IMG/VR virus record: IMGVR_UViG_3300010371_000076
Span: 1-36,648 of that record
Direction: 5' to 3' (one strand)
Length of the DNA stretch: 36,648 nt
Source: a virus
Part shown: piece by piece, positions 1 through 36,648 of the stretch
How the letters are laid out: each line of letters begins with the position of its first letter
Numbering within the stretch: position 1 is the stretch's first letter
Program-made: the position numbers and the translations under genes
The notes under the pieces: generated by a model
Told to the model about the DNA's origin: nothing
Databases searched by the model: none
What the model saw: the letters and a program-made list of their open reading frames with translations, nothing else

Positions 1-255
1 CTCGGCGCCGCCGGCGTCCTCGAGGTTGCCGTGCGTGGAGAGCTTCTCGACGACGGCGATCGCGTCGGTCGGTTTGTCCTCGAGGTCGAGCTCGACGATC
101 GCCCGGAAGATCCGGCCGTGTGAGGCCCGGTAGAAGTCGGCCGGCTGGAGGATTTCGGCGCAGTCGACGACGACGTGCCGGGACAGCATCATGGCGCCGA
201 GGACGGACTCTTCAGCGTCGAGGTTCTGGGGTTGGATCTGCTCGAGCGCGCTCAC
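1..255 (-). CDS. Replicative DNA helicase, DnaB-like N-terminal part (cut by window edge)
   Basis: The first 85 codons of a minus-strand gene that runs off the left edge. The start is a GTG at 253-255, overlapping the TGA of the upstream GIY-YIG-like gene (GTGA). The text PQNLDAEESVLGAMML, followed by a run ending DFYRASHGRIFRAI and then AVVEKL, matches the helical N-terminal domain of DnaB-family hexameric helicases, which contacts primase and stabilises the ring. The RecA-like ATPase domain would lie outside the window, so completeness cannot be judged. As last gene of the leftward block starting near 5.1 kb, it suggests that block is the replication region. The family assignment is firm from the domain pattern; its role in phage replication is inferred. 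Confidence 0.85.
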   Translation of the reverse strand, partial: MSALEQIQPQNLDAEESVLGAMMLSRHVVVDCAEILQPADFYRASHGRIFRAIVELDLEDKPTDAIAVVEKLSTHGNLEDAGGAE

Positions 256-644
256 CGCTGGAGCTGCTCCCAGGCCGCAGCCCGCGTGTAGAACACTGAT
301 GTCCGATCGGGCTTGACGAATGTGCCTGTGCCGCGGTTGCTGATGCACTTCCATCCGAATCCCTCGAGCGTGCGCCGCTTCTCACGGTTGCTTACGCGGA
401 CGACGGGTTCCGTCATGCGGATGTTGTGGCGCGGATGCTCGCTTTTGATCGCGTCGCGTTCTCCGGCTCTCAGCGATCCGATGTCGGAGAACTGCTCCAT
501 TTCGATCCGGGCGACCTCGGTCCACCATTCCTTGTCGGTCCGGTGGCGCTCGAAGCGTTTGCCCGGGTTGATGCTGAGCCCGACGTAGAGCAGCGCGTCG
601 TCTGCGTCGTAGAAGCGGTAGAGCGTGAAGACTCCGGGGGCCAC
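252..644 (-). CDS. GIY-YIG-like nuclease domain protein
   Basis: 130 residues. A GTG start at 642-644 is chosen because the frame further upstream overlaps other genes in the wrong reading. The N-terminus reads GVFTLYRFYDADDALLYVGLS, with TLYRFY and LYVG replacing the GIY and YIG strands, then a conserved Arg (KRFERH). A later RAGERDAIKSEHPRHN supplies the Glu and Asn typical of GIY-YIG nucleases. The family cuts DNA in repair, restriction or homing. The protein is short and has no recognisable DNA-binding module, although its C-terminal part (residues 85-130) is basic. It sits between a small Cys/His protein gene and the DnaB-like helicase gene with a GTGA overlap to the latter. It may be a recombination or homing nuclease; the specific role is unknown. 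Confidence 0.7.
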   Translation of the reverse strand: MAPGVFTLYRFYDADDALLYVGLSINPGKRFERHRTDKEWWTEVARIEMEQFSDIGSLRAGERDAIKSEHPRHNIRMTEPVVRVSNREKRRTLEGFGWKCISNRGTGTFVKPDRTSVFYTRAAAWEQLQR

Positions 645-646
645 GT

Positions 647-814
647 CTAGCTGGCCCGCTTGAGCGTTTTGAGCAGCCCGGCGCACACCGGGCTGACGCA
701 CGGCCGGACGTGGCCGAGCTGCTCTGACTGGACGCTGATCAGGTGGCGTCCCTGGATTGCGTGGCAGCGGGCGTGTGCGTGGACGGTGCCGCTGCGGGTC
801 GTGTAGACGAGCAT
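647..814 (-). CDS. Small Cys/His-rich protein (zinc-binding-like)
   Basis: 55 residues starting at ATG 812-814, with AAGGAG about 10 bases upstream. The sequence has an HARCHAIQGRH segment followed by RPCVSPVC. This H-x2-C-H plus C-x4-C layout recalls the Ada-like small zinc folds common in phages. The function is unknown. The TAG stop lies 2 bp from the GTG of the GIY-YIG-like gene, so the two are probably cotranslated. Confidence 0.65.
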   Translation of the reverse strand: MLVYTTRSGTVHAHARCHAIQGRHLISVQSEQLGHVRPCVSPVCAGLLKTLKRAS

Positions 815-855
815 CAGGCTCGTTCTCCTTCGGTTGACGGGGGATCGGGTTGGGT

Positions 856-873
856 GCCTGCGCTCGGGCAGGC
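856..873. other. Hairpin between two small genes
   Basis: GCCTGC and GCAGGC pair around a 6-base loop. The plus strand continues with TTTAA, so it resembles a weak terminator for plus-strand transcription. No plus-strand gene ends here, and on the minus strand no U-tract follows. It lies in the 68-bp gap between the genes ending at 883 and starting at 814, and may act as an mRNA processing or stability element. Confidence 0.35.
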
Positions 874-882
874 TTTAAGCGG

Positions 883-1104
883 TCATGCGGCGAGTCCCTG
901 TGCGAGCTCGACGATCTGCTCACGGCTGTAGTTCGCGAGCCACCATTCGCGCATCTGACGCGCCGTGAGTCCGTCGTCGTCGAGAGCCGGGAGATCGCTA
1001 TGGCCGGAACAGACGTGGCCGCGGAAGAGCGACAGGCCGCAGTAAACGCAGTGCGGCTCATGCAGGAACGTCGGGCCGACTGTGCGTTCCGTCAGCCAGT
1101 CCAT
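883..1104 (-). CDS. Small zinc-finger-like protein
   Basis: 73 residues from ATG 1102-1104, which overlaps the TGA of the RuvC-like gene as TGATG. A GTG three bases upstream is the alternative start. CVYCGLSLFRGHVCSGH has the spacing C-x2-C-x8-C-x2-H of a treble-clef or zinc-ribbon knuckle. The C-terminal half (MREWWLANYSREQIVELAQ) is probably helical. The function is not recognised. It is one of several small Cys-rich proteins in this operon. Confidence 0.7.
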   Translation of the reverse strand: MDWLTERTVGPTFLHEPHCVYCGLSLFRGHVCSGHSDLPALDDDGLTARQMREWWLANYSREQIVELAQGLAA

Positions 1105-1580
1105 CACGCCACCTCCCCAAGCGCCCGAGCGACCGCCTCAGCGTTCGTGTCGCGAGCGTAAGCGGCCACCCCCAGCGCGTCGTAGCCGTCAACAGCCCAC
1201 GGCAGTCCCGGCAGCACAACGCCAGGGAACGAGTCCGCAGTCGGCTTCTCTCGGATCGGGATCCCGAGCGCCTTCTTCCACTGCGACGGCGTCACCTCCC
1301 AGACCTCGAGGTCGCGCGGGATCTCCGCGAGCACGACGCCCTGCACGAGCCGGATCACGTCCTGGCCGTGGCTGACGAACGGGCGCTCAATCGCGACGAG
1401 GTACACCTCGTTCGCCTCGTACCAGCCGGGCTGCGGCATCTTCTCGGAGACGTCGCGTGCACGCTCGAACGCGGTCGGGCCTTGCAGCTCGATCCGTGTC
1501 CACTCGGCCAGGTCGGCGTTCTCGTCGAGGAGGACGAGGTCGATGGCCTTCGAGCTTAGATCCAAACCTAAGCAGTTCAT
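1104..1580 (-). CDS. RuvC-like Holliday junction resolvase / RNase H-fold nuclease
   Basis: 158 residues, ATG at 1578-1580 with AAGGA about 9 bases upstream. The pattern fits a RuvC-type RNase H fold. GLDLSSKAID gives the first catalytic Asp (D7) on strand 1, LVAIERPF gives Glu 65, and DGYDALGVAAYA gives the closing acidic pair (D131 and D134). The WKKALGI segment before the last motif is also typical. RuvC enzymes resolve four-way junctions, and phage versions debranch replication intermediates before packaging. The length is close to bacterial RuvC (about 170). The position among replication genes agrees. The fold assignment is good; the exact substrate is inferred. Confidence 0.8.
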   Translation of the reverse strand: MNCLGLDLSSKAIDLVLLDENADLAEWTRIELQGPTAFERARDVSEKMPQPGWYEANEVYLVAIERPFVSHGQDVIRLVQGVVLAEIPRDLEVWEVTPSQWKKALGIPIREKPTADSFPGVVLPGLPWAVDGYDALGVAAYARDTNAEAVARALGEVA

Positions 1581-1616
1581 GCGCGGGGTCCTTGAAGCCC
1601 GGTTTGCGTTCCGCCC

Positions 1617-1883
1617 TCAGACACTCTCAGCCTCCGGGTTCAGCACACGGCAACCGAGGCAGACGACCTCGAAGACATCGCTTGCGTCCGTCGGGCGATG
1701 GGCGTAGGTGTCGCCGACCTTGAACTCTGATTCACAATCCATGCAGACCATCCCGGCGGGCTGTAGCTCGCGCTCCGTGACGGGCCACAAGCCGGTGACG
1801 GTTGGGCAACCGGGGCCGTGCTGCGGGCCGTCCTCGTAGCAGTCAGCGGCACAGTGGATGCAGTACCGATAGGGGTCGTTCAT
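1617..1883 (-). CDS. Multi-CxxC zinc-ribbon-like protein
   Basis: 88 residues from ATG 1881-1883, which overlaps the TGA of the next upstream gene (ATGA). Three C-x2-C pairs are visible (CIHC, CMDC, CLGC) plus single Cys residues, so one or two zinc ribbons are likely. No catalytic motif is seen. A 36-bp gap separates it from the RuvC-like gene. The function is unknown. Confidence 0.7.
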   Translation of the reverse strand: MNDPYRYCIHCAADCYEDGPQHGPGCPTVTGLWPVTERELQPAGMVCMDCESEFKVGDTYAHRPTDASDVFEVVCLGCRVLNPEAESV

Positions 1884-2056
1884 GCGAACGCCTCCTCCGT
1901 CATCCGCGCCAGCGCCTCTCGTAGAGTCGCGTTCTCCTCCTCTAGCGCGTCAGCGCGTTCGGCCGAACCGACGAGATCGCGGTGCCATACCTCTACATCG
2001 TCGGCGTGGTAGTAGCGCTCGCCGTTCAGCGTGATCTCGCGAATGGCGTCGTTCAT
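1880..2056 (-). CDS. Small coiled-coil protein
   Basis: 58 residues starting at ATG 2054-2056, overlapping the preceding TGA by ATGA. The N-terminal half (EITLNGERYYHADDVEVW) looks like a small beta unit. The C-terminal half (SAERADALEEENATLREALARM) has heptad spacing of Leu/Ala and is probably a coiled coil. The function is unknown. The same frame stays open upstream to 2257, so a longer form cannot be excluded. Confidence 0.65.
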   Translation of the reverse strand: MNDAIREITLNGERYYHADDVEVWHRDLVGSAERADALEEENATLREALARMTEEAFA

Positions 2057-2241
2057 GCCGCCCTCCCGATCTCGCCCGTCCAGCGGTCGCCGCAAGCCGA
2101 ACAGCGAGTGATGAGGCCCGCGTCCCACGAGCAGGAGCATCTCGCCGATCTCCGCACGGGAGAACCGAACCTCCCAGGGCCACCGTGCGGGAGGCAGAAG
2201 CGGCCCCTGATAGACGTGATCGCACAGCGATTCTCCTGCAC
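2053..2241 (-). CDS. Cys-rich small protein (reading frame uncertain)
   Basis: 62 residues in the frame starting at GTG 2239-2241. It contains CSCSWDAGLITRCSACGDRW, a C-x-C and C-x2-C arrangement suggesting a zinc site, and its TGA overlaps the next ATG. The competing frame, starting at ATG 2245 with GGAGG 5 bases upstream and running into the 1880-2056 gene, gives a plausible N-terminus as well (CDHVYQGPLLPPARWPW). I prefer the present frame because its third codon positions look more GC-rich and because the stop/start overlap fits the rest of the operon. A natural or sequencing frameshift joining the two is possible. Confidence 0.45.
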   Translation of the reverse strand: MQENRCAITSIRGRFCLPHGGPGRFGSPVRRSARCSCSWDAGLITRCSACGDRWTGEIGRAA

Positions 2242-2258
2242 TCATCAGAACCTCCATC

Positions 2259-2594
2259 TCAATACGGGATCGTGTCGCTCATGCCGGGATACGAACGCGA
2301 CGGCAACCTGCCCGCCACCGTCCAAACAACGTCGACCTGTCCGCGCGCGTCACGGCGCCGGCGTTGCTGCACGAGACCTTTCGCGCGGAGCGCACGGCCG
2401 AGCTCCATTCCGGCCGATCCGCACCAGGGGCACAGCTCGTCGGCCGGATGCTTGCCCGCCCAGGCGTGTGCAACGGCGCCGACCTCGTCGGTGTGGAGGC
2501 CGTCGTAGCCTGCTTGCTGGATCGCCTTGTGGGCGGCCTGCTGGCGGGGCGTGAGAGTGGGGGCGAGCGGGAACAGGTGGAGGGCTTCGCTCAT
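2259..2594 (-). CDS. Winged-helix-like protein with CPWC zinc knuckle
   Basis: 111 residues from ATG 2592-2594, overlapping the TGA of the methyltransferase gene (ATGA). TPRQQAAHKAIQQAG, then GLHTDEVGAVAH, and later GRALRAKGLVQQRRR follow the helix pattern of a winged helix-turn-helix. ELCPWCGSAGME inserts a Cys pair. It may bind DNA as a regulator or replication accessory factor. No specific family is recognised. Confidence 0.6.
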   Translation of the reverse strand: MSEALHLFPLAPTLTPRQQAAHKAIQQAGYDGLHTDEVGAVAHAWAGKHPADELCPWCGSAGMELGRALRAKGLVQQRRRRDARGQVDVVWTVAGRLPSRSYPGMSDTIPY

Positions 2595-4210
2595 GCGACT
2601 TCGTCCGCGAGTAGCGAGAGCTGCTGCAGCCGTTTCGCGCACAGGGCGGCGTAGTCGGCGTTCAGCTCTACGAGGATGCTCTTGCGTCCGAGGTCACGCG
2701 CGACCTTAGCCGTTGTTCCCGAGCCTCCGAACGGATCGAGCACGGTCCCTCCGGCGGGGCAGCCTGCTTTGATGCAGCGGCGCGGCAGTTCTTCTGGGAA
2801 CGTCGCGAAGTGCGCTTCCGGGGAGGGTTGTGTGGCGATCTCCCAGACCGACCGGATGTTCCGGCCGACGTTGGCGCGTAGGCGCGGGTTGTTGTGGAAC
2901 GTGCCGCCGATCTCGTCGCGGCGCTCTGCCTCAGAGTTCGTCGCTTGCACGTTGCGCCCGTTCACGCCTTCGGCGTCAGACTTGCGGCTTGTGAGTTCTG
3001 ACTTCGACTTCGCGCCGATCCATCCGGCCGCGCTGCCTGAGCCTTCATGCTTCACGTTCGTCTGATCGCCCCATCGCGCCCACTCCGCAGGCTCCCGCAC
3101 GGCCTCCTGGTCGAAGAAATACCGTGAGCTCTTCGTCAACAGGAACACGTACTCATGCGCCTTCGTCGGCCGGTCCGTCACCGACTCCGGCATCGGGTTC
3201 GGTTTCGCCCAGATGATGTCGCTACGGAGGTACCAGCCCGGTTCGTAGAGCGTCGGCGGTTCTACTATCCACGAAGGAATCTCAACCTCGCGCCCGTGGT
3301 TAAGATCGGAGAGCGCCGCGACTATCCACGCTCGGCGTTCCTTCGCATTCGCGCCCTCTGCGGTCTTTCCGATGCGTTTCGCCTCTCGGCTCATCTCTAG
3401 GAAGTTCCACGCCAGAAGCGCCTGCGTCTTCTTCGCGATCAGGTACGGGTACAACTCGCGCAGTAGCGCTGCCTTCGAGTCCACGTTATGAGCGATCCAC
3501 CTTCGGCACTCGCGGGTTCCTAGTGCGCTGATCCCGTGTCCGTTCCCGTCATCACGACTCGTCGGCCAGATGCGCTGCGCTTCAGCGAGTAGTGCCATCG
3601 ACGTGTTCGTGATCGTGATATGAACACCCGTCCGTATGCCGTCGCCATCGGCACGTTCGTGCGTGAATCCGCAGATAGATCCCTCAGCGTCGATGGTCGC
3701 GGCAAGCCACACTCGGTCACGCTCGCGAGCGATGCGTCCTGCGTAGTACGGCTCTTGCAACGCCCGAGCCACGGCCCACGGGATGCCGACGAGATCCTTC
3801 GGCTTGAGTCCTTCGATGGCTACGTCGGAGCGCGGGATGGCAGCGTCGTCGCGCCTTCGACTCACGGCCATCCCGGCGTTGCTGCGGCCGTAGTCGTGAT
3901 CCTTCGCCCCGATTGTCTGGGGCACCTGATAGCTGCGGTTCCCCGCGTAGCTGTCGCCAAGGTTGAGCCACAGCGTTCCTTCAGGCTTGAGCACCCGCCG
4001 CACCTGAGCGAACACCGCGACCATCTCGGCGACATACGCCTCCGGCGAAGCCTCCAACCCGATCTGCCCGTCATGGCCGTAATCGCGCAAGCCCCAATAC
4101 GGCGGCGACGTGACGCAACAGTCGACCGACTCGTCCGGCAGTTCGGCGAGCACCTCGCGCACGTCGCCGAGATACAAAGTGAAGTCCGGGTCGCTGACGA
4201 ACGGCGTCAC
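2591..4210 (-). CDS. Site-specific DNA methyltransferase (beta class) with inserted LAGLIDADG-like domain
   Basis: 539 residues, ATG at 4208-4210. TSPPYW (residues 34-39, catalytic motif IV) precedes DPFGGSGTT (about 492-500, SAM motif I), the order of beta-class N6-adenine/N4-cytosine methyltransferases. The target-strand text WYLRSDIIWAKPNPMPESV with DRPTKAHEYVFLLTKS is typical. The normal core is interrupted between ARALQ (about 151) and GWYLRSD (about 325). The roughly 170-residue insert contains WLAATIDAEGSICGF (168-182), a LAGLIDADG-type helix with the acidic end, and LYPYLIAKKTQALLAW (253-268), typical of the C-terminal part of single-motif LAGLIDADG domains. The insert keeps the frame and lacks intein splice residues. 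The methylase may protect phage DNA from restriction. Whether the insert cuts DNA or helps target recognition is unknown. Confidence 0.88.
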   Translation of the reverse strand: MTPFVSDPDFTLYLGDVREVLAELPDESVDCCVTSPPYWGLRDYGHDGQIGLEASPEAYVAEMVAVFAQVRRVLKPEGTLWLNLGDSYAGNRSYQVPQTIGAKDHDYGRSNAGMAVSRRRDDAAIPRSDVAIEGLKPKDLVGIPWAVARALQEPYYAGRIARERDRVWLAATIDAEGSICGFTHERADGDGIRTGVHITITNTSMALLAEAQRIWPTSRDDGNGHGISALGTRECRRWIAHNVDSKAALLRELYPYLIAKKTQALLAWNFLEMSREAKRIGKTAEGANAKERRAWIVAALSDLNHGREVEIPSWIVEPPTLYEPGWYLRSDIIWAKPNPMPESVTDRPTKAHEYVFLLTKSSRYFFDQEAVREPAEWARWGDQTNVKHEGSGSAAGWIGAKSKSELTSRKSDAEGVNGRNVQATNSEAERRDEIGGTFHNNPRLRANVGRNIRSVWEIATQPSPEAHFATFPEELPRRCIKAGCPAGGTVLDPFGGSGTTAKVARDLGRKSILVELNADYAALCAKRLQQLSLLADEVA

Positions 4211-4524
4211 GCGACCTCCTCCAGTTCAGCCGCCGGGCCAGGGCCGCAGGAGGTCGGCCCGGTAGACCCCAGCCCGGCAGCAACCCCGGACGCGTGTGCG
4301 CCCGAAGGTCTCCACGCGGCAGGCATCGAACCGTCGATCCGGTCCCAGCGCCGCGCGACCAGCGAACAGCGGCCGCACGTCGGGACACCGCCGCGACGCC
4401 CGGCTGCAACGGGCCGGATGCACAAGGTCAGCGAGCCGGTCGGGTAGCGGACGTGCCAGAGGCCGTCCGGGTGGAGTTCCGAGACCATCGTTTCGGCGGG
4501 CGGGAGGTGCTCGCGGACGGTCAT
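4207..4524 (-). CDS. Hypothetical protein
   Basis: 105 residues between two methylase-like genes, with ATGA overlaps on both sides. LTLCIRP and PTCGRCSL give three Cys residues that could form a partial zinc site. The C-terminal half is Gly/Ala/Pro rich and low in complexity. The function is not recognised; the overlaps are the main reason to accept it as a gene. Confidence 0.6.
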   Translation of the reverse strand: MTVREHLPPAETMVSELHPDGLWHVRYPTGSLTLCIRPVAAGRRGGVPTCGRCSLVARRWDRIDGSMPAAWRPSGAHASGVAAGLGSTGPTSCGPGPAAELEEVA

Positions 4525-5141
4525 GCGGCTACCTCGACGCGGGCGGCGCGTGTCATGGCGATCAGTTCGTCTCGGAACGCGGCCGGCGTCTTGCTCGCTT
4601 CTTTTGGGCGCACGCGCCGAGACTCATCGGCGACGTAGCCGCCCTTTGGGTGATGCAGAAAGCCCGACACGATCGCGGTCGTTTCCGGGTCGCGCCAGTT
4701 CAGCGGATCGGGTGTCCGGTTGCCGACGTAGTAGAGCCACGTCCGCTTGCGAGCCCGATGCCCATAGGCGCTCTGTGCAACCTCGCAGACCCATCCTTCG
4801 TCCTCCGGGGTCGTAGTCCAGCCACCCCCGATGCCGAGCGGCCTCAAGAGACCGAAGTGCTTCCATGCCAGTGACCCGGCTGGGTGTTCGAGGACACCTC
4901 CCCAGCGCCTGACCGCATCGAGGGCCGCGCGAAAGCATCCTCCGTCGTCGCCGACGCGATAGCCGGGGATCCGCTTCTGGTTGATGTAGGCGAGCGGCGA
5001 CCACTTGTTGCACGGCGGATGCGCGACCACGGGATGCGGGCCGTCGTACAGCCGCGCGTCCCGTTCCTGGTCCCACGGGTCAACGTCGGGCAGCCCGTAG
5101 TAGACACCGTTCTTCTCGACGAAGAGCGCGGCGACCGTCAC
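4521..5141 (-). CDS. Phage protein resembling C5-cytosine methylase core
   Basis: 206 residues from GTG 5139-5141; another GTG at 5142-5144 is possible. No Shine-Dalgarno sequence is present, so the mRNA may be leaderless. VVAHPPCNKWSPLA resembles the catalytic Pro-Cys motif IV of C5-cytosine methyltransferases, and GGVLEHPAGSLAW resembles their following ENV-type motif. The canonical N-terminal SAM motif I is not visible, and the protein is shorter than classical Dcm/M.HhaI enzymes. It is the first gene of the leftward block, divergent from the 5180 plus-strand gene. A DNA-modifying role beside the next methylase is plausible but inferred; catalysis is uncertain. Confidence 0.6.
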   Translation of the reverse strand: MTVAALFVEKNGVYYGLPDVDPWDQERDARLYDGPHPVVAHPPCNKWSPLAYINQKRIPGYRVGDDGGCFRAALDAVRRWGGVLEHPAGSLAWKHFGLLRPLGIGGGWTTTPEDEGWVCEVAQSAYGHRARKRTWLYYVGNRTPDPLNWRDPETTAIVSGFLHHPKGGYVADESRRVRPKEASKTPAAFRDELIAMTRAARVEVAA

Positions 5142-5144
5142 CAC

Positions 5145-5173
5145 TTGACAACCCCGCCGTTGGCAACTATTCT
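5145..5173 (+). promoter_or_regulatory. Strong sigma-70-type promoter, probably leaderless
   Basis: A perfect TTGACA (5145-5150), a 17-bp spacer and TATTCT (5168-5173). Transcription would start about 7 bases downstream, at the A of the ATG at 5180. No Shine-Dalgarno sequence precedes that ATG, so a leaderless mRNA is predicted, as is common in actinobacteria. Confidence 0.75.
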
Positions 5174-5178
5174 TGCCA
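5161..5178. promoter_or_regulatory. Operator-like inverted repeat over the -10 box
   Basis: TGGCAA and TTGCCA are perfect 6-bp inverted arms around a 6-base centre that includes the -10 box. A bound dimer would block the 5180 promoter and could also affect the divergent gene starting at 5141. The binding protein is unknown; the HTH product of 5351-5518 is a candidate by proximity. Confidence 0.55.
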
Positions 5179-5179
5179 T

Positions 5180-5350
5180 ATGAACACTTCCATGACATGC
5201 GGAGAAGCCGTCCGCGACACAAGCACCGTCCTCGGCCGCCAAGCCGCCGAGATGCAAGCCCAGCGCGAAACCGTCATCGGCCAGTGGATGGCGCTCGGCT
5301 ACACCCGTGAGCAGGCATACAACGCCGCCCTGTTCGGCTTCCGCAAGTAG
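5180..5350 (+). CDS. Small plus-strand protein of unknown function
   Basis: 56 residues beginning at ATG 5180-5182, on the predicted transcription start. The middle and end (RQAAEMQAQRETVIGQWMALG then YTREQAYNAALFGFRK) look helical and could form a small helical DNA- or protein-binding fold. There are no Cys pairs and no signal peptide. The TAG stop touches the ATG of the next gene. One of only four plus-strand protein genes in the window; a regulatory, excision or immunity role is possible but unsupported by homology. Confidence 0.65.
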   Translation: MNTSMTCGEAVRDTSTVLGRQAAEMQAQRETVIGQWMALGYTREQAYNAALFGFRK

Positions 5351-5518
5351 ATGAACCCCCTGACCCGCGTCAGACGGGCAACCGCCAAGCGGCGCGCTGC
5401 CGATTCCGAGTGGCGCGCCGCCATCCGTGACGCTGTCGCGGAAGGACAGACGCACCGGGCCGTTGGTGAGGCTGCGGGCGTGACCCACACGCGCGTCCAG
5501 CAGGTTCTCCGGGACTAG
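5351..5518 (+). CDS. Small helix-turn-helix protein
   Basis: 55 residues, ATG directly after the TAG of the preceding gene, so the pair is translationally coupled. The N-terminus is very basic (LTRVRRATAKRRAA). Residues 21-54 read WRAAIRDAVAEGQTHRAVGEAAGVTHTRVQQVLR, given here in two parts: WRAAIRDAVAEGQTHRAV, then GEAAGVTHTRVQQVLR. This is a convincing HTH unit of the kind seen in sigma region-4-like or homeodomain-like small regulators. It probably binds DNA, perhaps the palindrome at 5161-5178, or acts as an excisionase-type factor for the nearby integrase. The stop overlaps the convergent lysozyme gene stop within CTAG. Confidence 0.7.
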   Translation: MNPLTRVRRATAKRRAADSEWRAAIRDAVAEGQTHRAVGEAAGVTHTRVQQVLRD

Positions 5519-5871
5519 CGCAGTCCGCACGCCCTGGATGTGTTCGGCCACTCGCGCCACGACCCACCGTCGCGCCGCCACACCAGGAACGCCCGGTACA
5601 ACTGCTCCCGCGGAGACGCCGACACCCACGACGCCGCAGACCCGCCGACGCTCAACCAGGTGCCCAACATGAACTGAAACCCGTTCGCATACGGGGCGTT
5701 GTGGATATGCCAGTCGCCCGACTCGCGCGAATGCACGCACAGAGCGCCGCGATACCAGCCTGTCGGCGTCGATAGCCGGGCTGACCAATGTCTCGGAACC
5801 GGGCGCGCGAACGCGGCCGGCGTCAGAATGAGGACGGCTACGGCCGCCGCGATGTAGGTCGTTGCACGGAT
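5515..5871 (-). CDS. Secreted lysozyme/Rpf-like transglycosylase, apparently AUC start
   Basis: 118 residues if translation starts at the ATC 5869-5871, preceded at 5 bases by AGGAG. The frame has no ATG, GTG or TTG between an in-frame stop near 5942 and a GTG at 5734-5736, yet the region encodes a textbook signal peptide: RATTYIAAAVAVLILTPAAFA, with cleavage after AFA. The mature part has CVHSRESGDW with the catalytic-type Glu (E50), then NGFQFMLGTW and WPNTSRACGL. This is the resuscitation-promoting-factor/lysozyme-like layout with a likely C45-C115 disulfide. It would cleave peptidoglycan outside the membrane. It lies outside the lysis cassette and beside the integration locus, suggesting a lysogenic or host-modifying role. 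An ATG-to-ATC mutation or sequence error is the alternative. Confidence 0.7.
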   Translation of the reverse strand: MRATTYIAAAVAVLILTPAAFARPVPRHWSARLSTPTGWYRGALCVHSRESGDWHIHNAPYANGFQFMLGTWLSVGGSAASWVSASPREQLYRAFLVWRRDGGSWREWPNTSRACGLR

Positions 5872-5901
5872 GATTTCTCCTGACGGGAGGGGATAGGGCC
5901 T

Positions 5902-5921
5902 CGCCAGTCGCTGTGCTGGCG
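5902..5921. repeat. Inverted repeat in leader of lysozyme-like gene
   Basis: CGCCAG and CTGGCG are 6-bp arms around an 8-base loop, 31 bp upstream of the predicted lysozyme start. It could be an RNA hairpin in the leader or an operator. No U-tract follows on either strand. Confidence 0.35.
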
Positions 5922-5942
5922 GCGATCGAAAGGTTGGACGCT

Positions 5943-5961
5943 AAAAACTGCTGATTAGCAG
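5943..5961 (-). terminator. Rho-independent terminator after integrase/tRNA
   Basis: On the minus strand CTGCT pairs with AGCAG around AATC and is followed directly by five U residues (5943-5947). It lies downstream of the integrase stop and is suited to end the long leftward operon before the lysozyme-like gene. The stem is short (5 bp), so efficiency is uncertain. Confidence 0.55.
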
Positions 5962-6056
5962 GGGTTTCGTCGCATAACAAGCGGCGGTCTGGAACAGCAG
6001 TAAAAGGACGGAGTGTCCCGCAATCCGTGTAGAAATGCGAGACGGTCCGGAGACCC

Positions 6057-6127
6057 GGCGCGTTGGCCGAGTGGTTAGGCAGCGGCCTGCAAAGCCGTTC
6101 ACACCCGTTCGAATCGGGTACGCGCCT
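6057..6127 (+). tRNA. tRNA-Cys (anticodon GCA)
   Basis: A complete 71-nt cloverleaf. The 7-bp acceptor is GGCGCGT with ACGCGCC, followed by discriminator T, the Cys identity base. The D arm closes with GCC/GGC. The anticodon stem GCGGC/GCCGT (one G-T pair) surrounds the CTGCAAA loop, and the T arm is ACCCG-TTCGAAT-CGGGT. CCA is not encoded. It is convergent with the integrase, whose stop lies 6 bp away, so the 3' half is a natural candidate for the attachment core. An intact tRNA could be phage-borne or a tRNA reconstituted at a prophage boundary. The plus-strand position fits neither neighbouring operon. Confidence 0.93.
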
Positions 6128-6133
6128 TGGCAT

Positions 6134-7066
6134 CTAGCTTCGATCCCCGGTAAGCGAATCCATCTGTGCGGCAATCTCACGGATCGTCGTGTGCACATAC
6201 AGATCAGAGGTGGTCGCAACCGACGAATGACCCATGAGTTGCTGCAACTTGTCGAGGTCAAGGCCGCGTTGACGCCACCGGGTCGCGAACGTGTGCCGGG
6301 CCGTGTGCGGTTTGCGGTACTCAACGTCGGCTTCGTACAGGCAACGTGTCCACCAGCGCCCGAACGAGGTGTCGCCGATCGGCTTCGACCTGCGAACCCT
6401 GTGCGCCCAACCACCACCGGGTTTGTCGTACCAAAGGTAGGAGTCCGGGTCGAGGCCGTCCAAAAGCAGCAGCTCGGCGCACGCTTTCCAGCATTTCGCG
6501 GTCATATGCACAACCCTGTCCTTCGACCCTTTCGCGCCCTCTTTCACGATCACCAGGCGGTCGTCGAGGTCGAGCCGGCGGGCACGCAAATGGGTGGCCT
6601 CAGACTTCCGCAGACCGACCTCGAACAGCAACGTCATCAGTTGTCCGTCAGGGGACGGGAGCGACGTGAGGGCGGCTTCTTCGGCTTCCGTGAAGATCTC
6701 TATGACGGGCTGCGCCGTTCGTTTGATCGTCGGCAGCATGTCCATCGGGTTCGCGTCAATCCTGCGGGTCAGGCGCGCCCATTTGAAGAACGAGCTGAGG
6801 TGTGCTTTTCGGATCCGCCGGGACTTCGCCGGGAACGTGAGGAGCAGGTCCATGATGTCGCCGTCGGTGAACTCGTCGACCGCCTTCTCCGGGTAGCGGT
6901 TCAGGAGGGCAGCGCAGGTCCTCTCGTAGGCATCGAGTGTGCGGGCCGCCGTCCCTCCGAGTTCCAGCCAGGCCAGCCAGTCGGCGTGTTCCCGCGCTGA
7001 CCTGGCCTCGAGGTGCCTGGTGTCACGCAGCCTGTCGAACCTTACTCCATGCGTGGTGACGTTCAC
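6134..7066 (-). CDS. int: Tyrosine recombinase integrase
   Basis: 310 residues, GTG at 7064-7066 overlapping the TGA of the upstream gene. Residues 22-115 form a SAM-like core-binding domain (helical, ending FFKWARLTRRIDANP). The catalytic domain carries all expected residues: R153 (GLRKSEATHL), a Lys near 179-182 (KGSKDR), H254 and R257 (HTARHTF), H280 (LMGHSS) and nucleophile Y290 (SDLYVHTT). There is no large N-terminal arm-binding domain, so it resembles compact XerC/D-like actinophage integrases. It would catalyse site-specific integration and excision, probably at the adjacent tRNA-Cys. Being last in the long leftward operon ties its expression to the repressor side of the switch, which suggests a lysogeny-linked pattern. 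Confidence 0.95.
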   Translation of the reverse strand: MNVTTHGVRFDRLRDTRHLEARSAREHADWLAWLELGGTAARTLDAYERTCAALLNRYPEKAVDEFTDGDIMDLLLTFPAKSRRIRKAHLSSFFKWARLTRRIDANPMDMLPTIKRTAQPVIEIFTEAEEAALTSLPSPDGQLMTLLFEVGLRKSEATHLRARRLDLDDRLVIVKEGAKGSKDRVVHMTAKCWKACAELLLLDGLDPDSYLWYDKPGGGWAHRVRRSKPIGDTSFGRWWTRCLYEADVEYRKPHTARHTFATRWRQRGLDLDKLQQLMGHSSVATTSDLYVHTTIREIAAQMDSLTGDRS

Positions 7067-7281
7067 TGCCCGTCCTCGCTGTGACGCAATGATTGTGTCT
7101 TCGTATCAGCGAGCACCGCGGCCTCGAAGTCGTTGAGGCACGTCTGCGCTGCATCGCGGTCGTCGGACAGGTGCTCGCAGAACGAGTCGATGAACTCGGC
7201 GCGATGGGCCGCGAGAAGATCTGTGAGCCGTGCGACCTCGGTACGCATGCTCTCTATCACCAGTTCGACCAGTCCGCTCAC
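7063..7281 (-). CDS. Hypothetical helical protein
   Basis: 72 residues from GTG 7279-7281, linked by GTGA overlaps to both neighbours including the integrase. LVELVIESMRTEVARLTDLL and the following segment are amphipathic and probably form a helical hairpin or coiled coil. No catalytic motif is visible. Tight coupling to the integrase makes an accessory recombination role possible, but this is inference only. Confidence 0.6.
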   Translation of the reverse strand: MSGLVELVIESMRTEVARLTDLLAAHRAEFIDSFCEHLSDDRDAAQTCLNDFEAAVLADTKTQSLRHSEDGQ

Positions 7282-7481
7282 GCCGCCCGCCTCCCAGCCT
7301 GTCCGCTCCACCAGCACGCATGGCAGCCGTCGCCGCCGCACTTCTCGCACGCGCCGGCCTCGTCGTCGGGGAGGCGGACGAGGTGGCCGTAGGCACGGTT
7401 GAGCTCGGTGGCGAGGAGGCGTTTGACGGCGAGGTCTACGCGGTCGGGAAGCCCGGTTTGCTGTTGCAGATCGCGTGTCAC
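7278..7481 (-). CDS. DnaJ-type zinc-knuckle small protein
   Basis: 67 residues starting at GTG 7479-7481, overlapping the preceding TGA. CEKCGGDGCHACWWSG is a close copy of the CxxCxGxGxxxxC-type zinc motif of DnaJ-like cysteine-rich domains, preceded by a charged helical region. It is a likely zinc-binding adaptor of unknown partner. Confidence 0.7.
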   Translation of the reverse strand: MTRDLQQQTGLPDRVDLAVKRLLATELNRAYGHLVRLPDDEAGACEKCGGDGCHACWWSGQAGRRAA

Positions 7482-8197
7482 AAAGTCGCCTCGTCGCGCG
7501 GGTGAGCGCAGCCGTACTGCTCGCAGCCGACGAGCGGCGTCATCGCCCCGTGTTCGAGATAGACGAGCCTCTCATCGGTCACGTAGTGGTGCGCGAGGAC
7601 GACGGCGAAGCCGAAGCTGTTGCCAGAGTGCCGGTCGTAGGCGAGGTCGGGAACGGTACGCCGCTGCTCGTCGTAGTCGAGCTTCTGGAACCGGGTGATT
7701 GCCTCGGCTGGATCGTCCTGCTCACGCGCCCAGGAAGCGAGCCTCACGGCGTCCGTGCAGGCGCTCATCTCGTACGGCTCGTAGTCCTGCCGGAAGCGGT
7801 CATTGTGCGCGCGGAACCAGTCGATCCGTTGCTTGAACACATCCGGGAGCGCGTCGTAGGCCGCGTCGCGCTGCTCGCGCTCGTCCTCGAACTCCTCGTC
7901 GTGCTTGCGAGCCTGCCCTTCGACGTGCCGGCGGTGATCTTCCTCCTGGTCGGCCTTCGTCTTGTAGAAGACGGGCCTCCCGTTCAGGTCGATCCCGTGG
8001 ATCATCGACCCCCGGTGCGTGTAGAGCGTGACCGTGTCGCCAGGTCTCGGCACGACTCCGTAGCTCCGCTGCAAGCCGAATCCCACTTCCCCTGCGAGGC
8101 AGTCGAAGTAGTCGTCGCGCTCCTCGACCTTCGTCAGCGTGAGCATCTCGCCGTGATCGAAGGCGCGCTCTAGATGTTGGTCAGCGGTGAGTGTCAC
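7478..8197 (-). CDS. Conserved phage protein of unknown function
   Basis: 239 residues from GTG 8195-8197 with AAGGAG 6 bases upstream, a good ribosome site. The N-terminal 75 residues look beta-rich (GDTVTLYTHRGSMIHGIDLNG). Residues 80-125 are highly charged and helical (DQEEDHRRHVEG, DEEFEDEREQRDAAY). The C-terminal part has RHSGNSFGFAVVLAHHYV and EHGAMTPLVGC, which I recognise as recurring in proteins of actinobacteriophage early regions, always without assigned function. It starts the three-gene group that ends with the integrase. Confidence 0.7.
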   Translation of the reverse strand: MTLTADQHLERAFDHGEMLTLTKVEERDDYFDCLAGEVGFGLQRSYGVVPRPGDTVTLYTHRGSMIHGIDLNGRPVFYKTKADQEEDHRRHVEGQARKHDEEFEDEREQRDAAYDALPDVFKQRIDWFRAHNDRFRQDYEPYEMSACTDAVRLASWAREQDDPAEAITRFQKLDYDEQRRTVPDLAYDRHSGNSFGFAVVLAHHYVTDERLVYLEHGAMTPLVGCEQYGCAHPRDEATL

Positions 8198-8251
8198 AAG
8201 CTGCTCCTTTCGGGTCGTTCGGGACGGCTGCGAACAGCAATTCGCGTCCCA

Positions 8252-8410
8252 TCACCGAACGCCCCTCAACGACCCCAGCAGGTCGAGATCCCGCTCATAC
8301 GGCCGCTCAGCCCAAGCCTGCCGCTCGAAACCCCGGGCGACCACGTACCCGGCCGTGCAGGAGACGCAGCCGAACAGCCAGAACGCCACGGCGATGTAGA
8401 CGTACATCAT
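8252..8410 (-). CDS. Small single-span membrane protein
   Basis: 52 residues from ATG 8408-8410, overlapping the TGA of the upstream small gene (ATGA). Residues 3-25 (YVYIAVAFWLFGCVSCTAGYVV) form one transmembrane helix followed by a basic/charged cytoplasmic-type tail. The function is unknown. Confidence 0.6.
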   Translation of the reverse strand: MMYVYIAVAFWLFGCVSCTAGYVVARGFERQAWAERPYERDLDLLGSLRGVR

Positions 8411-8523
8411 CGCTGCACCCGGCCGTTCCGTGCGCGCTCCCACAGCTCAAGCTCGCGACGGACGATGACCACGGCGGCGCACAGGCAGACCGGCGCGACG
8501 GCGACCAGCAGCAAGGTCAGCAC
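8407..8523 (-). CDS. Micro membrane protein
   Basis: 38 residues from GTG 8521-8523, overlapping the preceding TGA (GTGCTGA). LTLLLVAVAPVCLCAAVVIV spans a membrane once and is followed by RRELELWERARNGRVQR. It is too short for routine gene calling, but coupling on both sides and a clean topology support it. The function is unknown. Confidence 0.5.
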   Translation of the reverse strand: MLTLLLVAVAPVCLCAAVVIVRRELELWERARNGRVQR

Positions 8524-8738
8524 GCCCGCTCACCCCGCCACCCGCAAGCCGCGCACCTGACCGCGACACTTCCGACCGCACCGACGATGCTGCCGCCGCA
8601 ACGCGGGCACGCCTCGAGCGCCGCTGTGATCGCCCGGGCCTCGTTGACCGCGCGGGCGGTGTCGCGGAGATGGTCGGCGAGGGTGGGGACGCGGACCGAG
8701 AACTGATCACGCAGCCCGGTGCGCTCGCCGACGTTCAC
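8517..8738 (-). CDS. Zinc-ribbon protein
   Basis: 73 residues from GTG 8736-8738 (GTGA overlap). An N-terminal helix (TLADHLRDTARAVNEARAI) is followed by ACPRCGGS and RCAACGWRG, a classical two-knuckle zinc ribbon. It may bind nucleic acid or protein. The specific function is unknown. Confidence 0.7.
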   Translation of the reverse strand: MNVGERTGLRDQFSVRVPTLADHLRDTARAVNEARAITAALEACPRCGGSIVGAVGSVAVRCAACGWRGERAC

Positions 8739-8959
8739 GATGCCTCCGCGAATCCGACCGGAATATGCAGGTAGCGTCGGCGGCACTGCTCGCACGTCAC
8801 CGGCTCCTCGCCGTCCAGTTCCCGCACCCAGCCTTCGCCGGGAATCGTGCGCATGTTCGCGCCACAAGCGAGACGCCACGCGCCTGGCTTGCCGGGGATA
8901 GGCAGTTGCAGATGCGCCGTCCTGGCGCGGGCGTAGAACAGCGATTCGCGTTCACTCAT
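8735..8959 (-). CDS. Small Cys-pair protein
   Basis: 74 residues. LACGANM and VTCEQCRRRYLH supply three Cys plus His, enough for one zinc site, and TAHLQLPIPGKPGAWRLACG at residues 14-33 recalls short phage zinc proteins. Its TGA overlaps the next GTG, and its start at 8957-8959 overlaps the end of the upstream gene. The function is unknown. Confidence 0.65.
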   Translation of the reverse strand: MSERESLFYARARTAHLQLPIPGKPGAWRLACGANMRTIPGEGWVRELDGEEPVTCEQCRRRYLHIPVGFAEAS

Positions 8960-9167
8960 CAGGATCCCCGAACGGAATCTCGTCCGCGTCGTGGTAGATC
9001 GGCTTCGCGATCAGCGTGAACTCGACCGTGCTGACGTCCTTCGCGGGATGCTCCAAGCGCAGGCGCGTTACATGCCGCAGTTCCATCCGCTCAGGTCCAT
9101 CGTGGAACTCGATGCGCGTAGGGCTCCCGTAGCGGTCGCGCCAGATGTGAACCTCGGGGAGCCTCAC
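8952..9167 (-). CDS. Hypothetical beta-rich protein
   Basis: 71 residues from GTG 9165-9167, coupled to the Sak4-like gene by GTGA. Alternating hydrophobic residues (VHIWRDRYGSPTRIEFHDG, TVEFTLIAKPIYH) suggest a small beta sheet, and the tail is acidic (DADEIPFGDPDE). No motif is recognised. Its position after the recombinase may mean an accessory or single-strand-binding role, but nothing in the sequence proves it. Confidence 0.55.
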   Translation of the reverse strand: MRLPEVHIWRDRYGSPTRIEFHDGPERMELRHVTRLRLEHPAKDVSTVEFTLIAKPIYHDADEIPFGDPDE

Positions 9168-10132
9168 GACGGCCGCTCGATCTCGTCAGCCGAACTCGCA
9201 GCCAGCCGCTCCACCAGCGCCACCCAAACCCGGCCACGATCCGCATCCGACAACGCCCCCGCAGATTCAGCGTCAGGGAACAGCTCCCGGCCGACCTCAC
9301 CAACCAGGGCAGGATCGATCCCGGACTCGCGCACACGGGCCGACAACTCAGGGCCGGTCAGGGAGAGCACGGCGCTCGCTGCATGGGCGACCGGCGCGTC
9401 GGCAGTCGAACCGGCGGCCCATGCAGCCAACGCCGAACCCGTCTCCTCGCTCAACGGCACACCCGAAGGCACCATCGAATCGAACGGCTTCCGCATCTGC
9501 GACACAGCCAGATCCGGCATACCTTTCGAGTGCGGCGGCAAAGTCAGCGTGAAGATCGTCTCGAACGTGATCCGCTCACCCGCGATCGGCTGCCAGCCCA
9601 AATCGATCGGGTCGGCGCCCTTGACGATCTTGATCTTCTCCTTCGCCCGGAAGCACAGCACCAGGTGGCAGTCCGCTTCGAGCATCGTGTAGATGAACTC
9701 GTTCTCAGCCGCTTTCGGCTTGATCCAGGCCGTCCAGTTCATCCGGTCGCGCTTCTTGTAGTCGTCGCCTGCCATCCGGTCGAGCTCGTCGCTGTGGTAC
9801 TCGAGCAGGCCGCCGGGGCCGTCGTGCATGTGCGACATCGAGTCGATGATCACGACGGCGGGGCGCGGGTTGAGCGCGAGCACCGCGCGCAGCGCCTCCG
9901 TGTACCGCTCGGGCCGGTAGGGCCGCGTGATGTCGGTGGCGATGTAGTCGAACTCGTCGGCGTACTGGTGGCCCTTCGCGCCTTCGGCGTTGATCATCGC
10001 GACGGTGCCGCCTTGCGCGAGGCCGCGTGCGATCCGGTGGGCGCTATAGGTCTTGCCGGATTTCGTCGGGCCTGCGATGCCGACGACGAGCGGTGTGTGC
10101 TCGCGCTTGGCGGGACGGAATGTGAAGGTCAT
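9164..10132 (-). CDS. Sak4-like RecA-fold ATPase (recombination mediator/annealase)
   Basis: 322 residues, ATG 10130-10132. Walker A GPTKSGKT (21-28) and Walker B AVVIIDSMSH (92-101) define a single RecA-like ATPase core, followed by KPKAAENEFIYTML and VLCFRAKEK. This is the arrangement of phage Sak4/AAA_24-type proteins that promote single-strand annealing. The C-terminal roughly 90 residues (from about 230) are Ala/Glu-rich, perhaps an interaction tail. The adjacent exonuclease-like gene makes the usual exonuclease-annealase pair for phage homologous recombination and replication-end processing. Family-level confidence is high; activity is inferred. Confidence 0.85.
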   Translation of the reverse strand: MTFTFRPAKREHTPLVVGIAGPTKSGKTYSAHRIARGLAQGGTVAMINAEGAKGHQYADEFDYIATDITRPYRPERYTEALRAVLALNPRPAVVIIDSMSHMHDGPGGLLEYHSDELDRMAGDDYKKRDRMNWTAWIKPKAAENEFIYTMLEADCHLVLCFRAKEKIKIVKGADPIDLGWQPIAGERITFETIFTLTLPPHSKGMPDLAVSQMRKPFDSMVPSGVPLSEETGSALAAWAAGSTADAPVAHAASAVLSLTGPELSARVRESGIDPALVGEVGRELFPDAESAGALSDADRGRVWVALVERLAASSADEIERPS

Positions 10133-11007
10133 GCGTCCCCCTCTCGTAGTTCCTTCTCAAGCCAACGCGACTCTTCCCAGCCAGGAAGCTCTGCGTAGGC
10201 GACGCGCGCCGGATAGGCCGGCCACACGCCGTTTCGCAAACACTGAGCCCAGACCCGGAGCGCGTACGCGACCTTCTTCTCCGCCAACGCCATCATCTCC
10301 GGGCCAGGAGAGACAACCGAAACCGCGAACGGCTCGGATGTCTCCGCGATCACGAACCGGAACTCGGGCCGGACCCCGGTGATCTTCTCGATGCCGCGCG
10401 TGTAGAAGCACGCCTGGATATCGGCGCCGATCGACAGCATCGTCGTGCGCGTCCAGCCTTCCGGGTTCGCGCTCCGGGCCGTCGTCTTAAGATCGTCGAT
10501 CGCGGTGAAGTCGTCGTGCAGCCAGTCGACGAGCGCGCGGCACATGACACCGTAATCGTCCTCCCATGAGATCGGCTGCTCGGGCTTCCCGTCCACGAAC
10601 AGCGGCGGCGCACACTCGATCCCGGCGAGCTGCTCACGAACCGACTCGCACATCGCCTGCACGTCTGCCCACTGAGCGGCGAGCAACGGGATCCGGTTTT
10701 GCTCGCGCGCGTCGTCTCGGAGCAGCTTCGCTTCCTTCGTCCGCCAGTCGGCCGCGTCGACGACCTGGACGGCTTCGCGGCCTTCGAGCAGGAGCGCATG
10801 GGCGGCGGTGCCGACGTCGAACCGCTGCTCGTCTTGGCGGACGTGTTGCGGGTTGAGCTTCGGATGCGCCGCTCTGGCGTGTGCGGGGGATTGGGTGCAG
10901 AGGATGTGCGCGACTGATGCGCTGAGGGTCGGTGTGTCGCCGAGGTCGTCCGCGTGGTATTGGGCGGCGGTGAGAGAACGAAGCTCGGTTCCGGTGCCGC
11001 GCGTCAC
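10129..11007 (-). CDS. PD-(D/E)XK exonuclease VIII-like protein
   Basis: 292 residues from GTG 11005-11007, coupled by GTGA and ATGA overlaps. FDVGTAAHALLLEG (63-76) matches the substrate-entry region of RecE/YqaJ-like nucleases. D161 (ALVDWL), IDDLKTTARS (170-179, the D-x-K catalytic pair) and Q198 (ADIQAC) form the expected core. The family degrades duplex DNA 5' to 3' and hands single strands to an annealase, here the Sak4-like protein encoded next. Confidence 0.83.
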   Translation of the reverse strand: MTRGTGTELRSLTAAQYHADDLGDTPTLSASVAHILCTQSPAHARAAHPKLNPQHVRQDEQRFDVGTAAHALLLEGREAVQVVDAADWRTKEAKLLRDDAREQNRIPLLAAQWADVQAMCESVREQLAGIECAPPLFVDGKPEQPISWEDDYGVMCRALVDWLHDDFTAIDDLKTTARSANPEGWTRTTMLSIGADIQACFYTRGIEKITGVRPEFRFVIAETSEPFAVSVVSPGPEMMALAEKKVAYALRVWAQCLRNGVWPAYPARVAYAELPGWEESRWLEKELREGDA

Positions 11008-11711
11008 GCCGCCGCTCCTGATTCGCGTTCCGCCCTCTGTCTCGCAATCTCGTCCACAATTGCGGGAGTGCATGACCCGCAATCAGGGCAGGTTGATCCG
11101 TCCGCGTAGGGGTGCGTGCAGTCGCGGCCGACACACTTCCCGGCGAGCGGCTTGTAGAAGATGAACCAGCGCGTACCGAGACCCTTCGATCCACGCGGAG
11201 CGTTCCGGCTCCCGACGACCGGCGCGGCGGGGAAGTGCGGCTCGACGCGGTCGAGCGGCCCCGCCCACTTGAAGACGAGGGTTCCGCCGGGAGCGAGGAC
11301 GCGCCAGCACTCGAAGAAGCCAAGGCGTAGCTCCTTCTGCTCGGTGTCGGGGTGCAGGGCGCCGTACTTGAGGCCGTTGATGCCCTCGGGTGGTTGCTTC
11401 TCGCGAACGATGTGCGGCGGGTCGAACACGACCATCTGAAACGACTCGTCCTCGAACGGCATGTTCGCGAAGCTCCCGAACACGTCCGGCTCACATGACC
11501 AGTTCGGATTCCACTCTGGCCGTCCTGATACCTCGCCTACCGACCCCTTGGGGGACTTGCGCTTGTCCATGTAGACGGCGAGCGGGTGTTCCTTGTCCCA
11601 CCACCACATGCGACCGCCGCAGCAGGCGTCGAGAATCTGAGGGGCGGCATCGAACCGTTCAGCGCCGATGAGGCGAAGGAACGGCAATAGCGATTCCCGA
11701 ACCGCGCTCAC
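11004..11711 (-). CDS. SAM-dependent methyltransferase-like protein with Cys-rich tail
   Basis: 235 residues from GTG 11709-11711 (GTGA overlap). ILDACCGGRMWW (26-37) is a modified SAM-binding motif I, MVVFDPPH (93-100) is the catalytic motif IV of amino-methyltransferases, and WRVLAPGGTLVFKW is the next strand-turn. The C-terminal CVGRDCTHPYADGSTCPDCGSC, about residues 193-214, adds at least five Cys and a His, probably a zinc module. It is shorter than stand-alone restriction-type methylases. The target may be DNA, but RNA or another substrate cannot be excluded. It is the gene just before the recombination pair. Confidence 0.75.
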   Translation of the reverse strand: MSAVRESLLPFLRLIGAERFDAAPQILDACCGGRMWWWDKEHPLAVYMDKRKSPKGSVGEVSGRPEWNPNWSCEPDVFGSFANMPFEDESFQMVVFDPPHIVREKQPPEGINGLKYGALHPDTEQKELRLGFFECWRVLAPGGTLVFKWAGPLDRVEPHFPAAPVVGSRNAPRGSKGLGTRWFIFYKPLAGKCVGRDCTHPYADGSTCPDCGSCTPAIVDEIARQRAERESGAAA

Positions 11712-11977
11712 GCCACAACCTCAAGCGGAACCGCAACCTGCCCAGCCGTCACGAACCCCGACCGCACAACCGCACACGCGATCGCCGTCCAGTACGCGTC
11801 ATCCCGACCGGCCGCCCACGCCTCGTTCAAGGCGGCCTCACGGGCACGCTGCGCCACCCGGAAGTCGTAGTCGGCCTGCGCCGGAATGTCGGTGAGCCGG
11901 TAGCGGATATCCCAGAAGATCCAGGCGAACATGCCGACGGTCAGGGCGGCGAGAGCGAAGAAGGCAAGCCAGTTCAT
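11708..11977 (-). CDS. Small membrane-anchored protein
   Basis: 89 residues from ATG 11975-11977 (ATGA overlap). Residues 3-22 (WLAFFALAALTVGMFAWIFW) form a transmembrane helix. The remainder is soluble with a helical, Ala-rich region (DFRVAQRAREAALNEAW). The function is unknown; it could localise a partner to the membrane. Confidence 0.65.
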   Translation of the reverse strand: MNWLAFFALAALTVGMFAWIFWDIRYRLTDIPAQADYDFRVAQRAREAALNEAWAAGRDDAYWTAIACAVVRSGFVTAGQVAVPLEVVA

Positions 11978-12513
11978 CGCGTCCCCGCCGAACGAAGCTT
12001 CTCGACCGCCGTGACCGTCCAACCCTCAGGCACCGTCACGGCGCGACGAGCACCCCGCCGAGTCCACGCACGAGCCCATGCCGCGCCGACCTTCGCGGCA
12101 TCGTCACGGCAGATACGGACACGCCACAGAAACCCGCGCGCTGTAGCCGACCGGCCAGCGCCGTCCTGTTTCACAGGTGCGAAGGTCGGAACGGACGCCT
12201 GACTACCAGGCAGACCCCAACCCGCACGCCACGACCACGTCCCTGCCTCGTCGAGGCCGTACAGGGCAGCCAGCCGGTAGCCGGACGGAACGATGTCTCC
12301 GGCGCCTTCGTGCTCGTACTCGACTGTCACCGAATGGGTGGTTTGCGGTGCGCTGTCGGTTCGGACCTCCGACCACTTCGCACTGCCAGGGATCGCGTGC
12401 AGGAACCGCTCGATCCCGTCACGCTCCTGGCTGGTGAGCACCGGGCCGCCGTCGGTGCGGGCGGCTTGCGGGGGCCCGAAGGCCCCCGCAGTCCGTGACG
12501 TACGGTCGGTCAT
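11974..12513 (-). CDS. Hypothetical protein
   Basis: 179 residues from ATG 12511-12513, overlapping the TAA of the secreted-protein gene (TAATG). The N-terminal 30 residues are Thr/Arg/Gly-rich. LTSQERDGIERFLHAI and EVRTDSAPQTTHSVTVEYE follow, then a segment rich in Trp and Arg. No known domain is recognised. The upstream longer open frame overlaps the secreted protein and is not used. Confidence 0.6.
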   Translation of the reverse strand: MTDRTSRTAGAFGPPQAARTDGGPVLTSQERDGIERFLHAIPGSAKWSEVRTDSAPQTTHSVTVEYEHEGAGDIVPSGYRLAALYGLDEAGTWSWRAGWGLPGSQASVPTFAPVKQDGAGRSATARGFLWRVRICRDDAAKVGAAWARAWTRRGARRAVTVPEGWTVTAVEKLRSAGTR

Positions 12514-13262
12514 TAGCCGACCACGACCGGGTAGTCGCCCAGCACAGCAGCCGACGGCGACAGAACGTCGCCGTCGTTGTCGGTGTACGAGCCTGCCGCC
12601 GGGGCGTTCAGGAACCCACCAGCGAGCGGGGTCAAGCAGGACAGCAGCGGAGTGCCGCCGGCCGTGAAGCCGACCGCCGAGGGCGCCCAATACCCGCCGT
12701 TCATCAGCGTCGCAGCGATGTCCATGTTGTCGGCGAAGAACGTGGCGCCGCCGACCGAGTAGCAGAGCTGCGTCCCCGACGCTGGCGCCTGGAACGTGAC
12801 CGGGACTACCGGCTCAGGGATCGTGATGTACAGCGTGTCGTGCGCGTTCCCGACGCCTGCCACCTTGACGGTGCGCTCGATCGGGTACGTGCCCGGGGCC
12901 AACGCTGCGTCGAGGGTGAACGTGTAGCCGTCGCACTTCGCCGAGTGGGCGTAGTCGGTATACGAGATCGTCACCTGATTCTTCGACGAGGACGAAACCG
13001 TGCCGTCTCCCGACGACACGAACGACGCGACGTTCTTCAGCCCGGAGAACTTCACCGTGGCGTTCGCGCCCTCGGCACCCGACTGGAACGTGCAGACCGT
13101 CACCGACACGGTGTCGCCGGGAGCGGAGACGGCCGGGAAACCATCCCAGTCGTTGCCCTGCTCGATCGTGACACCGCCTGATGCTGAAGCGGCCGCGGCC
13201 AACGTCAGCGCGAGAAATGCGGTAGCAGCAGCCGCCGCTACCTTGTGTGTCCTGGGCCTCAT
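12513..13262 (-). CDS. Secreted protein with signal peptide, early operon
   Basis: 249 residues, ATG 13260-13262 with AAGGAGGG ending 7 bases upstream, the best ribosome site of this operon. MRPRTHKVAAAAATAFLALT, with AAAASASGG following, is a clear Sec signal peptide (cleavage after about residue 28). The mature part is rich in Ser, Thr, Gly, Val and Ala with strand-like alternation, including GDTVSVTVCTFQSG and NQVTISYTDYAHS, and has five Cys that could form disulfides. It is beta-sandwich-like, but no family is recognised. It lies just downstream of the repressor-like gene, where genes expressed in lysogens (superinfection exclusion or host surface change) often sit. That role is inferred. 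Confidence 0.75.
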   Translation of the reverse strand: MRPRTHKVAAAAATAFLALTLAAAASASGGVTIEQGNDWDGFPAVSAPGDTVSVTVCTFQSGAEGANATVKFSGLKNVASFVSSGDGTVSSSSKNQVTISYTDYAHSAKCDGYTFTLDAALAPGTYPIERTVKVAGVGNAHDTLYITIPEPVVPVTFQAPASGTQLCYSVGGATFFADNMDIAATLMNGGYWAPSAVGFTAGGTPLLSCLTPLAGGFLNAPAAGSYTDNDGDVLSPSAAVLGDYPVVVG

Positions 13263-13427
13263 TTAGAGTCCCTCCTTGTTGGTAGAGCGGGCGGGGCTTT
13301 CTGTCTGGCGATAGCGAAGCTCCGCCCGCTTGTTTGCTTTCACAGAAACTTGGGTGCGCCACCATCCGGGCGTGCTCAGCCATCCGGCGAGCGCCACACC
13401 GAGCGCGATGTAGAGCAGAGGAGTCAC
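13263..13427 (-). CDS. Small membrane protein upstream of the secreted protein
   Basis: 54 residues from GTG 13425-13427 (GTGA overlap). Residues 3-17 plus (LLYIALGVALAGWL) form one membrane helix, followed by a basic tail (KANKRAELRYR). Its TAA abuts the next ATG (TAAATG), and its last codons contain the Shine-Dalgarno of the secreted-protein gene, so translation of the two is coupled. The function is unknown. Confidence 0.6.
   Translation of the reverse strand: MTPLLYIALGVALAGWLSTPGWWRTQVSVKANKRAELRYRQTESPARSTNKEGL
13287..13329. repeat. Long imperfect inverted repeat inside small gene
   Basis: 13-base arms (13287-13299 and 13317-13329) match at 12 positions around a 17-base loop. On the plus strand the mismatch is a G-U pair and the sequence continues TTGTTTGCTTT, so it looks like a terminator for rightward transcription. 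On the minus strand it would be a hairpin within the coding region, just before the strong ribosome site of the secreted-protein gene. Confidence 0.5.
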
Positions 13428-13486
13428 GCGTTGACCTTCTGGCGGTCGCGGATCTCTGTCAGAGCGTCAATCAGCACGTCAAGCAT
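13424..13486 (-). CDS. Possible 20-residue leader/coupling peptide
   Basis: A 20-codon frame starting at ATG 13484-13486 inside the end of the repressor gene and ending in a TGA that overlaps the GTG at 13427. It is predicted helical (MLDVLIDALTEIRDRQKV). It may only relay ribosomes between the two genes. Support comes from the overlap chain alone. Confidence 0.3.
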   Translation of the reverse strand: MLDVLIDALTEIRDRQKVNA

Positions 13487-13781
13487 CTCCGTGTCCTTCC
13501 GATTCCGGAAAGGGACTCGGATCGACGTCGGGATCCAGGAACCAGTCGACTGAGCGACCTGTGGCCTCCGCGATACGCCGGAGCATCTCGGCTCTGGGTC
13601 GATGACGGGCCTGCTCGAGCCGGATGAGGTGCTGTCGCGAGACGCCTCCGCAGAGTTCCCCGAGCTTGTCGTGAGACAGCTCTGCGGTCTTGCGAGCACG
13701 CTTTATGCGTGTAGCGATCAGTTGTCCGGGAGCGAGACGGATCCGCTCTTGAAGCTCCTCGTCTGCGAGTGCGAAACTCAT
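13479..13781 (-). CDS. XRE-family repressor-like regulator
   Basis: 100 residues, ATG 13779-13781. Residues 24-82 form a Cro/C1-type helix-turn-helix: RIKRARKTAELSHDKLGELC, then GGVSRQHLIRLEQARHRP (recognition helix SRQHLIRLE), then AEATGRSVDWFL. The N-terminal 20 residues and a short acidic tail add no dimerisation domain of the lambda type. No Shine-Dalgarno is present, and the predicted transcription start is at or near the ATG. The promoter spacer holds a palindromic operator, which indicates autoregulation or control by the divergent gene. It is the best candidate for the immunity repressor, but it could also be the Cro-like partner. Confidence 0.83.
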   Translation of the reverse strand: MSFALADEELQERIRLAPGQLIATRIKRARKTAELSHDKLGELCGGVSRQHLIRLEQARHRPRAEMLRRIAEATGRSVDWFLDPDVDPSPFPESEGHGDA

Positions 13782-13789
13782 GCGTTACG

Positions 13790-13818
13790 GTTTAGCATAA
13801 CGTAACGTTACGTGTCAA
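13790..13818 (-). promoter_or_regulatory. Leftward promoter of the repressor operon
   Basis: On the minus strand, TTGACA (complement of 13813-13818) is followed at 17 bp by CTAAAC (13790-13795), or at 18 bp by TAAACC. The start would fall at about 13783, nearly at the ATG, so the mRNA is probably leaderless. The -10 match is weak, and the 14-bp palindrome fills the spacer. Confidence 0.55.
13800..13813. promoter_or_regulatory. Palindromic operator 1 (ACGTAACGTTACGT)
   Basis: A perfect 14-bp palindrome in the spacer of the leftward promoter. An additional half-site, CGTTACG, lies at 13783-13789 next to the repressor start codon. It differs from operator 2 at only two symmetric positions. Confidence 0.7.
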
Positions 13819-13859
13819 GAGTTCCAGACTAGCGTCTTAACAATCCGCTGGGCAAGATC

Positions 13860-13873
13860 ACGTCACGTGACGT
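13860..13873. promoter_or_regulatory. Palindromic operator 2 (ACGTCACGTGACGT)
   Basis: A perfect 14-bp palindrome covering the GTG start (13867) of the rightward HTH gene, exactly 60 bp from operator 1. The shared pattern is ACGTMACGTKACGT. Binding here would block the rightward gene's transcription start or initiation complex. Confidence 0.65.
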
Positions 13874-14328
13874 ACGAGCCATTGGAAGGCTGGATGTCCT
13901 TGGACGACCTTCTCGGTCTCGACCTGAAGAAGCGGATCCTGTACGTCCGCACCAATCTCGCCACCAAGCGTCAAGGGGCACGCGAGGCGCATCTGTCCCT
14001 TGACGATTTCGCGGCGGCTGTCGGGGCGAAGAATCGCCAGGCCACGATGCGGTGGGAAAAGGGGGCTACCCCGCGCGACTACGCCGAGCGCATCGCGGCG
14101 CTCACGCCTTATCCACCGGAGGCGTTTGGTGCAGCCGGAGAAGCGGAGTTCGTGCGGGAGTCTTTCTGGAACCGCCTTCTAGCACTCGAAGCCGCGTTCC
14201 GGCAAGAACGGGAAGATCAAGACCTAGCGCACGCCGCGCTGCTTGTACGGCTGGCTGATCTCGAAGAGGCCCTGCGGCAAGTAGCGCCTGGGTCACTTCC
14301 AGAGACGTCGGAAGGCGAGCCGGGCTGA
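13867..14328 (+). CDS. HTH regulator with C-terminal coiled coil
   Basis: 153 residues from GTG 13867-13869, inside operator 2; no Shine-Dalgarno is visible. Residues 39-75 read LSLDDFAAAVGAKNRQATMRWEKG then ATPRDYAERIAALTPY (quoted in parts), matching an XRE-like helix-turn-helix with W-E-x-G after the recognition helix. Residues 100-140 (RLLALEAAFRQEREDQDLAH, LLVRLADLEEALRQV) have heptads of a coiled coil, probably the dimerisation unit. It is divergent from the XRE gene across two matched palindromes, so the two form a bistable switch. Which one maintains lysogeny cannot be decided from sequence. Confidence 0.75.
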   Translation: MTYEPLEGWMSLDDLLGLDLKKRILYVRTNLATKRQGAREAHLSLDDFAAAVGAKNRQATMRWEKGATPRDYAERIAALTPYPPEAFGAAGEAEFVRESFWNRLLALEAAFRQEREDQDLAHAALLVRLADLEEALRQVAPGSLPETSEGEPG

Positions 14329-14451
14329 CGTCGTTTTCTGCTGGATTCATTGCCGGCCGGCGCACTACACTTCAGCCGGACGAGAGACCTTAAAGCCCCC
14401 GTCGGATTGCAGACATCCATGACCACCTACACAAAAGAAAAGACGGGATAG

Positions 14452-14745
14452 ATGGGACGTCTCCTTGACCTCGCAGCCGCCGCGCTCTGCATCGGTGCCG
14501 GCGTCTACCTGCTCCAATACAACGCCGCGCAGGGCGTCGACGGGACGACCAGCTGGTTCCAGATCATCGGGCACGGGATGGGCATCTACTTCATCGGCAA
14601 AGGCCTCTTCATCGGACGCAGCCTCCACCTGGCATCCCGGCAAGCAACCAGCGTCGAGCAGATCCTCAACCACGTCGAGGCCAGCCGGGAGGAGCACATC
14701 CACGCAAGCACGCTGCGGGACCGGGTATCTGACCTGAACCGTTAG
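14452..14745 (+). CDS. Membrane protein of the rightward regulatory operon
   Basis: 97 residues, ATG 14452-14454 preceded directly by GGGATAG. Two hydrophobic stretches (LLDLAAAALCIGAGVYLL and IIGHGMGIYFIGKGLFIG) make a two-span hairpin, followed by a helical tail (ASRQATSVEQILNHVEASRE). It follows the HTH gene after 123 bp. It may be a lysogeny-expressed exclusion protein or a holin-like protein. Its TAG overlaps the stop of the convergent late gene within TTAG. Confidence 0.6.
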   Translation: MGRLLDLAAAALCIGAGVYLLQYNAAQGVDGTTSWFQIIGHGMGIYFIGKGLFIGRSLHLASRQATSVEQILNHVEASREEHIHASTLRDRVSDLNR

Positions 14746-14942
14746 AGCAGGATCTTCGCGGCCGTCGCGGGCGGGCAGCCAGCCTCACGCAACCGTCTGA
14801 GTTCCCCGATATCCGCGCCGGTTTCCGCGAACATCCGCGCCTCGAGACGCGTGAACCCGTAGTCCGTCGCCTCGCGAAACCGGTTCAGGTAGACAGCCGC
14901 GCTTTCGGCGCACATGTCTTTCGGAGCAGGCGGCGCGGCCAT
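14742..14942 (-). CDS. Small helical protein at the end of the late operon
   Basis: 66 residues from ATG 14940-14942, with GAAGGGATGAG just upstream at the end of the previous gene. ESAAVYLNRFREATDYGFTR and LEARMFAETGADIGELRRLR, then GCPPATAAKILL, suggest an all-helical fold with a UBA- or HTH-like pattern. The function is unknown. It is the last gene of the leftward structural/lysis block and converges with the plus-strand membrane-protein gene. Confidence 0.6.
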   Translation of the reverse strand: MAAPPAPKDMCAESAAVYLNRFREATDYGFTRLEARMFAETGADIGELRRLREAGCPPATAAKILL

Positions 14943-14943
14943 C

Positions 14944-15699
14944 TCATCCCTTCGGGATCGCCGCCAGATCGGCCTGCAGCTGGCCCAGGTCGAAACCCTC
15001 GAGCGTCTTCCCGGCGTCAAGCATCTCGGTGGAGAGGATCGCGTACGCCTCGTCGCAGTATTTCTCGTAGAAGGAGGCGGACATCCTCTGGACCTTGCCC
15101 CACGTCACCACGTCCACGTAAGAGGAGGTCGGGCGACCCACGACGGGGACGTAGTGGCCGCCTTCGATCTGGGAGCCCGCGACCGGTGTCCATGGCTTCC
15201 CGGCGTTGAACTGGGCCATTGCGGATTCGGGGAACTGGATGCCGATCCCGACCGCCGAGAACACGTAGCAGGCGGACAGCAGCTGCGTCCACGATCCCGG
15301 TGTGAGCGCCACATATGCGCCTAACTTGTGGCGGACCGCGGTTTGGTCGGCGACCCCTGTGCGGCGCCGATAGTTGAGGGCCTGGTGGACGTCTGTGCCC
15401 TGGTCGCTGTTCGGGTCGTGAGGGTTGAAGCCGGTGACTTTGGAGTAGTCGCCGAGCACATGGGTGGCGTCGAACACCACCGTCTTCCCTCGTTCGGCGT
15501 TCCACAGCATCGTCTCGTGGGCTGCGCCCGCCCACACGCAGTCGCCGTACTGGTCGTTGCCGAGCATCTGCCACGGCTGCTTCACTAGCGCCGAATGACC
15601 GAACACCCGCGGTGTTTTCGGGAGCGGCGCCGATGTCCGGTAGACAGCGAGCTGCAGGTCAGTAGGTTGCGGCGCTGCGGGCCGTTTCCCGAGCTTCAC
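14944..15699 (-). CDS. Papain-fold-like cysteine hydrolase, unassigned
   Basis: 251 residues from GTG 15697-15699 (GTGA overlap). LGNDQYGDCVWAGAAHETM (46-64) places a Cys (C54) at the start of a helix after a Gly-Asp turn, as in papain-like and C39-like peptidases. EGGHYVPVVG (179-188) supplies H182, and VVTWGKVQ (197-204) resembles the strand carrying the third residue. No signal peptide or cell-wall domain is seen. Similar proteins occur in actinophage and metagenomic phage genomes without assigned function. It could be a second lytic enzyme, a virion protease or a host-modifying hydrolase. Confidence 0.6.
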   Translation of the reverse strand: MKLGKRPAAPQPTDLQLAVYRTSAPLPKTPRVFGHSALVKQPWQMLGNDQYGDCVWAGAAHETMLWNAERGKTVVFDATHVLGDYSKVTGFNPHDPNSDQGTDVHQALNYRRRTGVADQTAVRHKLGAYVALTPGSWTQLLSACYVFSAVGIGIQFPESAMAQFNAGKPWTPVAGSQIEGGHYVPVVGRPTSSYVDVVTWGKVQRMSASFYEKYCDEAYAILSTEMLDAGKTLEGFDLGQLQADLAAIPKG

Positions 15700-16133
15700 A
15701 GCCGTCCCCCTGAGAGCCGCACACCGGTTCCGGCGGACGGTGCCTCGCCGGGTGTGAGGAGCCCCTGCACGGCCCGTGCGGCGGCGACAGCAGCCCCGGT
15801 GAGGATGCCGAGGACGGCTGCGTGCCATGCCTGCCAGTTAGGCGCAGCGAGCCAGCCGGTGACACCGACGACGAACGCACCTACGAACTGGCGGACGGCC
15901 GCGTCCAGCCACGCAGCCCACGGCTGCGGCAAAACGCCGGCGAACGTCAACTGGGGAACGAACACCTGCACGGCGCGGAGTCCTGCGACGATCGAGGCGC
16001 ACAGCGCCGAGATCGACAAGGCCAAGGCGGCGTCGTGGTTGGTGGCGCCGAGGATGCCGACAGCGAACGCGAGGAACGTGACGCCGAACGAGCGCAGGAA
16101 CGCGGTCGCAGCCGCATACAGCAGGGTTTTCAT
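15696..16133 (-). CDS. Multi-span membrane protein, holin candidate
   Basis: 145 residues from ATG 16131-16133, with AAGGAG 6 bases upstream in the preceding gene. Three to four hydrophobic segments are visible: SFGVTFLAFAVGILGA, LALSISALCASIVAGL, FVGAFVVGVTGWLA and AAVLGILTGAAVAAARAV. It lies in the cassette after the endolysin, so a holin or holin-partner role is likely. The family is not recognised. Confidence 0.6.
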   Translation of the reverse strand: MKTLLYAAATAFLRSFGVTFLAFAVGILGATNHDAALALSISALCASIVAGLRAVQVFVPQLTFAGVLPQPWAAWLDAAVRQFVGAFVVGVTGWLAAPNWQAWHAAVLGILTGAAVAAARAVQGLLTPGEAPSAGTGVRLSGGRL

Positions 16134-16594
16134 TTCGTCTCCTTGCCGGGTTTGGGTCCGCCTCGTGCGTTGCACTCGGCGATGGTCGGGACTTGGAAGT
16201 GGACGGCTTCGATGCGTTTAGCGGTCATCCGGAGCCGGGCGAGGCTGTGCACGCGGACGGTGTAAAGCGGCGCGCCAGGCGGTGTTGAGTCGAGCAGCGC
16301 GGTGCTGTTCTGCTCGAGCGCGTCCCTGATCGCCCTGACCGAACCGACGAACCCGTTGATCTTCTCCAGCTCCGGGATCGACGCCAGGCACTGCGTGTAG
16401 GCGGCCTGCCGTGCTGACACGATCTCGGACTGGTGGATCGCCTCGTCACGCGCGACACGCGCGGCGTCGTGCGAAGTACGGCCGTTGATGAAATACAAGG
16501 CGACGACGACGCACGCCAACCCGAAATACGCGACAGCCACCCAGAACCACCAGGAGCAGAGCACCTCACGGACGGGTTTCTCGAACCTGGTCAC
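16130..16594 (-). CDS. Single-span membrane protein with soluble domain (lysis cassette)
   Basis: 154 residues from GTG 16592-16594. A short basic N-terminus precedes a transmembrane helix at about 14-36 (SWWFWVAVAYFGLACVVVAL). A long soluble domain follows with helical segments and two Cys (QCLASI, AECNARGG) that could pair outside the cell. The topology resembles lysis accessory or spanin-like proteins, but no lipobox or second membrane anchor is present. It overlaps both neighbours by GTGA/ATGA. Confidence 0.55.
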   Translation of the reverse strand: MTRFEKPVREVLCSWWFWVAVAYFGLACVVVALYFINGRTSHDAARVARDEAIHQSEIVSARQAAYTQCLASIPELEKINGFVGSVRAIRDALEQNSTALLDSTPPGAPLYTVRVHSLARLRMTAKRIEAVHFQVPTIAECNARGGPKPGKETK

Positions 16595-16698
16595 AGCGCG
16601 AACGCCTTGTCGATGAACACCGCAAACTCGACCACAGCGCCGATCCCGACAACGGCGATCAGCGCCCGGTTGCAGCGGATGAAGCTGCGGCCAATCAC
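16591..16698 (-). CDS. 35-residue membrane micro-protein (lysis cassette)
   Basis: Starts at GTG 16696-16698, overlapping the TGA of the upstream holin-like gene. Its own TGA overlaps the next GTG. The peptide is basic at the N-terminus (RSFIRCNR) with a single hydrophobic span (ALIAVVGIGAVVEFAVFI). It is likely a real coupled gene too small for standard callers. It could be a holin modulator. Confidence 0.5.
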   Translation of the reverse strand: MIGRSFIRCNRALIAVVGIGAVVEFAVFIDKAFAL

Positions 16699-16904
16699 GG
16701 AGCATCCCCGTTAGCTTTCGTGCGTCGCAGGCTGTCGAGCCGCAAAGCGGGCGGCACCCCGAGCAACGTCAAACCACCGCCGATGATGTACGGGTTCGGC
16801 GTCGCCTTCACGACGGTGTCGTAGATCAGCATGAACGCCGCCACCAGCGTGATAACGATGTCGCGGAGGATGGATAGCCACGCGGTGACCGCATCAGGAT
16901 TCAA
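16695..16904 (-). CDS. Holin-like small membrane protein
   Basis: 69 residues from TTG 16902-16904 with GGGAGA upstream. Two hydrophobic segments (ILRDIVITLVAAFMLIYDTV and YIIGGGLTLLGVPPAL) are separated by a Pro/Asn turn, and the C-terminus is basic (RLDSLRRTK). This size and two-span topology directly after the endolysin is typical of class II holins, which control the timing of membrane permeabilisation. Confidence 0.65.
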   Translation of the reverse strand: MNPDAVTAWLSILRDIVITLVAAFMLIYDTVVKATPNPYIIGGGLTLLGVPPALRLDSLRRTKANGDAP

Positions 16905-16932
16905 CGTCTCTCCCGGCTCTCGTCCCCACCGT

Positions 16933-17700
16933 TTATCCGACCCTCACGAAGTGGGAGACAAGCTGCCGCTGGCGGGTCTGCCGCATGACTGCTCCGCCGT
17001 TCGAGATGTTCGTCGGCCCCGTGTTGCCGCCGACGTCCGAAAACGTGCCTGCCTGCTCGTCGATCCACCGCTCGAAGAACGATGTGTGTGCGAACGGGTC
17101 ACCGTGCAGGTTGAAGATCGAGAGGTCGCCTGGCATCGGTGACCAGACGAGCTTCAGACCGTTCCTGCCGGCTGCCGCGTCGGCGTAAATCTGCTCACAG
17201 GCGGCGTACCGGTAGGCCGGGTGGCCGGTGTGGGCGAAGCAGTACGACTCGAAGATCGCGCACCACGGGACCCCGTTGAACCCGTACCAGGCGCCGTACT
17301 TCGACAGGTTCGACCCGTAGGGCGACTCATGGTTGCCGATCTCGCCGACCGCGAACTCGAGCGCCTTCACGCCGGGTGTTTTCGCGACCGCTGCGAGCCG
17401 TGCCGCGCGCCTGTCCTGGTAGGGCTTCGGGAGCGGCCGCCAATGCTCCGTCCGCAGATATTCGTAGAGCGTCTGCCCGAACACGCGGTCGCACGACGCT
17501 GCGGGGTAGCCGCACCAGTATTTCGCTGACCTCGTTGCGGCGGCGGTCACGGTGCCGTAGATGCCGTCGACCTTGCCGTCTTTGTACGGTGCCAGCCCTT
17601 TGAACCGGGTATGACCGGCGAGCAGCCACTGGGCGTCCTTGACGCGCTGCCCGGCCATCTTCGGGGACGTCAGCAGCAGCGGTGTGTCGAACTCACCCAT
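16933..17700 (-). CDS. Endolysin: peptidoglycan-binding-like region plus CHAP domain
   Basis: 255 residues from ATG 17698-17700, 6 bases after a start-associated motif. Residues 15-85 (GQRVKDAQWLLAGH, DGKVDGIYGTVTAAATRSAK) match a PG_binding_1-type repeat. Residues about 110-250 form a CHAP amidase/endopeptidase: VPWCAIFESYCF supplies the nucleophile C147, and DPFAHTSFF supplies H205. It would cut host peptidoglycan at the end of infection, once the holin opens the membrane. No signal peptide is present, which fits holin-dependent release. It is the first gene after the tail genes. Confidence 0.88.
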   Translation of the reverse strand: MGEFDTPLLLTSPKMAGQRVKDAQWLLAGHTRFKGLAPYKDGKVDGIYGTVTAAATRSAKYWCGYPAASCDRVFGQTLYEYLRTEHWRPLPKPYQDRRAARLAAVAKTPGVKALEFAVGEIGNHESPYGSNLSKYGAWYGFNGVPWCAIFESYCFAHTGHPAYRYAACEQIYADAAAGRNGLKLVWSPMPGDLSIFNLHGDPFAHTSFFERWIDEQAGTFSDVGGNTGPTNISNGGAVMRQTRQRQLVSHFVRVG

Positions 17701-17706
17701 ACCCCG

Positions 17707-17717
17707 CCTATCGGCTA
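17707..17717 (-). promoter_or_regulatory. Start-associated motif copy 1 (endolysin)
   Basis: TAGCCGATAGG on the minus strand, 6 bases (CGGGGT) before the endolysin ATG. Its 5' part forms a short CGG-CTA-CCG inverted repeat on the plus strand. Confidence 0.8.
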
Positions 17718-17728
17718 CCGCCAGGTTT

Positions 17729-17965
17729 CTAGACGGGATTCGCCCAGCCGGACCCGGTGTCTTTGTAGACCAGCCCGTCCGACGTCAGATACACCAGCCG
17801 GCCCGGACGGCCTGCAGCAGGCAGCGTGTCGACAGCCGGGATCTGCACCGACCCGCCCGCCAACATCGTCTCCAAGTTCGCCATCTTCCGTTCGAGCTGG
17901 GCGACACGATCGAGCAGACGCCCCTCGAGCGAGGATGGTTGAGGTGCGGCCGGGTTGATTGGCAT
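17729..17965 (-). CDS. Small coiled-coil tail-region protein
   Basis: 78 residues, ATG 17963-17965, overlapping the upstream TGA as TGATG. Residues 13-36 (LEGRLLDRVAQLERKMANLE) are a trimeric-type coiled coil, followed by a beta-like tip (GRLVYLTSDGLVYKDTGSGW). This pattern is frequent in small fibre or baseplate-tip proteins encoded near the end of siphophage tail operons. Its exact place in the virion is unknown. Confidence 0.6.
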   Translation of the reverse strand: MPINPAAPQPSSLEGRLLDRVAQLERKMANLETMLAGGSVQIPAVDTLPAAGRPGRLVYLTSDGLVYKDTGSGWANPV

Positions 17966-19008
17966 CAGGTGGGCTGCAGTGTCAGAGTGGCGGTTTCGTT
18001 GCCGAGCTCGTCAATGTCTATTTGGGCTGACCAGATCCGTGCTGCGCCTGACACCCTTACCGTGTTGTTCACGACGACGCGGGCCGCAACGATGTCGCCG
18101 ACGAACCAGTCGACGCCGAACTTCGGTGCGGTCGCTGGAAACGGTGTGAGCTGCACCAGCGTTTGCGGGGTCCGGCGGACAGCGACGTTCGCGATCGCCA
18201 GCGCGTCGAGCAGACCGATGTCGGTGATGTCGCCGTAGGTGACGACGTCCTCGTACCGCTGGAACGTCTCGGCGGCTGGGTCGTCGGCCTCACCTACGAT
18301 CGTGGAGCCGTTCCCGACGGCCCACACATGGGTTGCGATGTTGTCCATCGACCGGGTGCGGGTGTAGCCGGAGCAGTTATGCAGGGTGCCGTACCCGTAC
18401 TCGAAGAACACGGAGTTCGACCGGTCTGTGCCGAGCTGCGAGACGAGATTCAGCTGGCAGACGGGCGGTGTCCCGTCAACGTAGGTGATATTCCACTCGT
18501 AGCTGCCGTTCGTCGCGCCGAGCTCTGACAGCTCGTCGGAGAAGCGCTTCCAAAGGTAGGTGACGGTTTGGGTGGGGAACGAGTTAACGGTGCCGACGGT
18601 GACCCCGGTCGGCTGCTCAACGTTCAGGACGGCGAGGTCGCCGACGATGATCGCGGCAGGATCGGTGTCGGTGTAGATGTTGCCGACGCCGGCGTCGTCT
18701 TTACCGGTGAAGCGTTTTCCGAACACCCATGCCTGCCCCGACGCGGTGCACTGCACCGTCGCGCCCTGACCCGACCCGACCTCCTCGTCCGCGATCACCG
18801 GCCCGTACATGGCAAGGTCTCCGGCGGTGTTGAAAATCTTCAGGTTGGTGGAGCCGGCGGCGATGTTCTCCCACAGGTTGTCGTCGGATCGGATCTGGAA
18901 GCTGGCGGATTCGACGCCGCTGATCCCGGTGGTGAAGGTGCGCCCGGTCGCTCGAGGTTCGCCGATGTTGACGCCGCGCTGATCGGTGATGATGAACGTC
19001 CAGGCCAC
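17965..19008 (-). CDS. Minor tail protein (baseplate, Gp37-like)
   Basis: 347 residues from GTG 19006-19008. Its length, beta-rich text (FQIRSDDNLWENIAAGSTNL) and the C-terminal FVGDIVAARVVVNN and IDIDELGNETATLTLQPT fit the ReqiPepy6 Gp37-like tail proteins of actinophages, which form part of the tail tip. It lies downstream of the tape measure and distal tail genes, as expected. Enzyme motifs are not visible. Confidence 0.75.
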   Translation of the reverse strand: MAWTFIITDQRGVNIGEPRATGRTFTTGISGVESASFQIRSDDNLWENIAAGSTNLKIFNTAGDLAMYGPVIADEEVGSGQGATVQCTASGQAWVFGKRFTGKDDAGVGNIYTDTDPAAIIVGDLAVLNVEQPTGVTVGTVNSFPTQTVTYLWKRFSDELSELGATNGSYEWNITYVDGTPPVCQLNLVSQLGTDRSNSVFFEYGYGTLHNCSGYTRTRSMDNIATHVWAVGNGSTIVGEADDPAAETFQRYEDVVTYGDITDIGLLDALAIANVAVRRTPQTLVQLTPFPATAPKFGVDWFVGDIVAARVVVNNTVRVSGAARIWSAQIDIDELGNETATLTLQPT

Positions 19009-19021
19009 GGTGGGGATGGCC

Positions 19022-20041
19022 TTAGAAAATCTCGATTGCCCAGGCGCGCCGGTTGTAGGTGTTGCCGGCGTTCGAGACGGAGTGCTGGATGCTGACGTCG
19101 AGCGTGACGGCCGCTGACGTGTCGACGGTGGTGGTGCCGCCAGAGTCTCCGGCCAGGAGGTGCGCCGAGCCGGTCGTGCGGCCCACTGTCACGGCGCCCA
19201 TGGCTGAGCCGAACGACGGAAACTCGCCCTGCAGATAGTTGACCGCCTGGCTGCCGATATTCGCGATCGTGAAGCCGATCGTGCCGTTGTAGTTTCCGGT
19301 CGTGGTGATCGACCCGGAGGTGGACTGGAAGAGGGTCGTGCCGCCCAAGCTGATCTTGATCAGGAACGTCTCCGCAGCAGCGACCGCGATATCGGCGGGG
19401 ATCGTCACCCTGACCATTCCGTTCGCACCGATCACGCCCGCCGGAATCGACTGGCTCAACACCGACGTCAGAGACGTGCTGCTCGACACCGTCTGGGCGC
19501 TCGCGGAGTGGTAGACCGTGGCGCCCGAGACGGTTTTCAGGACCGGGGAGACGTTCGCGATATTCTCGGTCGTCACCGACGACGACGCGGCAGGCACAAG
19601 GATGTTCGCCAGCAGCAGGCTCGAGCTGGGGACCGCCGCCGCACCCGTCAGGTTAGAGAGCGTCGCGCCTGCCGTCGGCGTCCCTGCGATCACCGTGACC
19701 GAGATTGCGTTTGACGCATCGCCTAGGAACTGGTCAAGGAGTTTCACCACGACCCGGTCGATGCGAGGCAGAGAAGCATGAGCGGACGTGACTGCGAAGT
19801 TCGTTGTGGTAGCCAGCGTGTAGCCGTAGAATCCGCCGCCGGTCGCATGATCGTCCTGGAACAGCGCCGTCCCGGCTGATACGTCGACCGACATATTCGC
19901 GCCGGCTGCCCTTTGCGCGACCTGCAGATCAGCAATGGTGCGGAGACCTTCGGCAGCGACGAGCCCGCCGACGTACTGACGAAGGTCAACGGCGGGCATC
20001 GACACGCCCTGCTGCGGCCCGGAAGTCGTCAGTTGTGCCAT
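19022..20041 (-). CDS. Tail tip/receptor-binding-type structural protein
   Basis: 339 residues from ATG 20039-20041, with a start-associated motif 8 bases upstream. The sequence is Ser/Thr/Ala-rich with many predicted strands, including SVDVSAGTALFQDDHATGG, IDRVVVKLLDQ and NAISVTVIAGTPTAG in residues 50-125, matching the common phage baseplate/fibre N-terminal pattern. The C-terminal half (VRVTIPADIAVAAAETFLI, QHSVSNAGNTYNRRAWAIE) looks like a jelly-roll carbohydrate- or host-binding domain. It is likely a host-recognition component; a receptor is not predictable. Confidence 0.65.
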   Translation of the reverse strand: MAQLTTSGPQQGVSMPAVDLRQYVGGLVAAEGLRTIADLQVAQRAAGANMSVDVSAGTALFQDDHATGGGFYGYTLATTTNFAVTSAHASLPRIDRVVVKLLDQFLGDASNAISVTVIAGTPTAGATLSNLTGAAAVPSSSLLLANILVPAASSSVTTENIANVSPVLKTVSGATVYHSASAQTVSSSTSLTSVLSQSIPAGVIGANGMVRVTIPADIAVAAAETFLIKISLGGTTLFQSTSGSITTTGNYNGTIGFTIANIGSQAVNYLQGEFPSFGSAMGAVTVGRTTGSAHLLAGDSGGTTTVDTSAAVTLDVSIQHSVSNAGNTYNRRAWAIEIF

Positions 20042-20049
20042 AGACCCTG

Positions 20050-20060
20050 CCTATCGGCTA
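20050..20060 (-). promoter_or_regulatory. Start-associated motif copy 2
   Basis: TAGCCGATAGG, 8 bases before the ATG of the 19022-20041 gene. Upstream arms CGGC/GCCG (plus strand CGGCTACCCGCCG) can form a small hairpin. Confidence 0.8.
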
Positions 20061-20071
20061 CCCGCCGGTTT

Positions 20072-20929
20072 CTACGCCCAGCTGTCACGCCAAAGCACCT
20101 CGATCCCCGTGCTCGCCGATCCACCCGAAGCCCACAGTTGCACAGCCGTTGATCCCGGATCCAACGTGAACCAGGTCGAGCCGGGGAACCTGACCGTCGA
20201 GTACTCGTTCGTGCCGTCCTGCTTCGTCACCGTCCGAGCGCCGAAGTCCAGGTCAACGTACTCGCCTGTCGCCAACGTCAGCCCGTCCAAGAAAACCGAC
20301 TCCCCCGTGTCAGCGTTTTCGACCTGAGGTCCCAACGCCGGCCCGAACACCCTGACCGTCGGGATCGTCGTAAAGTTCCCGGCGTTCGTCACCGAAACGG
20401 AAAGGGTGGCGCCAGCGCCGCCGCCGAATGTGACCGGGAACGACCAAGGGAACGCCGCGCCAGGAGTCGAAGCTGTCCCGGTCGCCGACACCGCGTTCAA
20501 CGCCTGCGAGTAGATGCGAGGGTCAGGGCACACCAACGAGATCTGGAAGTCCTTCACGTAGCCGCCGGTCACCCGCACATTGTCAAGCCGTCCCGTCGCC
20601 TGCATCGCAGGCAGCCCCTGCGGGGTAGACATCAACGTCACGTCGCCTCGAAGACCTCGCAGCGCCCGTTGGAGCGCGACGACAAGGCTGTTGCGTTGCG
20701 CCGCCGAGCTGCCGGCGATCTTCCCCGACAAGGTCACTGGGCGCGACGAAAAATAGGAGTCCCCGGCAACAGCACCGTCGAACTCGGGAAGGTCAGCGAT
20801 GTTCTGGCGGACGTTCGGGGAGTCGAATCCCGTCACCGATTCGAGGTAGAACCCGGAGACACCATCGTTGAAGACCACGGTGGTTCCGTCCGGCCCGCTG
20901 ATCGTCCACACTGCGCCTTGCTCATACAT
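20072..20929 (-). CDS. Distal tail protein
   Basis: 285 residues from ATG 20927-20929, 2 bp after the tape measure stop. GFDSPNVRQNIADLPEFDGA and YFSSRPVTLSGKI are the conserved N-terminal beta features of the siphovirus Dit family. RNSLVVALQRALRG and VTLMSTPQGLPAMQATGRLD (residues about 85-120), followed by FQISLVCPDPRIYSQ, complete the usual order. Dit forms the hexameric ring linking the tail tube to the tip. Gene order (tape measure, Dit, Gp37-like) agrees. Confidence 0.8.
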   Translation of the reverse strand: MYEQGAVWTISGPDGTTVVFNDGVSGFYLESVTGFDSPNVRQNIADLPEFDGAVAGDSYFSSRPVTLSGKIAGSSAAQRNSLVVALQRALRGLRGDVTLMSTPQGLPAMQATGRLDNVRVTGGYVKDFQISLVCPDPRIYSQALNAVSATGTASTPGAAFPWSFPVTFGGGAGATLSVSVTNAGNFTTIPTVRVFGPALGPQVENADTGESVFLDGLTLATGEYVDLDFGARTVTKQDGTNEYSTVRFPGSTWFTLDPGSTAVQLWASGGSASTGIEVLWRDSWA

Positions 20930-20931
20930 GG

Positions 20932-23900
20932 CTAGCCGTTCACCAACGCTTGCAGTTCGAACTGCAGGCTCGACGTGAAGATGTGGGGGTCTGACGGCGC
21001 GGCTGCGAAGTTGTTCGTCACGTTGATCGTTGAGCCGCCGACGGCGGATGTCAGCAGGTTGCTCTCGAAGCTGCGGAGATCCGTGAGCCCCGACAGGTAC
21101 GCGTTCCTTTGTGTGATCGCGTCGATGATCGTCGAGGTGTCAGGGACGACGGCTGCGGCGACGGCGTCCGCGACAGACTGAGTGCCACCATCAGGAGACG
21201 ACGGCGCGGCGCTCTGAGCGGCCAGGTCTCGTTCCTGCTGTCTGATGTTGGCGAGCGCGTTCGTGACCGCAACCCGTGCTTCCGGGGTCAGCGCGAGCGA
21301 TGTGCCTGCGACTAGCCCTGTGGTGAGCTCGCCGGACAGGAACTGGTCGGCCGCCGTCAGGTAGGTGTTCTCGTCGGCCGCCGACCCGGTCAGCGACGCG
21401 TTCGCCTCGAGCTGCTGGATCGACGTCGGGAGATCCGCGGCGCCGGACTCGGCGGTGTCCTCGGCCTCTTTCGCGTCCTGCTGCGCCTTGTCTTTCGCGT
21501 CGGCTTTCAACTGGTTGATCTCCGTCAGGGCGGTCGAGATGTCGGCCTTGATCTCGCCCATCAGCTTCTGCGCCGACTTGATCTGCGACTGCAGCCACGC
21601 GATCAGTGACTTGTTCGGGAACCTCGCCGCTTTCGCCTTCTTCAACGACCGTGACAGCGAGTTCAGCCGATCCTGGGCGGCCTTGTACTTCGCTTTCAGC
21701 TGGGTGACGATCTTGTTCCACGCGGCAACGGTCGGGGTGAGCACGATCCCGGTCAGGATCTTCCCGATCCCGGCGACGTTCACGACCTTGGTGCCCTGGC
21801 CGGACTGCAGGTTCGAGATGGCTGTCTCGACCGCAGCGACCCCCGTCACCTTCGGGGTTGCTTTCGCGATAGCAGCCTCGGCGATCGGGGCGGCCAGTTT
21901 GTTCCGGGCGTCCTCGTAGGTCGCCAGCAGCTTCTCGAGCTTCGTGCGTGACTCCGACCCCTTCTTCGTCCCGGCGATTGCTTGGCTGACTTCGTTGATC
22001 GCGGAGTTGTACGCCTTGATGTCGTCCCCGACTCCCTTGGTGAGCGCGGCCGCGCTGATCGCCTCACCGAACTTCGTCGGGATCAACGGCTGAGCCTTCG
22101 GCTTCTTCGCGGCTTTGCCGACGACCAGTCCGCTGGCACCGGTCGAAGCTGTCGAAGCGGCAGCAGACGCGCCCGCCGGAGGCGTGGACGCACCGGCGCC
22201 TGCTTCCTTCTTGACCAGGTAGAAGCGCTTGATCCCGACCATGTCACCGATCTGCGACATCGGGATCGTGTCGGCCGGCTTGCCGGAGCTGTAGTACTGC
22301 ATCACCTGGGCGTTCTGGCCTGTCCCCGACGTCACGATCCCGACATGGCCCGGCGACGGGTATTCGGGCGAGCCGACCATGAACACCACGTCGCCCGGCT
22401 GCGCCGAGTTCGGCATGATCCCCGTCGACGTCCAGTTCGGCCCCGAATGGGTCGCCCACTGCGTCTCGGAGGTGCCGGGGAATCCCTTGAATCCGTTTTG
22501 GGTGAACACCTGGTAGATGTATCCGGAGCAGTCGAACACGCTGCCCGGCTTCGCGACACCGGAATGGCCGCCGCCGGTCTGGTAGACGCCGCCGGAGCCG
22601 ACACCCAACGATCGGGCGGTGCCGACGATCCCCGGTTTCACACCTTCCAGGCCGGCGAGCTGGCCGGGGACACCGCCGCTAGTGAAACCGGCGACCTGCT
22701 GGCCCAACGCCTTCTGAGATACCCCAAGCTTCTGGGCAGCCTGCGCGGCCGTGATCGTGTTTCCGGTGTCGGTGTCGTACCATTTCCCGCCGTCGTACTG
22801 GATCGAATGGGCGCCCCCGGTCGAAACCGAAAACTCGCCCTGCGCTCCCGACGAAACCTTGTGCCCGTTGATCGTGCCGCCCGTCGACGTGTCGGTCGTG
22901 TTGCTCAGTCCGAACGACGCCTTCTTCTCCAAGATCACCAGGGCGGCACCGAGACCGGCAAGCGCGCCGAGCACGCCTGCGCCTCCGAGCGACATCAGCG
23001 CGGCGCGGAGTCCAACAACCTCGCCGGTTGACGTCTCGGCGGCCGTCCCGATCCCCAACATGCCTTTCAGGCTGCCCCTCACACCGATCAGGCCGAGGAT
23101 CGAGCTTGTCCAGCCGCCGATCTTCAACAGCGCGAACGCCCCGGCCAACAACTCGACCGCGTGCTTCGACCCGCCAACAGCGCCAGCCAACGTCTTGAAC
23201 CCGCCGGCGAGCACCTTCACCGTCCCGGTCAGCACCGACACCGTGTCCTTCAAATCGTTTTGGACGCGCTGCTGGTTCTTCGTGTTCCCCAACCACCCCG
23301 AGAGCGCCTTCACCACATTCTGGATGGTCGGAAGCAGCGCCTTCCCCAACCCTTCCTCGAGCTGCTGCACGTCAGCCTTCAACGACACCTGCTCGCCCGC
23401 CAACGTGTGCGTCCACCGCGTGTACGCCTGCGCCGTCTGACCGGAACGCTCCATGATCAACTGGTAGGCCACATAGGCCTTCTGCGCGTTCGTCAACGGC
23501 AACGCCTGCCCGTCCACCGCCTTATTCAACGCCGTCTGCGCGCGCGCCGCGGTGTCCTGCGCCGACACGTACTGGGTGGTGCCAGCCCCGTACTTCGCCA
23601 GAGCGTCGGCGGCCTTCGCCCTAGCGACAGCCAACGTATTCTGCGCCAACGTCACCGCCTCCGTGACGGGCACGGACTTGACCAGGCCGTCCTGCAACGC
23701 CTTCTCCTTGATCGACGCCGAATCAACGTCGATCCCAAGTGCTTTCAGCGCCTTCCCGCGGCCCGCCAGCGCCGAGTTGATCGCAGACAGAGCCTCGGAC
23801 GGATCGACGCCCTTGATCCGGGCAAGCTGATCACCGATCGTCACCAGCCCCTTCGTGTACTCCGCCGCGGTGGCCGGGGCGACACCCATCGACTTCAGGA

Positions 23901-24312
23901 ACGCCCCCGTATCGTTCGCGAGCTCCAAAGACTGCGCCGACGCCAGACCGAGGCTCCTAACGGTCGAGTCCGACCATTTACGGATCACGTCGGCGGACCC
24001 CTCGAACACCTGGGAGGCACGGATCGTCTGGGTTTGCAGCGCCTCCGTCTGCTGGATCGCGTCCTTCACGACCGACGTGAACCCTGCCGCACCGAGGAAC
24101 GCGCCCGACGCGAACGCCAAAGACCGGCCAAGATGGGTGAACGCCCCCGACCCCGCCAGGACGCCCCGCGACATCAGGTCGGTGTCTTTCTCGATCCCGT
24201 CCACATGGCCGTGGAAGCTCGCCCGCGAGGACGCCATCCCACGGTCAAAGTTCGCCGTATCGGCGGTCAGCAGCACCTTCGCCGTCCCCGCTACCGAACC
24301 GCCGATCGCCAT
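20932..24312 (-). CDS. Tape measure protein with NlpC/P60-like peptidase domain
   Basis: 1126 residues from ATG 24310-24312, directly after the TAG of the chaperone gene (TAGATG). Long Ala/Gln-rich helical regions (residues 40-380 and 730-1090) and a hydrophobic part (about 385-465) define a siphovirus tape measure. An NlpC/P60-type domain sits in the middle: SVFDCSGYIYQVF gives nucleophile C595 and GHVGIVTSG gives H656. The protein sets tail length; at about 1.5 angstrom per residue the tail would be roughly 170 nm (rule of thumb). The peptidase probably helps DNA pass the cell wall during injection. Confidence 0.93.
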   Translation of the reverse strand: MAIGGSVAGTAKVLLTADTANFDRGMASSRASFHGHVDGIEKDTDLMSRGVLAGSGAFTHLGRSLAFASGAFLGAAGFTSVVKDAIQQTEALQTQTIRASQVFEGSADVIRKWSDSTVRSLGLASAQSLELANDTGAFLKSMGVAPATAAEYTKGLVTIGDQLARIKGVDPSEALSAINSALAGRGKALKALGIDVDSASIKEKALQDGLVKSVPVTEAVTLAQNTLAVARAKAADALAKYGAGTTQYVSAQDTAARAQTALNKAVDGQALPLTNAQKAYVAYQLIMERSGQTAQAYTRWTHTLAGEQVSLKADVQQLEEGLGKALLPTIQNVVKALSGWLGNTKNQQRVQNDLKDTVSVLTGTVKVLAGGFKTLAGAVGGSKHAVELLAGAFALLKIGGWTSSILGLIGVRGSLKGMLGIGTAAETSTGEVVGLRAALMSLGGAGVLGALAGLGAALVILEKKASFGLSNTTDTSTGGTINGHKVSSGAQGEFSVSTGGAHSIQYDGGKWYDTDTGNTITAAQAAQKLGVSQKALGQQVAGFTSGGVPGQLAGLEGVKPGIVGTARSLGVGSGGVYQTGGGHSGVAKPGSVFDCSGYIYQVFTQNGFKGFPGTSETQWATHSGPNWTSTGIMPNSAQPGDVVFMVGSPEYPSPGHVGIVTSGTGQNAQVMQYYSSGKPADTIPMSQIGDMVGIKRFYLVKKEAGAGASTPPAGASAAASTASTGASGLVVGKAAKKPKAQPLIPTKFGEAISAAALTKGVGDDIKAYNSAINEVSQAIAGTKKGSESRTKLEKLLATYEDARNKLAAPIAEAAIAKATPKVTGVAAVETAISNLQSGQGTKVVNVAGIGKILTGIVLTPTVAAWNKIVTQLKAKYKAAQDRLNSLSRSLKKAKAARFPNKSLIAWLQSQIKSAQKLMGEIKADISTALTEINQLKADAKDKAQQDAKEAEDTAESGAADLPTSIQQLEANASLTGSAADENTYLTAADQFLSGELTTGLVAGTSLALTPEARVAVTNALANIRQQERDLAAQSAAPSSPDGGTQSVADAVAAAVVPDTSTIIDAITQRNAYLSGLTDLRSFESNLLTSAVGGSTINVTNNFAAAPSDPHIFTSSLQFELQALVNG

Positions 24313-24501
24313 CTAGCTACGTCCCTGCGCGAAGTCGCGGGCCTGCTGCATCGGATCAGGTGCCCCGAGCAGGTCAACCGGTGCGCTGTCTGACCGCTCC
24401 ATCGCCTCGGCAAGATGCAGCCGCTCGAACACAGCCTCCTCGACGCAGAACTGGGTCACATCGTCCTCGCCGACGAAACCGCAGCCGCACTCACACCGCA
24501 C
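24313..24501 (-). CDS. Tail assembly chaperone, downstream part (possible frameshift extension)
   Basis: 62 residues if it starts at GTG 24499-24501. The frame is open further upstream to 24606. CECGCGFVGEDDVTQFC carries four Cys, and VEEAVFERLHLAEAMERSD with PDPMQQARDFAQ is helical. It lies between the first chaperone gene and the tape measure, where siphophages usually express a G-T fusion by programmed frameshifting. It is in the +1 frame relative to the upstream gene and overlaps its last codons. It may be separate or expressed as a fusion. Confidence 0.6.
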   Translation of the reverse strand: MRCECGCGFVGEDDVTQFCVEEAVFERLHLAEAMERSDSAPVDLLGAPDPMQQARDFAQGRS

Positions 24502-25090
24502 CCACGTCAACCGTGGAAAACTCGTCGATGACCTCTTGGCAAGCCTCGCAGCCCGGAGCGCAACGGTGCTTCTCACGAAAGGTGGCCCACCGCTCGAGCG
24601 GCTCAACCCCGAGGATCACCCCTTTCGCGTCCGTGTCGCGTTTCCGCCCCACGATCGCCGCCAAAAGCTCGATGTCCTCGTTCGGCAACAGACCCGCCTT
24701 GATCTGCTCGTACGAGACGGCCGGCTCGACCAGGGCCGATGAGACGAGGAAGCGGAGCAGGTCGATGTAGTCGGAGAGCACCTGCGGGTCGATCTGCGCT
24801 GCGGCAGGCGGGCCCGTTTCACCGTTCGCTGCCGCGATCATCGTCTGATCCATCGGGTCGACGCCCGCGATCACCGACATCGCGACCGCCCGCAGATCCT
24901 CCGGCACCCGGCCGTCGACGAACAGCGACGCGAGATCGGGGATGCGGAGCTTGACCTGGTGGTGTTGGTTGACCCACACCTTGTGAACACCGGCGCTCTG
25001 CCACTGCTCGAGGGTGGGGACGGTGCTTCTACGCCTCGACGGTGTAGACGAGCTTTTTGGCTTGCGCCGTGTTTCGGCCGTTGCTGTCAT
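24491..25090 (-). CDS. Tail assembly chaperone
   Basis: 199 residues from ATG 25088-25090; GGAGG lies 11 bases upstream, inside the preceding gene, which it overlaps by 62 bp. A basic, Ser/Thr-rich N-terminus is followed by VNQHHQVKLRIPDLASLFVD and helical segments (DPQVLSDYIDLLRFLVSSAL, EQIKAGLLPNEDIELLAAI), typical of gpG-like chaperones that bind the tape measure during tail assembly. The end (HRCAPGCEACQEVIDEF) has a Cys cluster that would join the Cys cluster of the downstream frame if frameshifted. Confidence 0.75.
   Translation of the reverse strand: MTATAETRRKPKSSSTPSRRRSTVPTLEQWQSAGVHKVWVNQHHQVKLRIPDLASLFVDGRVPEDLRAVAMSVIAGVDPMDQTMIAAANGETGPPAAAQIDPQVLSDYIDLLRFLVSSALVEPAVSYEQIKAGLLPNEDIELLAAIVGRKRDTDAKGVILGVEPLERWATFREKHRCAPGCEACQEVIDEFSTVDVGAV
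24517..24520 (-). other. Candidate +1 frameshift site (UUUU)
   Basis: The end of the first chaperone reads GAG TTT TCC. A Phe tRNA on TTT can slip +1 onto TTT again, giving GAG TTT (T) CCA and entering the downstream open frame (EVIDEF then PRLTWVRCECGCG). The joined Cys clusters support a fusion. A canonical -1 heptamer is absent. Confidence 0.4.
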
Positions 25091-25253
25091 AGGTCGCTAT
25101 GCCTCCATCAGGCTGTGCGGGGACGACGAACTCGTCGAGCTGCTCGTCGAGGTCAGCGAGGAACTGCAACGTCGTCCGGTTCACTCTTTGGGCCGCCTTC
25201 ACCTGCGAACGTGTAGCGGCGATCGAAGCGCGGAGGTGTTCCAGATCACTCAC
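25029..25253 (-). CDS. Small coiled-coil protein between tail tube and chaperone
   Basis: 74 residues from GTG 25251-25253, 6 bases after a start-associated motif. Residues 3-45 (LEHLRASIAATRSQVKAAQR, TTLQFLADLDEQLDEFVVP) are amphipathic helices, and the tail is polar. Its 3' end overlaps the chaperone gene by 62 bp in another frame. The function is unknown; the position suggests a tail assembly factor. Confidence 0.6.
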   Translation of the reverse strand: MSDLEHLRASIAATRSQVKAAQRVNRTTLQFLADLDEQLDEFVVPAQPDGGIATYDSNGRNTAQAKKLVYTVEA

Positions 25254-25259
25254 AGCCCG

Positions 25260-25270
25260 CCTATCGGCTA
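25260..25270 (-). promoter_or_regulatory. Start-associated motif copy 3
   Basis: TAGCCGATAGG, 6 bases (CGGGCT) before the GTG of the 25029-25253 gene. It is joined to a perfect CGGCTAGCCG palindrome. Confidence 0.8.
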
Positions 25271-25281
25271 GCCGCGAGGAA

Positions 25282-26250
25282 TCAGTACGTCGTGACGGCG
25301 TTCTTCGTGACGATCGAGATCGTGTCAGCGATGGCCGCCTGCGGCTTGGCGCGGAATCCCATCGCGACCTTCAGCGGTGCACCCGACACGTCCGGTGCGA
25401 GCGGATATGCCGTGTACTCGACGGCCGTCATGACGAAAGCGACGGAGAGGTTCGTGTTCACCTGGGCGAGAATGGTCAGCGACTCGCTGAACACCGTCGA
25501 GGTGAGCGCCGTCCCCGACGTGGTTCCGGTATGGAACGCCCGGTAGTCCGCATCCGAGGAGAACAGAATCGAGACGGTGCCGGTGATCGCCAACAGACCC
25601 GGCACGAAGTCGATGTTCGAGAGCCCGGAGTCGCCCTGCACCATCGCTCCGCCGTTCGAGATCGTCAGATCGAAGCTGTCGACGGTGCCTGGGGCCGAGC
25701 CGCCCTTCGTGACGGTGACCTGCGGGTACGCGAGCGGTGTCTGCGTGACCGCCGTCAGCACAGGGTCGGTCGACCCGAGCGTCGCTGACAGCCCCTGCCA
25801 GGTGGTCGCGTAGGTGAGCGCCCCGCCGGCGGCACCCGACACGGTCAGGTCGGAGATTCGGCAGTCGACGTACTGGTCGACGAGAGTCGTCGAGTTGTAC
25901 GCCTTGTAGAGCGTGAAGTAGGGGAGTGTCGACGCGGACGTTGCGGTGTGCACGTAGTTCGGGGTGGTGCCTGTGTCGGCGTTCGCGCCGAGGACACCGT
26001 AGGCGATCAGGCCGAAGTCGTCCGGGCGCAGATAATGGGTGGTGGAACCGGTAACCGACGATCCGGTGACGACCTGCGCGCCGGCCTGCCGTGTCGCGTC
26101 GGTCTCCGCCAACGTCAAAAGCTGCCGGGCGGGTGAGACGTCGCCGCCGGTTAGCTTCAGCTTGTACGTCGGGGTCGTCTGGGCGGTGCCCTTCGCGGTC
26201 TGCTTGCCGACAGCGACCGTTACCGCGTTGCCGGGGATACCTGTCGGCAC
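25282..26250 (-). CDS. Major tail tube protein
   Basis: 322 residues from GTG 26248-26250, overlapping the upstream TAG. The sequence is strand-rich with few Lys and no Cys except in YVDCRISDL. VGKQTAKGTAQTTPTYKLKL and YLRPDDFGLIAYGVLG fit a tube N-terminus. TVDSFDLTISNGGAMVQG, then a Thr-rich segment and FVMTAVEYTAYPLAP, complete a duplicated beta barrel plus added Ig-like part. Its position (after head-tail joining genes and before chaperones and tape measure) and size fit a siphovirus tail tube. The subfamily is uncertain. Confidence 0.75.
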   Translation of the reverse strand: MPTGIPGNAVTVAVGKQTAKGTAQTTPTYKLKLTGGDVSPARQLLTLAETDATRQAGAQVVTGSSVTGSTTHYLRPDDFGLIAYGVLGANADTGTTPNYVHTATSASTLPYFTLYKAYNSTTLVDQYVDCRISDLTVSGAAGGALTYATTWQGLSATLGSTDPVLTAVTQTPLAYPQVTVTKGGSAPGTVDSFDLTISNGGAMVQGDSGLSNIDFVPGLLAITGTVSILFSSDADYRAFHTGTTSGTALTSTVFSESLTILAQVNTNLSVAFVMTAVEYTAYPLAPDVSGAPLKVAMGFRAKPQAAIADTISIVTKNAVTTY

Positions 26251-26432
26251 TAGCTACCGTCCTTCTTCGACGTTTTCTCGGCGGCTTTCACCTTCGGGTG
26301 CGCCTCGAGCTCGTTGATCTCCCACGAATCAGAGGTCTCGTACCGGTCGCCCGCTTCGAGGCGAAGCTGGCCGCCGATCTCGACAGAATTCACGTTCGCG
26401 TGAAGCTCGTACGCTCTCTTCTCGGTTGCCAC
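26250..26432 (-). CDS. Small protein preceding tail tube
   Basis: 60 residues from GTG 26430-26432, with a start-associated motif 6 bases upstream. ELHANVNSVEIGGQLRLEAG and YETSDSWEINELEAHP look like a small beta fold, and the C-terminus is Lys-rich (KVKAAEKTSKKDGS). Its TAG overlaps the GTG of the tail tube gene. The function is unknown; it resembles other short late-operon phage proteins. Confidence 0.6.
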   Translation of the reverse strand: MATEKRAYELHANVNSVEIGGQLRLEAGDRYETSDSWEINELEAHPKVKAAEKTSKKDGS

Positions 26433-26438
26433 GGTTCG

Positions 26439-26449
26439 TCTATCGGCTA
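26439..26449 (-). promoter_or_regulatory. Start-associated motif copy 4
   Basis: TAGCCGATAGA (one of two copies with final A), 6 bases (CGAACC) before the GTG of the 26250-26432 gene. Confidence 0.75.
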
Positions 26450-26463
26450 GCGGATCGCGTGGT

Positions 26464-27621
26464 TCAGGCAGAGAGGACGGAGTCGTCCGGGAGGTACACG
26501 TCGAGCAGCCATTCTTCCTCCTGCGACGCCGCCGTGTGCGGGAAGCTGATCGACAGCTCGGCCCCGTGCAGCCATGTCTTGAACAGGGTCGCGGACGAGT
26601 AGAAGGTCTTGTAGGTTGACGGCAGGCCGGCCGTTGCCGTGACGATGGAGACGGTTTCTGTCAGCGCCGAGGCACCGAACGTCGATAGGAGGCCGGCGAT
26701 CGTGGCCGTATCGACAACGGTGAGCGCGGACGTGCCGAATGTGATTCTGGATCCGCCCGCCGTGAACACGTCGGCAATGGTGAACGCGGTCGCCCCGGTA
26801 ACTGTCGCAGGACCTGAAGTCGTCGTCGTGAAGGTATCGGTGACCGTGAGGGCGGCAGCCCCGAGCGTCGTCCTCACGCCTGCTGAGGCGAACGAGTCCG
26901 TCGTCGACAACGCGGACGCCGCGAACGTCTGCCTGGTCCCGGAGGACGCGAACGCGTCCGCCAGCGAGCTGGCCGTCGCGCCGAACGTTTGACGGACACC
27001 AGCGGAAGCGAACGAGTCCGTGAGCGCGACCGCCGACGCGCCGGTGATCGTGGATGCGGTGACCGTCGTGCCGCCGCCGAACTGGCTGATCCGCCCGGTC
27101 GCCCTGGCGATCTCCATCGCCGAATACCAGGAGCCAACCGTCAACGCGGTATCAGTCGCTGTGACGATCGCCGTCCAGGTGGTGCCGTCGTGTGAGTAGT
27201 AGGCGATCTGGCTGCCGTGCGTCGCGTACAGGCCGATCCAGTCGCCAGCGCTCAACGTCTGCGTGCCTGTGTACGTCGAGACGATCGAACCGGAGACGTA
27301 GCTGTAGAGCGCCCACGATGAGGGCTGCGTTACTTCGAGGACGTACCCGTTGCTCGGGGACGCCGGATCGTCGATGATCGACACGCCGACGTAGTTGCCG
27401 GTGCCGGGAAGCACGCTGATCTGCGCGTACGCCTCGATCTTCGTTGAGAACGCCGACGCCTTCCAGGTCGCCATACCGGCGCCCGAGCTGTTCGACGCGG
27501 CAGCGTTGCCGATGATCGTCAGTGTCTGCCCGTCAACCGATACCGGGCTTTGCCAGTTCGTGCCTAGCGCCCCGTTCGCCCGGACGAACGAGTCAAGGAC
27601 GCCAGTGGTGGGGAACGCCAT
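26464..27621 (-). CDS. Virion-associated protein with LamG-like N-terminus and 20-residue repeats
   Basis: 385 residues from ATG 27619-27621. Residues 1-185 (DSFVRANGALGTNWQSPV, YVGVSIIDDPASPSNGYVLE, YYSHDGTTWTAIVTATDTAL) look like a concanavalin/LamG jelly roll that often binds sugar. Residues 193-329 are about seven tandem repeats of 20 residues around G-A-x-A-L-x-x-x-D-x-F-A-S-x-G-x-R-x-T. The C-terminal 55 residues (KTFYSSATLFKTWLHGAELS) appear distinct and may anchor it to the particle. It lies among virion genes and is probably a decoration, fibre or adhesin. No known family was recognised for the repeat part. Confidence 0.65.
   Translation of the reverse strand: MAFPTTGVLDSFVRANGALGTNWQSPVSVDGQTLTIIGNAAASNSSGAGMATWKASAFSTKIEAYAQISVLPGTGNYVGVSIIDDPASPSNGYVLEVTQPSSWALYSYVSGSIVSTYTGTQTLSAGDWIGLYATHGSQIAYYSHDGTTWTAIVTATDTALTVGSWYSAMEIARATGRISQFGGGTTVTASTITGASAVALTDSFASAGVRQTFGATASSLADAFASSGTRQTFAASALSTTDSFASAGVRTTLGAAALTVTDTFTTTTSGPATVTGATAFTIADVFTAGGSRITFGTSALTVVDTATIAGLLSTFGASALTETVSIVTATAGLPSTYKTFYSSATLFKTWLHGAELSISFPHTAASQEEEWLLDVYLPDDSVLSA
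26635..27045 (-). repeat. Tandem 60-bp coding repeats (20-residue units)
   Basis: Seven units encode residues 193-329 of the gene above. Examples are TGASAVALTDSFASAGVRQT, FAASALSTTDSFASAGVRTT and FGTSALTVVDTATIAGLLST. One unit carries a two-residue insertion (TTTTSGPATV). The first and third units are the most alike, suggesting recent duplication; others have diverged. Confidence 0.75.
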
Positions 27622-27624
27622 CGG

Positions 27625-28662
27625 CTACCCGGCGATGCAGTAGACGCCACGGCCGTTGTCGACGCCGCGCAGCAACGCTTCCTTCCCCGCCACTGGTGCC
27701 TCACACAACGCGATCACGTCGAGGCCAGCCGCAAGCAGTTGTGCCACGTCCTGCTGCGACCCGACGCCGCCGGACTGGAAGCAGTTCTCCAGCATCACAC
27801 CGTCCGCGCCCGCCTTCATCGACGCGGCGAATGCTTCTGAGCCGCCGGACTTGTAGACGTTCGGGAGGCAGTAGAACCCCTGTGCGCGGAGCGCCGCACC
27901 GACCTCGTTCACAAACCCGGTGATCGCGTTCTCCCACATGGAGTCGCTCGGGTAGGCGGGGATTGTGGCTTCGCTGTAGCCGTGGAGCTGGGCGACGACG
28001 TCGTCCATCTCGAAGCCGTCGAGCCCGTACTTTTTCAGGAACGCTGACGCTCTGCCGATCCATCCTTGCCGGTAGCCCTCGTTGCCGGGGTCGGCCAATG
28101 TCGAGTCCGGGTAGGACTCGTTCACGACGGGGTTGCCGTGGTTGTCTTTCAGGTACCAGCCGTTTGCGATCAGATCCTCGCGCGACACCCCGTAGAACTT
28201 GCCGGCGGCCGTGGACGGGCACGAGATCGCGGACAGGTAGACGAGCCGCTTCGTCGGCGCAGGGATCGCGGCGAGCTTCGCAGCCTGCCAATCCGCCGTG
28301 ATCACCATGTCATAGGTGCTCGCGTTGCCCGGCAGGTCATGGCCGGGGATCCAAAGGCCGTAGCCGCCCTTCGGCCACGCGCCAGACGGCGCAGGCGGAG
28401 GAACCGGAGTCGGAGTCGGACCCGGCGGCGCGTTGACCGTGAACGAGCCGGACGCCAAACCTGTCGTCGCGACCACCTGGAACGAATGGACGCCCCCGTC
28501 CGGGATGGCGAACGTCACCGACGACCGAGTCGCGTCCTGCGTGTTCGACACCCGCACACCGTCCGTGAAGAACTGGTAGCCGACCGCGCCCACAGGCGGC
28601 GTCCAAGACACCGCCACTTTCAAGGCGGTCTGCTTGACGACCGTGAGCCGCAGACTGTTCAT
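27625..28662 (-). CDS. Glycoside-hydrolase-like TIM-barrel protein with FN3-like N-terminus
   Basis: 345 residues from ATG 28660-28662 (ATGA overlap). Residues 1-78 form an FN3-like beta sandwich (LRLTVVKQTALKVAVSWTPP). Residues 79-92 are a Pro linker. Residues 93-345 match putative glycosidase barrels of the GHL15 type: YGLWIPGHDL, WYLKDNHGNPVV, AFLKKYGLDGFEMDDV (acidic cluster at 215-221), and VMLENC with E292. The enzyme would act on cell-surface or capsular sugar while attached to the virion. No signal peptide is present. The barrel assignment is fairly safe; substrate and activity are unknown. Confidence 0.75.
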   Translation of the reverse strand: MNSLRLTVVKQTALKVAVSWTPPVGAVGYQFFTDGVRVSNTQDATRSSVTFAIPDGGVHSFQVVATTGLASGSFTVNAPPGPTPTPVPPPAPSGAWPKGGYGLWIPGHDLPGNASTYDMVITADWQAAKLAAIPAPTKRLVYLSAISCPSTAAGKFYGVSREDLIANGWYLKDNHGNPVVNESYPDSTLADPGNEGYRQGWIGRASAFLKKYGLDGFEMDDVVAQLHGYSEATIPAYPSDSMWENAITGFVNEVGAALRAQGFYCLPNVYKSGGSEAFAASMKAGADGVMLENCFQSGGVGSQQDVAQLLAAGLDVIALCEAPVAGKEALLRGVDNGRGVYCIAG

Positions 28663-29051
28663 GCCGCGATCGGTGAGAGAGCCAACGTCAGGCTGCCCGA
28701 CGCGATCGTGAACGTGTCACCAGCAGTCACAGACTTCGACGCCGTCAACGCGTTCGAGCCCAGGAACGTTCCTGCCGTCGACGCTGACCAAAACGACACG
28801 TGCGTATACGTCTCCGTCGTCGACACGGACGTCCATGTCACGGCGGCCGACGTTGCGATCGAGCCGCCCGAGGCGGCCGCGAACGTCGTTGACTGCCGGG
28901 TCGTGTTCCCCGCCGCGTTCGACGCACCGGCCGAGCCTGGGTCGCCGATGTGCAGCTTCACGTAGAACGCGGTCGGGGCGGTGTAGTTCGTTGCGCTACA
29001 GACAGCCGAGAGCAGCGAGTTAGCCACCCCGGCAGCAAGTCCAGTCGTCAT
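28659..29051 (-). CDS. Small virion/fibre-like structural protein
   Basis: 130 residues from ATG 29049-29051 with AAAAGGAGAGGG upstream. YVKLHIGDPGSAGASNAAG, SVSTTETYTHVSFWSAST and the Thr/Ser-rich strands match a recurring actinophage structural protein family (tail fibre-like, Gp80-type), usually encoded near head-tail genes. Most likely a virion accessory protein. Confidence 0.6.
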   Translation of the reverse strand: MTTGLAAGVANSLLSAVCSATNYTAPTAFYVKLHIGDPGSAGASNAAGNTTRQSTTFAAASGGSIATSAAVTWTSVSTTETYTHVSFWSASTAGTFLGSNALTASKSVTAGDTFTIASGSLTLALSPIAA

Positions 29052-29067
29052 TAGATCCCTCTCCTTT

Positions 29068-29460
29068 TCACGTCGCGAATGTGTTGTCTTGGTGGGCTTC
29101 GATGCTTGCCGTCACGTACATGTCCTCGTAGTCAGGGACGATCTCCGTCACCCGGAACATCCACGGCCCCAACGTCGTCGCCTTGTCCCTCAGAGACGTC
29201 TGAACAGCCTCGATCAGCGCCTCGAACGCGTCGACAGGCCGGTGGGTTCCCTCCTGGATCTTCCACTGCTTGAACACCCGCACGGTCAGCGAGATCACCT
29301 CGACGTTGACGTCCGTCGGGTCTTCGCGGACAGCGTCAACCCACACGTAGCCGATGTCGCGGTCCTCGGATCGTCCTTCACGTGTGCCGGCGACCATCGT
29401 GAGCCCGAGATCGGTTTCGAGTTCGTTCTGGACGGCCTGGCGGAACGCCGAAAGTGTCAT
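29068..29460 (-). CDS. Tail terminator/completion protein
   Basis: 130 residues, ATG 29458-29460 overlapping the previous TGA. ALIEAVQTSLRDKATTLGPW, FRVTEIVPDYEDMYVTASIE and the position directly after the HK97 gp10-like gene match the siphovirus tail terminator (gpU-like) slot. This protein caps the tail tube and joins it to the head. Similarity is by length, order and strand-helix pattern rather than a unique motif. Confidence 0.65.
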   Translation of the reverse strand: MTLSAFRQAVQNELETDLGLTMVAGTREGRSEDRDIGYVWVDAVREDPTDVNVEVISLTVRVFKQWKIQEGTHRPVDAFEALIEAVQTSLRDKATTLGPWMFRVTEIVPDYEDMYVTASIEAHQDNTFAT

Positions 29461-29903
29461 TTCGGAAGGTTCTCTCTGATCCGGACCATCAGCACCTTCT
29501 GGCCGTAGGTGAGGGCGCGACGGAGGAAGTGCTGGCCGGTCACCCCGACGTTGTCGCCTGCACGTTCGAGCCGGGCTTGCCCGCCGGCGCTCGCGCGGCG
29601 CCTAACCGTCTGCGGGCTGACCTTGCCTTTCCGGGACTTGTAGGTGCCCTTCTCGAACCACAAGCCGCGGAAGTCTCGGTTGACTACCTCGACGGCAGGG
29701 CCGCGACGGGTCTGCTGGATAGCGAGCTCCGGGTACGTTTTGGCCTGGATGGCGCCGATGTTGTAGTCGGACGGCGACGACGCCCCCCTGGCGGCCTCGG
29801 CGGTCGCGGCGGCAGCCTCGAGCAGGCTCTTCTCGATAGCCGACCCGACGGAACCGGTGTATTTCCGGAACCTGTCGTCGACGATGACGGAGCGGCGCGC
29901 CAT
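29457..29903 (-). CDS. HK97 gp10-like head-tail joining protein
   Basis: 148 residues, ATG 29901-29903. An N-terminal helix (SAIEKSLLEAAAATAEAARG) is followed by FRGLWFEKGTYKSRKGKVSP and HFLRRALTYGQKVLMVRI, the usual pattern of HK97 gp10-type proteins with the central W-x-E-x-G-T motif. It helps connect tail and head completion rings. Confidence 0.75.
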   Translation of the reverse strand: MARRSVIVDDRFRKYTGSVGSAIEKSLLEAAAATAEAARGASSPSDYNIGAIQAKTYPELAIQQTRRGPAVEVVNRDFRGLWFEKGTYKSRKGKVSPQTVRRRASAGGQARLERAGDNVGVTGQHFLRRALTYGQKVLMVRIRENLPK

Positions 29904-29908
29904 GATGC

Positions 29909-30631
29909 TTAGGCGGTGACGACCTGGCTGCCGCGCTTGTACGGCGTCAGCAGCGCACGCGCCTCGATCGGAAGGTTCCGTGCCCGCGACTCAGGCCCGG
30001 TGATCGCGTCCTGCGATTCCGTGAACGACAGTCCGCCCTCGATCCCGGAGGCATAGCCCGACGGGTTCTCGTAGGCGTCCTTGATCGCGATCAGCACCGC
30101 CAGCTCAACATCGTCCGGGACCGTCCCGACCCCCCAGTCGCCGACGACCGTCACTTCGAAGTCCAGCGGTGCGGTGCGCCCAACCGGCCCGTACGGGTAA
30201 GGGTTGTTGTAGTAGGCGGGGCTTCCGAACGACGACACCCCGTAGGCGGACTGCGGCAACGTGATCCACTGGTAGGTGCCCTCAGCGGTGCGGTTCGGGG
30301 GATGCAACCGGAACTCGCCCTGCACCGTCGAGGTGCCCGCAACCAGCACACGCTGGTCGGCGGTCGGCATGTCGGTGTACATCGTGATCGACGTCAGATT
30401 GCGGAGCTCGAACGGCTCCAGCGAAAGGAACCCGCCACCCGTGAACGTGAACTTGCGGGAATCCCCGTTCGTTTCGGGCAACCACTCGCGGCGGGTGTAC
30501 GCGAACACAGCGCCGGTGTAGGCGTTGATCAGCAGCGTCAGCATGTCGTCCTGCGTCGCGTCGTTCGCGTCGCGGAGCACATACAGGCGCGCGTTCGCTA
30601 TCGAGGTGAGCGCGATCGGGGAAAGATCCAC
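29909..30631 (-). CDS. Head-tail connector (gp6-like)
   Basis: 240 residues from GTG 30629-30631, 6 bases after a start-associated motif. ANARLYVLRDANDATQDDML and LINAYTGAVFAYTRREWLPE are the helical N-terminus of gp6-type connectors, followed by a beta part (RKFTFTGGGFLSLEPFELRN) and C-terminal helix (VELAVLIAIKDAYENP). It forms a ring below the portal through which DNA passes. Confidence 0.78.
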   Translation of the reverse strand: MDLSPIALTSIANARLYVLRDANDATQDDMLTLLINAYTGAVFAYTRREWLPETNGDSRKFTFTGGGFLSLEPFELRNLTSITMYTDMPTADQRVLVAGTSTVQGEFRLHPPNRTAEGTYQWITLPQSAYGVSSFGSPAYYNNPYPYGPVGRTAPLDFEVTVVGDWGVGTVPDDVELAVLIAIKDAYENPSGYASGIEGGLSFTESQDAITGPESRARNLPIEARALLTPYKRGSQVVTA

Positions 30632-30637
30632 AGCCCG

Positions 30638-30648
30638 CCTATCGGCTA
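30638..30648 (-). promoter_or_regulatory. Start-associated motif copy 5
   Basis: TAGCCGATAGG, 6 bases (CGGGCT) before the GTG of the connector gene. Confidence 0.8.
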
Positions 30649-30658
30649 CAAGGCTGGT

Positions 30659-30829
30659 TCAGGCCGTGCGGGTTTCGCGCTTCTGCGCCTGCTTCACAGC
30701 CACCGGCTCAGCAGACCCAGCCTCGATCAGCCGGCGTGCCTCGTCGGCGTCAACGTCGACCACGTCGCCGGTCATATGGGCGAACGGCTCGCCGTCCTGG
30801 TAGCGCCCCTCGAGCAGCCTGATCTTCAC
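30659..30829 (-). CDS. 56-residue conserved-type small head-region protein
   Basis: GTG 30827-30829, 7 bases after a start-associated motif. The peptide KIRLLEGRYQDGEPFAHMTG, then GDVVDVDADEARRLIEAGSA, follows the pattern of short phage proteins placed between capsid and connector genes: a beta strand, GDVV, then EARRLIEAG. The basic tail is KQAQKRETRTA. The function is unknown. Confidence 0.75.
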   Translation of the reverse strand: MKIRLLEGRYQDGEPFAHMTGDVVDVDADEARRLIEAGSAEPVAVKQAQKRETRTA

Positions 30830-30836
30830 AAGAGCG

Positions 30837-30847
30837 CCTATCGGCTA
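30837..30847 (-). promoter_or_regulatory. Start-associated motif copy 6
   Basis: TAGCCGATAGG, 7 bases before the GTG at 30829. Its CGGCT arm has a perfect partner AGCCG 9 bases away. Confidence 0.8.
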
Positions 30848-30859
30848 CCTGAACGAGCC

Positions 30860-30883
30860 GGGGGCGGCATCTCTGCCGCCCCC
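30860..30883. other. Perfect 10-bp GC hairpin after capsid genes
   Basis: GGGGGCGGCA and TGCCGCCCCC pair fully around a TCTC loop (plus strand). No U-tract follows on the minus strand, so it is not a classical terminator. Its position downstream of the capsid gene pair suggests an mRNA stabiliser or partial terminator that would set capsid versus tail expression. Confidence 0.6.
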
Positions 30884-30912
30884 AAGCCAGCCGTGCCGCA
30901 ATGGGCCGAAGC

Positions 30913-31236
30913 CTAGCGGGCCTTCGCCTTGCCGTACACGTCGTCGAGCTGATCCTCCGACATGTAGCCGACCGACGCAGACCTCGCATCTGCTGTGTCG
31001 GCGTACCAGCGTCCGTCCGCGCCGAAGTGCGGATCGGTGACCGGCATGTGCTGGCCCGCGCCCTCGGTCAGGGACGGGGTCATCGGCTCCTGCGGCGACC
31101 CGCTGCGAAGCGGAGCGTCGTTCAGCTCGGCGTCATGGATGTCCGGCCCGGACTTCTTGTCGGCCTCCTTGACAGCCTTCGCCTTCCCGACCTCGACATT
31201 GTCGTGGGTCGGCACGGTTCCTTTGCTTTCAGCCAT
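30913..31236 (-). CDS. Small hydrophilic protein after major capsid
   Basis: 107 residues, ATG 31234-31236 with GGAAAGGGGG about 9 bases upstream. The protein is very polar and Asp/Lys-rich (VEVGKAKAVKEADKKSGPDI), probably flexible, ending in DARSASVGYMSEDQLDDVYG. It might be a scaffold-like or minor head protein. No family is recognised. Confidence 0.6.
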   Translation of the reverse strand: MAESKGTVPTHDNVEVGKAKAVKEADKKSGPDIHDAELNDAPLRSGSPQEPMTPSLTEGAGQHMPVTDPHFGADGRWYADTADARSASVGYMSEDQLDDVYGKAKAR

Positions 31237-31255
31237 CCTGTTTTCCCCCTTTCCC

Positions 31256-32527
31256 TTACGCCTGGGTGAGTTTCTTGATCGCGGCCGTGTTCATCAGCTT
31301 GCCGTCCGTCCGGTGGTAGGCCCGGAAGCCGACCTGGCCGTTAGCTGCGTACAGCTCGTTCAGCCGCTGGAACGCGATCCCGGAGGAGTCGCGGATCCAG
31401 TAGAACGAGAAGTCGCCGAACAGACCCGAGATCGTGCCGGTCGAGATCGCCGACGCCGACGCCATGTCCGGGTCGACGTAGACGGGCTTGCCGAGCAGCG
31501 TGTCGGGCTGGCCTGCCGTCAGGGCGGGCTGCCAGAGCGGCTGACCGACCGTGCCGGTGATGCCACGGATGCCCTTCACCGCAGCGTCGCCGAACACCCA
31601 GACCGCGTTGCGGCGGTACGGGACAGCGAGGCTGTGGAACAGGCCGAGCAGGTCGGCGTACGTGATCGCCGTCGCCCCTGCTGCCGTCACACCGGCTGAC
31701 GCCTGCGTGGTGACACCGGTCGGCTTCGACGATCCGTCACCGACCATGAACGCGGTGTTCTCGATCACACCGATCCGGGAGCCGAACTCGGTCTTGATGT
31801 ACGACTCGAGGTCGAACGCCGAGTCCTGCAGCAGTTCCTCCGAGACGAGCATGATCGTTGCGGCCTTCCACGCGTTCAGCGTGACCTGGGCGAACGCCTC
31901 GTCGGACGCGGTGTAGGACGCGTTCTCTGCCGTCCATGCCGCAGCGCCGTGCGAGCTGATCGCCGGGATCTGCAGAGCAGCCCCCGAGTCGGTCGTGATC
32001 ACGTTCGACAGGTCGCGCATCACACCGAAGAACCGGAGGATCTGCACGAGCTCCTTCTCGAAGTTCGTCGGCACGAGGTTCAGGCCGGCGCCGGCGGACG
32101 CCTTCGAGAGCACGCGGTGCTCTTCGCCGGTCAGGTCATGGTCGGTCGACGATGACAGCCACTTGAAGAACATCGCCCGGTACTCGGGGTCGTCCTGCGG
32201 CCGCTTGCCCGCCTCGACTGCCTTCTGCTCGCGGTACTCACCGAGCGTCGCCGGCAACTTCCGCTCCTCACGGCCTTCGTCCTCGTTGTTCTCTTCGGCC
32301 TGCTTGATCTTGCGGGCCTCGGCCTCGGGAACGACACCGATCAGCTTCTCCATCCGGCGAGCGCGCTGCTCGAGAGCGGCAGCGTCCGTCTCCATCCGGT
32401 CGAACTCCTGCGCCTCCTCAGAGGTCAGGTCGCGCTCCTCCGACTCCGCCTTCACGGTGAGGTCGCGCATCTTCTCGAACACGCCTGCGCGCTGCTCGAG
32501 GAGAGCGTTCACATCCTTGATGTCCAT
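31256..32527 (-). CDS. Major capsid protein, HK97 fold
   Basis: 423 residues, ATG 32525-32527 with GAGAGAGGAA upstream. Residues 1-110 are a charged coiled-coil delta (scaffolding) domain (LEQRAGVFEKMRDLTVKAES, EFDRMETDAAALEQRARRME), probably removed by the prohead protease. The mature part has GAGLNLVPTNFEKELVQ, EGTASYTASDEAF-like text (ENASYTASDEAFAQVTLNAW), the spine helix ELLQDSAFDLESYI and AFMVGDGSSKPTGV, all standard for HK97-type capsids. The C-terminal AYHRTDGKLMNTAAIKKL is the usual A-domain end. The protease gene directly precedes it. Confidence 0.93.
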   Translation of the reverse strand: MDIKDVNALLEQRAGVFEKMRDLTVKAESEERDLTSEEAQEFDRMETDAAALEQRARRMEKLIGVVPEAEARKIKQAEENNEDEGREERKLPATLGEYREQKAVEAGKRPQDDPEYRAMFFKWLSSSTDHDLTGEEHRVLSKASAGAGLNLVPTNFEKELVQILRFFGVMRDLSNVITTDSGAALQIPAISSHGAAAWTAENASYTASDEAFAQVTLNAWKAATIMLVSEELLQDSAFDLESYIKTEFGSRIGVIENTAFMVGDGSSKPTGVTTQASAGVTAAGATAITYADLLGLFHSLAVPYRRNAVWVFGDAAVKGIRGITGTVGQPLWQPALTAGQPDTLLGKPVYVDPDMASASAISTGTISGLFGDFSFYWIRDSSGIAFQRLNELYAANGQVGFRAYHRTDGKLMNTAAIKKLTQA

Positions 32528-32543
32528 TTGGTTCCTCTCTCGC

Positions 32544-33623
32544 TCAGGACGGCTCTGCGAGCTCGTCCGCTAGAAGTGCGTTCAGCGTTGAGAGGACGTT
32601 CTTCATGCGTGCCACGTCGTCGTCGCCTTCGTTCTTCTCGTCGCTCGCGATGTACTGGGCTGCGAGCCCGGTCATGGTCCGAAGGAGATGGACGATCTTG
32701 GCGTCCCCTCGCTGCTCCGTCTGCACCGGCTGGGTGCGTAGACGACGCTTCCTAGCTGCGAGCAGATAATGGGTCTGCTCGCCCGAGGGTGCGTCTTCGA
32801 TCACGACTGTCGCTCGCTTCCCTGGGATGGCGCCCTGCAGCTCCGGCTCCTGGGAGACGGCCTGGAGTGCTCGCTGCGCCATCCACGGCGACACGCCGCT
32901 CGTACGTGCGAACGCCGCATCGACTGCGGCGCGCTCTTCAACCGTGGCCTGAAGCTCGCCACGGTGAATCTTCAGGGCGATCTCGCGCAGGATGTTCTCC
33001 TGCACCTCGCCGCCCGAGACGATCTCGATGCCGCACACCAGGGAGCGCATCTGCGCGTCCGTCTGCGAGTAGGCGGGGAACGAAACCGGTGAGACGTCGA
33101 ACAGCTGCCCGAACGACACGATCGTCCGGACCACCTGGCCGTCCTCCTCAGTCCAGATGTCTTGGCCGCCCTCGCCCATCGCGAACCCGAACGACATCTG
33201 CGACAGGTCACCGCGGTCGACGAGCACCTTCAAATCATGGGACGCCTGGATCGGCGCGAGGTCGGCGGTGACTCTGAGCCCGCGCGGGTCTTCCGACAGC
33301 TGCATCGTCCCCGACGCGGTGCGCGCCAACGGCAGCCCACCATGATCGAGGTTCAGGAACCGGACGTCGGGGTTTGAGTCCAGCACCTTCCGGAACGCAC
33401 CCCGCTGGATCCGCTCCCGGAAACCGCCCAGGTCCTCGGAGAGGCTTTCGAAGACAGCTGCGTGTCCGTCGAACTGGGGGCTATCGGCGTCGCCGGTGAC
33501 ACGCACCTCGTCGAGCTGCGCGGCACGGTGCGCACGGACGGCCGGGTCGCGCCCGTCGGGGACGGTCAGCCCGGCAGGCGGCCCGTCAAGGACACGGATG
33601 CGATCCTGGTCTCCAACACTCAC
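32544..33623 (-). CDS. HK97-type prohead protease
   Basis: 359 residues from GTG 33621-33623, 6 bases after a start-associated motif. FDGHAAVFESLSEDLGGFRE (51-70), then NLDHGGLPLARTASGT (91-106) with catalytic H94, and DLSQMSFGF (139-147) with S144 match S78 peptidases. FDVSPVSFPAYSQTDA is the usual end of the domain. After residue about 200 there is an additional 150-residue basic/helical tail without recognised domain, longer than many relatives, ending in an acidic segment. It matures the capsid by cutting the delta domain. Confidence 0.88.
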   Translation of the reverse strand: MSVGDQDRIRVLDGPPAGLTVPDGRDPAVRAHRAAQLDEVRVTGDADSPQFDGHAAVFESLSEDLGGFRERIQRGAFRKVLDSNPDVRFLNLDHGGLPLARTASGTMQLSEDPRGLRVTADLAPIQASHDLKVLVDRGDLSQMSFGFAMGEGGQDIWTEEDGQVVRTIVSFGQLFDVSPVSFPAYSQTDAQMRSLVCGIEIVSGGEVQENILREIALKIHRGELQATVEERAAVDAAFARTSGVSPWMAQRALQAVSQEPELQGAIPGKRATVVIEDAPSGEQTHYLLAARKRRLRTQPVQTEQRGDAKIVHLLRTMTGLAAQYIASDEKNEGDDDVARMKNVLSTLNALLADELAEPS

Positions 33624-33629
33624 GCACCG

Positions 33630-33640
33630 CCTATCGGCTA
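33630..33640 (-). promoter_or_regulatory. Start-associated motif copy 7, containing the portal stop codon
   Basis: TAGCCGATAGG, 6 bases (CGGTGC) before the protease GTG. Its first three bases are the TAG stop of the portal gene, so motif and gene end are fused. Confidence 0.8.
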
Positions 33641-34957
33641 CAAGCGCAGCATGGGCAACACGTCGAGCACCCGATGGCCGTTGCGGGCAGTCGGGTCGTC
33701 GGTCGGCACATCACCAACACCGTCCCCGGCGTCCGGGTCAACCGGCTCCGCGCTCGGATCCGCAGGCGCGGCCGCCCCGGCGACGATCGGCTCATCGTCA
33801 CCCCACGGCACCGGCGGCAGATTCTCACGAGCACGGATCTCGTTCACCGTCATCGCCTTCACCGAATACATCGTCGAGTAAAAAGCAACCCTCGTTGACG
33901 CATCGCCGCGCAGCATCCCTTCCGACAGAAACTCAGGCCACAGATCAGGCACATTGAACAGGTCAGGGTCTCCGCGCAGCACGTTCTCGATCCTGACGAG
34001 CCAATGGTTGAGCGAGTACACCTTGAAATGGATGCTCATCGACTCGACGTTCGCGTACGTGATGTTCTTGTTCCGCTCACCGCCGAGCATCTCCGGCGGG
34101 ATCTGGAAGATCCGGGCGCACTCGTTGATGTCGTTGACCTTCTGCTCGATGTACTGCTGATCCTGCAACGGCATCCCGATCGTCTGCCAAGTCACACCGT
34201 CCTCGAGCACCGCCACCCGCGACGACTGCGCAGCGCCCCGGTGGGCTGCCTCCCAGTTCGCCTTCAACCGTTGCGCCGCCTCATCCGACAACGTCCCCTC
34301 AACCTGCAGAACCCCGGACGGCTGCGCCTGGTTCGCGTAGAACCGCTCCAAGTACTCGTCACGAGCCATCACGCCGCCCAGCATCTGCCGGTGCGTCTGG
34401 ATCGGCGACAGCCCCTTCAGACCGTCGGTGCCGAACGCCTGCCCGTGCAGGATCGTGTCCGAGTAGAAGTACCCGTCGTTGTCACGGATCGCGTAGCGTT
34501 TCCGGGCGGTCACCGGGTCGCGCGAAACCGTCACCAACGCAGGGCTGATCGGCCACAAAGCCACCACCCTCCGCACACCGTTCACCTGGCCGAACTGCTT
34601 CTCGCAGTAGAAGTTCCCCCACAGCTGCAGATGCCCCATCAACGTCTCGTAAAACAGGTCGGCGGCCATCTCCGGGTTCGGCTGCTCCTTCAACAGCTGC
34701 CACTGCCACGCGTCAGTCGCCCGCTCACGGCTCTGCGTCTCGCCGCGGTACACCACCAACGGAAGCGACCCCAGCTGGGTAGCGAGCAGACGCACCGCCG
34801 CGTACACGCCGGTGACACCCAGACTCTCATTCTGCGAAACCGACTTCCCCGAGTACGTCGGCGTGCCGCCGAAAGCGTTCCAAAGCCAGTCCGGGGGTTC
34901 AGCCAGCGAGTCGCGGGACTCGTCGGCGCCACCGAGGATACGTAGCAGGCGGCTCAC
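33638..34957 (-). CDS. Portal protein (HK97-like)
   Basis: 439 residues from GTG 34955-34957 (GTGA overlap). VSQNESLGVTGVYAAVRLLA and PLVVYRGE open a classical phage portal. ADLFYETLMGHLQLWGNFYC, MLGGVMARDEYLERFYANQA, GVLQVEGTLSDEAAQRLKAN and INECARIFQIPPEMLGG are hallmark segments of the SPP1/HK97 portal family. It forms the dodecameric gate at one vertex and works with terminase for packaging. The C-terminal 60 residues are Pro/Asp-rich and vary. Confidence 0.93.
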   Translation of the reverse strand: MSRLLRILGGADESRDSLAEPPDWLWNAFGGTPTYSGKSVSQNESLGVTGVYAAVRLLATQLGSLPLVVYRGETQSRERATDAWQWQLLKEQPNPEMAADLFYETLMGHLQLWGNFYCEKQFGQVNGVRRVVALWPISPALVTVSRDPVTARKRYAIRDNDGYFYSDTILHGQAFGTDGLKGLSPIQTHRQMLGGVMARDEYLERFYANQAQPSGVLQVEGTLSDEAAQRLKANWEAAHRGAAQSSRVAVLEDGVTWQTIGMPLQDQQYIEQKVNDINECARIFQIPPEMLGGERNKNITYANVESMSIHFKVYSLNHWLVRIENVLRGDPDLFNVPDLWPEFLSEGMLRGDASTRVAFYSTMYSVKAMTVNEIRARENLPPVPWGDDEPIVAGAAAPADPSAEPVDPDAGDGVGDVPTDDPTARNGHRVLDVLPMLRL

Positions 34958-35112
34958 CCGGCGTCCCGCAGATCAACAACCACGACGACGAGCAGCACAC
35001 CCGCCAGGATCAAAGCGGCGGCCATCGAGAACATCCAGACGCCGGCGACGACCAGGGCGAGCCCGGCAGCCAAAGCCACGAGCGTCGCGAACCGTGAAAC
35101 GAAAGGCATCAT
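34954..35112 (-). CDS. Small two-span membrane protein between terminase and portal
   Basis: 52 residues from ATG 35110-35112, supported by a start-associated motif exactly 6 bases upstream; longer upstream frames overlap terminase. RFATLVALAAGLALVVAGVW and MAAALILAGVLLVVVVVDL form two hydrophobic spans with a tight turn. A membrane protein here is unusual for a packaging cluster. The function is unknown. Confidence 0.65.
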   Translation of the reverse strand: MMPFVSRFATLVALAAGLALVVAGVWMFSMAAALILAGVLLVVVVVDLRDAG

Positions 35113-35118
35113 CGAGCG

Positions 35119-35129
35119 TCTATCGGCTA
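35119..35129 (-). promoter_or_regulatory. Start-associated motif copy 8
   Basis: TAGCCGATAGA, 6 bases before the ATG at 35112. It has the clearest upstream hairpin (plus strand CGGCT-ACCC-AGCCG), followed by TTTT on the plus strand. Confidence 0.8.
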
Positions 35130-35140
35130 CCCAGCCGTTT

Positions 35141-36622
35141 TCAGAGAACCAGCATGTCGCGGCGGCTATAGACGCTTTCGGTATTCGACGCCGCGACCGC
35201 ATGAACCATCGACGCCGCCGTCAACGCGTCAATCACCCGGCGGTCCTGCTCGCCACCCTCACGAGTCTGCGACGGACGATCAAACCGGGCGTCGCCGTAC
35301 GGCAGCACTCGCGCGACCGCGTTCAACGCATGACGCGTCAACCCAGCATCCCCCGAATGCTTCAACCGTCCCAGCCGCAACGCCTCCATGAACTTCGTGT
35401 AATCGTCCGCCGCGAACTTGTTCGACTGCTGCCGCGACACCACCCGGCAACCGAACTCCGAACTGATCCACTCGGCCAACTGCTCCGCCTTCGACTCGTC
35501 CATCACCACCGTGTGCAACGGGTTACGGTCATTGACCGCGATCAGAGCCCGCTCCACCAGGTTCGGGTCCAACGACGTCCCGTCACGCGGCGGCTCAAGG
35601 ATCGTCGCCGCCCCCAGCAGCCGCCTCTCCGACGACTGCCACCACAACGGCACCAGCGCCGTCGTATCCCACTTCCACGCCACATCGAGGCCAAGCCAAA
35701 CCGGCACACCCTCCGGAATCTCATCCGACGTCGCAGCAGCGAACCACTCGCCCTCCTCGATCGCCGCCGCGCCAGACCTCGTCGGCAGATTGCACACAAA
35801 CCGGCGCCAATGCTGCACCGTCATCGTCGGCGACGACCGCTTCGCAGCCAACGCCTCAACCGTGATCCGCGAAAACGGATTCGCCTCCTTCACCACCAAC
35901 ATGTCGTCCACATCGCCGCCCTCCGAAACCGCCCACTCATGCAACGCGATCTGCTCCGACCGGCAATGCACAAACCCCGCATGACGCTCCACCACCGGCG
36001 TCGACTGCCGGATCCGCTCACGCGTCTCCTCGAACTCCGCACCAGGCTCGCCGGCCGTCGAGATCGTCGCGATCTGCCCACCACGCTTCTCGAGCTTCCC
36101 CCGCCACGTCCGATACAGCCGCATGTTCCGATGCCGATGCAACTCATCAAGGAACGCATCCGTCGGGATCACGCCATCGCCGGTCTTGTCGTCCGCCGCG
36201 AACACCTGCATCCGGCCGCCATTCACGACATTCTTGATCCGCCGATAGCCCTCCTGGCACTTCAAAGGCCCACCCGCAGCCGCGTTCAACCTCGCCGAGC
36301 GGAACACAAACCCCTCCGCCTGCCGATACCCGATCTCCGCCTGCTCCCGCGACGACGCCGCCCACGGAATCGACGCCGACACCCGATGCTCGAGCAAATA
36401 CAGCGCCAACCCCGCCAACGACGTCGTCTTGGAATTGCCCTCCGGCACGATCAGCCAGCACTCCGGCACACCCGCGAAATAATCCTCGACAAACGCCGCG
36501 AAAAACGGTTCTACCTTCCAAAACTCCCCCGTATCAAGCACAAGCCCGAGCGCCCACGCAACGAAATGATCCACCGACAAAGGCACAAGACCCGCCCGGC
36601 AGCCAGGACAGCCGCAACTCAT
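35141..36622 (-). CDS. Terminase large subunit
   Basis: 493 residues from ATG 36620-36622. The ATPase part has a deviant Walker A, IVPEGNSKTTS (58-68), and Walker B TDAFLDELH (about 154-162), with STAGEPGAEFEETRERI as the coupling region. The nuclease part starts with VWLGLDVAWKWDTTALVPL (Asp of the RNase H-like site) and continues with TVVMDESKAEQLAEWI and the C-terminal DRRVIDALTAASMVHA. The N-terminal Cys cluster (MSCGCPGC) is unusual and may bind metal. It pumps and cuts DNA into proheads. The small subunit is not in the window and probably lies just beyond the right edge. Confidence 0.92.
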   Translation of the reverse strand: MSCGCPGCRAGLVPLSVDHFVAWALGLVLDTGEFWKVEPFFAAFVEDYFAGVPECWLIVPEGNSKTTSLAGLALYLLEHRVSASIPWAASSREQAEIGYRQAEGFVFRSARLNAAAGGPLKCQEGYRRIKNVVNGGRMQVFAADDKTGDGVIPTDAFLDELHRHRNMRLYRTWRGKLEKRGGQIATISTAGEPGAEFEETRERIRQSTPVVERHAGFVHCRSEQIALHEWAVSEGGDVDDMLVVKEANPFSRITVEALAAKRSSPTMTVQHWRRFVCNLPTRSGAAAIEEGEWFAAATSDEIPEGVPVWLGLDVAWKWDTTALVPLWWQSSERRLLGAATILEPPRDGTSLDPNLVERALIAVNDRNPLHTVVMDESKAEQLAEWISSEFGCRVVSRQQSNKFAADDYTKFMEALRLGRLKHSGDAGLTRHALNAVARVLPYGDARFDRPSQTREGGEQDRRVIDALTAASMVHAVAASNTESVYSRRDMLVL

Positions 36623-36648
36623 CCGGAAACTTTTTCTCGCGACGACCA

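Follow-up and report, generated by a model that had tools for sequence, protein, structure and literature searches.

How can a gene be translated when no recognised start codon precedes the part of its product that is needed for export? This question is raised by a small reading frame in a linear IMG/VR virus record of 36,648 bases, analysed here at its full length and referred to below as the window. The frame lies on the minus strand, from 5874 to 5515 (the sequence-only reading of this DNA gave no strand), and is open from TAG 5943-5941 to TAG 5517-5515. Conceptual translation confirmed, as that reading had claimed, that a signal peptide and a lysozyme- or Rpf-like domain share one frame and that no ATG, GTG or TTG occurs ahead of the signal peptide back to the in-frame stop. 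The first such codon in frame, GTG 5736-5734, is codon 46 and falls within the catalytic domain. The AGGAG noted ahead of a tandem ATC ATC was also found in place (TCAGGAGAA ATC ATC CGT GCA), 2 nt from the first ATC and 5 nt from the second. Translated from the tandem (5874-5869), the frame reads IIRATTYIAAAVAVLILTPAAFA and then RPVPRH...; the product, written from the same codons, is (I)IRATTYIAAAVAVLILTPAAFA followed by RPVPRH..., a Sec-type signal with a lysozyme-like domain behind it. Because of its spacing of 5 nt rather than 2 nt from AGGAG, the second ATC (5871-5869) is the better placed of the two and most likely the AUC start codon. The features of the locus are collected in Table 1.

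Table 1. Features at and upstream of the Rpf-like gene (window coordinates)
Feature	Position	Strand	Basis or remark
Rpf-like catalytic domain, predicted	5518..5757	-	Pfam PF06737, Foldseek, family profile
Rpf/lysozyme-like CDS, secreted type	5515..5871	-	118 aa + TAG from second ATC; open frame, relatives, AlphaFold, Foldseek
Predicted catalytic Glu50	5722..5724	-	Invariant in 26 relatives; aligned with RpfC Glu
Sec signal peptide, predicted	5806..5871	-	22 aa; basic n-region, 13-residue hydrophobic core, A-x-A; hydrophobicity scan
Tandem ATC ATC	5869..5874	-	Second ATC 5 nt after AGGAG; homologous position in relatives mostly ATC/CTG
Shine-Dalgarno AGGAG	5877..5881	-	Anti-SD duplex -7.4 kcal/mol
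Leader stem-loop CGCCAG-cacagcga-CTGGCG, into AGGCC	5902..5921	-	Covarying stem; common to 13/30 members
Terminator-like hairpin CTGCTaatcAGCAG then TTTTT	5948..5961	-	Between integrase and Rpf-like gene
tRNA-Cys (GCA), likely attachment site	6057..6127	+	ARAGORN, Rfam
Tyrosine integrase, upstream neighbour	6134..7066	-	PHROG 1, E 2.7e-42

The gene is most likely intact and, as read from its sequence, would encode a small Sec-exported, Rpf-like muralytic enzyme. Cleavage of the signal peptide is expected after AFA, and the signal-peptide features are conserved throughout the family of relatives described below. An AlphaFold model built on a 26-sequence alignment had a mean pLDDT of 92.5, and the top PDB folds found with it by Foldseek were RpfB, RpfE and RpfC (probability 1.00, TM by target 0.7-0.8, E-values of 2.8e-3 and above). 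By sequence, the family profile matched RpfC at E 7.5e-13, with the Glu and the first Cys aligned, and Cys45, Glu50 and Cys115 were invariant in the 26 sequences. In the predicted model the protein thus has the Rpf fold. It resembles RpfB, RpfC and RpfE (PF06737) in this predicted fold, the catalytic Glu, the paired Cys and the signal peptide, but the phage family carries insertions and stays below the Pfam cut-off: the match to PF06737 (Transglycosylase-like, Rpf domain) had an E-value of 1.1e-4 and 23.2-23.6 bits, under the gathering score of 27 bits. The protein is termed Rpf-like in the sense that it probably works like Rpf, its Pfam score being too low for formal membership of PF06737.

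This domain structure bears on where translation can begin. A standard caller would choose the canonical GTG 5736, which is present in the window, and would deliver a cytoplasmic protein without a signal; such an internal start would truncate the domain to a point shortly ahead of its catalytic Glu, and it is highly improbable in view of the signal-peptide features conserved across the family. In one relative (L014, identical with L036) the entire 130-codon frame contains zero canonical start codons, so that an internal start is impossible there. The earlier warning that a caller starting at GTG 5736 would lose the export signal is supported by the position of this codon inside the domain.

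Relatives were collected by scans of IMG/VR, which gave about 30 distinct members, 32-62% identical. Strictly, 18 of the 30 lack ATG, GTG and TTG from the upstream stop as far as the hydrophobic core and carry ATC or CTG after a Shine-Dalgarno (SD) sequence instead (the window, L003, L004, L006, L007, L012, L014, L018, L024, L026, L031, L034, L038, L041, L045, L058, L076 and L080). The start is ambiguous in six others, either through a GTG or ATG 2-3 codons past CTG (L002, L075) or through a canonical codon upstream in frame (L028, L030, L035, L081). The remaining six have canonical codons, namely ATG (L025, L033, L037), TTG (L027, L051) and GTG (L039), and because of them the non-canonical start is to be called common in the family but not obligatory. 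The sequence-only reading had looked to relatives with ATG at this site for support, whereas most carry ATC or CTG at the homologous place, which supports AUC as the start in the window. Judged from these sequences, the lack of a canonical start is a family trait and not an oddity of a single gene.

A search of GTDB genome contigs in two scans found no relative, hence no host is assigned. The window protein gave no tblastn match in cultured phages, and a closer query detected only distant Rpf-like genes there. The Rpf-like genes of the cultured phages prophi79-1 and BRock differ from the present family in starting with ATG. The carriers are apparently uncultivated phages of actinobacteria.

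The start codon has also changed repeatedly. Close pairs differ at precisely this position, with ATG in L025 vs. ATC in L028 and L030, and CTG in L004 vs. TTG in L051; L003 has ATC where L006 has CTG, and the domains of the two are nearly identical. On the family tree, which is weakly resolved, at least eight changes between ATC and CTG and six between canonical and non-canonical codons are needed, and the start state is thus not one inherited accident. That translation appears to begin at AUC or CUG in most relatives as well suggests that the weak start has been kept by selection and that neither mutation nor sequencing error accounts for it.

Starts had been assigned by eye first and were afterwards retested by an SD-anchored, frame-controlled count, in which the best SD match was sought up to 45 nt upstream of the hydrophobic core, ignoring the assumed start, and the codons in the 10 nt after it were counted. 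ATC or CTG followed the SD in frame in 21/30 members vs. 3/60 in the other two frames (Fisher p 1.1e-10, an optimistic value since the members are related). Among control ORFs, defined as ORFs outside the family that have homologs in three contigs or more and taken from the window and the contigs of the relatives (33 clusters), 0/88 lacked a canonical start before the conserved part; therefore, unusual start codons are not a general feature of these phages. The automatic flag for start-less ORFs also picked up 21 ORFs outside the family whose homologs came from two contigs only, and those inspected proved to be overlong alignments in one close contig trio or shadow frames. When three contigs or more were required, no start-less ORF outside the family was left.

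In a further conceivable route, ribosomes would initiate upstream in another frame and enter the gene by a programmed frameshift. Some members (L003, L006, L007, L012 and L045) do carry a +1-frame GTG or ATG near the start, but the +1 frame of the window, read from the GTG, closes after 9 codons, L028 and L030 are devoid of canonical codons in all frames over the 45 nt before and the 30 nt after the start, and no shared slippery site was seen, which leaves this route very little chance of being right. Readthrough of the upstream stop was also considered and discarded, the upstream frame of the window running through the tRNA antisense.

Selection on the protein speaks to the other possibility raised by the sequence-only reading, that the start codon was mutated and the gene silenced. 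The mature part showed pN/pS values of about 0.03-0.35 among relatives, indicating purifying selection, and in close pairs pS exceeded pN in the signal part, too. A silenced gene is disfavoured by this marked deficit of pN relative to pS. The window copy indeed has no ATG, GTG or TTG, as silencing would predict, but the same absence recurs in 18 members, in which the SD and the signal peptide are kept and the domain is under strong purifying selection, and with most relatives carrying ATC or CTG the silencing proposal has become very hard to maintain. Least probable of all is that the start codon was misread in sequencing or misassembled. The site in the window is represented by one assembly only, a second having been looked for in IMG/VR and not found, but such an error would not recur family-wide as an in-frame ATC or CTG after an SD; moreover, for five relatives with non-canonical starts two separate records each are available, identical over 100 nt around the start, and this agreement of independent records argues against error.

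The reading best fitting these data, and one held here as probable, is that translation begins at an AUC, likely 5871-5869, after a good SD, and that the weak start has been retained across the family as a throttle on the dose of the enzyme. The initiator fMet-tRNA would read this AUC with a third-position mismatch, being placed by the SD. Initiation would be very weak and output low because IF3 discriminates against AUC and CUG codons, and expression should therefore be sensitive to IF3. In the course of family evolution the weak codon would switch between AUC and CUG while being retained as the throttle. As to the reason, the enzyme carries its own signal peptide and would reach the wall without a holin; because export needs no holin, the dose would have to be limited at translation.

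The position of the gene may add a further level. In the window (6057-7066), the complete tRNA-Cys lies directly beside the integrase gene and is likely the attP/attB site; an integrase within about 1.2 kb upstream also occurs in L004, L024 and L034. Expression of the Rpf-like gene might be linked to the lysogeny module, comprising the integrase and the att site. In L002 (4920-4923) and L018 (4001-4004), the start lies in a CTGA that contains the integrase stop TGA, implying translational coupling of the integrase and the Rpf-like gene in these two phages. In L028, L030 and L025, a frame that lies upstream and resembles a VRR-NUC nuclease extends with its 3' part over the start of the gene, the resemblance having been noted by eye only.

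Such overlaps bring in termination-reinitiation, in which a ribosome ending an overlapping upstream ORF would restart at the weak AUC or CUG, tying output to the upstream gene and making a strong start dispensable. The assigned CTG starts have the form CTGA in nine out of ten cases, the TGA ending an upstream frame not only in L002 and L018 but also, with another open frame, in L014, L045 and L075. An upstream ORF stops 4-10 nt past the ATC in L026, L076 and L080, and the canonical members have NTGA at the start in 5/6. In the window, however, no upstream ORF ends near the start and the terminator-like hairpin separates the integrase from the gene, and L024, L034, L058 and L081 likewise have no upstream ORF ending there. 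Reinitiation is accordingly a serious possibility, though one falling somewhat short of an even chance; it can contribute in many of the relatives but does not account for expression in the window, and since the window and these four relatives lack the upstream ORF, coupling can add to AUC initiation but not replace it.

Initiation at a retained weak codon may, in addition, be accompanied by an RNA element in the leader. A stem-loop leading into AGG[CA], with GAGG 30-35 nt before the start, was found in 13/30 members including the window, as compared with 7/245 control genes and 4% of random positions (p about 1e-9, or 1e-7 with close relatives merged). The hairpin was scored by a direct stem scan alongside the control genes, the loops differing in length between members. 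Pairing in the stem is kept while its letters vary (CGCCAG/CTGGCG, CGCGAG/CTCGCG, CGCGGG/CCCGCG, CGGGGG/CCCCCG and others), and an Rfam search of the window and 12 loci returned tRNAs only, with no riboswitch or leader match. The leader hairpin thus appears to be a cis-acting RNA element, possibly a new one. A conserved short leader peptide, considered for the clade of L003, L006 and L007, was rejected because single-base indels disrupt its reading frame whereas the hairpin persists. More tentatively than reinitiation, it may be proposed that the covarying hairpin, the SD and an obligatorily weak AUC or CUG start, often overlapping a stop codon, form one control unit that gates the secreted enzyme according to the state of the ribosome and IF3 or through coupling to the integrase.

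A handful of genes are known to start at non-canonical codons. In the literature searched, no report was found of a phage gene family that usually starts at AUC or CUG; the family, its codon switching and its leader are thus new as far as that literature goes. Control by weak starts exists in actinobacteria, as illustrated by the Streptomyces sigR (GTC) and infC (ATC) starts, which are repressed by IF3; replacement of the sigR GTC with a canonical codon led to overproduction of the protein (PMC5472188). In E. coli, the output from CUG is about 0.86% of that from AUG (PMC11497404). The sigR gene resembles the present case in being an actinobacterial gene whose non-canonical start is conserved and preceded by a strong ribosome-binding site, the weak start limiting a dose-critical protein, but it encodes a chromosomal sigma factor and uses GTC, whereas here a phage muralytic enzyme has interchanging ATC and CTG. 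The infC gene (AUU; ATC in Streptomyces) shares the AUC start after an SD, and by analogy IF3 sensitivity would be expected here; it differs in serving an IF3 autoregulatory loop, no feedback being apparent for the Rpf-like gene.

That the family appears mostly to use weak starts suggests that selection for dose control is possible, and its members provide a natural ATG/TTG/GTG/CTG/ATC allele series with which dose control can be tested. For viral metagenomes, it follows that exported enzymes of this type will be absent or shortened in annotations made with standard gene callers.

The window represents a temperate siphophage, with genes for terminase, portal, protease, major head and tail proteins and integrase. 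A separate endolysin-like gene is located at 16936-17700 on the minus strand (PHROG endolysin, E 5.6e-13), and for this reason lysis probably depends mainly on an enzyme other than the Rpf-like protein. Signal-bearing phage endolysins are muralytic enzymes with an export signal of their own, a property shared by the Rpf-like enzyme, but the present gene lies beside the integrase rather than in a lysis cassette, and the endolysin-like gene is present in addition. The phage thus has at least two muralytic genes. Among the tail genes, a 1126-aa protein (20932-24312, minus strand) contains an NlpC/P60 or CHAP domain. A DNA methyltransferase gene (2591-4210, minus strand) matches an HNH-endonuclease PHROG in its middle and includes a LAGLIDADG-like stretch (LAATIDAEGSI), perhaps representing an inserted homing endonuclease or an intein.
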